From: an uncultured Acidobacteriota bacterium
GTDB taxonomy: Bacteria > Acidobacteriota > Thermoanaerobaculia > Gp7-AA8
Direction: 5' to 3'
Length of the DNA stretch: 45,666 nt
NCBI GenBank assembly: GCA_937870635.1
Contig: CALMZP010000011.1
Location: 1 to 45,666 of the forward strand
The position numbers and the translations under genes were made by a program. The notes beneath the pieces were generated by a model. That model made no database searches, was not told where the DNA came from, and worked only from the letters and a program-made list of their open reading frames with translations. Shown here in pieces: positions 1 through 45,666 of this stretch (positions are counted from its first letter, which is position 1; every line of letters begins with the position of its first letter).

Positions 1-250
1 GGCCGCGCTATGCGATCACGAAATCATGCGGCTTCTGCTCGACCGCGGCGCGGACCCGAACGCACGCCAGCAGAACGACTTCACACCGCTTCACACAGCT
101 GCGTCGCGCGGCGATGTGGAGATGGCGAAGCTCCTTCTCGCACACGGCGCGAATCGCGATGCCAGAACTGCGGAGGAAACGGGCGTCGCGGATATCGCGC
201 GACAGCGCGGGAAAAGCGAGTTCGCCGAGTGGTGGGAGAAGCAATTTTAG
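1..250 (+). CDS. Ankyrin-repeat protein, C-terminal end (gene cut by window start)
   Basis: The reading frame is open from base 2 to the TAG at 248-250 and begins upstream of the window. The visible part carries two ankyrin units: the end of one (LLLDRGADPNARQQ) and a complete one with the TPLHTAASRGD and KLLLAHGANRDAR signatures, followed by a capping helix ending in FAEWWEKQF. Ankyrin repeats are protein-binding scaffolds and give no enzymatic function; the partner is unknown. The gene converges on fabF, and its stop codon forms the first unit of the heptamer array that separates the two genes. Confidence 0.85.
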   Translation, partial: AALCDHEIMRLLLDRGADPNARQQNDFTPLHTAASRGDVEMAKLLLAHGANRDARTAEETGVADIARQRGKSEFAEWWEKQF

Positions 251-300
251 ATTTTGGATTTTGGATTTGTTTTTCAATCCAAAATCCAAAATCCAAAATC
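250..300. repeat. Heptamer inverted-arm hairpin, unit GGATTTT
   Basis: The left arm (250-267) reads gattttggattttggatt and its exact reverse complement occurs in two registers in the right arm (276-293 and 283-300). The period is 7 bp. It fills the gap between the convergent ankyrin gene and fabF, so it could work as a two-way terminator: the 18-bp A+T stem has T- and A-rich flanks. The ankyrin stop codon TAG sits in the first, slightly diverged unit (TTTTAGA). Confidence 0.85.
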
Positions 301-303
301 GAA

Positions 304-1545
304 TCACTCGTGCTTGGAAAGTACGAGCGTGGCATTGGTTCCGCCGAAGCCGAACGAGTTCGACATCACGTGGCGGACGTCGACCTTGCGCGCCTTGTTC
401 GGCACGTAGTCGAGATCGCACTCCGGATCGGGGTTCTCGTAATTGATCGTCGGCGGAAGGATTCCTTCCTTCAGCGCAAGCGCGGCGATCGCCGTCTCCA
501 GCCCGCCGGCGGCGCCGAGGAGGTGACCGGTCATCGATTTCGTGGAGCTGACGGCGAGCTTGTACGCGTGCTCGCCGAAGACTTTCTTGATGGCGATCGT
601 CTCGGTCCTGTCGCCCACCGGCGTCGACGTTCCGTGCGCATTGATGTAGTCGATGTCCGCCGGCTGCAGCTTGGCGTCCTTGAGCGCGGTGGCCATGACC
701 CGGGCCATCCCGCTGCCGTCTTCGGACGGGGACGTGATGTGGAACGCATCGCTCGACATGCCGTAGCCGGTGAGCTCGCAGTAAATCTTCGCGCCCCGCG
801 CCAGGGCGTGCTCGCGCTCCTCGAGAATCACGATGCCGGCTCCTTCGCCCATGACGAAGCCGTCGCGCTCGAGGTCCCAGGGACGTGAAGCGCGCTGCGG
901 CTCGTCATTGCGGGTCGAGAGAGCGCGCATGGCAGCGAACCCACCCACGGCCAGAGGCGAGATCACGGCCTCGCTTCCGCCGGCGAACATGATGTCAGCC
1001 TCGTCGTACCGGATGATCTTCATGGAGTCGCCGATGGCGTGCGCGCCGGTCGCGCAGGCCGTCGCCGGCGCGGAGCTCGGTCCCTTGCAGCCGAAGCGGA
1101 TGGAGATGTGTCCCGAGGCGAGGTTCACGATGAGGCCGGGAATGAAAAAGGGCGACATGCGCGACGGGCCCTTCTCGATGAGCTTCTTGTGCATCTCCTC
1201 GATCAGTGGCAACCCGCCGATGCCGGAGCCGATGATCACGCCGATCCGGTCCTGATCCTCCTTCGAGGTATCGAGACCGGCATCCGTGACGGCCATCTGT
1301 GCGGCGGCCACGGCGTAGTGAATGAAGGTGTCGGACTTCTTGACTTCCTTCTTCTCGATCCATTCCTCGGCGTTGAAGCCCTTGACCTCGCCAGCGATGC
1401 GGCACGCGTACGCCGAGGCGTCGAATTTCGTGATCGGTCCGACGCCGGAGCGTCCTTCGATGAGGCCCTGCCACGTCGCCTCGTTGCCGACGCCGAGAGG
1501 GGAAATCATGCCGATACCGGTTACGACGACGCGTCGTCTGGTCAA
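304..1545 (-). CDS. fabF: 3-oxoacyl-[acyl-carrier-protein] synthase II
   Basis: This condensing enzyme elongates fatty acids by joining malonyl-ACP to an acyl-ACP, in the cytoplasm (type II fatty acid synthesis). The 413-residue length is normal for FabF. The thiolase-fold catalytic triad is present: Cys164 in ATACATG, His304 in [11 protein letters not shown] and His341 in [15 protein letters not shown]. The start codon is TTG at 1543-1545, giving [12 protein letters not shown], with a GGAG ribosome binding site 8 nt upstream; no ATG lies at a better position. It follows acpP in the same direction, the classic acpP-fabF pair, but the two are separated by a 120-bp gap holding a long palindrome. 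Confidence 0.97.
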
Positions 1546-1571
1546 GAGTTCACTCCATCAGAAAAGAAAAA

Positions 1572-1645
1572 GTCAGTTCCAGGGGTCATCGTATCTACAC
1601 GGGAGAGTGCGACTTTCATTCCCGTGCTACGACCCTGGAACTGAC
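1572..1645. repeat. R4-type palindrome between acpP and fabF
   Basis: An outer inverted repeat (gtcagttccaggg at 1572-1584, ccctggaactgac at 1633-1645) encloses a nested one (cacggga at 1598-1604, tcccgtg at 1620-1626). The element sits inside the acpP-fabF transcription unit, where it could form a stem that separates the two mRNAs or lowers fabF expression relative to acpP. It shares the GTTCCAG/CTGGAAC motif with the palindrome at the right end of the window, suggesting a dispersed REP-like family. Confidence 0.75.
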
Positions 1646-1665
1646 CGAAGTGGCGACTCGGAAGG

Positions 1666-1905
1666 TTACTGAGCTTTGGCGCGCTTATCGATGTACTCGA
1701 CCGCGTCGCGGACCTTGCGGATCTTCTCCGCTTCGTCATCCGAGATCTCGACTCCGAACTCTTCCTCGAACGCCATGATGAGCTCAACGGTATCGAGCGA
1801 GTCCGCACCGAGATCCTCGACGAACGAAGCCTCGGGCGTGACCTCTTCCGCGTCCACGCCGAGCTGCTCGACGATGATCGACTTGACCCTATCCTCTACC
1901 GACAT
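1666..1905 (-). CDS. acpP: Acyl carrier protein
   Basis: ACP carries growing acyl chains on a 4'-phosphopantetheine arm during fatty acid synthesis. The 79-residue acidic protein has the invariant [10 protein letters not shown] motif; Ser36 is the attachment site for the prosthetic group. The start is ATG with a strong GAGGAGG ribosome binding site just upstream on the minus strand. It is the first gene of the acpP-fabF unit and is transcribed divergently from the DUF2203 gene at 2003. The C-terminal tail DKRAKAQ is ordinary. Confidence 0.97.
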
Positions 1906-1955
1906 GCGGGTACGTCCTCCTCTGTTTCAGGTCCGCTGAATGCAGCCCGCCTTTT

Positions 1956-1986
1956 AGCATAAACCGCAGCGGAATGCAGAATGCAA
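1956..1986 (-). promoter_or_regulatory. Putative acpP promoter
   Basis: On the minus strand a TATGCT -10 box (rc of 1956-1961) lies about 50 nt before the acpP start. A TTGCAT hexamer (rc of 1981-1986) could serve as -35, but the 19-bp spacer is longer than the usual 17, so only the -10 is convincing. The region is shared with the opposite promoter for the gene at 2003. Confidence 0.4.
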
Positions 1987-1988
1987 CG

Positions 1989-2002
1989 TATATTCTCGCG
2001 CC
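1989..2002 (+). promoter_or_regulatory. Putative leaderless promoter (-10 TATATT)
   Basis: TATATT at 1989-1994 ends 8 nt before the GTG start at 2003, and no Shine-Dalgarno sequence exists in between. Transcription would begin at or next to the start codon. No good -35 box is visible. Confidence 0.4.
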
Positions 2003-2302
2003 GTGCCCAAGAAGATCTTTTCCTACGAGGAAGCCGCCGCCCTTCTGCCCGATGTCCAGCGCCTCACCGGCGAAGCGGTCGAGCGCGTCGATTCACTGAG
2101 CGAGGCGGCCGTCGACGAATACCAGAACGTCGTCGAAGAGTGGGCCGCTGGCGTCATGAGCCTCGGCATCGAGGTCAAAGGGTTGTGGCTGATCGATTTC
2201 GACAACGGCAGCGGCTACTACTGCTGGCGCTGGCCCGAGCCGTCCCTCCAGTTCTTCCATGGTTACGACGAGGGCTTTGGCGGCCGGGTGATGCTCCAAT
2301 AG
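2003..2302 (+). CDS. DUF2203 family protein
   Basis: This 99-residue protein resembles the DUF2203 family: an N-terminal helical part (YEEAAALLPDVQRLTGEAVERV) and a C-terminal segment with the signature order GLWLIDF, YYCWRWPEPSLQFFHGYDEGFGGR. The C-terminal block resembles what the family shows in many phyla, but its biochemical role is unknown to me. The start is GTG at 2003 giving MPKKIF; nothing better is in frame. It is followed after 7 nt by a HAD-type phosphatase gene, so the two are probably co-transcribed. Confidence 0.75.
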   Translation: MPKKIFSYEEAAALLPDVQRLTGEAVERVDSLSEAAVDEYQNVVEEWAAGVMSLGIEVKGLWLIDFDNGSGYYCWRWPEPSLQFFHGYDEGFGGRVMLQ

Positions 2303-2309
2303 CCTTCCC

Positions 2310-3089
2310 ATGCTGCGAGCCATCGGATTCGATCTCTGGGAGACTCTCATCACCGACACGCCGGACCTCTCCATGCAGCAGGAGAGGCTGCGACTCACGC
2401 GGATGGAGTCGATCCTTCGCGCACGCGGACACGGCGCCGAGGCGGCGACGATCGAGCGCGCGTATCGGTCCTTATGGCATCAATGCCAACAGCTCTACTG
2501 GTCCGAGGATCGCGATGTGCCGTGCCGCCGCCAGATCGAACATTTTCTGGAAGGGCTCGAGCTCGATCCGCGGTCGTTCAGCGAGGAATTGCTCGATGAG
2601 CTCGAGCAGGCGTATGCGAACGCCGCTGTCGAGATTCCGCCGGCCGTCGTGCCGGGCGCAGCGGACATCCTGCCTGCTCTCCGCGAGCGCGGACTATCTA
2701 TCGGTCTCATCAGCAATACCGGTCGAACACCCGGGTACGCGCTTCGCCAGATTCTCGAGCGCCTCGGGCTGGCCGGGTACATCGACGTGATGGTCTTCTC
2801 GAACGAACACGGCGTGTGCAAGCCGCAGCAGTCGATCTTCGAGGAGCTTCGGCGAGGGCTCGATGTCGCATTCGAGGAGATGATGTTCGTCGGAGACAAC
2901 CTCCACGTCGACGTGTTCGGCGCACAACGGGTCGGAATGCGCGGCGTGCACTTCGTGCCGCCGGTGCGAGGCACGGCCGTCGCGCCTCCAATCGAGATCG
3001 GAGAAGAAGTCGTCCCGCACGCGAGGGTGACGAGACTCCAGGAGCTCCTCGGCGTGATCGAGAGTTGTGCGGGGAAAGATGAACGATGA
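2310..3089 (+). CDS. HAD-superfamily hydrolase
   Basis: A 259-residue haloacid-dehalogenase-type phosphatase of unknown substrate. Motif I is FDLWETL: the nucleophile Asp8 is present, but the second Asp of the usual DxD is Trp10, a variant known from the FDLWGTL subgroup of HAD-IA proteins. Motif II is SNT (135-137), motif III Lys171 in CKPQ, motif IV GDNLHVD (195-201). Residues 20-110 form a helical cap. The enzyme may therefore be a phosphatase with changed acid/base chemistry. The last codons and the TGA stop lie inside the left arm of the repeat at 3076-3238, so the repeat shapes the C-terminus (KDER). Confidence 0.85.
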   Translation: MLRAIGFDLWETLITDTPDLSMQQERLRLTRMESILRARGHGAEAATIERAYRSLWHQCQQLYWSEDRDVPCRRQIEHFLEGLELDPRSFSEELLDELEQAYANAAVEIPPAVVPGAADILPALRERGLSIGLISNTGRTPGYALRQILERLGLAGYIDVMVFSNEHGVCKPQQSIFEELRRGLDVAFEEMMFVGDNLHVDVFGAQRVGMRGVHFVPPVRGTAVAPPIEIGEEVVPHARVTRLQELLGVIESCAGKDER

Positions 3090-3238
3090 GAGTTTCGCTG
3101 TCATCCCGAGCGTAGCGAGGGACCTGGGTGGGAAGGGGGCTCGAAGATCCTGCTCCGTGCCCCCCGCACCCCCAGGTCCCTCGCTCACGCTCGTGATGAC
3201 AGGCTATCCCAATCGCTCATCGTTCATCGTTCATCGTT
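3076..3238. repeat. Nested repeat: CATCGTT heptamer arms around an R2 palindrome
   Basis: The outer arms are gatgaacgatgag (3078-3090) and its reverse complement within the array at 3216-3238, period 7 bp. Inside them lies an R2 inverted repeat: TGTCATCCCGAGCGTAGCGA at 3099 onward to 3128, and the complementary half at 3171-3201. The core between (3129-3170) is C/G rich. The left outer arm overlaps the end of the HAD gene including its stop codon; the right arm ends 8 nt before the next start codon. Confidence 0.85.
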
Positions 3239-3246
3239 AAAAAAAC

Positions 3247-4083
3247 ATGTCCTCTGACCGCGTCCTCATCCAGACCGAGCACCTCACGATCGAAGGGCGA
3301 TCGCGTGCAGGGCATGAGACGTGGTTTCGCGTGCGGGAACTGGGGATCGCGCTCGACATCGGGCGCTGTCCCGACGAGCTCATCGCGGTGCCCGACGTGT
3401 TCATCACGCACGCACACCTCGACCATGCGGCGGGGATCCCGTTTTATGCCGGGCAGCGCCGGTTGCAGCGGCTCGAAGCGGGGAGGGTGTGGCTACCGAA
3501 GGAAGCCGCGGCCGACCTTCATGAACTGATGCGCATCCACGAGCGGATGGAGGGGACCGACTACAACATCGAGATCGTCGGGATGGCGCCCGGCGACTCC
3601 GCGCGAGTCGACCGGCGGCACGCCGTCCGCGCGCACGCGGCGACGCATCGCGTGCCGGCCCGGGCGTGGGAGTTCCTCGAGCTGCGCCATCACCTCAAGC
3701 CCGAATTCGCCGGCCTCGACGGAGCGGCGCTCGCCGCGAGACGAAAGGCAGGAGAAGCCGTTCACGACGAAGTCGAATACCCGATCCTCTTCTACACGGG
3801 CGATACGGACCGGGGGATCCTCGAACAGAACACGGCCATCTTCCGCGCCGAAGTCCTGATGATCGAGTGTTCCTTCCTCGGCGACCAGCATCAGGATCGC
3901 GCGGCGATGTACCGCCACATTCACTTCGATGACATCGCCGAATTCGCGTCACGGTTCGAGAACCAGCTTGTCGTGCTGACGCACTTCAGCCGCCGCTATT
4001 CACGCCAGGAGATTCGGGACGCGGTCCGGCGGCGCTGCCCGAAGTCGCTCATCGATCGGATCCGCTTGGCCATCCCCGAATGA
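3247..4083 (+). CDS. MBL-fold metal-dependent hydrolase, RNase Z-like
   Basis: A 278-residue metallo-beta-lactamase-fold protein. The metal-binding motif THAHLDHAAG (His55, His57, Asp59, His60) is complete, and later ligands are suggested by YTGDTD and LTHFSRRYS near residues 180 and 245. The overall pattern (LDIGRCP before the motif, ECSFLGDQHQ, THFSxRY at the end) is that of RNase Z-like proteins. It could process tRNA 3' ends, but the lack of an obvious exosite arm leaves a general phosphodiesterase role open. ATG at 3247 is preceded only by A-rich sequence and no Shine-Dalgarno motif. Confidence 0.85.
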   Translation: MSSDRVLIQTEHLTIEGRSRAGHETWFRVRELGIALDIGRCPDELIAVPDVFITHAHLDHAAGIPFYAGQRRLQRLEAGRVWLPKEAAADLHELMRIHERMEGTDYNIEIVGMAPGDSARVDRRHAVRAHAATHRVPARAWEFLELRHHLKPEFAGLDGAALAARRKAGEAVHDEVEYPILFYTGDTDRGILEQNTAIFRAEVLMIECSFLGDQHQDRAAMYRHIHFDDIAEFASRFENQLVVLTHFSRRYSRQEIRDAVRRRCPKSLIDRIRLAIPE

Positions 4084-4120
4084 GTTGCACCAAAATTGCA
4101 CAATCGCTTCGCGGAAAAGG

Positions 4121-4133
4121 TATTTTCGGTCCG
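4121..4133 (+). promoter_or_regulatory. Putative leaderless promoter of dacB (-10 TATTTT)
   Basis: TATTTT at 4121-4126 ends 7 nt before the ATG at 4134. A TTGCAC hexamer at 4096-4101 could be the -35, with a 19-bp spacer. The nearest purine stretch (aaaagg) is too far upstream and overlaps the -10 region, so initiation on a leaderless message is likelier. Confidence 0.4.
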
Positions 4134-5660
4134 ATGACGTCGTCCACCACTCGCCTGGTTGCGAGCATCCTCGCTCTTCTGCTTCTCTCGCCCTCTCCCG
4201 ATGCGTTCGCGCAGAAGAAGAAAAAGAGAGCCCCCGCAAAAAGAAAAGTCGTCACGCGGAAAGCGCCCCCGCGCGCGGACGTGGCCAGCGGTTCGACACT
4301 CGAGGAGCGTCTGGCGTCGCTGCTGCGCGGCCGCGTAGCCTCCAACTCCGATGCCTCGATCCAGGTTGCGGAAGTGGAAACCGGACGCGTGGTCGCGGAG
4401 CGCAATCCCCACGCTGCGCTCGCCCCGGCTTCGAACATGAAGCTGTTCACGACGGGCGCTGCGCTGGACCTGCTCGATTCAGATTTTCAGGTGACGACCA
4501 CCGTTTCCGCCCGCGGGCAGGCCGATGCGTCGGGCACGCTCGCAGGCGACGTGAAGATCGTCGGCCGGGGGGATCCAACCATCGGCGGACGTTTCCACGA
4601 CGGGAACGCCACCGAGGTCATCCAGCAGTGGGCGACGGATCTCAAGCGGGCCGGCATCAAGACGATCGCGGGCGACCTCATTTTCGAGTACGGCTACATG
4701 GACACGCAGTACGTGCATCCGACGTGGCCCGAGGATCAGCTCATCAACTGGTACGAAGCTCCGGTTTCCGCCTTCTCGATGCAGGAGGGCTGCGTCCAGG
4801 TGCGAGTCCTCCCGAGCAGGCCGGGCCAGGCCTGCGTGGTCCAGCTCGAGCCGCCCACGAGCTACGTGAGTGTCGCGAACAGCTGTGTCACGGGACGCGG
4901 GCTGCCGTTCATCACGCGGCACCGCAACTCGAACGAGATCATCGTCCGCGGTGGTGTGCCCGCCCGCTCGGGTGCAACCGAGGTGTTCCTGACGGTGGAG
5001 AATCCGGTGCAGTATTTCGCGTCGGTCACCAATGAAGTGTTCGCGCGCAGCGGCATTCGCGTGGAAGGGAAGATCGTCATTACTCCGCGCGACGCCCGCA
5101 CCGACTGGCGGGCCGTCTCGCAGCACAGCACGCCGATGAACGTGCTGATCTACGTGGTCAATAAGAAAAGTCAGAACCACTACGCCGAGCAGGTCGTCAA
5201 GATTCTCGGCGCCGAGTTGAAGAAGAACGGTTCGTGGTCAGCGGGCAACGCCGCGGTCACCGAGTGGCTGACGACGAAGGTCGGCGTCCCGCCGGGCGAG
5301 TTCAGCATGGCCGACGGCTCGGGCATGTCTCGGCACAATCGCGCATCGGCGAATGCATTCATCCGGCTGCTGCGGTACATGTGGAAGACGCCGTGGCGCC
5401 AGGACTTCGTCAGCTCGATGCCGTACACGGGCGATCCCGATTCGAAGTTCGGCAACCGCCTCGACAGGCCTCCGTACGCGCGCCAGGTCTACGCGAAGAC
5501 CGGCTACATCGCCGGTGTGGTCGGCCTTTCCGGTTACGTGCACGCGCAGAGCGGAAAGATCTACGCGTTTTCGTTCATCTTCAACCGCTACCGGGTCGGT
5601 GTGTACGACGTGTACCGCCTGCAGGACGAGCTGCTGAAGGAGATCGTCACGAGGGGGTAG
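4134..5660 (+). CDS. dacB: D-alanyl-D-alanine carboxypeptidase/endopeptidase (PBP4 type)
   Basis: Low-molecular-mass penicillin-binding protein that trims or cleaves peptidoglycan cross-bridges in the periplasm. The 508-residue protein starts with a signal peptide (TTRLVASILALLLLSPSPDAFAQ) followed by a lysine-rich linker. Active-site motifs are SNMK (Ser100-Lys103), SQN in KKSQNHYAEQ, and KTG in YAKTGYIAG near the C-terminus. The long insert between SxxK and SxN is typical of the S13 family. A longer in-frame ATG at 4080 exists, but only the 4134 start puts the signal peptide at the N-terminus. It is followed by the longest perfect hairpin of the window. Confidence 0.93.
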   Translation: MTSSTTRLVASILALLLLSPSPDAFAQKKKKRAPAKRKVVTRKAPPRADVASGSTLEERLASLLRGRVASNSDASIQVAEVETGRVVAERNPHAALAPASNMKLFTTGAALDLLDSDFQVTTTVSARGQADASGTLAGDVKIVGRGDPTIGGRFHDGNATEVIQQWATDLKRAGIKTIAGDLIFEYGYMDTQYVHPTWPEDQLINWYEAPVSAFSMQEGCVQVRVLPSRPGQACVVQLEPPTSYVSVANSCVTGRGLPFITRHRNSNEIIVRGGVPARSGATEVFLTVENPVQYFASVTNEVFARSGIRVEGKIVITPRDARTDWRAVSQHSTPMNVLIYVVNKKSQNHYAEQVVKILGAELKKNGSWSAGNAAVTEWLTTKVGVPPGEFSMADGSGMSRHNRASANAFIRLLRYMWKTPWRQDFVSSMPYTGDPDSKFGNRLDRPPYARQVYAKTGYIAGVVGLSGYVHAQSGKIYAFSFIFNRYRVGVYDVYRLQDELLKEIVTRG

Positions 5661-5667
5661 AGAGGTT

Positions 5668-5769
5668 CATTCAACATTCAACATTGAACATTGAACATTC
5701 AACATTCCCGTCCTCCGTCGCAGAGACGGGAATGTTGAATGTTCAATGTTCAATGTTGAATGTTGAATG
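5668..5769. repeat. Heptamer hairpin with a 45-bp perfect stem, unit GAACATT
   Basis: Left arm 5668-5712 and right arm 5725-5769 are exact reverse complements over 45 bp, with a 12-nt loop (ctccgtcgcaga). Each arm is built of 7-bp units aacattc/aacattg; the order of the two unit variants is mirrored exactly between arms. It lies 8 nt after the dacB stop, between convergent genes. Confidence 0.92.
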
Positions 5770-5784
5770 TCGGTGGGGATCGTC

Positions 5785-5824
5785 CTGCCGGTGGTTCCGG
5801 AGATCCCTCGCTGCGCTCGGGATG
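5785..5824. repeat. Half copy of the R2 repeat
   Basis: The segment ccggagatccctcgctgcgc with its tail cgggatga matches the right arm of the R2 hairpin at 26925-26961, including the preceding ctgccggtg stretch. No left arm is present, so this is a solo half element next to the heptamer hairpin. Confidence 0.7.
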
Positions 5825-5833
5825 AACTGCGCG

Positions 5834-6118
5834 CTAGCAGGGTCTGATCTCGTTGGCGTCGGTCACCCGCAGCCGGCCGCTCGCAGGAGTGAACTGCAGC
5901 GTGTAGACGCCCGTACGGTCACGCATCGTGGCCACCGCCTGGAATCCGGGAAAGGTGAGGATGTTCCCGATCACTTCTGCGTTGTGCCTTTTGACGAAGA
6001 GGCGCACCGCGTCGTCGACACTGTCCGCCTCGCACGTATGGAACGTCACGGAGGGGACGGCTTTGACCGGCTTGCCGCGGTCGTCGGTCAGGTGTCGCTG
6101 CTCGATCGAGAATCGCAT
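5834..6118 (-). CDS. Small conserved protein of unknown function
   Basis: A 94-residue protein starting MRFSIEQRHLTDDRGKPV. I do not recognise a named family. It looks soluble, with no signal peptide or membrane segment; the centre reads SVTFHTCEADSVDDAVRLFV and the end gives a beta-rich segment (GVYTLQFTPASGRLRV), suggesting a small alpha/beta domain. The frame stays open far upstream through guaB on the opposite strand, but only this segment has protein-like composition and it ends where guaB's promoter region begins, so I place the start at ATG 6116-6118. It is divergent from guaB. Confidence 0.65.
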   Translation of the reverse strand: MRFSIEQRHLTDDRGKPVKAVPSVTFHTCEADSVDDAVRLFVKRHNAEVIGNILTFPGFQAVATMRDRTGVYTLQFTPASGRLRVTDANEIRPC

Positions 6119-6130
6119 GTCCGCCCGTGA

Positions 6131-7777
<1,647 letters not shown>

Positions 7778-7783
7778 AACCAC

Positions 7784-7948
7784 GTGCTTAGTACTTGGTA
7801 CTTGGTGCTTAGTGCTAGGCATGTCTGGTGGAGCGCGGGCGACCTCGCCCGCGTCCTGTGGAACGGCGGGCGGGATCGCCCACGGCTCCACCAAGCACCA
7901 AGCACCAGGCACTGCGCGGGCGAGGTCGCCCGCGCTCCACCAGGCACT
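7784..7948. repeat. Composite repeat: GTGCTTR heptamer arms with R3 palindromes
   Basis: Left heptamer array 7784-7818 (units gtgctta, gtacttg), then an R3 inverted repeat (ggtggagcgcgggcgacctc from 7828 to its partner ending ggctccacc at about 7892), then the inverted heptamers (caccaagcaccaagcacc, 7888-7913), then a further R3 half (gcgcgggcgaggtcgcccgc and the rest, 7914-7948). It fills the whole gap after guaB and runs up to the -10 box of the next gene. Confidence 0.85.
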
Positions 7949-7952
7949 CCGT

Positions 7953-7964
7953 TAAACTCCCCCG
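7953..7964 (+). promoter_or_regulatory. Putative leaderless promoter (-10 TAAACT)
   Basis: TAAACT at 7953-7958 is separated by six C/G bases from the ATG at 7965, with no ribosome binding site. The -35 region would fall inside the R3 repeat, so the repeat may have supplied or moved part of this promoter. Confidence 0.45.
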
Positions 7965-8372
7965 ATGCGATTTCCGTCCGAGGACGACCTCGGGGCGTTT
8001 CCGCTCGTTGATGATTTCGATGTGAAGCTCCGTGACGCAGGTGATGGGAACCTCCACGCCGAATTCGTGGCGGAGGGAAAGAGGCTGGCCTGGTTTCCCG
8101 CGTGGGACCACGTCGACCGTGACCTTCGGCACTTCATCCCGGCGGACGTCCCGCTGGGAACGCTCGACGAGCCTTACGAGGATGCCGACGAGTCGTGGCG
8201 CCTGATGCTGTTCGAGCACGGCGGATTCGTCTACGTTCTGGAAGGCGACGCACCGCGCACGTCGGACTTTCCGCGCTTCTTCAAGGTGCCGCGCGATCGA
8301 TATCTCGCCGCGTGGGCCGCGCTCGTCGACGCATACAACCCCATCACTCCGCTGGACGAGACCGAGAACTGA
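7965..8372 (+). CDS. Unknown acidic protein coupled to trmJ
   Basis: A 135-residue soluble acidic protein that I cannot assign. It has no signal peptide or membrane segment. Notable are an aromatic-rich middle (RLAWFPAWDHVDRDLRHFIP), a beta-type stretch (SWRLMLFEHGGFVYVLEGD) and FFKVPRDRYLAAWAALVDAYN near the end. The stop overlaps the start of the TrmJ-type gene by one base (TGATG), so the two are translationally coupled. It begins directly after a composite repeat. Confidence 0.75.
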   Translation: MRFPSEDDLGAFPLVDDFDVKLRDAGDGNLHAEFVAEGKRLAWFPAWDHVDRDLRHFIPADVPLGTLDEPYEDADESWRLMLFEHGGFVYVLEGDAPRTSDFPRFFKVPRDRYLAAWAALVDAYNPITPLDETEN

Positions 8373-9085
8373 TGCCGCGGCTCCGCATCGTGCTCGTCGA
8401 GCCGCGCGAAGCGGGAAACGTCGGCGCAGCGGCGCGCGTCATGAAGAACTTCGGATTCGAAGAGCTGGCCATCGCCGGCGATCATCCCCAGCTTCTTCCG
8501 GTATCGTCGTGGTGGGCGAGCGGCGCCGACGACGTGCTTGCGAACGTGCGCGAGCACCGCAACCTTCACGAGGCAATCGCCGATGCTCACCTCGTCGTGG
8601 CCACCACGTCGTCGCGCGGCCGGACCACGCCCGCCGACTTCACGCCGCCGACCCTCGCGGAGCGCTTTGCGGCACTGGCCGGTCACGAGACCCTGGCGCT
8701 CGTGTTCGGCCGCGAGGACAGCGGGCTCACCGCTGCCGAGCTCGCGCTCTGTCATCGCACGGCGGTGATCCCGACGAACGAGAAGTTTCCGACGATGAAC
8801 CTGGCGCAGGCGGTCGGCGCGTTCTGCTATGAGCTGTCGCAGATCGAGCGCGCCCGGCCGCGGCGCGAGCTGGCCACGGCCGCCCAGGTCGAACGGCTGC
8901 ACGAACGATTCGAAGCGCTGCTGCTCGAAGCCGGCTTCCTTCACGCGAACAACCCCGATCGCATTTACGACGACATCCGCGCTCTTCTCGCGCGTGCCGA
9001 GCTCGACGAGCGCGAAGTCACGATCCTCCTGGGGATGGTCCGGCAGTTGGAGTGGGCCGTTCGACGCGGCATGCGTCAAGAGTGA
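8372..9085 (+). CDS. trmJ: tRNA/rRNA 2'-O-methyltransferase, TrmJ type (SpoU family)
   Basis: SPOUT-class enzyme that methylates the ribose 2'-OH of RNA with S-adenosylmethionine; TrmJ acts on position 32 of tRNAs. The 237-residue protein has the three SpoU motifs: NVGAAARVMKNFGF (about residues 15-28), LVFGREDSGLT (about 110-120) and NEKFPTMNLAQAVGAFCYEL (about 130-150). A C-terminal helical extension of about 80 residues, present here, is typical of TrmJ. Substrate position is inferred from family resemblance only; TrmH-like activity on another site is possible. Confidence 0.85.
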   Translation: MPRLRIVLVEPREAGNVGAAARVMKNFGFEELAIAGDHPQLLPVSSWWASGADDVLANVREHRNLHEAIADAHLVVATTSSRGRTTPADFTPPTLAERFAALAGHETLALVFGREDSGLTAAELALCHRTAVIPTNEKFPTMNLAQAVGAFCYELSQIERARPRRELATAAQVERLHERFEALLLEAGFLHANNPDRIYDDIRALLARAELDEREVTILLGMVRQLEWAVRRGMRQE

Positions 9086-9120
9086 GGGCGGTCGGTTGTC
9101 TAATCCGCGCGTCCACCCGT

Positions 9121-9194
9121 TTGGACCTTGGACCTTGGGAGTTCGGCGGCAACGTGCTAGTCCAGGGTCCAGGGTCCAAGGTCCAAGGTCCCAA
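9121..9194. repeat. Heptamer hairpin, unit GGACCTT
   Basis: Left array ttggaccttggaccttggga at 9121-9140 and an inverted array of ggtccaa/gggtcca units at 9161-9194. The same heptamer is used at 32107-32215. It sits between the converging trmJ and response-regulator genes. Confidence 0.85.
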
Positions 9195-9250
9195 TGAAGG
9201 CGTCAGGCGCGGGTAACGCATCCGAACGAGAACGCGGCAGAATGCCCCGG

Positions 9251-9667
9251 CTACCGGGCGGTGGACACCGAGTGCTGCCCGGCGAGGCATTCGCCGATGA
9301 TCTCGATGAATTTGTCGAGGTCGAAGGGTTTCAGGATGGAGTTGCACACGGCCGAGTCGGGGATCTTGTCCACGCCGCGCTTGCCGGCCGCCGTGAAGAC
9401 GACGATGTGGGGACGGCCGGTCGGAAAGTCCTGGCCGATCTTCTCGATGAACTCGTATCCGTTGAGCCGGGGCATCATGAGGTCGAGAAGGATGAGGTCG
9501 AATTCACCCTTGTTTCGGACCTTCTCGAGGCCGGCAGCGCCGTCCTCGGCCAGGTCGACCTCGAATTTCATGCGCTTGAGCACTGCCTGCAGGAGCACGC
9601 GAATGGCCAGGTCGTCGTCGATGACGAGGATCCGGCGTCCAGTTCCGTCGATCTTGCTTACAGGCAT
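9251..9667 (-). CDS. Single-domain response regulator
   Basis: A 138-residue CheY-like receiver without an output domain. The acidic pocket is DDD at 17-19, the phospho-acceptor is Asp62 in LILLDLMMP, with Thr92 and Lys113 (ILKPF) completing the site. Such proteins act by protein contacts or as phosphate shuttles. No kinase gene is near, so the partner is unknown. The start at ATG 9667 gives MPVSKIDGTGRRILVIDDD; the purine-rich AGAGG abuts the ATG directly, so a slightly upstream start cannot be excluded. Segment VCNSILKPFDLDKFIEIIG is the usual alpha5 region. Confidence 0.92.
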   Translation of the reverse strand: MPVSKIDGTGRRILVIDDDLAIRVLLQAVLKRMKFEVDLAEDGAAGLEKVRNKGEFDLILLDLMMPRLNGYEFIEKIGQDFPTGRPHIVVFTAAGKRGVDKIPDSAVCNSILKPFDLDKFIEIIGECLAGQHSVSTAR

Positions 9668-9762
9668 CCTCTGCCGCTCGTAAACTCCCGCAATGCGAAA
9701 GACATACCGGGCTGAAGCATTCGCCCTGGTGCTCAGATTACGAGAATTGATGTGCACAAGCA

Positions 9763-12406
<2,644 letters not shown>

Positions 12407-12409
<3 letters not shown>

Positions 12410-13000
12410 TCTCCAGGCATACACGTCCACATTCGCGCGCAGCCTTAACCTGTTGGTCCAGCGTTCGATCTCCTGCTGCAGGCGCTCGCCGCGGAGGGCG
12501 GCGCGGAGCTGTTCGAGGGGGACGCCGGGCTGGCCCTGGCGGCGGCGCTCTTCGATCTCTTCGTTCGAGACGAAAACCAGCGGTGCGAAGCGCTCCTGGA
12601 TGTACTCCTCGACCTGCAGCTGACGTTTGATCAGAGCTTTGAATTCGTCGAGGCTCAGCTCGGCGCGCACCAGGGCGGCTTCGAAGTCGGCAACCGAGGC
12701 GAAGCGGGACTGGATCTGCCGGAGACGGGCGTCGATGGAATCGGCGGTGATATCGGGCGCTCCGAACCGCTCGACGTCACGGAGGCGGAGAGCCTGAGCG
12801 ATCAGGGCCTCAAGGATCTCGCGACGGTATTGGTCGTCGCTCTCCCCGGGGGTCCTGGGGAAAAAGCGCATGTCCGCCATCTGGCCGACTTCGGTCACGG
12901 TCAGGACCTGTTCGTCGATGACCGCGGCGATCCGGTCCACTGTGGCGGCTGAGCCCGGCAGGACTGCCGTCGCTAGGGCGAACAGGAAAAGCTTTCTCAT
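12407..13000 (-). CDS. SurA-type periplasmic chaperone domain protein (no PPIase domain)
   Basis: A 197-residue secreted protein: signal peptide MRKLFLFALATAVLPGSAAT followed by a SurA N-terminal fold (VDRIAAVIDEQVLTVTEV, YRREILEALIAQALRLRDVE). The C-terminal half is helical and there is no parvulin domain, so it is probably a chaperone and not an isomerase. I chose ATG at 12998-13000 because it puts the signal peptide first. It is divergent from hrcA, and its promoter must overlap the hrcA control region; joint heat-shock control is possible but not shown. Confidence 0.8.
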
Positions 13001-13014
13001 TGAAATCGTTAACC

Positions 13015-13043
13015 TTGACACTCTCGAGCCCAATTTCTACTCT
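13015..13043 (+). promoter_or_regulatory. Putative vegetative promoter of the hrcA operon
   Basis: A perfect -35 TTGACA at 13015-13020, a 17-bp spacer, and TACTCT at 13038-13043 as a weaker -10. Transcription would start near 13050, at the left edge of the CIRCE operator, which fits repression by HrcA. Confidence 0.6.
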
Positions 13044-13048
13044 GGGCA

Positions 13049-13075
13049 TTGGCACTCAACAAGGTAGAGTGCTAA
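13049..13075 (+). promoter_or_regulatory. CIRCE operator (HrcA binding site)
   Basis: TTGGCACTC at 13049-13057, a 9-nt spacer, and GAGTGCTAA at 13067-13075. This matches the CIRCE consensus TTAGCACTC-N9-GAGTGCTAA with one change in the left half. HrcA binds such sites and represses heat-shock genes. The operator ends only 6 nt before the hrcA start codon, so it takes the place of any ribosome binding site. Confidence 0.95.
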
Positions 13076-13081
13076 CCGGCG

Positions 13082-14152
13082 ATGGTTCAGAAACTGGAAA
13101 TCCACGATGACCTCGACAGCAGGGCCCGCGAAGTCCTGCGCGAAATCATTCTGCAGCATATCGCCAGCGGCGAGGCGATCAGCTCGCGCACGCTCGCCAA
13201 GTGCGGGCGATTCCATCTTTCACCGGCCAGCCTGCGCAACGTGATGGCCGATCTCGAGGACCTCGGGTACCTCCAGCAGCCGCACACGTCTGCGGGGCGC
13301 GTGCCGACCGACCGCGGCTACCGGTTTTTCATCGATCACATGATGAATGCGACGCGGCTGTCGGAAGAGGAGCGTCACTCGATCGATGATCAGGTGAACC
13401 ACGCCAGCCAGATCGAAGAAGTCCTCCAGCTGACTTCGAAGCTTCTCTCCACGCTCAGCGATCAGGTGGGGGTGGTGTTCATGCCCACGCTCCTGCAGTT
13501 CACCGTGCGAAGCATCGACTTCATCCTCGTCGCCGAGAGCAAGATCATCTGCGTCATCGTCGGGTCGAACGGGGTCGTCGTGAACAAAGTTCTGGAGACC
13601 CGTCTCACGTTCACCCGCGACGAACTGGAGAAGATCGGCCGTTACATCACGGCCGAGTTCAGCGGTCTGACCCTCGACGCGATCCGCCGCCGCCTCATCC
13701 GTATGACGGAGGCGGAACGCGCCCTGCACGACGACATGCTGAAGAAGACGATCGCCCTCGGCATCGAGGCCGTGAACGACGTCGCGCCTGTCGAGCATGA
13801 CCTCTACGTCGAAGGAGCGAGCTCGATCTTTCTGAAGCCGGAGTATGCCGACGCGAACTCCATGCGCAGAACGTTCCTCGCTCTGCAGGAAAAGGAGAAA
13901 CTGATCGAGATCCTGGAGCAGTTCCTGAGTGAGGACGGACTGCAGATTCTGATCGGGTCCGAAAGCGACTTCACCCAGGTGCACAATTTCAGCATCGTGG
14001 CCCGCCGCTATGGCAACCAGGCCGCGCCGCTGGGAATGGTCGGTATCATCGGTCCGATGCGCATGGAGTACGCTCGCGTCGCGCCGCTGGTCGACTACCT
14101 CGGCCGCGCGCTCAGCAGCAAGATCGAGGAAGAACAGGAGCGCAAACAGTGA
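13082..14152 (+). CDS. hrcA: Heat-inducible transcription repressor HrcA
   Basis: Represses the dnaK operon by binding CIRCE and needs GroEL to stay active in other bacteria. The 356-residue protein has the N-terminal winged helix (SSRTLAKCGRFHLSPASLRNVMADLEDLGYLQ, with QPHTSAGRVPTDRGYRFF after it), the GAF-like middle and a C-terminal domain with LGMVGIIGPMRMEYARV. It is first in hrcA-grpE-dnaK-dnaJ and sits right behind a CIRCE site, so it is autoregulated. No Shine-Dalgarno motif precedes the ATG. The stop overlaps the grpE start (GTGA). Confidence 0.97.
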   Translation: MVQKLEIHDDLDSRAREVLREIILQHIASGEAISSRTLAKCGRFHLSPASLRNVMADLEDLGYLQQPHTSAGRVPTDRGYRFFIDHMMNATRLSEEERHSIDDQVNHASQIEEVLQLTSKLLSTLSDQVGVVFMPTLLQFTVRSIDFILVAESKIICVIVGSNGVVVNKVLETRLTFTRDELEKIGRYITAEFSGLTLDAIRRRLIRMTEAERALHDDMLKKTIALGIEAVNDVAPVEHDLYVEGASSIFLKPEYADANSMRRTFLALQEKEKLIEILEQFLSEDGLQILIGSESDFTQVHNFSIVARRYGNQAAPLGMVGIIGPMRMEYARVAPLVDYLGRALSSKIEEEQERKQ

Positions 14153-14748
14153 CGAACGACAAGATGCCTGACGACGACCGGTACGTCATCGAAGACACCG
14201 GCGAGAGCATCGAAGACATCGAGCACGAGATGGAAGTGGCCGCGGAAGAAGCCGCGGACGCAACCGGCAGCTCCAGTCCTGAGCCGGCCGGGACCGAGTC
14301 GGCGGACGTCGCCGAATGGAAGAACCGCTACCTGCGGACGCTCGCGGACTTCGAAAACTTCCGCAAGCGCTCGGAACGTGAGAAGACCGAGTTCTTCAAG
14401 TATGCGCTGGCGGGTACGTTCAAGGACCTGCTCCCCATTCTCGACAACTTCGACCGGGCACTCGACCATGCCGAAGAGGGGGACGACTTTCACAAGGGCG
14501 TGCTTCTCATCTACAAACAGCTGTTCGACATGCTGAGGAAGGCCGGCCTCCGCCCGATCGAAGACCGGCAGGTGACGTTCGATCCCAACATCCATGAGGC
14601 GGTCATCCGCGAAGAAAACGATTCGGTTCCGAACCAGACGGTCCTGGAAGTCCTCCAGAAGGGCTACTTCCTTCACGACCGTCTGCTGCGGCCGGCGCTG
14701 GTGAAGGTGGCCGTGGGGGGACCGGAACGGGACGTTGAGGTACAGTAG
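14149..14748 (+). CDS. grpE: Nucleotide exchange factor GrpE
   Basis: Releases ADP from DnaK in the chaperone cycle. The 199-residue protein has an acidic disordered N-terminus, a long coiled coil (WKNRYLRTLADFENFRKRSE) and the C-terminal beta domain (YQxGY-like LLRPALVKVAVG). The start is GTG at 14149, overlapping the hrcA stop by 4 nt, which implies translational coupling. Family length is normal. Confidence 0.96.
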   Translation: MTNDKMPDDDRYVIEDTGESIEDIEHEMEVAAEEAADATGSSSPEPAGTESADVAEWKNRYLRTLADFENFRKRSEREKTEFFKYALAGTFKDLLPILDNFDRALDHAEEGDDFHKGVLLIYKQLFDMLRKAGLRPIEDRQVTFDPNIHEAVIREENDSVPNQTVLEVLQKGYFLHDRLLRPALVKVAVGGPERDVEVQ

Positions 14749-14787
14749 TGGAAGAAAGCGTCCCGAGTCCTGTTAACTTAGGTTTCC

Positions 14788-16626
14788 ATGCCGAAAATCA
14801 TCGGAATTGATCTCGGCACGACCAACTCGTGCGTTGCGGTCGTCGACGTGACCACGCCGCAGGTCATGCCGAACCGGGAGGGGAGCCGCACCACCCCCTC
14901 TGTGGTCGGCTTCACGGAGGATGGGGAGCGCCTCGTCGGCCAGATCGCGAAACGCCAGGCGATCACGAATCCCTACAATACCGTCTACGCGATCAAGCGG
15001 CTCATCGGGCGGAAGTTCGAATCCGAGGAGGTCGGGCACGCCCGGAAGATCCTTCCGTACCAGATGGTCCCCGCGTCGAACAGCGACGTGAAAGTGAAGA
15101 TCCGCGATCGCGAATTTTCGCCGGAGGAGATCTCGGCGTTCGTGCTGATGGAGATCAAGAGCTTCGCGGAGGAGTTCCTCGGCGAGCCGGTGACGGAAGC
15201 CATCATCACGGTCCCCGCGTACTTCAACGACTCGCAGCGCCAGGCCACCCGCGATGCCGGAAAGATCGCCGGACTGGACGTGCTGCGCATCATCAACGAG
15301 CCGACCGCGGCCGCCCTCGCATATGGCCTCGACAACCGTCAGAACCAGATCATCGCCGTCTACGATCTCGGCGGCGGGACGTTCGACATCTCGATCCTCA
15401 AGCTCGAGGACGGACTCTTCGAGGTCCTCTCCACATCAGGCGACACGTATCTCGGCGGCGAGGATTTCGACAAGCGGATCATGGACTGGCTGATCGAAGG
15501 ATTCCGCCGGGACACCGGAATCGATCTGACAGAGGACCGCATGGCGCTGCAGCGGCTCAAGGAAGCCGCCGAGCGCGCGAAGTGCGAGTTGTCGATCTCC
15601 GCCGAGACGCGCGTCACGCTGCCCTTCATCTCCGCCGACGCATCGGGTCCGAAGCATCTCAACAGCGTTCTCACGCGCCATGAATTCGAGCGTCTGGTAG
15701 AAGACCTCGTTCAGAAGACGATCGCGCCAGTGAACGACGCGCTGCACCAGGCCGGACTCCGCCCCGACCAGGTCGACGAAGTCGTGCTGGTCGGCGGCCA
15801 GACCCGCATGCCTCGCGTCATCGAGGCCGTCCAGAAAGTATTCGGCAAGGAGCCGAACCGCAACATCAACCCCGACGAAGTCGTCGCAGTCGGCGCGGCC
15901 ATCCAGGGCGGCATCCTCCGGGGCGACATCAAGGACATGGTGCTGCTCGACGTGACGCCGCTCTCCCTCGGCATCGAGACGCACGGCGGTCTCTTCACGA
16001 AACTGATCGAGCGCAACTCCACGATCCCGACCAAGAACTCCCTCATCTTCACCACCGTCGCCGACAACCAGAGCAAGGTGCAGGTTCACGTGCTGCAGGG
16101 CGAGCGCGAATTTGCACGCGAGAACAAGTCCCTCGGAAAGTTCGACCTCGTCGGCATTCCGGCAGCCCCTCGCGGCGTCCCGCAGATCGAAGTCACGTTC
16201 TCGCTCGATTCGAACGGCATCGTCAGCGTCACTGCCCGCGACCAGGCTACCGGCCAGTCGACCGGCGTGCAGATCAACCCGGCCGGCGGCCTCTCCAAAG
16301 ACGAGATCGAGCGCATCCTGCATGAGGCGACCGAGTTCTCGAGGACCGACGCGGCCCGCCGCGAGATCCGCATGGTGCAGAACAAGCTCGAGGGCATGAT
16401 CTACACGAACGAGAAGGTATTCCGCGAGTTCGGCAAACTTCTGACGGATGCCGACCGCGAAAAGGTCCAGAAAGTCATCACCAAGGCGAAGGACGCGGCG
16501 AACTCGGAAGAGAAGCAGGTCCTCAACGACGCGATCTTCGAGTTGCAGAATGCCTCGCGCATCCTCACCGGCGTGATGCTCTACAACCCGATGAAACTCG
16601 GATCGCCGACGGATACTCCGTCGTAG
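14788..16626 (+). CDS. dnaK: Molecular chaperone DnaK (Hsp70)
   Basis: ATP-driven Hsp70 that folds and protects proteins. The 612-residue protein shows the three ATPase signatures: [29 protein letters not shown] and [13 protein letters not shown]. The substrate domain ([14 protein letters not shown]) and helical lid follow; the C-terminal tail is short, ending SPTDTPS without the EEVD-like acidic run seen in many homologues. Upstream of the ATG a weak TAGG ribosome binding site exists, and a TAACTT hexamer at 14774-14779 lies 8 nt before the start, so a second internal promoter is possible. Confidence 0.98.
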
Positions 16627-16693
16627 CTCACCGCTGACGCCTCGCAGCTCAGGGGCAATTCTCCTGTCAGCTGTGAGCCGTGAGCTGTGAGCT
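16625..16693. repeat. Degenerate heptamer hairpin, unit GTGAGCT, inside the dnaK-dnaJ gap
   Basis: Inverted units agctcac at 16625-16631 and gtgagcc/gtgagct units at 16674-16693. The left arm starts inside the dnaK TAG stop codon. It occupies the intercistronic gap of a heat-shock operon and could reduce dnaJ expression relative to dnaK or stabilise the upstream mRNA. Confidence 0.6.
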
Positions 16694-16703
16694 CCTGAAA
16701 ACC

Positions 16704-17816
16704 ATGGCCTCAGTGGAAAAACGCGATTATTACGAAGTCCTCGGTGTCGAACGCGGCGCAAGCATCGACGACATCAAGAAGGCTTACCGCAAGCTTGCGC
16801 TGAAGTACCACCCCGACAAGAACCCCGGCAACGCTCAGGCGGAGGAGCACTTCAAGGAAGCGGCTGAAGCGTACGGCGTGCTCTCCGACGAGGAAAAGCG
16901 CGCCCGGTACGACCGCTACGGGCATCAGGGAATGTCGGGCATGGGCGGTTTCGACCCCAGCCAGTTCTCCGACTTTGGCGACATCCTTGGCGACCTTTTC
17001 GGATTCGGCGATTTCTTCGGCGGAGGCCGGCGGCGCTCGAACCGTCCCGCGCGCGGGAACGATCTCCGGTACGACCTGCAGATCGAGTTCGAGGAAGCGG
17101 TGTTCGGCAAGGAGGTCTCGCTGGACATCCCGCGGACGATCGTCTGCGAGACGTGCACCGGTTCCGGCGCGAAGCCGGGTACCTCGCCGGTGACGTGTAC
17201 CGGGTGCGGCGGCCGCGGCCAGGTGCGCTACTCACAGGGTTTCTTTGCCGTGGCCAGGACATGCCCGCAGTGCGGCGGCGCCGGCAAAGTCATCAAGGAG
17301 CCCTGCGTGAGCTGTTCCGGAGCGGGGCGGCTCCGCGAAACGAAGACGATCTCGGTGAAGATTCCCGCGGGGGTCGACGACGGATCGCGGCTGCGTGTCG
17401 CCGGAGAAGGAGAGGCCGGCTGGAACGGCGGCCCGCCGGGCGATCTTTACGTCTTCATCTCGGTGAAGGAACACGCGAAGTTCCAGCGCCGCGACTACGA
17501 CATCCATTCTGAACATCCGGTCAGCTTCACTCAGGCGGCGCTGGGGGCCGAGGTGAAGATCGATACGATCGATGGCAGGGAGACGTTGAAGGTTCCTCCC
17601 GGCACGCAGCCGAATCAGGTGTTCCGGCTGCGGAGCAAGGGAGTGCAGTTCCTCGACGGCAGCGGCCGGGGCGACCACTACGTGCATGTCGTGGTGAAGA
17701 TCCCGGCCTCGCTGACGGACGAGCAGCGCCGTCTTCTCGAGCAGCTGGCCGCCATGGAAGGCGAGCATCCCCCCGAGAGAGGCGTCCTCGACAAAGTCAA
17801 AGAGTTCTTCCAGTAA
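16704..17816 (+). CDS. dnaJ: Chaperone DnaJ (Hsp40, type I)
   Basis: Delivers substrates to DnaK and stimulates its ATPase. The 370-residue protein has the J domain with HPD at 36-38 ([10 protein letters not shown]), a short G/F region ([16 protein letters not shown]), four CxxCxGxG zinc motifs ([32 protein letters not shown]) and the C-terminal substrate domains. I chose ATG 16704, which yields the usual [15 protein letters not shown] start. No strong ribosome binding site precedes it. Last gene of the hrcA operon. Confidence 0.97.
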
Positions 17817-17820
17817 ACGG

Positions 17821-17843
17821 GCTTGGTGCTTAGTGCTTGGTGC
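17821..17843. repeat. Solo half array of the GTGCTTG heptamer
   Basis: Three units (gcttggtgcttagtgcttgg) directly after the dnaJ stop, with no inverted partner nearby. It lies between convergent genes. Confidence 0.75.
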
Positions 17844-17856
17844 GGCGAACCGTAGC

Positions 17857-18081
17857 TCACTGATTCGTGTCGTCGAGCGCCTGCTGATTCTTTTTGTCCT
17901 GTTCCTGTTTGATCGACTCCGCTTTCTTCCTGGCGCGCTGACCGGCTTCGAACGCTTCTTCCTCGGCCGTCTTCTGCCTGGTGGACGTGGTCGCGGAGGT
18001 ATCCGTGGTGGTTGACGTCGTCGCAGACTGCTGACACGAGGCTGCCAGCAGAATCAGAAAAGCCGCAAGGATGCTCTTCAT
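17857..18081 (-). CDS. Small lipoprotein of unknown function
   Basis: A 74-residue protein with a lipoprotein signal (MKSILAAFLILLAASC, lipobox LAAS-C at Cys16), a Thr/Ser-rich linker and a charged helical tail (AEEEAFEAGQRARKKAES). It has a strong ribosome binding site, GAGGAGG, 7 nt before the ATG, which decides the start. The tail could be a coiled coil. It is divergent from the methyltransferase-like gene at 18118. No function can be given. Confidence 0.75.
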   Translation of the reverse strand: MKSILAAFLILLAASCQQSATTSTTTDTSATTSTRQKTAEEEAFEAGQRARKKAESIKQEQDKKNQQALDDTNQ

Positions 18082-18117
18082 TCGTTCCTCCTCAGGGTCA
18101 TGGTAGAACACGCCACC

Positions 18118-18582
18118 ATGCGAATCGCGGAGATGCTTCGCTTCCTGCCGCCACCCGTTCTTTTCATGATCTGCTTCGCATCGTCTTCGTTGGGAGAACG
18201 ACTGCGGCCGTGGCCCGTCACGCTTGACCATCGCGTCGGTGTCGGAATCGGAGCCGCGATTCTCGTCGCCGCCGCGACTTTCGGATCGTGGGCGGCCTAC
18301 GAGATGTGGCGGCATCACACGCCGCTCGAGCCCGGCCATGTTCCCAGGAAGCTCGTGACGACGGGCCCGTTCCGGTTCACGCGGAACCCGCTGTACGTGA
18401 CACTGGTGCTGATTGTGGTCGCTTCCGGCTTCATGATTGAGTCAGCATGGTTCTTCGTCGGGGCGGCCGCGCTGGCCGTGCTTCTCGATCGCCTGGTGAT
18501 CGTTCGCGAAGAACGAGTCATTCGCGAACACTTCGGAGAGGAGTACGAGGCGTACATCGCAAGTGTGCGGCGGTGGGTGTGA
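18118..18582 (+). CDS. Isoprenylcysteine carboxyl methyltransferase-like membrane protein
   Basis: A 154-residue membrane protein of the ICMT/PEMT-like family: several hydrophobic helices, the conserved RKLVTTGPFRFTRNPLYVT segment (SAM-binding HxxxxGPY/F-RHPxY variant) and the tail LLDRLVIVREERVIREHFGE ending in RRWV. Bacterial members methylate small or lipid-linked molecules; the substrate here is unknown. ATG 18118 is chosen over ATG 18100 because a TAGAAC hexamer at 18104-18109 could be a leaderless -10. The tail of a second copy survives at 18898-19008. Confidence 0.75.
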   Translation: MRIAEMLRFLPPPVLFMICFASSSLGERLRPWPVTLDHRVGVGIGAAILVAAATFGSWAAYEMWRHHTPLEPGHVPRKLVTTGPFRFTRNPLYVTLVLIVVASGFMIESAWFFVGAAALAVLLDRLVIVREERVIREHFGEEYEAYIASVRRWV

Positions 18583-18584
18583 TC

Positions 18585-18618
18585 GTGCTTGGTGCTTGGT
18601 GCTTGGTGCTTGGTGTTG
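18585..18618. repeat. GTGCTTG heptamer array abutting a broken transposase
   Basis: Four and a half direct units (gtgcttg) begin 2 nt after the preceding stop codon and end at the break point of the IS3 orfB remnant. There is no inverted partner. The transposase reading frame runs straight into the array after the codon for DCFDN. Confidence 0.85.
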
Positions 18619-18897
18619 TCGAAGCAGTCGCCGACCGATCCCATCGACGGCCGTATGCCGGCTTCGCGACATCGCTTCCCAGACTCGATGGACGTGTACT
18701 CGCAACCTTGATCGGAGTGAAAAAACACGCCGTCAGGACGACGCTGCTCGGATCGTCTGCTCCGACGTCATACTCACGCGACAGCTCCTTCGCGGATCGG
18801 CCGGACGGAGCGAGCCGCACTAACTGCTCCTGCAACTCCGCTGAATATCGCTTTTGCGTCGTTCCCATCAGGTGTCCACGAAACCGGGTCAACTCCA
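18616..18897 (-). mobile_element. Decayed IS3-family insertion sequence
   Basis: On the minus strand the N-terminus of an OrfA-type protein (MGTTQKRYSAELQEQLVRLA, from 18868) runs for about 45 residues, then a deletion joins it in another frame to the C-terminal integrase part of OrfB (HSDQGCEYTS, GIRPSMGSVGDCFDN). One terminus is visible: TGGAGTTGACCCGG on the minus strand, with the complementary tgtccacgaaaccgggtcaa at 18873-18892. The catalytic core is lost, so the element is dead. The other end has been replaced by a heptamer array. Confidence 0.88.
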
Positions 18898-19008
18898 CTT
18901 CTCCTGCTGCTGGACCGTCTCGTTGTCGTGCGCGAAGAGCGCGTCATCCGCGAGCACTTCGGTCAGGAGTACGCAGGCTTTAGGAAGCGCGTCCGGCGCT
19001 GGATCTGA
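18898..19008 (+). pseudogene. C-terminal fragment of a second isoprenylcysteine methyltransferase-like gene
   Basis: Immediately outside the IS end, a plus-strand frame encodes DRLVVVREERVIREHFGQEY and ends in RRWI-stop at 19006-19008. This matches the C-terminus of the intact gene at 18118-18582 almost residue for residue, with synonymous and conservative changes that show it is an old paralogue and not a recent copy. The IS insertion and later deletion removed its 5' part. Confidence 0.88.
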
Positions 19009-19021
19009 TTCGCGCCGGCGG

Positions 19022-19588
19022 TCAACGGATGACGGTCATCCTCTTGATCTGCAGCCGCTCTCCGGCCGCATCGCGCGATCGCTGATCGTACGTTGCCTCG
19101 ATTCTGTACAGGACGGGCTCGCTGTCGACGATGACGCCGAAGACCGTGAACTCTCCGTCGAGATGCGGGGCGTCTGCCAGCAGAATCGAGAAGGATGTCT
19201 CCCCGCTGTCCGGATCATCACCATGGGCGAGGGAGATGATGCCTCGCTGATGCTTCAGCGGACCCGCCTCGAGCGCGATTGGCGCGATGACGGCGCGCTG
19301 CGCATCGGTCAGCGGAACCTCCCGGTCCTCGGCCGTCGCCGTTTGCGCGACGAACCGCTGTTCCACGCGATAGAAGTACATCGAGTCATACACGCCGGCC
19401 TCGACGAGTTTCAGGAACTGCGCGACGGTTTTCGGTGCAATCTCCGGGAGGAGGCGGATCGTCAGCGTGCCGGCTGTTGTTGTCATCTCTACCCGCGGGG
19501 CCTGCGGCGCAGCCACGGACGGTGCCGTCGATGTACACGCGGTGAAAATGACGAGGACGGAAAGCAGGGAAAGCTTCATGCGCGGCAT
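19022..19588 (-). CDS. Cyclophilin-type peptidyl-prolyl isomerase, lipoprotein
   Basis: A 188-residue exported cyclophilin. The N-terminus is a lipoprotein signal (LSLLSVLVIFTACTS, Cys at the TAC-S step). The domain begins VEMTTTAGTLTIRLLPEIAPKTVAQFLKLVEAG and continues with YDSMYFYRV and GIISLAHGD; the central active-site loop is diverged from the FHRVIPGFMIQGGD of typical cyclophilins (FYRVEQRFVAQTAT), so catalytic strength is uncertain. It likely works on the periplasmic side of a membrane. A start at the inner ATG (19579) is also possible. Confidence 0.85.
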   Translation of the reverse strand: MPRMKLSLLSVLVIFTACTSTAPSVAAPQAPRVEMTTTAGTLTIRLLPEIAPKTVAQFLKLVEAGVYDSMYFYRVEQRFVAQTATAEDREVPLTDAQRAVIAPIALEAGPLKHQRGIISLAHGDDPDSGETSFSILLADAPHLDGEFTVFGVIVDSEPVLYRIEATYDQRSRDAAGERLQIKRMTVIR

Positions 19589-19605
19589 TGTGCCAAAGGA
19601 TCGCG

Positions 19606-20487
19606 TTACAGCCGCGTCACGGCTGCGAGGTAGAGGCGCGAGAATTGTTCGCGCAGGCCGAACTCGCGGTCGATGTCGAACATGCCGAAGAGCTCGAGGA
19701 TTTTGGGAAAGCCGGCGTGGTACGTCGCGCTGATCAGCGACCGCCGTGTCGGCCAGAACGACCGTTCATTCGAGATCGCCGACCACTGCTGCTCGACCGT
19801 CGAACCTCCCGACGGTTCGGCGAACCAGCAGCCTTCGTAACGGTGTCCGCCATGGTCGAAGCTCACCAGGCCGGAAAGATGCGCCGCGTACGTCTCGTGC
19901 CGGGCCGACGTCTCGTCCGGAGCCACGTGCGTATCGACGAACAGCAGCCCGTCGTCCGCCGTGATCGCCCGAAGCGTCCGCAGGAACGCGAAAGGATTGT
20001 CGAGATGGTAGAGCAGCCCGCAGCAGACGACCGCGTCGAAGCGCCCATCGCGCTCGGGCGAGAGGGTCTTTACGTCGCGAAGTTCGAAGCGCAGGTTATC
20101 CAGGCCAAAGTATTCGCGGATCATCTCCCCCTTCTCGAGATTGCCGGCGCGCCCCTCCATCCCTGTGACATCCCACCCCTCGCGCGCCAGCTCGAAAGAG
20201 AGACCTCCTTCGAGCGACCCGAGGTCGAGGATGCGGAGCGGCCGTGGGGAGGCCACGAAGCGCCGGATCAGGCTCTTGATCGTGGTCGTCCGGGGATCGT
20301 CGCCGATCAGGCCCTTGTCCCGGCCGAGCGTCGATTCGGTTTCCGACAGCGGGATGTTGTGCCCGGTCCACTCCAGGCGGCGGATGGCCTCGAGGCGCCG
20401 GCGATCGGGATTTTGTAGGATGTCGCGGATTTTGAGGTCGGTCTCGTTCACGCGCGCGTCAGGGTACCTCAGCCCGATGGAATGCAC
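19606..20487 (-). CDS. SAM-dependent methyltransferase
   Basis: A 293-residue class I methyltransferase. Motif I is RILDLGSLEGGLSFELA, the acidic loop is GMEGR, and the post-motif DAVVCCGLLYHLDNPFAFL is typical of small-molecule or sugar methyltransferases of the Methyltransf_11/CmoB-like group. Substrate unknown. The start is GTG (rc of 20485-20487) giving MHSIGLRYPD. Its 3' end is 17 nt from the cyclophilin gene start, so the two are probably co-transcribed. Confidence 0.85.
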   Translation of the reverse strand: MHSIGLRYPDARVNETDLKIRDILQNPDRRRLEAIRRLEWTGHNIPLSETESTLGRDKGLIGDDPRTTTIKSLIRRFVASPRPLRILDLGSLEGGLSFELAREGWDVTGMEGRAGNLEKGEMIREYFGLDNLRFELRDVKTLSPERDGRFDAVVCCGLLYHLDNPFAFLRTLRAITADDGLLFVDTHVAPDETSARHETYAAHLSGLVSFDHGGHRYEGCWFAEPSGGSTVEQQWSAISNERSFWPTRRSLISATYHAGFPKILELFGMFDIDREFGLREQFSRLYLAAVTRL

Positions 20488-20562
20488 GCGGTCGAGCCCG
20501 CCTTCTCACATGGGTCCGGATGGCGGCGAAATCGCATACGTACGTCATCCACGGAGGTGCTG

Positions 20563-21000
20563 ATGCAGGTGGGAGCACGCGAGGGGGATACGGTTCGGGT
20601 TCACTACAAAGGCCGTCTCGACGATGGCTCGGTTTTCGATACGTCGGAAGGGCAGGATCCGCTCGAATTCACCATCGGTGCACTCCAGGTGATCCAAGGA
20701 TTTGAACAAGCAGTCCTCGGCATGAGCGTCGGGGATACCAAGATTCAGAGAATCCCCGTCGAAGAGGCTTACGGCGAGAGACAGGATGATCTGATCTTCG
20801 AAGTGCCGCGTTCTGCGATGCAGGACGGCGAGGATCTCACGGTTGGCGATCTCGTGCAGATCCACCTACCGGACGGTCAGACCGCCTCGATGAGCGTGGC
20901 GGCGATGAATGACGATACGATGACGTTAGACGCAAACCATCCCCTGGCGGGCAAGAACCTGACGTTCGACCTCGAGCTCGTCCAGATCGTGCACTCCTGA
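20563..21000 (+). CDS. FKBP-type peptidyl-prolyl isomerase, SlyD-like
   Basis: A 145-residue SlyD-type protein: FKBP half-domain (GDTVRVHYKGRLDDGSVFDTS, LEFTIGALQVIQGFEQAVLG), then the insert-in-flap chaperone domain (EEAYGERQDDLIFEVPRSAM, VQIHLPDGQTASMSV), then the return strand of the FKBP fold (HPLAGKNLTFDLELVQI). It lacks the His-rich metal tail of E. coli SlyD. The ATG at 20563 is preceded by GGAGG at 20553-20557, which decides the start. It is followed closely by the RRM gene, likely an operon. Confidence 0.93.
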   Translation: MQVGAREGDTVRVHYKGRLDDGSVFDTSEGQDPLEFTIGALQVIQGFEQAVLGMSVGDTKIQRIPVEEAYGERQDDLIFEVPRSAMQDGEDLTVGDLVQIHLPDGQTASMSVAAMNDDTMTLDANHPLAGKNLTFDLELVQIVHS

Positions 21001-21020
21001 GTGCCGGAGAAAGAGAAGAG

Positions 21021-21515
21021 ATGTCTTCGAAAGTTTTTGTAGGGAATCTGGATTTCAACACCACCAAGACGGAGGTCCAGACATTGTTCGCCGAAGCGGG
21101 CGAGGTTCGCGATGTGTACCTGCCGACGGACCGTGAAAGCGGTCGTCCTCGCGGGTTCGCGTTCGTCGAGTTCGCCACGGAAGAGCAGGCCGCGGCGGCG
21201 ATCACGAAATTCAACGGTTACCAGATGGGTGGCCGGACCCTCCGCGTGAATGCAGCCGAGGACCGTCCCCGCGGCGGTGCCGGTGCTGGCGGCGGCGGTG
21301 GTTATCGCGGCGCTGGAGGAGGCGGTGGCGGTGGCTATCGCGGTGCCGGCGGCGGTGGCGGCGGTGGTGGCTACAGCGGCGGAGGTGGCGGCGGCTACGG
21401 TGGTGGCGGCGGCGACTTCGGCGGTGGTGGTGGTGGCTATGGCGGCGAGCGTTTTCCGCCTTCGAAGCCGAAAGGCAGCCGCCGGAACATTCGCGGCAAG
21501 AAGAGAAGCCTGTAA
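21021..21515 (+). CDS. Glycine-rich RRM RNA-binding protein
   Basis: A 164-residue protein with one RNA recognition motif (residues 1-80: RNP2 VFVGNL, RNP1 RGFAFVEF) and a glycine-rich tail (about residues 90-140) with Tyr and Arg spaced through it, ending in a basic KPKGSRRNIRGKKRSL. Bacterial members of this type bind single-stranded RNA and are often cold-induced; the RGG/YGG-like tail suggests phase-separating or RNA-annealing behaviour, which is inference. A GAGAAGAG ribosome binding site precedes the ATG. Its gene follows a SlyD-like foldase. Confidence 0.95.
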   Translation: MSSKVFVGNLDFNTTKTEVQTLFAEAGEVRDVYLPTDRESGRPRGFAFVEFATEEQAAAAITKFNGYQMGGRTLRVNAAEDRPRGGAGAGGGGGYRGAGGGGGGGYRGAGGGGGGGGYSGGGGGGYGGGGGDFGGGGGGYGGERFPPSKPKGSRRNIRGKKRSL

Positions 21516-21518
21516 GTT

Positions 21519-21612
21519 GGAGTGCGGCAGCTTGCTGCCGCTCGGGCAGGGCGCAGCTTGCTGCGCCCTGTTAGCTGACGAGGGTCGCGGGCGAGGTCGC
21601 CCGCGCTCCACT
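21519..21612. repeat. R5 hairpins plus an R3 half copy
   Basis: Two adjacent palindromes, gcggcagcttgctgccgc (21524-21541) and a longer one with arms cagggcgcagc / gctgcgccctg (21547-21570), are followed by an R3 half (gcgggcgaggtcgcccgc and ctccact, 21588-21612). They lie between the convergent RRM and MFS genes and probably end both transcripts. Confidence 0.75.
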
Positions 21613-21617
21613 TCCCC

Positions 21618-22802
21618 CTACGTTGCTGCCGGCTTCTTTTTCGCGATCACCAGCACCAGGATCGTGATCATCACCGCTCCGATCAGCGGGAGCACCATCC
21701 CCGCGCGCACGCCGGCGGACTGCGAAATGTGGCCGAGCGCCCAGGGGAACAGCATCCCTCCGAGGAGACCCACGGCGAACAGCAGTCCGAAGATCGTTCC
21801 GGCGTTGCGCTCGTATCGGTCCGCGGCCATCGCCAGCGTCGTCGGATAGATGGCGGCAAACGACAGCCCGATCACGACGGCTCCGAGCGCGAGCATGCCC
21901 AGCGACCGCGACATCCACAGAATGGCGGCACCCGCGGCCGATCCGATCCCGCTGGTGAGCACCAGCCGGTTCTTGCCGATCCTGTTCACGAAGGCGGCGC
22001 TGATCAGGCGGCCCATCATCAGGGCTGCCCAGTAACCCGCGAGGATCCACGTCGCCACGCGCGGCGATGCGCCGACCGAGCCGACATACGTCGAAGTCCA
22101 GCCTCCGATCGCCGATTCGTTTCCCGACTGGAAGAACAGCAGGCTGGCGAACAGCATCACGCCGGCATGCCGGCGCGATGCCGCGATCGACGCGAAAATC
22201 GAAAAGCCGACGTTGTCACGAGGCGGTGGAAACGGCAGCAGCACGTAGGCGAGCGCGCACGCGAGCGCCAGTGATGCCGCGATCATCATGAGCTGAGAGA
22301 TCGTCAGTACGTGCGTGATCGACGCGGCGAGCAGCGGAATGAACAGCGCGCCGAAGCCGAAGAACATGCCGAGGTAGTTGAGCATCGCGCCGCGCTCTTC
22401 GGTGTAGAGATCAGCGACCAGGGCATTGGTCGCGGTATTCAGACCTCCGCCGCCGAAGCCGAGCGCGAACGCCGCCGCGGCGCCGGCCGGAAACGACCGG
22501 GCAACGGAAAACGCGACGAGCGACGCGGCCACGATCGCCGCCGAGGATGCGAGGACCGTCTTGCTGCCGAAGCTGTCGAAAACAGGGCCGGTGATCAGCG
22601 TCGCGGCGAACACGCCCAGGAACAGCATCAGGAAGATATCGCCCTGCTGCGCGAGGTTGACGTCGAGGCGATCGCGCATCTCCGGCAGACCGAAAAGAAC
22701 GCCGAGGACGGCGAGCACGATGCCGAAGACGAAGATTCCGCCGCACGCCGACCAGAAGAGCCGCCGGCGCGCCGAGGGCGCGAGAGTGAGGTCGGCAGTC
22801 AT
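21618..22802 (-). CDS. MFS transporter (sugar or amino-sugar type, inferred)
   Basis: A 394-residue major-facilitator protein with about 12 hydrophobic helices, e.g. LFWSACGGIFVFGIVLAVLG first and MVLPLIGAVMITILVLVIA last. I place the start at ATG 22802, overlapping the SIS gene stop by 4 nt (ATGA). The internal pattern (GFGGGGLNTATNALVADLY, GMFFGFGALFIP) resembles the FucP/glucose-type MFS group. Its place in a SIS-ROK operon suggests import of an amino sugar or related sugar; this is inference from context. Confidence 0.85.
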   Translation of the reverse strand: MTADLTLAPSARRRLFWSACGGIFVFGIVLAVLGVLFGLPEMRDRLDVNLAQQGDIFLMLFLGVFAATLITGPVFDSFGSKTVLASSAAIVAASLVAFSVARSFPAGAAAAFALGFGGGGLNTATNALVADLYTEERGAMLNYLGMFFGFGALFIPLLAASITHVLTISQLMMIAASLALACALAYVLLPFPPPRDNVGFSIFASIAASRRHAGVMLFASLLFFQSGNESAIGGWTSTYVGSVGASPRVATWILAGYWAALMMGRLISAAFVNRIGKNRLVLTSGIGSAAGAAILWMSRSLGMLALGAVVIGLSFAAIYPTTLAMAADRYERNAGTIFGLLFAVGLLGGMLFPWALGHISQSAGVRAGMVLPLIGAVMITILVLVIAKKKPAAT

Positions 22803-23548
22803 CGGCGAAGCGCCTTTTCGTATGCAGCGAACACCTGGGGATTGTTGTCGGCGGGGATACCGGGAACATTCGGCGAGACGAACACCGGCGGCGTCATTCC
22901 GCGTTTGCCGATCTGCGCGGCAACTTCTGCCACGATCGAGTTGGCGATAGTCACGAAGGCCACGGTCGATCCCGCCGCCACCGGCGCCTTCCATCCTGCG
23001 ATTGCCACCAGTGCATCCTCGGCCGGTACGCAGTTGTCGATTACGACATCCGCAACCTCCGAGAGTTTCTTCCCGGACGAGTGCGTGCTCCTGCTCCGGT
23101 TCTGATTGTCCATCGACGTGATGGCCACGACCTTCAATCCGCGCTCACGCGCTTCGATGGCCACCTCGATGCCGACGGCGTTCATCCCGCCGTGCGAGAA
23201 GACGACCATGATGTCGCCCTTCCTGATCGGCTCATTCTCGAAAAGTACCTTTGCATAACCTTCGCGGCGCTCGAGCCACAGCAGACCTTTCGCTCCGCCG
23301 GATCCGAGGACGTTCTGCCACTGCAGGCGCGCGTCCATGAGGGGACGGAAGACCGGGAAGCTTCCGTACCGAGGAAACACATCCTGGACGGGAAGCACGG
23401 AGTGTCCGCTTCCAAACAGATGGACGAGTCCTCCGGCGGCAATCGATTCGGCCATCATCGCGGCCGCTTTCTCAATCGACGCCGTCTGTGTGGTCCAGAT
23501 GCGTTCGAGGACTTTCGTGACCTGTTCGCGGTACTTGTTCATGCTCAT
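22799..23548 (-). CDS. SIS-domain sugar-phosphate protein
   Basis: A 249-residue protein of the sugar isomerase (SIS) type related to the UPF0309 group. It has the phosphosugar-binding pattern LVHLFGSGHSVLPVQD, the MVVFSHGGMNAVGIEVA block and the TVAFVTIANSIVAEVA helix. Such proteins isomerise or bind phosphorylated amino sugars. Its start (ATG 23548) overlaps the ROK gene stop, and its stop overlaps the MFS start, so all three are translationally coupled. A second in-frame Met lies 2 codons in. Confidence 0.88.
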   Translation of the reverse strand: MSMNKYREQVTKVLERIWTTQTASIEKAAAMMAESIAAGGLVHLFGSGHSVLPVQDVFPRYGSFPVFRPLMDARLQWQNVLGSGGAKGLLWLERREGYAKVLFENEPIRKGDIMVVFSHGGMNAVGIEVAIEARERGLKVVAITSMDNQNRSRSTHSSGKKLSEVADVVIDNCVPAEDALVAIAGWKAPVAAGSTVAFVTIANSIVAEVAAQIGKRGMTPPVFVSPNVPGIPADNNPQVFAAYEKALRR

Positions 23549-24462
23549 CGAGAGCGTTTCTCCAGTCCGGCCAATGCGGCGCGCGCCGACCCGAGGAGGT
23601 TCGCGTCGCCGCCGAGAGTGCTGATGGTGATTTCCACCTGTGGTGCCGAAAGGGGCTGGCCGCGCTCGATGACCGCTTCGCGGAGATCCTTCAGAAAAAG
23701 ATCGGAGGCCGCCGTGAGGCCGCCGGTGAGGACGACCGCCTGCGGATCGAGCGTGTTGATGAGATTCGCCACGGCGTATCCGAGAAGTCGGCCGGCTCGG
23801 CGGAACGCGTCTTGCGCTTTTCGATCGCCGCGACGGGCTTTTTCGGCCGCTTCTTCTGCCGATCGCAGGCCGGTGAGGCGAGCCACTGCCGGTCCTGCCG
23901 CCAGTGCCTCGAGCGCTCCGCCGCGCGAAGTGTGCTCGTTGGTCTGGTCGGTGACCACCAGCCAGCCCGCGCAACCGGAGAGCTCATGCGCTCCACGAAG
24001 GATGCGACCGCCGCTGAGGATTCCTGCGCCGATGCCGGTTCCGACGATCAGCGCGATGACATCTGTGCGGCCGCGCGCCGCGCCCTGCCACGCTTCGCCC
24101 AGAACGGCCGCGTTGCGGTCGCTCTCCACGACGACAGGAACTTTCAGCTTCTGTCGAACGAGGCGGGCGAGAGGGACGCGCTCCCAGCCCGGCAGGTTCG
24201 GCGCCCAGACCGTCCCGTCAGGACGCGCCAGTCCGGGAACGGCGATCCCGATGCCGCCCACTGCACCGGCAGCGCGCGCGAGACGAATGATCTGATCGAC
24301 CGGAGCGTCAGCCGACGAGGTGTCGACCAGTTCGGCGACGCGATCGCGAATGGCGCCGCGCGGTGAGACGACCGCCGCTGCGACTTTCGTCCCGCCGAGG
24401 TCGACGGCCAGGACCGAACGTGAGGGACGACGCGAGCGAACCGGCATCGGCGCCGGCATCAT
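23545..24462 (-). CDS. ROK-family sugar kinase (or kinase-like regulator)
   Basis: A 305-residue ROK protein without a DNA-binding domain, so a kinase rather than a repressor. Phosphate loop 1 is VDLGGTKVAAAVV, the catalytic Asp is in VVESDRNAAVLGEAW, and VGTGIGAGILSGGRIL follows. The CxCGxxGC zinc cluster usual in ROK kinases is absent: the region reads ELSGCAGWLVVTDQTNEHTS before GALEALAAGPAV. I use ATG 24462 (an adjacent ATG is 24459); the longer open frame upstream is only repeat DNA. First gene of the ROK-SIS-MFS operon. Confidence 0.88.
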   Translation of the reverse strand: MMPAPMPVRSRRPSRSVLAVDLGGTKVAAAVVSPRGAIRDRVAELVDTSSADAPVDQIIRLARAAGAVGGIGIAVPGLARPDGTVWAPNLPGWERVPLARLVRQKLKVPVVVESDRNAAVLGEAWQGAARGRTDVIALIVGTGIGAGILSGGRILRGAHELSGCAGWLVVTDQTNEHTSRGGALEALAAGPAVARLTGLRSAEEAAEKARRGDRKAQDAFRRAGRLLGYAVANLINTLDPQAVVLTGGLTAASDLFLKDLREAVIERGQPLSAPQVEITISTLGGDANLLGSARAALAGLEKRSR

Positions 24463-24474
24463 ATCTCTGAGCGA

Positions 24475-24672
24475 GTGCTTGGTGCTTGGTGCTTGGTGCT
24501 GAGTGCGGGGTGGGAGAGAGGGGGGGGCGCGAGGATCCGACTGCGTGCCGCCCGGACCCCCAGGTCCCTCGCTCAAGCTCGGATGACAGGTTGGCCAGTC
24601 TCGTAAAACCAGCGCTCAGCACCAAGCACCGTGCAACCGAGCACCGAGCACTAAGCACCAAGCACTAAGCAC
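24475..24672. repeat. Composite repeat: GTGCTTG arms around an R2 half copy
   Basis: Left array 24475-24506 (four gtgcttg/gtgctga units), a degenerate left R2 remnant and R2 right half (cccaggtccctcgctcaagc onward, 24559-24588), then an inverted array 24611-24672 with units caccaag, caccgag, cactaag. It occupies the gap upstream of the ROK gene and downstream of cspA. I see no gene in 24463-24725. Confidence 0.82.
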
Positions 24673-24701
24673 AAAAAACGGGACAGCCGAAGCTGTCCCG
24701 T
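24673..24701 (-). terminator. Rho-independent terminator of the cold-shock gene
   Basis: On the minus strand, ACGGGACAGC and its complement form a perfect 10-bp stem closed by the stable TTCG tetraloop and followed by six T residues (24678-24673). It ends the cspA transcript 25 nt after the stop codon. Confidence 0.93.
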
Positions 24702-24725
24702 TTGTGTTTGCGAGTCTCCAGACTC

Positions 24726-24929
24726 TCAGATGATGTTGACGTTGGCGGCCTGAAGGCCCTTCGGGCCACGGGTGATCTCGAACTCCACGTTCGCGCCCTC
24801 GGCCAGCGAGCGGAATCCCTGCGTCTGAATCGCGCTGAAGTGGACGAATACGTCTTCGCCGCCGTCAGTCGTGATGAAGCCGAACCCCTTCGCGTCGTTG
24901 AACCACTTGACGGTACCGGTTGCTTTCAT
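24726..24929 (-). CDS. cspA: Cold-shock protein (CspA family)
   Basis: A 67-residue OB-fold protein binding single-stranded RNA and DNA. RNP1 (KGFGFIT) and RNP2 (VFVHFSAI) motifs are intact, after the usual [13 protein letters not shown] start. A strong AAGGAG ribosome binding site lies 8 nt before the ATG, and a 143-bp leader/promoter region separates it from the divergent gene at 25073, in keeping with the long leaders of csp genes. The symbol is by family; which paralogue cannot be told. Confidence 0.97.
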
Positions 24930-25040
24930 GTTTCTCTCCTTTCCGTGCTGCCATTGGGAGAGGAACTTTGTTCAGCTTCTCCGGTGTGGCAAACCACTGA
25001 ATCTGGTGCTGCAACGCCGTCCCGGAGATCCGAATTCCTT

Positions 25041-25046
25041 TAAACT
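25041..25046 (+). promoter_or_regulatory. Putative -10 box TAAACT
   Basis: TAAACT at 25041-25046 lies 26 nt before the ATG at 25073; a short leader of about 20 nt would result. No clear -35 box is visible. Confidence 0.3.
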
Positions 25047-25072
25047 GGCGGCGGGAAATCCTTCACAAAAGA

Positions 25073-25462
25073 ATGAGCTGGGACATTTTCGTTCAGGATC
25101 TGCCGCCGGAAGCCCGCTCCGTGAAAGACGTGCCGGATGAGTTCCACCCGCATCCTCTCGGCCGGCGGGAAGATGTGATCGGCCGGATCCGGTCCGTTTT
25201 TCCCGACGCCGACTTCGAAGATCCATCGTGGGGCCGCCTCCAGAAGGACGGCTACTCGATCGACATCAGCATTGGCGATCTCGAGGAGGTCGGGGGCGTG
25301 ACTCTGCATGTGCGCGGGTCCGACGATGCAGTCGGTGCGGTCGTCAAGCTGATCGAGGCAATCGGCGGCCGTGCCGTCGACAGCTGGACCGGAGAGCTGT
25401 TCGACCAGGCCATCGCTCTGCACTCGATCCGCCGCTGGCGCGCCTACCTCGAAGAGATCTGA
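25073..25462 (+). CDS. Conserved protein of unknown function upstream of prmA
   Basis: A 129-residue soluble protein starting MSWDIFVQDLPPEARSVKDV. Features are a conserved-looking PHPLGRREDVIGRI stretch and a beta-alpha end (GVTLHVRGSDDAVGAVVKLI, then DQAIALHSIRRWRAYLEEI). I recognise it as a small protein of the MSWDxxVQDLP type found in varied bacteria but know no function. It ends 4 nt before the TTG start of prmA and is probably in the same operon. Confidence 0.7.
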   Translation: MSWDIFVQDLPPEARSVKDVPDEFHPHPLGRREDVIGRIRSVFPDADFEDPSWGRLQKDGYSIDISIGDLEEVGGVTLHVRGSDDAVGAVVKLIEAIGGRAVDSWTGELFDQAIALHSIRRWRAYLEEI

Positions 25463-25466
25463 TCCG

Positions 25467-26306
25467 TTGCCCGACCACATTCTGGAGATCTCCTACGAAA
25501 GCTCACTGGACGACACCGTTCAGGCGCGGCTGTACATGACGGCTTCGCTCGGCAGCTCGTCTGTCGAGGGGCCGGCCGGCACGATGACGACGTCGGCATA
25601 CTTCGATACTCCGGCCGCTCGTGATGCTGCCGCCGCCGCGTTCGATGGGCTCGACGTCGAGGTGCGGACCGCGGATCGCGATCGCGTGAACTGGCTCGAG
25701 CGCTATCAGCAGTCGCTGCACGCGATCGAGATCGGTGAGCGGTTCCTCGTGGCGCCCGACGCCGCTCTCTTTCCTCGGGACAGCGCGAGGCTGCGCATCA
25801 TCGTTCCGCAGGAGCAGGCGTTCGGAACGGGCTCACACGAGACCACGGCCCTCTGCATCACGCTTCTGGAGACGATGGAGTTGCGGGGGAAGCGGGGCCT
25901 GGATATCGGCTCGGGCAGCGGAATCCTCGCGCTGGCGATGCATCTTCTCGGCACGCGGAAGGCCGTCGCCTTCGACAATGATCCGGACGCGTTCGCGGCG
26001 CTGCGCGACAACCGCATTCGCAACGACGTGCCCGAGGAGGCCATGCCGATCTTCATGGGCGGAACGGAAGCGCTCCGCGCCGGAACGTTCGATGTCCTGA
26101 CGATGAACATCATCCCCGAAGTCATCATCCCGCTTCTGGGCTCGGTGGTGGAGCGGATGGCCCCCGGCGCCACCATCATCGTCAGCGGTGTGCTCGGTGA
26201 GAGACGCGATGACGTTGTGGCCGCGGCGGCGGACCATGAGCTGCGTCTGGCAGACGAGCGGCGGCGCGGGGAGTGGTGGGCGGGCCTGTTTCAGCGCGCG
26301 CGATAG
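25467..26306 (+). CDS. prmA: Ribosomal protein L11 methyltransferase
   Basis: Methylates ribosomal protein L11 with S-adenosylmethionine. The 279-residue protein has the PrmA N-terminal domain, the substrate block AFGTGSHETTALCITLLE, motif I LDIGSGSGILALAMHLLG and the NIIPEVIIPLLG variant of the usual NIL. The start is TTG at 25467, giving MPDHILEISYE; a later ATG at 25536 would delete conserved N-terminal sequence. It overlaps the convergent deacetylase fragment by 16 nt. Confidence 0.88.
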   Translation: MPDHILEISYESSLDDTVQARLYMTASLGSSSVEGPAGTMTTSAYFDTPAARDAAAAAFDGLDVEVRTADRDRVNWLERYQQSLHAIEIGERFLVAPDAALFPRDSARLRIIVPQEQAFGTGSHETTALCITLLETMELRGKRGLDIGSGSGILALAMHLLGTRKAVAFDNDPDAFAALRDNRIRNDVPEEAMPIFMGGTEALRAGTFDVLTMNIIPEVIIPLLGSVVERMAPGATIIVSGVLGERRDDVVAAAADHELRLADERRRGEWWAGLFQRAR

Positions 26307-26854
26307 AGATCCATCACCCAGTGGGGCGGGTCGGCGTGCATCGGAGGATTCTTTCCCTTGTCCATCGCCCAGCGATGCAACCAGGAGAGGCCGCGCGTCC
26401 CGACGTAGCGATCGCGCTGCGTATAGGCCTTGTCGCGCAACGCCTCGTCCATCGAGATGAACTCGTAACCTCGCTTGCGCGCCATCTCTACGAGACGATC
26501 GAGGTGATCGGCGTTGAGCTGGTTGACGTGGAGCAGGAGGATCTGCGGAACCTCGTACCCCAGGGTTTCCCGCGAGAGCTTCTCGCAGAAATCGAATACG
26601 TCGTTCATGTAGCGGACGTAATCGTTCGCGACTGCCGCGGCGGTCCGGGCGTCGCGGCGCTCGAGCGCAGTCCTGTATGCCGCGGCATAGATCCACTCGT
26701 CGTTGTCGATCGTGACGGGAGCGTTGACGTAACCGCGACGCTCGAGAAAATCCTCGAACGCGCGCTTCTTCCGAAGATCCATGCCGGTGCGCAGATACGG
26801 GTAGCGGAAGTAGCGGAGCTTCCGGCCGCGATTCGCCAGAAGCGCCCGGAGCAT
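26291..26854 (-). pseudogene. Polysaccharide deacetylase, N-terminally truncated
   Basis: The 187 residues match the C-terminal half of NodB-type deacetylases: RKLRYFRYPYLRTG, VNAPVTIDNDEWIYAAAY, QILLLHVNQLNADHLDRL and a tail ending WVMDLYRAR. The N-terminal part, with the catalytic Asp-Asp and the first metal-binding His residues, is missing; homology starts at the ATG and the DNA just upstream is an R2 repeat. A TAAACT hexamer 8 nt before the ATG could drive a leaderless transcript, so a stable fragment may still be made. Without the metal site it cannot be an active deacetylase. Confidence 0.75.
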
Positions 26855-26869
26855 GGTTGAAGAGTTTAT

Positions 26870-26961
26870 CCCGAGCGAAGCGAGGGATCTCCGGTACCAC
26901 CGGCAGGATCGACAACGTCAGCCGCTGCCGGTGCTTCCGGAGATCCCTCGCTTCGCTCGGG
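26870..26961. repeat. R2 hairpin with a 25-bp perfect outer stem
   Basis: Left arm 26870-26894 and right arm 26937-26961 are exact reverse complements (arm start cccgagcgaagcgagggatc). The stem continues inward with 10 of 12 matching bases (taccaccggcag / ctgccggtgctt). It lies exactly between the stop codon of citrate synthase and the truncated 5' end of the deacetylase. Confidence 0.9.
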
Positions 26962-26962
26962 G

Positions 26963-28243
26963 TTAACCCCTTGGGTAATCCCGTCTCTCCGGTCCCGTGA
27001 AAATCTGCCGCGGTCTGGCGATCTTCTGGTCGGGGTCGAGGAGCATCTCCTGCCACTGGGCGAGCCAGCCGGAGACGCGCGGGATCGCGAAGAGGACGGT
27101 GAACATCTCCATCGGGATGCGCATGGCCTGATAGATCAGTCCCGAGTAGAAATCGACGTTCGGGTAGAGCTTGCGCTTGACGAAGTAATCATCCGACAGC
27201 GCGATCTTCTCGAGCTCGAGCGCGATGTCGAGCAGCGGATTCCGTCCCGTGACCTCGAACACTTCGTCCGCGACCTGCTTGATGATCTTCGCGCGGGGAT
27301 CGTAGTTCTTGTAGACGCGGTGTCCGAACCCCATGAGCCGGACGCCCTCTCCGGCCTTCACCTTCTTGATGAAGTCGGGAACGTTCTTCACTGAACCGAT
27401 CTCGTTCAGCATGTGGATCACGGCTTCGTTGGCGCCGCCATGGAGTGGCCCGTAGAGCGCGGCGGCCGCCGCGGCGACGGCCGAGTAAGGATCGACCTGC
27501 GAGCTGCCCACGGCGCGCATGGCGTTCGTCGAGCAGTTCTGCTCGTGGTCGGCGTGGAGGATGAAGAGCACGTCGAGGGCCCGTTCGAGCGCGGGGTTCG
27601 GCTTGTACTTCGTCTCCGTCATCTTGAACATCATGTTCAGGAAGTTGCCGGGGTAGGAGAGGTCGTTGTCCGGATACGCGTAAGGCATTCCGATCGTGTG
27701 GCGGTAATGGAAACCGGCGATCGTGATCACTTTCGCGATGATCCGGATGATCTGCTTCTTCCGCACGGCGGGATCGAAGATCTCTTTCGCTTCCGGATAG
27801 AACGTGCCGAGTGCGGCCATGCTCGAAACGAGCCGGCCCATGGGATGGGCGTTGAACCGGAAACCTTCGAGCAGCTTCCGGAAGTTCTCGTTGACGATCG
27901 TGTGGTGAGTGATGTCGTACTCCCACGTCTCCAGCTCTTTCTTCGACGGCAGCTCGCCGTTGAGCAGGAGGTACGCGGTTTCGAGGTACGTGCTCTTCTC
28001 CGCGAGCTGTTCGATGGGATAGCCGCGATATTCGAGGATGCCTTTGTCGCCATCGATGAACGTGATCGCGCTCCGGCAGGAGGCCGTGTTCATGAACGCC
28101 GGGTCGTACGTCATCAGCCCGAAGTCGTCCTCGGATGCCTTCATCTGACGCAGGTCAGTCGCCTTGATCGTTCCTTCGCTGATGGGGATCTCGTACGTCT
28201 TGCCTGTGCGGTTATCGGTGATCGTCAGACTCTGGGTGGCCAA
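26963..28243 (-). CDS. gltA: Citrate synthase (type II)
   Basis: Condenses acetyl-CoA and oxaloacetate to citrate, first step of the TCA cycle. The 426-residue length is that of hexameric type II enzymes. Catalytic regions are HADHEQNCSTNAMRAVGSS, PLHGGANEAV and VDFYSGLIY, with GFGHRVYKNYDPRA for CoA/oxaloacetate. The start is TTG (rc of 28241-28243) giving MATQSLTITDN, preceded by a strong GGAGG five bases upstream; the longer frame upstream is not protein-like. It follows rsmE by 43 nt in the same direction. Confidence 0.96.
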   Translation of the reverse strand: MATQSLTITDNRTGKTYEIPISEGTIKATDLRQMKASEDDFGLMTYDPAFMNTASCRSAITFIDGDKGILEYRGYPIEQLAEKSTYLETAYLLLNGELPSKKELETWEYDITHHTIVNENFRKLLEGFRFNAHPMGRLVSSMAALGTFYPEAKEIFDPAVRKKQIIRIIAKVITIAGFHYRHTIGMPYAYPDNDLSYPGNFLNMMFKMTETKYKPNPALERALDVLFILHADHEQNCSTNAMRAVGSSQVDPYSAVAAAAAALYGPLHGGANEAVIHMLNEIGSVKNVPDFIKKVKAGEGVRLMGFGHRVYKNYDPRAKIIKQVADEVFEVTGRNPLLDIALELEKIALSDDYFVKRKLYPNVDFYSGLIYQAMRIPMEMFTVLFAIPRVSGWLAQWQEMLLDPDQKIARPRQIFTGPERRDYPRG

Positions 28244-28286
28244 AATTCCTCCGGGCGGATACGGCGCTTCGTCGCGCGGCAATCTA

Positions 28287-28985
28287 TCAAATGTCACCGT
28301 ACCGTGCAGCGATGATTCCAGCCGCGGCGATCGCGGCGGTCTCGGCGCGAAGCCTTCTCGGTCCCAGGCGCTGGAAGACGCATCGCTCCTCTCTGGCCAG
28401 CTCGATCTCCGCCTGCGCCCATCCGCCCTCCGGGCCGACGAGCAGGGTGGCGGTCTGAAACGAGGGAGGATCGCCCGGCGCCGAGTCCGCGTCGAAAAAG
28501 AGTCTGACCCCTGGACGGCGGACCACATCCTCGAAGGCGGCAGGAGGCTCGAGCGAAGGCATGACGGACCGGCCACTCTGTTTCACCGCCTCGAACACGA
28601 TCTTCTCCCACCGGTCCGCTTTGCCGCGGTAGCGCTCGGGCCGCACTTCGACCCGTTCCGTGATCAGCGGGATCAGCGCGGCCACACCCAGTTCGGTCGC
28701 CTTCTGGAGCACGAGCTCGAACTTCTCGAGCTGGATGATGGCCATGGCCAGGACGATGCGGAGCGGCGATTCCCGCGAGGGGGCCGGGCCAGTAATGCGG
28801 ACGCGAATCGCCTCGCGGCCCGCGGCCACGACTTCGCCCGTCACGGCGATGCCCCGTCCGTCGAGCAGCTCGACTTCCTCCCCCTCGTGCACACGAACCA
28901 CGCGCGCGGCATGGTGAAGCTCGTCGCCGGTGATCGAGACTTCCTCCTGACCGAGATCGCCGTCGAAAAAGATGCGGTGATGCAT
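28287..28985 (-). CDS. rsmE: 16S rRNA (uracil-1498-N3)-methyltransferase
   Basis: SPOUT enzyme that methylates U1498 of 16S rRNA. The 232-residue protein has the N-terminal PUA-like domain (MHHRIFFDGDLGQEE, HHAARVVRVHEGEEVELLDG), the ATELGV block (LVLQKATELGVAALIPL), KQSGRSVMP and the knot LLVGPEGGWAQAE ending RLGPRRLRAETAAIAA. The start (28985) overlaps the stop of the upstream permease by one base (TGATG), so translation is coupled. Confidence 0.96.
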   Translation of the reverse strand: MHHRIFFDGDLGQEEVSITGDELHHAARVVRVHEGEEVELLDGRGIAVTGEVVAAGREAIRVRITGPAPSRESPLRIVLAMAIIQLEKFELVLQKATELGVAALIPLITERVEVRPERYRGKADRWEKIVFEAVKQSGRSVMPSLEPPAAFEDVVRRPGVRLFFDADSAPGDPPSFQTATLLVGPEGGWAQAEIELAREERCVFQRLGPRRLRAETAAIAAAGIIAARYGDI

Positions 28986-30232
28986 CAGCCGACCTCCGCC
29001 ACCACGTCGCGGCTCTTGGGAGGAGTCAGCTCGGCGCCGCGTATGAGGGGAAGGAGGAGGAGGCCGGGGATGCCGAGGATGAGCGTGAGCCAGAAATAGG
29101 GGGCGTAACCGATGTTTTCCGTCAGCACGCCGCTGAACGAACCGATCACGAATCGCGTGAATGCGAAGGCAGCGCTGAGCAGCGCGTACTGCGTGGCCGC
29201 GAACTCGCGATCGCAGATGGCCATCAGGAATGAGAGGAAGGCGGCGGTCCCGAGGCCGCTGCAGAAGTTCTCCACGATCACCACGCCGTAGAACATCGGC
29301 TGAGACGCCGGCTGCCCTGCTGCGATGGCGTAACCACCGTTGGAGAGCACCTGCACGATGCCGAGCCACAACAGCGAATGCCAGATTCCGATGCGCGAGA
29401 TGAACGCACCCCCGATGAAGGCGCCCGCGATCAGGAACGAGAGGCCGATGACCGTGGTGACGGTTCCGATCTCCGCGGTCGAGAATCCCTTGTCCACCCA
29501 GAACGGCTTGGACATCGGTACCAGCGCTGCGTCGCCGAGACGGTAAATGAACGCGATGGCCAGGAACGCAAAGGCGTGCTTGCGCTGCAGCCACTGTCCC
29601 ATGCCGCGAAACGGGCTCTGGTGCCGCGTCGCGGCGCCCGATTCGTGAGGCAGAAACATCGTCGTCACGAGCGCCAGGCCCATGATGGCGGCGGCGACGA
29701 GGAACGTGGCCTTCCAGCCGATGACGGAAGTGAGCGCCGCGAGCGCGCCGCCGGCGACGATCATCGCGCCGCGGTACGAAGTCACGCGGATCGAGTTCAC
29801 GTATCCGAGCTGACGCTCGGGAGTGATGCGGACCGCCATCGCGTCGATGGCGATGTCCTGCGTCGCCGATGCGAAGGCCAGAACCGCCACGATGACGAAG
29901 AAGAGCGTGGTCATCTCCGGCGGAACCACGGCGAAAGCCGCAATCGTGGCGATCAGCACGACCAGCGCCGCCGCGATCCAGCGGCGATAGGTCCCGAACC
30001 GGTCGATGGCCGGCGACCACAGAAACTTCCACGTCCAGGCTGAGCTCACCGCGCTCACGAGCCCGATGTTCGTCAGAGAGATGTCCTGCACCCGCATGTA
30101 GAGCGGGAGGAGCTGGTCCACGATCCCGAACGGGAACCCCTGGGCGAAGTAGAGGACCGCCGCGATCGTGGGTGCGAACCACGCCGGGCGGGCGAGGCTG
30201 CCGGGAGGCTCGAACCTTGCTGTCGTGGTCAT
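28985..30232 (-). CDS. AmpG-like MFS permease
   Basis: A 415-residue 12-TM permease of the AmpG group. The key blocks are YFAQGFPFGIVDQLLPLYMR, the WSPAIDRFG motif and ATQDIAIDAMAV, all typical of AmpG, which imports anhydro-muropeptides for cell-wall recycling. The link to peptidoglycan is from family knowledge; no recycling enzyme is adjacent. The ATG at 30232 has no ribosome binding site but TATCGT lies 7 nt before it on the minus strand, so it may be leaderless. Its start codon is only 12 bp from the divergent lipoprotein start. Confidence 0.85.
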   Translation of the reverse strand: MTTTARFEPPGSLARPAWFAPTIAAVLYFAQGFPFGIVDQLLPLYMRVQDISLTNIGLVSAVSSAWTWKFLWSPAIDRFGTYRRWIAAALVVLIATIAAFAVVPPEMTTLFFVIVAVLAFASATQDIAIDAMAVRITPERQLGYVNSIRVTSYRGAMIVAGGALAALTSVIGWKATFLVAAAIMGLALVTTMFLPHESGAATRHQSPFRGMGQWLQRKHAFAFLAIAFIYRLGDAALVPMSKPFWVDKGFSTAEIGTVTTVIGLSFLIAGAFIGGAFISRIGIWHSLLWLGIVQVLSNGGYAIAAGQPASQPMFYGVVIVENFCSGLGTAAFLSFLMAICDREFAATQYALLSAAFAFTRFVIGSFSGVLTENIGYAPYFWLTLILGIPGLLLLPLIRGAELTPPKSRDVVAEVG

Positions 30233-30244
30233 CGGAGGAACGAT

Positions 30245-30622
30245 ATGCGAAAAAGCTCGTTTGTCTTAGCGGCGGTGGTGCTGTTCACGGCCGCCTGCGG
30301 TTCCATCGGCGGCCTCGGTGACCTCGGTGGCATCCTCGGCAGCCCGTCCTCGACGCAGGCGTCGGACGTGCGAGGCACGGTCAGCTCGATCGACACGGCG
30401 GGACGCCGCATCATCATGGACGTCGCGTACGTGAACAACCTGCGCAACACGCAGAACGCGCAGTCGATCTATTACGACAACAACACGCGCGTCGAGTATC
30501 AGGGGCAGACCTATCGCGTGGAAGATCTCGAACGCGGCGACGAGATCTCGGTGCGCGGCCACAACGACAATGGCCGCTATGTGGCCGAGGTGGTCACGGT
30601 GACGAGGAACGTGCGGACGTAG
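30245..30622 (+). CDS. Small lipoprotein, DUF5666-like
   Basis: A 125-residue exported protein: lipoprotein signal MRKSSFVLAAVVLFTAAC (Cys18), a Gly-rich linker, then an OB-like beta domain (VRGTVSSIDTAGRRIIMDV, TRVEYQGQTYRVEDLERGDE, ISVRGHNDNGRYVAEVVTV). The pattern of a short beta barrel with a GTV...I start and GDEI/V core is that of DUF5666-type periplasmic proteins; function unknown. A GGAGGA ribosome binding site sits 4 nt before the ATG, in the tiny gap to the divergent permease gene. Confidence 0.8.
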   Translation: MRKSSFVLAAVVLFTAACGSIGGLGDLGGILGSPSSTQASDVRGTVSSIDTAGRRIIMDVAYVNNLRNTQNAQSIYYDNNTRVEYQGQTYRVEDLERGDEISVRGHNDNGRYVAEVVTVTRNVRT

Positions 30623-30627
30623 GTTTT

Positions 30628-30731
30628 GAAGGATGAAGGATGAAGGATGAAGGATGAAGGATGAAGGATGAAGGATGAAGGATGAAGGGGTTGCAGTGAC
30701 CTTCATCCTTCATCCTTCATCCTTCATCCTT
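30628..30731. repeat. Heptamer hairpin, eight ATGAAGG units and four inverted units
   Basis: ATGAAGG is repeated eight times without error at 30633-30688 (preceded by a partial unit), then 11 nt, then CCTTCAT four times at 30700-30727, followed by T5. It can fold as a stem of about 30 bp and act as a terminator for the lipoprotein gene. Its unit number differs between arms, which suggests recent slippage. Confidence 0.93.
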
Positions 30732-30735
30732 TTTC

Positions 30736-31236
30736 TTATCGCGAGTAGACGGTCACCGGAAACTTCATCTGACCGATGGGGGTGTTGTAATAGGCGTTGC
30801 CGCGGAGCTCGTAACGGGCACGGTTGCCGTTGATCAGGCCAACGATCTCGCTCCAGAGGCTCTGGATGTTGCTGTAGCCGACCCTCCCGCGAAGATGGAC
30901 GTCGCCCGTGCCGTTCGCCGGAATCCGGATCTGCTGGTCGCTCATGCTGTCCAGAATCCGCGAATTGTTCACATAGAGGGTGAAGTCGAACCGGTCCAGG
31001 CGGAGTCCGACCGTATTGGGGTTGTTCACTCCAACGGTCATGTCGAAGTCGATCGAGGACGCCGACAGCGGCAGCGCGATCTGGACCCTGGGGTCGATGT
31101 TCCGCAGCGAATAGCTGGGATTCTCGATGTTCAGGGTCTTCGCGATGGTGTTGCAGCCCGAGAGGACCAGCGTGATGAGGGCCAGGGTGATGCACAGGCC
31201 CGTGAGCAATGCCGCCTGAAAGAGAGACCGTCTCAT
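30736..31236 (-). CDS. LEA type 2 (WHy-domain) lipoprotein
   Basis: A 166-residue exported protein with a lipoprotein signal (FQAALLTGLCITLALITLVL then SGC) and one LEA14/WHy domain: PRVQIALPLSASSIDFDMTV, the hallmark GVNNPNTVGLRLDRFDFTLY, and IRIPANGTGDVHLRG. WHy domains are linked to desiccation and stress tolerance; here it would sit on the periplasmic face of a membrane. I use ATG 31236; the frame continues upstream but without signal-peptide logic. It is divergent from a glycosyltransferase. Confidence 0.85.
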   Translation of the reverse strand: MRRSLFQAALLTGLCITLALITLVLSGCNTIAKTLNIENPSYSLRNIDPRVQIALPLSASSIDFDMTVGVNNPNTVGLRLDRFDFTLYVNNSRILDSMSDQQIRIPANGTGDVHLRGRVGYSNIQSLWSEIVGLINGNRARYELRGNAYYNTPIGQMKFPVTVYSR

Positions 31237-31343
31237 GATGGCGGCGACCCCTGCAAACCGCTCGCCCGGGGGCGCGGCCGCGCGGGCGGCTATGTTATGG
31301 TCTGCCGGTTGCACCGGCAGGGCCAATCGGCAGAGAGGTGATT

Positions 31344-32048
31344 TTGGGGACGACGGCGATCATCGCGGCATACAACGAAGAAGGGACGCTCGCGGACGTT
31401 CTCGGCGCTCTGACTGCCAGCCCGCTCATCGACGAGGTGATCGTCGTGAGCGATGGTTCCACGGATGAGACCGTCAACATCGCGCGCCGATTCGACGTCA
31501 CCACCATCGCCCTCCGGCAGAACCACGGAAAAGGCTATGCGATGCGCATGGGTGTCGCCTGGGCGACCCACGACATCCTCTTCTTCGTCGACGGCGACAT
31601 GTTCAACGTCACCAGCGAGCACATCGAAGCGCTCGTCGGTCCCGTCGCGCGCGGCGAAGCGGACATGAACGTCGGCATCCGCCATCGCGGACCAGTCCTC
31701 GACTTTCTCCATCTGAAAGCGGGCTGCGGGCCGGTCCTCTCGGGGATCCGCGTGATGCGCCGCGCCGTGTGGGAAACCGTGCCGGTGCAGTACATGGAGC
31801 GCTTCAAGATCGAAGCAGCGCTCAATCGTTTCTGCGTCGCCGCCGGCTATCGCCAGCTCAACACCGTCATCTACAACCTCGGCCACGTCATCAAGGAGTC
31901 GAAGCGCGGCCTTCTCAACGGACTGCACAGCCGCTGGGAAATGAGCCGCGAAGTCTTCCTGCTGATTTTCGACCTCTACGTCTTCGAGACGTGGCGCTGG
32001 TCGGGCCAGGAAGAGATGCCCGTGGCCGAGTACGATCTCTTCGAGTAG
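31344..32048 (+). CDS. Family 2 glycosyltransferase
   Basis: A 234-residue GT-A fold enzyme: TTAIIAAYNEEGTLADVLGA, the acceptor-side DEVIVVSDGSTDETV, and the metal-binding DGD in LFFVDGDMF. The DNHGKGYAMR-type segment (RQNHGKGYAMRMGV) is typical of polyprenyl-phosphate or lipid glycosyltransferases, but substrate is unknown. There is no membrane tail. The start is taken as TTG 31344, since AGGTGA at 31336-31341 is a good ribosome binding site for it; GTG at 31338 would put that site inside the gene. Confidence 0.85.
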   Translation: MGTTAIIAAYNEEGTLADVLGALTASPLIDEVIVVSDGSTDETVNIARRFDVTTIALRQNHGKGYAMRMGVAWATHDILFFVDGDMFNVTSEHIEALVGPVARGEADMNVGIRHRGPVLDFLHLKAGCGPVLSGIRVMRRAVWETVPVQYMERFKIEAALNRFCVAAGYRQLNTVIYNLGHVIKESKRGLLNGLHSRWEMSREVFLLIFDLYVFETWRWSGQEEMPVAEYDLFE

Positions 32049-32106
32049 CGGGCCGGGTGCGCACCACTCGCCTCATTCCAGCGCGTCCTGCAGCGACTCC
32101 GGTCGT

Positions 32107-32215
32107 GATTGGACCCTGGTCCTGGACCTTGGACCTTGGACCTTAGACCTTGGGCCCTCGGTGACGCCTCGTGCGCAAGGTCCAAGGTCCAGGGTCCAAG
32201 GTCCAAGGTCCAATC
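32107..32215. repeat. Heptamer hairpin, unit GGACCTT (second locus)
   Basis: Left array 32107-32157 (gattggaccctggtcctgga, then three perfect ggacctt units) and inverted array 32176-32215 (ggtccaa units, ending ggtccaatc). The ends gattggacc and ggtccaatc pair exactly. It uses the same heptamer as 9121-9194, 23 kb away. The rest of the 32049-32315 gap holds no gene I can support. Confidence 0.88.
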
Positions 32216-32315
32216 GCCCCGAAGCCGCCAAGCGTTCAGAACCCGCGCGGCGGTAACCGAAGAACTCCCGACCCTCACGACCGCCGCGTGGCGTCGAGCT
32301 TGCTTTGAGTCGGGT

Positions 32316-33032
32316 ATGGATCAGCAAGCGGTCATGCACCAGGATTGGCGGCACCTGCTCTTTCTGCACTGGGAAGTTCCGCCGCAGGAACTGCAGCGGC
32401 TCCTGCCGCCCGGTCTCGCCGTCGATCTCCACGAAGGCAAGGCATGGTTGGGTTTGATTCCTTTCACGCTGAGCGGCGTCCGCCCGGTCCTGATGCCCGC
32501 CCTTCCGGGCGTATCGACGTTCCATGAGGTGAACGTCCGAACGTACGTGCGCCGCAACGGAGTCGATCCCGGAGTCTGGTTCTTCAGCCTCGACGCCTCG
32601 AGCTCGATCGCCGTCGAGGCGGCGCGGCTCGCATACAAGCTTCCGTACTTCAAAGCGCAGATCGAGTTCAGCGCCCAGGGTGAAGCGCTGCCGCTCATCG
32701 AGTTCAATTCTCACCGCGAGGATGGCCGCGGGCCGACGCCGGCCCACGCCCATCTGCGGTATCGGCCCGAGGAAGGGGCGGCGAAACCGGCCGCGCCGGG
32801 AACGCAGGAGCATTTTCTGGTCGAGCGGTACGTGCTCTACGCGCAGGACTCCGATTATCAGCTGTGGAGAGCGCGCGTCGAGCATCAGCCCTACGTGATC
32901 CAGAAGGCCGAGTTGCTGGAGCTCGACGAAACGCTCGTGTGGGCGGCGGGGATTCGCCGATCCGATGCGGTCCCGCTCCGGCATTACGCGCGCGAAGTGA
33001 AGGTGAAGATCTTCCCGCCGGAGAAGGTGTGA
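32316..33032 (+). CDS. DUF2071 (YqjF-like) family protein
   Basis: A 238-residue protein of the YqjF/DUF2071 family: HQDWRHLLFLHWEVPPQELQ, LLPPGLAVDLHEGKAWLGLI, the block GVSTFHEVNVRTYVRR and WFFSLDASS, all usual for the family. It is a single-domain cytoplasmic protein of unknown biochemical role. ATG 32316 gives MDQQAVMHQDW; the frame continues upstream only through repeat DNA. There is no strong ribosome binding site. Confidence 0.85.
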   Translation: MDQQAVMHQDWRHLLFLHWEVPPQELQRLLPPGLAVDLHEGKAWLGLIPFTLSGVRPVLMPALPGVSTFHEVNVRTYVRRNGVDPGVWFFSLDASSSIAVEAARLAYKLPYFKAQIEFSAQGEALPLIEFNSHREDGRGPTPAHAHLRYRPEEGAAKPAAPGTQEHFLVERYVLYAQDSDYQLWRARVEHQPYVIQKAELLELDETLVWAAGIRRSDAVPLRHYAREVKVKIFPPEKV

Positions 33033-33042
33033 AGCACTCCAC

Positions 33043-33143
33043 TGTCATCCGAGCGTAGCGAGGGATCTGGGGGCCGGGTGGCGCGAACATCATGCCTCGT
33101 GCCGCTCATCCCCCCAGGTCCCTCGCTCACGCTCGGGATGACA
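33043..33143. repeat. R2 hairpin between the DUF2071 and macroglobulin genes
   Basis: Left arm begins tgtcatccgagcgtagcgag (33043-33072), right arm ends with the complement cgctcgggatgaca (33111-33143). The left arm has lost one C compared with the right. The core is unrelated in sequence to that of the copy at 3099-3201, while the arms are nearly the same. Confidence 0.88.
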
Positions 33144-33235
33144 CGCTTTTTGAGACGTTCTCCCAGCCTGTTACCATCACAATCCCGCCACAATGTTTCC
33201 CTGACCTTTCCTCGAGCACGCTGCGACGGCCGTCG

Positions 33236-33247
33236 TAGACTTCCAGC
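33236..33247 (+). promoter_or_regulatory. Putative leaderless promoter (-10 TAGACT)
   Basis: TAGACT at 33236-33241 lies six nt before the ATG at 33248, with no ribosome binding site. The geometry is the same as at 7953 and 4121. Confidence 0.45.
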
Positions 33248-36200
33248 ATGAAGCGTGTCGTCGTCCTCGCGGCTCTCCTTCTTCTTTGCACCTCGATTCT
33301 TTCCGCTGCGGACACCTTGCGGGTGATCAGCGCGGGGCCCGTCGGCGAATTGGCCTCGATGGCGGAGGCGAACGAGGTCCGCGTCGTTTTTTCCGAGCCG
33401 ATGGTGGTCGTGGGAAGAGTCCCGCAACCGGTGACGGCTCCGTTCTTCAGGATCGAGCCCGCGGTGAAGGGAACGTTCCGCTGGTCGGGAACGACGACGC
33501 TCATCTTCACGCCCCAGCCGCTGCCATACGCGCGGCAGTTCAACGTGACGGTCGATGCCAGCGCGCGCTCGGCTGCCGGGAACACGCTCGATCGCGACTA
33601 CACGTTCTCGTTCACGACACCGACGATCCGGCTTCTGCGGACACAGTGGTATCGCAAGGGCGGGGAAGCAGGCGCGCCCCTCGTGATCGGCCTGCGGTTC
33701 AACCAGGCCGTCGATGCGCAGGTAGTGGCAAGCCATCTCCAGCTCCGAACGGTGGCACACCCGTTCCACGCGCCGGAGCTGCCGGCGGCGACGCTCGAGC
33801 GGGAGGCTTTCGAAGCGAAGCGGGTTCGCGCGGCCGCGACGGCGGCCGCCGGCGGCGAACGCGTCCTCGCCTTTCTGACCAGCGACTGGGATCGCAAGCG
33901 CATCGAGCCGGGCACTGACCTCGTGGTTCTCGAAACGAAGCCGGGGATCGCTCCGGAGACGTGGCTGCAGGTTTTCCTCGACGAGAAGCTCGCCGCTTCA
34001 GGACGCTCCGTCGCGGCGGGACGCCCGCAGGAGTACACGATCCAGCTCGAGCCGGCGTTCTTCGTCGAGCGTCTCAGCTGCGTCACCCGATGCGATCCCG
34101 AGATGGGGACGCATCTCGAGTTCCGAACCCAGGCCGGCGTTCGCCTGGCGGAGGTTCGCAAGGCCGTGAGCGTCACCGACGTGACCGATACGAAGAAGCC
34201 GGTGAAGCTTGAAGCGGAGGAGCGGACGTCCGAATATGACTATCCATCGAGCGCCTACTCGCTCGATACCCTCGGCTTCGATCTTCAGCCGTCGCGGCGC
34301 TACCTCGTCCGCGTCGACCCCTCGCTCCGCGCGGAGGATGGCCAGATCCTCGGTTACGCGTGGATGGGCACCATCGATGTCTGGCACAAGTCGGCGTTCA
34401 TCAGTTTCGGGGAGGGGCAGGGCGTATGGGAGGCGAGCGGCGGGACCATCCTGCCGTTCCACGCGCGGAACTTCCGCAGCGTCAGGCAGTGGCTCGCGCC
34501 ACTGAGCATCGAGCAGACGATGCCTCTGCTGCTGGAGATGCTGCGCAACGGATTCCGTTCGGTTCCGCCGGACGCACCGTCGAAACCGCGCACGCTTCGC
34601 GTCATCCCCGACAAGATCCAGGCTTTCGGGCTCGACGCGAGCTCCGTTGTCGGCAGCGACGGCAAAGGCCTCTTCTGGGCGGCCATCGAGCCGGACGAGA
34701 CCATCCCGCGCTCGAACCTCTACGACCCGATGACCCGTGCCACGATCGTTCAGGTCACGAACCTCGGCATCAGCGTCAAGGACAGTCCGCTGAACACGCT
34801 GATCCTCGTCACCACGCTCGACGAGGGGAAGCCCGTTGCTGGCGCAAACGTATCGATCCGCACGACGGAGAACGAAGTTTTCTGGCGCGGTGTGACTGGC
34901 ACCGACGGCATCGCGATCGCTCCGAACACGAACCTGCGCGAAGTGAGAACATCCTCGCCGGAGCAGGAGTACGACGAGTCGTGGCGTGCGCTCGGAGAAC
35001 TGCATTTCATCGTCGTCGCCGAGAAGGGCGGCGACGTCGCCTACGTCGGGAGCGACTGGAATGAAGGGATCACCCCGTGGGAGCTCGGCGTCAACTTCGA
35101 CATCAACGAAGCCGATCCGCTGCTCCGCGGGACGGTCTTCAGCGATCGAGGCGTCTACAAGCTCGGTGAAGAAGTGCACGCGAAGGTCGTCATCCGCAGC
35201 GACACTCCTGCTGCCGGGATGCAGCTGCTTCCGGCGGGCACGCGCGTGGAGGTACTCCTCCGCGACAGCCAGAACAAGGATGTGATCCGCGAGACCGTCT
35301 CGTTGAACGAGTGGAGCAGCGCGGAATGGGTGTTTCGCGTTCCGGCCGAGGCGCCGCTCGGCAACTATTCGATGCAGGCGAAAGTCGAGGGGCAGCGCCT
35401 CGCGGTCCACGGCGGGTTCCTGGTCGCCGCGTATCGCCGGCCCGATTTCCGCGTCGATGCGACAGTCGACGCGCCGTCCACGGTCGCCGGCACGAACGTG
35501 AACGGGAAAGTCACCGGCCGTTATCTCTACGGCGGTTCGATGTCGAACCGCGACGTGAGGTGGAAGTGGACGAAGCGGCCCGTGTGGGACGTCCCCGCCC
35601 CCATCCGCGACCGCTGGCCGTCCGAGCGGTTCCTTTTTCTCGGATGGAACGACGAGACCTCGCACGATCCGGTCACGATCAGTTCGAAGGAAGAACAGCT
35701 GGACGCGAAGGGGGAACTGAATCTCGTTCTCCCCACCGCCAAAGCGGACGGATGGCCATTCGAGTATCAGCTGGAAGGCGAAGTCGCGGACGTCACGCGG
35801 CAGCGCATCGCGAACCGCGCGTCGTTTCGCACCGACCCCGCCGAGTTTTACGTTGGAGTGAAGCCGCCGCCGTATTTCACGGAGTCAGCGAATGGCGTCG
35901 ACACGGAGATCGTGGTCGCGGGCCTCGACGGACTGGCCGTCAGCGGAGTCGCCGTCCAGGTGAAGGTCGAGCGCATCCAGTACAACAGTGTCCGCCGCGC
36001 GGTGGGCAACGGCTTTTACGAATGGCAATCGGAGCGCAAAGAGCTGCCGGCCGGCGAATGGACTGTTAATTCCCAGGCGGCGCCCGTGCCGCTGCGCATC
36101 CCCCTCGCCGATGGCGGAGAGTACCGCCTGACCGCACGCGCAACCGATGGCGGCGGGCGAACCACCACGACGCGGACCTGGTTTTACGCGGTCGGGCCCG

Positions 36201-39004
36201 GATACACGGCGTGGGAACGCTACGATCACAACCGCATCGACCTCGTTCCGGAACGCAAGACGTACAAGCCGGGTGAGACGGCGCGGGTCATGATCAAGTC
36301 GCCGTGGGAGCACGCCACGGCGCTGCTCACCACGGAGCGCGAAGGAATCCGCTCGCACGAACGCTTCGAGCTTACTTCGACGCAGCAGACGATCAGCGTT
36401 CCCATCACCGACCGCGACATACCGAATGTCTATGTGTCCGTGCTTCTGGTCAAGGGGCGCACGCTGGACGCGACGACCGAGGATACGAGCGATCCCGGCA
36501 AGCCGTCGTTCCGGCTCGGGTACGTCGAGATCGAGGTCGAAGATGCGTCGAAGCGCCTCAGCGTCGAGGTGAAAGCGAACCGCGACGAATTCCGCCCCGC
36601 CTCGCGGGCGCAGATCGATGTGAACGTCCGAGATGTCAACGGCGGGCCCGTCCAGTCCGAAGTCACCTTGTGGGCCGTCGACTACGGCGTGCTCTCGCTG
36701 ACGGCTTATCGGACACCGGACGTCGTCGAATCGATCTACCTGAAGAAGGCGCTGCAGGTCGTCAACGAAGATTCGCGACAGCGCATCATCAGCCGTCGCG
36801 TGCTGACGCCGAAAGGCGCGGGCCAAGGGGGAGGCGGCGGTGCCGACGCCGGACCAGGAACGCTCCGCAAGGATTTCCGCGTGCTGGCATTCTGGATTGG
36901 CTCCGTGGTCACCGATGCGCGGGGACAGGCGCGCACGAACGTGACCCTTCCCGAGTCGCTCACGACGTATCGCATCATGGCCGTGGCCGGCGATCGAGCA
37001 TCTCGTTTCGGCTGGGATGATGCGGAGATCCGCGTCAACAAGCCGCTCATGCTGACGCCGGCGTTCCCCCGGTTCCTCTCTGTTTCGGACAGCGCGACTG
37101 TCGGTGCCGTCGTGCACAACCAGTCGAAACGCCGCGGCCGCGTCACCGTCACGGTCCGCAGTCTCGATCCGCGCGTCCTGGCGATCACCGGCGAAGAGAA
37201 ACGCACGTTCGACGTCGCTGCCGGAGGCAGCCAGCTCGTTCGATTCGGCGCGACCGGCAATGCCGTCGGCACGGCGCGCCTTCAGATGCGCGTGACCATG
37301 GGTCGCGAGAACGACGCATTCGAGGACGTCGTCCCGGTCCGGATCCTCGTCTCACCGGAGACAGTCGCCGCGTACGGCGAAGCAAATCCGACCACGCGGG
37401 AAACGCTGGAGATCCCGGAACAGGTCGTTCCCGGTTTCGGCGGACTGAAACTCGAACTGGCGTCCACGCGGCTCGTCGGACTGGCGGAGGGAGCGCGGTA
37501 CCTGGTCGAGTATCCCTACGGGTGTGCCGAGCAGCGCTCGTCGACCACACTCGCTCTCATGCTCGTCACCGACCTCGGCGCGGCCTTCAGCCTGCCGGGC
37601 ATCAAGCCCGGAGAATCGCGCGAGACGGCTCAGGCCAGTCTCCGCACCCTGGAGCGATTCCAGTGCGGCGTCGGCGGCTTCGCATTCTGGCCGGGCAACT
37701 GCGCGAGCGTCTCTCCCTATCTGACCAGTTACGTGATTCATGTCTTCCAGCGCGCGCAGAAGCTGAAGTACGACGTGGATGCCGAAATGCTCACGCGCGC
37801 CTACGAATATCTCGATCGCAGCCTCGGTACCGAACGTCCGCCCAATGAAGGTTGGTGGCCGGCGTTCACGTCGTGGCAGGCGTTCGCCGTGAAGGTGCTC
37901 GCCGAAGGCGGCCGCAACGTCGACAGCCACATCAACCGCATCTACGGATACGTCGATCGTATGCCGGTGTTCGGCATCGCGTTCCTCGCCGATGCGATGG
38001 CTGCAGGCCGGGCCGACGCTCGCCTCGAAGACCTTCATCGGCGCATGCGCAACGCGATTCTGCCCGAAGGAGGTTTTGCGCACGTCGAGGAGTTGAGCGA
38101 TCCGTATCTCCTCTGGTTCTGGAACTCGAACGTCCGCTCGACGGCCATCGCCCTCGGTACTTTCGTGCGACGCGGATCGGATGAAGAGCTCTCTAAGCGG
38201 ATGGTCCGCTGGCTGATGCGCGCGCGCAAGGACGGGCGCTGGGGCAACACGCAGGAAAACGCCTGGGCCATGGCATCGCTGCTCGATTACTACCGCCGGT
38301 ACGAAGCCGAAGTGCCGAACTTCGCGTCGACGGTCGCCCTCGGGACGGAGACGCTCGCGCGCGATGAGTTTCGAGGACGCTCGACCGAGTTGAAGTCACG
38401 CGACTTCTCGCTGCAGCAGGTACTTGCGAAAGCACCGGCCGGCCAGTCACTGCCTGTCGTGTTCGAGAGGGAAGGCACGGGCACGCTCTTCTACATGATG
38501 AGACTGCGCTATGCGTCGCTCGAGCGGAACCTGCAACCGATGGACAACGGTTTCCAGATCGAGCGGACTTACGAAACCGTTGGCGATGCGCCGTCACCGT
38601 CAGATTCGTTCGCTGCAGGTCAGCTGATTCGCGTGACGCTGAAGATCCGGAACACGAAGGAGCGGCGCTTCGTGGCCGTGACCGATCCGATCCCGGCCGG
38701 AACCGAGCCGGTCGAGACCGCATTCGCAACTACCGCCACCGATCTGGTCGAGCAGTCGCGAAATGACCGGATGTACGACTGGACGTCGTGGTTCCGCCGC
38801 GGCGGCTGGGACCACGAAGAGCGTCACGACGACCGCGTGAACGCGTTCGCGACACGCCTGGCCGAAGGGGAACACATCTATTCGTATCTGCTGCGGGCGA
38901 CGACGGTGGGCGCGTTCCTCGTCGCCCCGGCGCACGTGGAAGAGATGTACGAGCCGGAGGTCTTCGGCCGCGCCGAGAGCAGGACGGTTCAGGTAACGCC
39001 ATGA
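33248..39004 (+). CDS. Bacterial alpha-2-macroglobulin with thioester
   Basis: A 1918-residue periplasmic protease trap. The signal peptide is MKRVVVLAALLLLCTSILSA. Successive macroglobulin domains follow, including the A2M core block FWIGSVVTDARGQARTNV (about residue 1214) and LPESLTTYRIMAVAGD. The thioester motif YGCAEQ has Cys1426 and Gln1429 and opens the helical TED domain (with WPGNCASVSPYLTSYVIHVF), so the protein can trap proteases covalently. A Gly-rich linker near residue 1195 may be the bait region; this is inference. It is coupled by a 4-nt overlap to pbpC, the usual partner. Its gene start appears leaderless. Confidence 0.95.
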   Translation: MKRVVVLAALLLLCTSILSAADTLRVISAGPVGELASMAEANEVRVVFSEPMVVVGRVPQPVTAPFFRIEPAVKGTFRWSGTTTLIFTPQPLPYARQFNVTVDASARSAAGNTLDRDYTFSFTTPTIRLLRTQWYRKGGEAGAPLVIGLRFNQAVDAQVVASHLQLRTVAHPFHAPELPAATLEREAFEAKRVRAAATAAAGGERVLAFLTSDWDRKRIEPGTDLVVLETKPGIAPETWLQVFLDEKLAASGRSVAAGRPQEYTIQLEPAFFVERLSCVTRCDPEMGTHLEFRTQAGVRLAEVRKAVSVTDVTDTKKPVKLEAEERTSEYDYPSSAYSLDTLGFDLQPSRRYLVRVDPSLRAEDGQILGYAWMGTIDVWHKSAFISFGEGQGVWEASGGTILPFHARNFRSVRQWLAPLSIEQTMPLLLEMLRNGFRSVPPDAPSKPRTLRVIPDKIQAFGLDASSVVGSDGKGLFWAAIEPDETIPRSNLYDPMTRATIVQVTNLGISVKDSPLNTLILVTTLDEGKPVAGANVSIRTTENEVFWRGVTGTDGIAIAPNTNLREVRTSSPEQEYDESWRALGELHFIVVAEKGGDVAYVGSDWNEGITPWELGVNFDINEADPLLRGTVFSDRGVYKLGEEVHAKVVIRSDTPAAGMQLLPAGTRVEVLLRDSQNKDVIRETVSLNEWSSAEWVFRVPAEAPLGNYSMQAKVEGQRLAVHGGFLVAAYRRPDFRVDATVDAPSTVAGTNVNGKVTGRYLYGGSMSNRDVRWKWTKRPVWDVPAPIRDRWPSERFLFLGWNDETSHDPVTISSKEEQLDAKGELNLVLPTAKADGWPFEYQLEGEVADVTRQRIANRASFRTDPAEFYVGVKPPPYFTESANGVDTEIVVAGLDGLAVSGVAVQVKVERIQYNSVRRAVGNGFYEWQSERKELPAGEWTVNSQAAPVPLRIPLADGGEYRLTARATDGGGRTTTTRTWFYAVGPGYTAWERYDHNRIDLVPERKTYKPGETARVMIKSPWEHATALLTTEREGIRSHERFELTSTQQTISVPITDRDIPNVYVSVLLVKGRTLDATTEDTSDPGKPSFRLGYVEIEVEDASKRLSVEVKANRDEFRPASRAQIDVNVRDVNGGPVQSEVTLWAVDYGVLSLTAYRTPDVVESIYLKKALQVVNEDSRQRIISRRVLTPKGAGQGGGGGADAGPGTLRKDFRVLAFWIGSVVTDARGQARTNVTLPESLTTYRIMAVAGDRASRFGWDDAEIRVNKPLMLTPAFPRFLSVSDSATVGAVVHNQSKRRGRVTVTVRSLDPRVLAITGEEKRTFDVAAGGSQLVRFGATGNAVGTARLQMRVTMGRENDAFEDVVPVRILVSPETVAAYGEANPTTRETLEIPEQVVPGFGGLKLELASTRLVGLAEGARYLVEYPYGCAEQRSSTTLALMLVTDLGAAFSLPGIKPGESRETAQASLRTLERFQCGVGGFAFWPGNCASVSPYLTSYVIHVFQRAQKLKYDVDAEMLTRAYEYLDRSLGTERPPNEGWWPAFTSWQAFAVKVLAEGGRNVDSHINRIYGYVDRMPVFGIAFLADAMAAGRADARLEDLHRRMRNAILPEGGFAHVEELSDPYLLWFWNSNVRSTAIALGTFVRRGSDEELSKRMVRWLMRARKDGRWGNTQENAWAMASLLDYYRRYEAEVPNFASTVALGTETLARDEFRGRSTELKSRDFSLQQVLAKAPAGQSLPVVFEREGTGTLFYMMRLRYASLERNLQPMDNGFQIERTYETVGDAPSPSDSFAAGQLIRVTLKIRNTKERRFVAVTDPIPAGTEPVETAFATTATDLVEQSRNDRMYDWTSWFRRGGWDHEERHDDRVNAFATRLAEGEHIYSYLLRATTVGAFLVAPAHVEEMYEPEVFGRAESRTVQVTP

Positions 39005-41253
39005 GGAACCGGTGGAGTGGACAGTGGAGGGCGGGCGACCTCGCCCGCCTGCTCGTGTTCGCGGGCGAGGTCGCCCGCGCTCCACTGTTTCTGGCGCTCG
39101 CCGCCTCCTTCGTCATCGGCCTCTGGATCCGGTTCGGTCCGATCGACCCCGCGCTGCTCGACTCGTCGCGCTTCGCATCCACGACGGTCCTCGATTGCAG
39201 CGGCGTGGTTCTTTACGAGCCGTTGTCTCCCGCAGGAGGACGCGGATCGTCGGTGCAGGCGGACGAGTTGCCGCCGCTCGTCGTCGCGGCGACCATCGCG
39301 GCTGAAGACCGGCGGTTCTTCGTGCATCCGGGTGTGGATCCGCTGGCTATCGCGCGGGCAATGCTGCACAACATCAGGAGTGGGCGCGTCGTCGAAGGCG
39401 GTTCGACGGTCACGCAGCAGGTGGCAAAGCTGCTTCTCAATGGTGGCGAGCGATCGGTCACCAACAAGGTTCGCGAGACGATCCTGGCGGTCCGGCTCGA
39501 GCGGCGGCGGCCGAAGACAGCGATCCTGGCGATGTACCTGAACGCTGCTCCGTACGGAAACCGGATCAATGGGATCGGCCGCGCGAGCCGGGCGTACTTT
39601 GGCGTCCGCCCGCACGACCTCACGCCGGCCCAGGCCGCGTTTCTCGCTGCGCTCCCGCAGCGGCCCAGTGCGTTCAACCCGTTGCGCGATGAGAAAAGGG
39701 CGCGGCCGAGGCAGCGCGCCATCCTGGCCGCGATGCCGTTGAGCGCCGCGGAGCGATCGATTGCGCTGCGCGAACGGCTGGTGTTTCGCGGAGGCACACA
39801 GCCACTTCTGGCCCAGCATTTCGTCGAGCGCGCCCTGCCGCGCTGCGGAACCCGGCTTGTGTGCGTGACGACGATCGACGCCTCGCTGCAGCGCGAGATT
39901 GCCGGCATCATCGAGGCACATCGTCCCTCGCTCAGGAAGCACGGAGCGCGAAATGTCGCGGTTGCCGTTCTCGACAATCGAAGCGGCGAATGGCTGGCGT
40001 GGGAAGGTTCAGGCGACTATTTCGACGCCGAAGCCGGCGGCGCCATCGACGGCGTCGTCACGCCGCGCCAGCCGGGATCGACGCTCAAGCCGTTCACCTA
40101 CGCGCTCGCATTCGAGCAGCGGTACTCACCGGCGACGGTGATCGCCGATGTGCCGTCGCACTTCTCGACCGCCGAGGAGGGCGTCGTCTATGCGCCTCGC
40201 AACTATGACGGGAAGCATCGCGGTCCGCTCCTGGCCCGTGCCGCGCTCGCCGGATCGCAGAACGTTCCCGCGGTCGCGCTCTTGTCGAAGCTCGGTGCGC
40301 CGGCACTCCTGCGTCTCCTGCGCGCCGCCGGCTTCGACGGCCTTACGCGCACGTCCGATTACTACGGCCTCGGACTCACGCTCGGTGATGCCGAGGTGCG
40401 GCTCGATCAGCTCGTTGCGGCGTACGCCGTCTTCGCACGCGGTGGGATGCCCGTGAAGCCGGTGATGATCGCCGGAGAAACGACGCTGACGCCGCCGAGG
40501 CTTTTCTCGCAGCGCACCGCGTTCTGGGTGAGCGACATCCTCTCCGATGCCGGGGCGCGCGAGTACGCGTTCGGGAGGGGAGGGAGTCTCACCTTTCCCT
40601 TTCGTGTGGCTGTGAAGACGGGCACCTCGCAGGCTTATCGCGACAACTGGACTGTCGGCTACACGCGCGACGTCACCGTCGGTGTCTGGGTGGGCAACTT
40701 CGATCGCGCGGAGCTGCGCAACTCGAGCGGTGTCACCGGCGCGGCGCCGATCTTCCACGCCGTCATGCTCGCGGCGACGAAGAACGTGCGGGGGAAACTT
40801 CCGATCGGCGACGACGACTCGATCGTCGCGCCCGAACGCGCCGAGCTACTTCCGATCTGCGGCACGTCGGGGCGGCGCCCATCGCCTTACTGTCCGGCCA
40901 CGACGTACGAGTGGCTTCCCGCGGACGCGCCTGTCGAATTCTGCTCGTGGCATCGCGCGACCGATGTCCAGCTCCCGGCCGAATACGCGCAGTGGGCGCC
41001 GCGCAAGCAGTACGCGGTCGCGAAGGGTGAGTCGTTCCGCGTGACCAATCCCCCCGATGGATCGACGTACCTCATCGACCCGACGCTCCGTTCGGAGTAT
41101 CAGAAACTCGAGTTCGCGGCGACGCGTCCGGCTGCCTGGTACGTGGGAGATACACGCGCGGCCGATCAGTGGTCGCTGAAGCCCGGACGCCACATGATCA
41201 CCGCCGTCGACGACCGCGGCAATCGTGCGTCGGTAAAGATTCATGTGAAATAG
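39001..41253 (+). CDS. pbpC: Penicillin-binding protein 1C
   Basis: A 750-residue bifunctional peptidoglycan synthase. Order: a repeat-derived N-tail (residues 8-29), one membrane helix (LALAASFVIGLWIRFG, about 31-46), the GT51 domain with Glu102 in IAAEDRRFF and GGSTVTQQVAK, then the transpeptidase with SxxK (Ser360-Lys363), SQN (Ser419) and KTG (539-541), and a C-terminal BiPBP_C beta domain (FRVTNPPDGSTYLIDP). The start overlaps the macroglobulin stop. PBP1C is thought to repair the wall where the macroglobulin traps invading proteases. The in-frame repeat is discussed separately. Confidence 0.95.
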   Translation: MRNRWSGQWRAGDLARLLVFAGEVARAPLFLALAASFVIGLWIRFGPIDPALLDSSRFASTTVLDCSGVVLYEPLSPAGGRGSSVQADELPPLVVAATIAAEDRRFFVHPGVDPLAIARAMLHNIRSGRVVEGGSTVTQQVAKLLLNGGERSVTNKVRETILAVRLERRRPKTAILAMYLNAAPYGNRINGIGRASRAYFGVRPHDLTPAQAAFLAALPQRPSAFNPLRDEKRARPRQRAILAAMPLSAAERSIALRERLVFRGGTQPLLAQHFVERALPRCGTRLVCVTTIDASLQREIAGIIEAHRPSLRKHGARNVAVAVLDNRSGEWLAWEGSGDYFDAEAGGAIDGVVTPRQPGSTLKPFTYALAFEQRYSPATVIADVPSHFSTAEEGVVYAPRNYDGKHRGPLLARAALAGSQNVPAVALLSKLGAPALLRLLRAAGFDGLTRTSDYYGLGLTLGDAEVRLDQLVAAYAVFARGGMPVKPVMIAGETTLTPPRLFSQRTAFWVSDILSDAGAREYAFGRGGSLTFPFRVAVKTGTSQAYRDNWTVGYTRDVTVGVWVGNFDRAELRNSSGVTGAAPIFHAVMLAATKNVRGKLPIGDDDSIVAPERAELLPICGTSGRRPSPYCPATTYEWLPADAPVEFCSWHRATDVQLPAEYAQWAPRKQYAVAKGESFRVTNPPDGSTYLIDPTLRSEYQKLEFAATRPAAWYVGDTRAADQWSLKPGRHMITAVDDRGNRASVKIHVK
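39022..39087. repeat. Complete R3 hairpin inside the pbpC coding sequence
   Basis: Arms 39022-39048 and 39061-39087 are reverse complements over 27 bp with one mismatch, loop of 12 nt. The element is 66 nt, exactly 22 codons, and starts on a codon boundary, encoding QWRAGDLARLLVFAGEVARA and PL. It has the same sequence as the R3 repeats found between genes elsewhere in the window. Confidence 0.93.
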
Positions 41254-41277
41254 AGGGCCCCGTTGGTGCGCTGCCTG

Positions 41278-41388
41278 GTGGAGCCGCGGGCGATCCGCCC
41301 GCGGTTTCTTGGTTCCCGGGTTCCCCGCGGGCGGGATCGCCCGCGGCTCCACTGTTTTGGAAAACGGTTAACGGTTAACGGTTAACGG
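41278..41388. repeat. R3-variant hairpin followed by three GGTTAAC heptamers
   Basis: Arms gtggagccgcgggcgatccg from 41278 to 41304 and the complementary 41325-41352 form an R3-like hairpin (gcggctccac end). Three units of ggttaac follow at 41366-41388; this heptamer contains the palindrome GTTAAC, so the array is its own inverted arm. It fills the gap after pbpC. Confidence 0.82.
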
Positions 41389-41433
41389 CCCGGCATCGCT
41401 GTGGCAAAGTATCGTTTCAGGAGACAAGTCAAC

Positions 41434-42201
41434 ATGACCAAACCGATCATCGGGATCGGCGCTGATGTGCACGTGACCGCCGGCAAGCGCGACCGTGCGT
41501 TCGCCTACACCACTTACGTCGATGCGTTGCGCAGCGCCGGAGCCCTCCCGGTCGTCCTGCCGCCGCAGCCTGAGAATGCAGTGGAGATCCTCCAGAGTCT
41601 CGATGGCCTCGTTCTCGCGGGTGGGTTCGACTGCGATCCCTCCCTTTACGGCGAGGAGCAGCACCCTTCCGTCGAGCCGATGGATGCCCGCCGGCAGGAC
41701 AACGATCTCGCCCTCGCCACGGCCGCCCGCCAGCTTGGCGTCCCGACCCTCGGCATCTGCCTCGGCCTGCAGGTGATGAACGTCGCCGCCGGCGGGTCGC
41801 TCGTCCAGGACATCGATTCTCAGGTCGGCACGCCCATCCGTCACGCCAGTGAACCCGAGAACAGGGTGCGTCACGACGTTGCCATTCATCCGGGGACCCG
41901 GCTCGCGTCGATCCTCCACGAACGGAACATGAACGTGAATTCCTCCCACCATCAGGCCATCCGAAACGTGGCCGAGGGGTTCCGCGTCACAGCACAGGCC
42001 CCTGATGGGATCGTGGAGGGGCTGGAAGATCCGCGGCTTCCGTTCTTCCTCGGCGTTCAGTGGCACCCCGAAGACATGCCGGGAGAAAATTCGGCCTCCC
42101 GGCTGTTTGCCGCTTTCGTCAAGGCAGCGCGGGAGTATGCGGAAGCCCGGAAAGGCCGGACGGCGGAACTGTCACCGGCTGGTAGCGCGGGCGCGGAATA
42201 G
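41434..42201 (+). CDS. Class I glutamine amidotransferase-like peptidase (C26, PuuD-like)
   Basis: A 255-residue enzyme of the gamma-glutamyl-hydrolase/PuuD group, which split gamma-glutamyl amides such as gamma-glutamyl-GABA. The nucleophile is Cys109 in GICLGLQ, with His211 and Glu213 in VQWHPED; LAGGFDCDPSLYGE is the family's oxyanion region. ATG 41434 is preceded by AGGAG (41419-41423), so the in-frame ATG upstream was rejected. No polyamine genes are near, so the substrate is open. It precedes a thioredoxin/DsbD pair by 41 nt and may be co-transcribed. Confidence 0.88.
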   Translation: MTKPIIGIGADVHVTAGKRDRAFAYTTYVDALRSAGALPVVLPPQPENAVEILQSLDGLVLAGGFDCDPSLYGEEQHPSVEPMDARRQDNDLALATAARQLGVPTLGICLGLQVMNVAAGGSLVQDIDSQVGTPIRHASEPENRVRHDVAIHPGTRLASILHERNMNVNSSHHQAIRNVAEGFRVTAQAPDGIVEGLEDPRLPFFLGVQWHPEDMPGENSASRLFAAFVKAAREYAEARKGRTAELSPAGSAGAE

Positions 42202-42242
42202 GCGTCTGAATCAGGTCCGTTAACGGACGCGGAGGATCTCCT

Positions 42243-43085
42243 TTGAAGCGAACCATTTCCATCGCGGCTCTTCTCGTCGCCTTTCTGGTACCGCGGGCAG
42301 ACGCGGCATTTCTGAAGACAGTAGCGGCCGCGCAGAAGAAGGCGAAGGAAAAGAACCAGCTGATCTTCGTGGACATGTTCGCGGAGTGGTGTGGCTGGTG
42401 CCACCGTTTCGACAAGGAGGTCGTTCCCTCCGAGGCCTTCCAGAACGCGACGGATGGCATGGTCCTCCTGCGGCTCGACACCGAGGATGGCAAGGAAGGG
42501 ACGCAGTTCGCCAGGAAGTACCAGGTGGCTTCCCTTCCGACGTTCCTCATCCTCGATTCCGATCTCGCCGTCGCTGCGGTCATCCGCGGCTACGCTCCGC
42601 CCGCGCGATTCGCGGAGATGGTGAACGGCTCCGTCGCGAAGTATCGCGAATTCGAGAAGCTCCTCTCGCAGGAGACGATGCATACGAAGGATTACGCCCG
42701 GCGGCTTCAGATCGCCCGCGAGTTCCGCGTGCGGCAGTCGTTTGACAAGAGCGAGCTTCGATTGAAGAAGCTCGCGACGGAAGCGGGAGTCACCCCGGCC
42801 ATCCGCGACGAGGCGTATCTTGAGCTCGCCGTGTTGTACCTCGACCAGGGCAGGCACGCAGACGTGCTCAAGACCGTCTCCGACTTCAACAGAGTGCAGA
42901 AGGACGGCTACACGCTGGAACGGGCGCGGCTCGTCCTGACGCAGGCTTACATGGCGCAGGGTCTGTACAAGCAGGCCGCCAGCGAGCTGCAGAGCTTCAA
43001 GAAGAAGTTCCCGAAGTCGACGCTGATCTCGCAGGTCGACGGCATGCTCCCGAACATCGAGCGGATGGCAGCGGCGACGCAGTGA
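42243..43085 (+). CDS. Secreted thioredoxin-fold protein with helical C-terminal domain
   Basis: A 280-residue protein: signal peptide (RTISIAALLVAFLVPRADA), a thioredoxin domain with the redox motif CGWC in FAEWCGWCHRFDKEVV and the cis-Pro in ASLPTFLILD, then a TPR-like helical region (AYLELAVLYLDQGRHADVL, VLTQAYMAQGLYKQAASELQ). It likely works as a periplasmic disulfide reductase or carrier and the DsbD coded next would keep it reduced. The start is TTG at 42243 with GGAGG eight bases upstream. The stop overlaps the DsbD ATG by one base. Confidence 0.88.
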   Translation: MKRTISIAALLVAFLVPRADAAFLKTVAAAQKKAKEKNQLIFVDMFAEWCGWCHRFDKEVVPSEAFQNATDGMVLLRLDTEDGKEGTQFARKYQVASLPTFLILDSDLAVAAVIRGYAPPARFAEMVNGSVAKYREFEKLLSQETMHTKDYARRLQIAREFRVRQSFDKSELRLKKLATEAGVTPAIRDEAYLELAVLYLDQGRHADVLKTVSDFNRVQKDGYTLERARLVLTQAYMAQGLYKQAASELQSFKKKFPKSTLISQVDGMLPNIERMAAATQ

Positions 43086-44809
43086 TGCGGACCTTTCTCT
43101 CGTCTATTCTCGCTTTTCTCTTCATCGCTCCGGGCGCACCGGGGCAATTCGGCGGCGGCGACGCCGGTCCGAAGGCTACGATCAACGGCTCGCTGACGAG
43201 TCGCGAAGGCGCCGTCGTGCAGGGCGTGGTCACGGTCGCGATCGAAGACGGGTGGCACATCAACTCGGCGAAGCCGCTCGACGAATACGCCATTCCCACC
43301 GAGCTGACGCTCGATGCCGCGACGGCGGCGTTGACCGGCGTCACGTACCCGCAGCACAAGATGCAGAAGTTCTCCTTCAGCGGTGACAAGGAGATCGCGG
43401 TTTACGAGCACACGATCGAAATCCCGTTCTCGGCGACTCTCGCCGGCGGCGCCTCGGTCATCAAGGCTTCGCTGCGGTATCAGGCCTGCAACGACAACGT
43501 GTGCCTTCCGCCGCGGAACGCGACGGCGGACATCGATGCCACGACGGTGAAAGCGGCCGCCGCGCCGTCAGCCGGCAGTGCCGGCTTCGTGCCGCTGTCG
43601 GAAGCGCCGAAAGGCGCGGCCGCCGCTGCGCAACCCGGCGGCGACCGGCTCTCGAAGACGTTCGCCACGAGCGGGCTTCCGCTGACACTGCTTCTGCTCT
43701 TCATCGGCGGATTGGCGCTCAACCTGACGCCCTGCGTGCTTCCGGTCGTCCCGATCACGCTCGGATTTTTCGCGATGCAGAGCGACGGCCGCCGTTCCCG
43801 CCGTTTCGCTCTCTCGGCGATGTACGTCCTCGGGCTCGTCGTCATGTACTCCACGCTCGGAGTGATGGCCGCGATCGGAGGAAAGATGTTCGGCGCGTGG
43901 CTGCAGCAGCCGGCCGTTCTCATCGGCTTCGCGCTCCTGATGCTCGTGCTGGCGTCGTCGATGTTCGGCGCGTTCGAGATCCAGCCGCCGCGTTGGATCG
44001 CGAACCGTTCGCAGGGCCGTGCCGGCCTTCTCGGTGCCGCCACCATGGGACTGTTCGTCGGAATCGTCGCCGCGCCTTGCGTCGGACCGGTCGTCATCTC
44101 GCTGCTGACTCTCGTCGCCGCAATCGGAAAGCCGGTCATCGGCGGAGTGATGTTCGCGGCGCTCGCTTTCGGCCTGGGTTTCCCTTACCTCGCGCTGCTC
44201 AACGTCCTTCCGAAGCCTGGCGAATGGATGGTCCAGGTGAAGAAGGCGATGGGATTCGTCCTCGTCGCCATGGCGTTCTATTTCCTCCGGCCCCTCACCG
44301 GTGACGACGTGTTCAAGTGGGGGATCGTCCTGAGCCTCCTGATCGGCGCGATTTTCCTCTTCGCCTCGAGAGGAACCGCGGGACGCACGATGCGCCTTGC
44401 TGCGGCATCGATTCTCCTCATCGCCGGTGTGGCGTTCGCGCTTCCTCGCGGCGGCGCCGATGGTGTGGTGTGGGCCAAGTACGAGTCCTCGTCGATCACG
44501 GCGGCCGCTTCCGCGAAGAAGCCGGTAGTGATCGACTTTTACGCCGACTGGTGCCTGCCCTGTAAGGAGCTCGACCAGAACACGTTCAACGATCCGCGCG
44601 TGAAAGCGGAGATGAACCGCTTCACGCGCCTGAAGGCTGACCTCACTCTCGCGAACGCGACGAATGATCAGCTCAGCCGGCAGTACGGAGTGGTCGGCGT
44701 CCCGACCATCGTCTTCATCGACGCGAACGGAAAAGAGCTGCGCGATCTCCGCCTCACCGGATTCGAAGGTCCGGACAAGTTCCTCGGCCGGCTCGCGCAG
44801 GTCCGGTAG
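43085..44809 (+). CDS. dsbD: Thiol:disulfide interchange protein DsbD
   Basis: Moves electrons from cytoplasmic thioredoxin across the inner membrane to periplasmic partners. The 574-residue protein has a signal peptide, an N-terminal DsbD-alpha domain (about 25-155, with QACNDNVCLPP carrying its Cys pair), an eight-TM core with the conserved NLTPCVLPVVPITLGFF and GIVAAPCVGPVVISLLT cysteines, and a C-terminal thioredoxin domain with Cys490 and Cys493 (DWCLPCKELD). ATG 43085 overlaps the upstream stop; GTG at 43082 is a possible alternative. Its TAG lies in a 14-bp palindrome shared with the convergent gene. Confidence 0.96.
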   Translation: MRTFLSSILAFLFIAPGAPGQFGGGDAGPKATINGSLTSREGAVVQGVVTVAIEDGWHINSAKPLDEYAIPTELTLDAATAALTGVTYPQHKMQKFSFSGDKEIAVYEHTIEIPFSATLAGGASVIKASLRYQACNDNVCLPPRNATADIDATTVKAAAAPSAGSAGFVPLSEAPKGAAAAAQPGGDRLSKTFATSGLPLTLLLLFIGGLALNLTPCVLPVVPITLGFFAMQSDGRRSRRFALSAMYVLGLVVMYSTLGVMAAIGGKMFGAWLQQPAVLIGFALLMLVLASSMFGAFEIQPPRWIANRSQGRAGLLGAATMGLFVGIVAAPCVGPVVISLLTLVAAIGKPVIGGVMFAALAFGLGFPYLALLNVLPKPGEWMVQVKKAMGFVLVAMAFYFLRPLTGDDVFKWGIVLSLLIGAIFLFASRGTAGRTMRLAAASILLIAGVAFALPRGGADGVVWAKYESSSITAAASAKKPVVIDFYADWCLPCKELDQNTFNDPRVKAEMNRFTRLKADLTLANATNDQLSRQYGVVGVPTIVFIDANGKELRDLRLTGFEGPDKFLGRLAQVR

Positions 44810-44811
44810 CG

Positions 44812-45561
44812 CTACCGCGGGAACGTGTAAACGAAGTTGACGAAGAAGCGATTCGTCTCCATCACGACCCGATCTTCCGCTTCGAGCCGCTCGAGCTCGA
44901 TCCCAGGCACCGCCGTCCACTGCGAGTCGCCTATGGGGATCTCGATTCCCGCTTCGCCGCGCCATCCGGTCGAATCTTCCTGGGCGTCAAAGCCGCGTCC
45001 GCCGAAGTCGACGCTGCCGATGAAGCCACGAAGCTTGCCGTAGACCCCGAACGGTGTCTTCTCGGGGGTGTGGACGTTCACGCCGAAGAGAATCGCCGAA
45101 TGGTCGAAGTCTTCCGAAGAGAAGAAGTCGCCGGCGAACTCGCCTCCGCCGACGGTGACGGTGTCGACGCGGAAGCCGCCCTGGATGTCGAGAATCGGAG
45201 CGGCGGCCCATCCGACTGTGAACTCGCCCCGGTCGCGCTCGTAGCCGCCGATGTCGATCGGAAGGAGGTCGCTGATCTGCAGGCCATTTTCGGGGTCGTG
45301 GTCCCAGTTGAAGTCGAGGACGAACTGACCGCTGCGGAGCTCGCCGACGAGCCCGAACGCGTGCTGCCGTCCCGACTCAACCGTGACGAATCCCATGTCG
45401 ACGTCAGTCGAGTAGTTGGAGTAACGCGGTCCGATGCTGAATCCGACGCGGTCGGCCGCCATACCCCCCGCGTCGGGCGTCCTGCGGATGAGCATCTGCG
45501 CCTCCGCCGAGCCGGCAAAGGCAACGGCCGCGAGGATGGTTGCTGCAAAAAGCTTCTTCAT
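44812..45561 (-). CDS. Probable outer-membrane beta-barrel protein
   Basis: A 249-residue exported protein: signal peptide MKKLFAATILAAVAFAGSAEA, then alternating strand-like segments (VGFSIGPRYSNYST, QFVLDFNWDHD, FTVGWAAAPILDIQGGFRV, TNRFFVNFVYTFPR). The strand pattern and length suit an 8- to 10-strand barrel, though the C-terminal residue is Arg rather than the usual Phe. It has an AGGAG ribosome binding site before ATG 45561. Function unknown. It converges on dsbD with only 2 bp between stops. Confidence 0.7.
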   Translation of the reverse strand: MKKLFAATILAAVAFAGSAEAQMLIRRTPDAGGMAADRVGFSIGPRYSNYSTDVDMGFVTVESGRQHAFGLVGELRSGQFVLDFNWDHDPENGLQISDLLPIDIGGYERDRGEFTVGWAAAPILDIQGGFRVDTVTVGGGEFAGDFFSSEDFDHSAILFGVNVHTPEKTPFGVYGKLRGFIGSVDFGGRGFDAQEDSTGWRGEAGIEIPIGDSQWTAVPGIELERLEAEDRVVMETNRFFVNFVYTFPR

Positions 45562-45574
45562 TGCACGCTCCTGT

Positions 45575-45617
45575 GGTGTCATGGTGTCATGGTGTCAGGT
45601 CTGGACATTGGACATTT
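45575..45617. repeat. Tandem repeats upstream of the barrel gene
   Basis: Three units of tggtgtca (8 bp) at 45575-45598, then two ggacatt heptamers at 45603-45616. Any inverted partner would lie beyond the window. Confidence 0.7.
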
Positions 45618-45666
45618 CTTCCAGAACTAGTGTGTGCCTGGCACACACTAGTTCTGGAACAAATGT
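45612..45666. repeat. R4-like near-perfect palindrome at the window end
   Basis: Arms ttccagaactagtgtgtgcc (45619-45638) and its exact complement (45640-45659) are separated by one base. The symmetry continues outward with one mismatch to the end of the window, so the element, and perhaps the ggacatt array, goes on beyond it. The ends contain GTTCTGGAAC, related to the GTTCCAG arms of the acpP-fabF palindrome. Confidence 0.9.

Follow-up and report, generated by a model that had tools for sequence, protein, structure and literature searches.

The pbpC gene considered here raises the question of how a strong hairpin came to lie inside coding sequence, just behind a start codon, and of what its arrival has meant for the protein. 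The gene is located in the window, by which we mean the whole stretch of 45,666 nucleotides analysed from the genome of an uncultured acidobacterium. The features from which the argument starts are the following:

33248-39004, plus strand: bacterial alpha-2-macroglobulin gene, upstream of pbpC (Pfam bMG10, A2M_BRD, A2M, MG2 and bMG3)
39001-41253, plus strand: pbpC, penicillin-binding protein 1C, 750 aa (TIGR02073 PBP_1c, 534.8 bits, above the cut-off)
39021-39088, no strand assigned: REPIN, an inverted pair of REPs inside pbpC, in frame (arms 96% complementary, and the fold)
39024-39049, plus strand: first REP (GTGGAGGGCGGGCGACCTCGCCCGCC), read as WRAGDLAR, with an exact core at 39033-39048 that is one of 252 genome-wide
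39060-39085, minus strand: second REP, inverted (CGCGGGCGAGGTCGCCCGCGCTCCAC), read as AGEVARAP, with an exact core at 39061-39076

The pbpC frame runs from an ATG at 39001 to a stop codon at 41251-41253 and encodes Transgly, Transpeptidase and BiPBP_C domains. Its ATG overlaps the stop of the macroglobulin gene by 4 nt (ATGA, 39001-39004), and the family orthologues of pbpC, in the Acidobacteriota, stand behind the same macroglobulin gene. Within this frame, two inverted arms of 28 nt each (39021-39048 and 39061-39088) pair at 27 of their 28 bases (96%) around a 12-nt spacer, and the element measures 62 nt from head to head (GTGGAG..CTCCAC, 39024-39085), each arm containing a REP unit that consists of the head GTGGAG and then the palindrome GCGGGCGACCTCGCCCGC. 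The earlier note had described a 66-nt, 22-codon hairpin at 39022-39087, set on a codon boundary near the N-terminus, and had suggested that it might put a strong hairpin behind the pbpC start; both descriptions are borne out, as the 66 nt beginning at 39022 coincide with codons 8-29 and encode the peptide QWRAGDLARLLVFAGEVARAPL, and the predicted RNA fold reaches -65.8 kcal/mol (z = -11.8, with no shuffle equally good). The hairpin begins 20 nt past the ATG, that is, beyond most of the footprint of an initiating ribosome. Two inverted REPs, a short spacer and a hairpin fold are all present in the pbpC copy, so that the element, judged from its sequence and predicted fold, is by structure a REPIN as defined in PMC3116915.

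Comparison with orthologues points to insertion. None of the same-family pbpC orthologues has residues that can be aligned to the 22 encoded by the REPIN, and the distance from the start to the W-x-R-x-G-P motif that follows the membrane helix is 41 codons in the window vs 18-31 in orthologues without a large insert; subtracting 22 codons leaves 19, and the commonest tail length among orthologues is 18-19. The proposal that the repeat was captured in frame and tolerated is supported by the missing homologous residues and by the longer tail. The further expectation that homologues lack exactly these 22 codons holds only as far as the absence of the residues from every family orthologue, since neither the figure of exactly 22 nor the REPIN boundaries can be fixed with a closest orthologue only 65% identical, a hypervariable tail and no close empty site. 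No target-site duplication was seen by eye in the flanks of the REPIN, and its absence is the expectation for single-strand (IS200/IS605-like) transposases. AlphaFold2 models built from shallow alignments were poor both for PbpC (mean pLDDT 62.5) and for GltX, one of the other host proteins considered below (mean pLDDT 58.2), and were left out as evidence beyond the low confidence of PbpC residues 1-25.

The repeat belongs to a large family. Across the 4.52-Mb genome its 16-nt core, GGGCGACCTCGCCCGC, has 252 exact matches, against none for the reversed control, so the match in pbpC is not due to chance; each of 18 relatives from the same family or order has 0 or 1 copies, and the REP family has therefore expanded in the lineage of the window. 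The copies read GTGGAG-C-GCGGGCGA-CC-TCGCCCGC, which conforms to the definition of REPs as a GT(A/G)G head and, behind it, an imperfect palindrome rich in GC (PMC2817692), and 252 exact cores likewise agree with the high copy number of REPs. A strict doublet pattern, which misses variant partners, counted 14 doublets and 65 singles. Elsewhere in the window the repeat is represented as follows:

7828-7940, no strand assigned: intergenic cluster of the same REP family as the pbpC copy (exact cores at 7837, plus, and 7916, minus; variant at 7866-7891)
12306-12379, no strand assigned: intergenic REP pair of the same family (exact core at 12355, minus; 12306-12335 at 90%)
21586-21611, minus strand: single REP of the pbpC family between predicted genes (exact core at 21587, minus)
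41327-41352, minus strand: variant REP (GCGGGCGGGATCGCCCGCGGCTCCAC) 3' of pbpC (96% to 7866-7891)

Other intergenic inverted arrays of the window, with units of 7-14 nt and long hairpins (5668-5769, 30627-30731, 32123-32212 and 24475-24672), are repeat families separate from the pbpC REP.

A candidate for the enzyme that would move the repeat is also encoded in this genome, which has three Y1 transposase genes. The RAYT gene at L031:1339-1881 (minus strand) scores 104.2 bits against NF047646, the NCBIfam model of the REP-associated tyrosine transposase (cut-off 80), and on either side of it stand inverted REPs of the family found in pbpC (cores at 1355, minus; 1940, plus; 2002, minus). A RAYT gene between inverted REPs of its own family is the arrangement that defines RAYT-REP systems (PMC2817692). 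For the RAYT of E. coli, cutting of single-stranded REPs at the GTGG has been assayed (PMC3733652). The C-terminus of this RAYT (G000:C139) reads SGARATSPAPSRR and is encoded by the downstream flanking REP.

How exceptional, then, is the pbpC copy? The earlier note regarded the element as otherwise intergenic, which is true of the other copies in the window and does not extend to the genome. In 40 genome stretches totalling 792 kb, chosen around known copies and with genes predicted by a home-made codon-usage caller, 90 exact cores were found, 54 of them intergenic, 34 inside predicted genes and 2 partial. As 89% of this sample is coding, the 60% of cores that are extragenic represent a strong depletion in genes; genes are thus avoided by the REPs yet far from closed to them. 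The pbpC copy had also been offered as a proof of principle that such a repeat can enter coding DNA, a role it loses, since the element is not otherwise only intergenic and pbpC is one of many such cases. By structure and RAYT association the element is filed as a REP, with an unusual placement, far more of its copies being intragenic than usual.

Intragenic cores are distributed along the whole length of genes. Translations of the host genes were read as glutamyl-tRNA synthetase (gltX), dihydroorotate dehydrogenase (pyrD), aconitase, PheT, MutS2, UvrD/PcrA helicase, Rho, DnaX and 2-oxoacid dehydrogenase E2, and these predicted identities have been confirmed by matches to solved structures for GltX, PyrD, UvrD/PcrA and PheT; for an ABC ATPase (L107), the alignments, with EttA as the best hit, were too distant for a judgement. 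The E2 gene has REPs in two linkers. A DnaX-like gene (L119:17618-19219, G000:C44) has three REP-encoded AGEVARAP segments in one linker. At the REP, GltX is 6-7 residues longer than family orthologues such as L149, L153 and L158, and PyrD has up to nine residues more than its shorter orthologues, with a loop equal in length in the closest one. Against solved structures, the REPs of PheT and GltX fall in loops that are of similar length in some homologues, and these two alignments by themselves do not establish an insertion. The REP-bearing loops of GltX, PyrD, aconitase and UvrD vary in length even without REPs, and part of the insertion signal could therefore be replacement. In three genomes of genus g5 (L172, L176 and L178), the aconitase loop that holds the REP in the window's genome contains longer inserts rich in G, S, T and P.

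The intragenic copies are read in a strongly biased manner. Among the 34 cores, GARATSPA is the reading of 14 and AGEVARAP that of 13, and the four remaining frames account for 7 together, so that two of six frames hold 27/34 (chi-square p about 3e-6); when the count is restricted to genes of 250 aa or more with a high coding score, they hold 23/27 (p about 2e-6). The counts are not fully independent, because some genes hold more than one core. The codon phase of the REP head in the host was considered as a cause of the bias and rejected, native GTGGAG and CTCCAC lying mostly in other phases (in phase 1, the commonest for REPs, 44/301 and 20/195, respectively). The simplest reading is that of selection, with Arg-rich frames (RGRPRP) removed and neutral, linker-like frames surviving. 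None of the six frames of the REP contains a stop codon, and an insert of it consequently need only keep its length a multiple of three.

Related genomes carry repeats at the same gene. In G008, which belongs to another genus, pbpC has a different REPIN (GTGGAGCGGCGGGCT...AGCCCGCCGCTCCAC) in frame directly after the GTGA start; its 15-nt head occurs 64 times in G008, is absent from the window's genome and turns up no more than once in the six other genomes searched, and the fold of the region is predicted at -63.8 kcal/mol. By these sequence comparisons, the N-terminal site of pbpC has been hit independently by different REPIN families in two genera, a situation that can be likened to the different REPs found at one recB site in two Xanthomonas species (PMC3733652). 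The only Y1/RAYT gene of G008 (L221, G008:C4) is followed by tandem REPINs with the head GTGGAGCGGCGCCCGC, which resemble the REPIN in pbpC without being identical to it, and its C-terminus also runs into a REP. Further along the pbpC of G008 (L046), nt 2055-2124 form another in-frame palindrome (GTGGGGCAGGTTTTCCAACCTGCC...), of another repeat type, and the pbpC of G017 (L047) has a 101-nt in-frame palindrome at nt 1400-1501 (arms GAGCACAGACAAGAGTGTCTGTGCCACA and TGTGGCACAGACACTCTTGTCTGTGCTC) in a loop of the transpeptidase region. At the pbpC start of L075, the region encoding the membrane helix looks as if it were built from a heptamer-type repeat (TTCTGCCTTTTGCCTTTG), inverted relative to the copies just upstream, between the genes. 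N-terminal REP-like sequences in the pbpC genes of G004 (GTGGAGCGCCGGCGG) and G010 (GCGGGCGATTCGCCCGC) were rejected as insertions, occurring 2 times and 1 time in their genomes, respectively. Other repeats lie between the macroglobulin and pbpC genes, at their junction, in L037, L040 and L045. Taken with G008 and G017, these cases indicate a permissive junction and, within PbpC, permissive variable parts; no special target at pbpC is claimed, because several kinds of repeat are common at the gene junctions of these genomes.

The same junction invites a different explanation, namely that the REPIN is kept for an RNA hairpin that tunes the coupled macroglobulin-pbpC pair, either by 3' protection of the upstream message or by damping the translation of pbpC, the added residues being incidental. 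A hairpin as stable as -65.8 kcal/mol straight after the macroglobulin stop would suit such a role, and so would the REPIN at the same site in G008, with the -63.8 kcal/mol of its region, and the junction repeats of L037, L040 and L045. However, most family orthologues have no hairpin at the junction, REPs of the same family also occur in the middle of unrelated genes, where such a role makes little sense, and a shared site is to be expected where repeats are as common at gene junctions as they are in this genome. A regulatory effect of the pbpC hairpin is possible, and as the reason for its retention we regard tuning as a minority view, if a serious one.

It might also be argued that the annotated start of pbpC is wrong and that the first REP is an untranslated leader. 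One feature matters here:

39055-39057, plus strand: a GTG in the hairpin loop, the sole further in-frame ATG/GTG/TTG ahead of the point where the membrane helix ends (from the list of start codons)

The next in-frame start after this GTG is at 39205, past the membrane anchor, and only ATG 39001 (or a start far upstream) and GTG 39055 would keep the anchor. PMC3733652 cautions that, through mis-called starts, many of the REPs assigned to N termini may in fact lie outside genes. Here, however, the overlap of the pbpC start with the macroglobulin stop is a conserved feature: in 11/14 family orthologues examined the frame is open from an NTG overlapping that stop (ATG, GTG or TTG in 10, CTG in 1), which places the REPIN within coding DNA rather than in a leader wrongly called as part of the gene. 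GTG 39055 moreover has no purine-rich ribosome site upstream and sits in the loop of a strong stem, and translation from it is improbable; even then half of the element would be coding, since these two are the only fitting codons and any anchored PbpC begun at one of the usual start codons must include half of the REPIN or more. An assembly artefact, in the form of a repeat-induced misjoin, might be suspected for a multicopy repeat in a metagenome-assembled genome with relatives of the same kind, yet both flanks are parts of the same two genes in conserved order, pbpC is in frame on both sides and many intragenic copies show the same pattern, which makes it very unlikely. Finally, that the 22 residues are ancestral protein sequence resembling the repeat by chance can be dismissed: the tail does vary in length among the orthologues (18-31 codons), but an inverted pair with two exact 16-nt cores identical to a 252-copy family, and residues that no orthologue shares, already contradict this reading.

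We therefore return to insertion of a REPIN, and hold it highly probable that the pbpC segment is such an element, most likely moved by the RAYT in trans, inserted in frame in the tail and one of many intragenic copies. The identity of the repeat, its copy number, its RAYT association, its in-frame position, its lack in relatives, the intragenic copies and the frame bias were computed. The REPIN would be a non-autonomous mobile element, composed of two inverted copies of a repeat tagged GT(A/G)G, and a RAYT encoded elsewhere in the genome most likely moves single-stranded REPs or REPINs in trans. One copy would have inserted about 20 nt after the start codon of pbpC, and the gene stayed open because the repeat, free of stops in all six frames, lengthened it by a multiple of three. 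About 22 residues would thereby have been added to PbpC ahead of its membrane anchor, in a cytoplasmic tail that is poorly conserved, and the REPIN may have been kept as nearly neutral in a stretch of tail that is dispensable. Insertion was probably not directed at coding DNA; selection would keep those that leave the gene in frame, fall within variable loops or tails and are translated in one of the benign frames (GARATSPA or AGEVARAP).

REPIN and REP-RAYT systems of Pseudomonas, Stenotrophomonas and E. coli (PMC3116915, PMC2817692) have in common with the present one the GT(A/G)G head and GC-rich palindrome, the hairpin of inverted doublets, more than 100 copies and a single RAYT flanked by inverted REPs. 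The described REPs are predominantly extragenic, whereas here 34/90 sampled exact cores are inside genes. Closer in this respect are the intragenic GTAG/CGTC REPs (Di Nocera and colleagues 2013, PMC3733652): there, REPs lie wholly inside ORFs, often as dimers coding for 20-30 residues, and their hosts include DNA repair, tRNA synthetase and helicase genes; in the passages available, the species are others, with most cases in O. terrae and R. conorii, and no frame bias like the one seen here is reported. Rickettsia palindromic elements (PMC3767692, PMC2229807) resemble our case in their in-frame insertion into conserved genes, at solvent-exposed positions, tolerated and with possible hotspots, and guanylate kinase is still active with its insert; pheT carries such an element in Rickettsia and a REP in the window's genome. 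The REP family of the window works like these elements, inserting in frame without destroying the ORF, but they are about 100-150 bp long, Rickettsia-specific and, according to PMC3733652, CGTC-tagged at their ends, whereas the units here are of about 26 nt, or pairs of 62 nt; a 62-nt pair with a GTGG head in an acidobacterial lineage is therefore not one of them. ERIC and other MITEs fused in frame to genes (PMC2229807) are likewise small mobile repeats read as protein, with a different size and no REP head. The phenomenon is thus of an already known kind, that of intragenic REPs and Rickettsia palindromic elements, and this case of it is new and unusually gene-rich, adding the lineage, the large intragenic share, the frame bias and, in another genus, a different REPIN at the corresponding position of pbpC.

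The very name of REPs refers to an extragenic location, and here more than one third of the sampled exact copies are inside genes. A genome with many intragenic REPs represents a natural experiment that can show which inserted peptides are tolerated by proteins and how repeats give rise to protein loops, and with 252 exact cores and related genomes that lack them, comparative testing is feasible. We lean, by a small degree only, toward a wider reading, in which the REP/RAYT systems of this acidobacterial family act as coding-compatible mobile DNA and keep supplying housekeeping proteins with new loops, the same proteins and even the same site being reached by independent repeat families. If true, stop-free repeats, kept in genes mainly in two benign frames, would reach the same site, the N terminus of PbpC, across genera.
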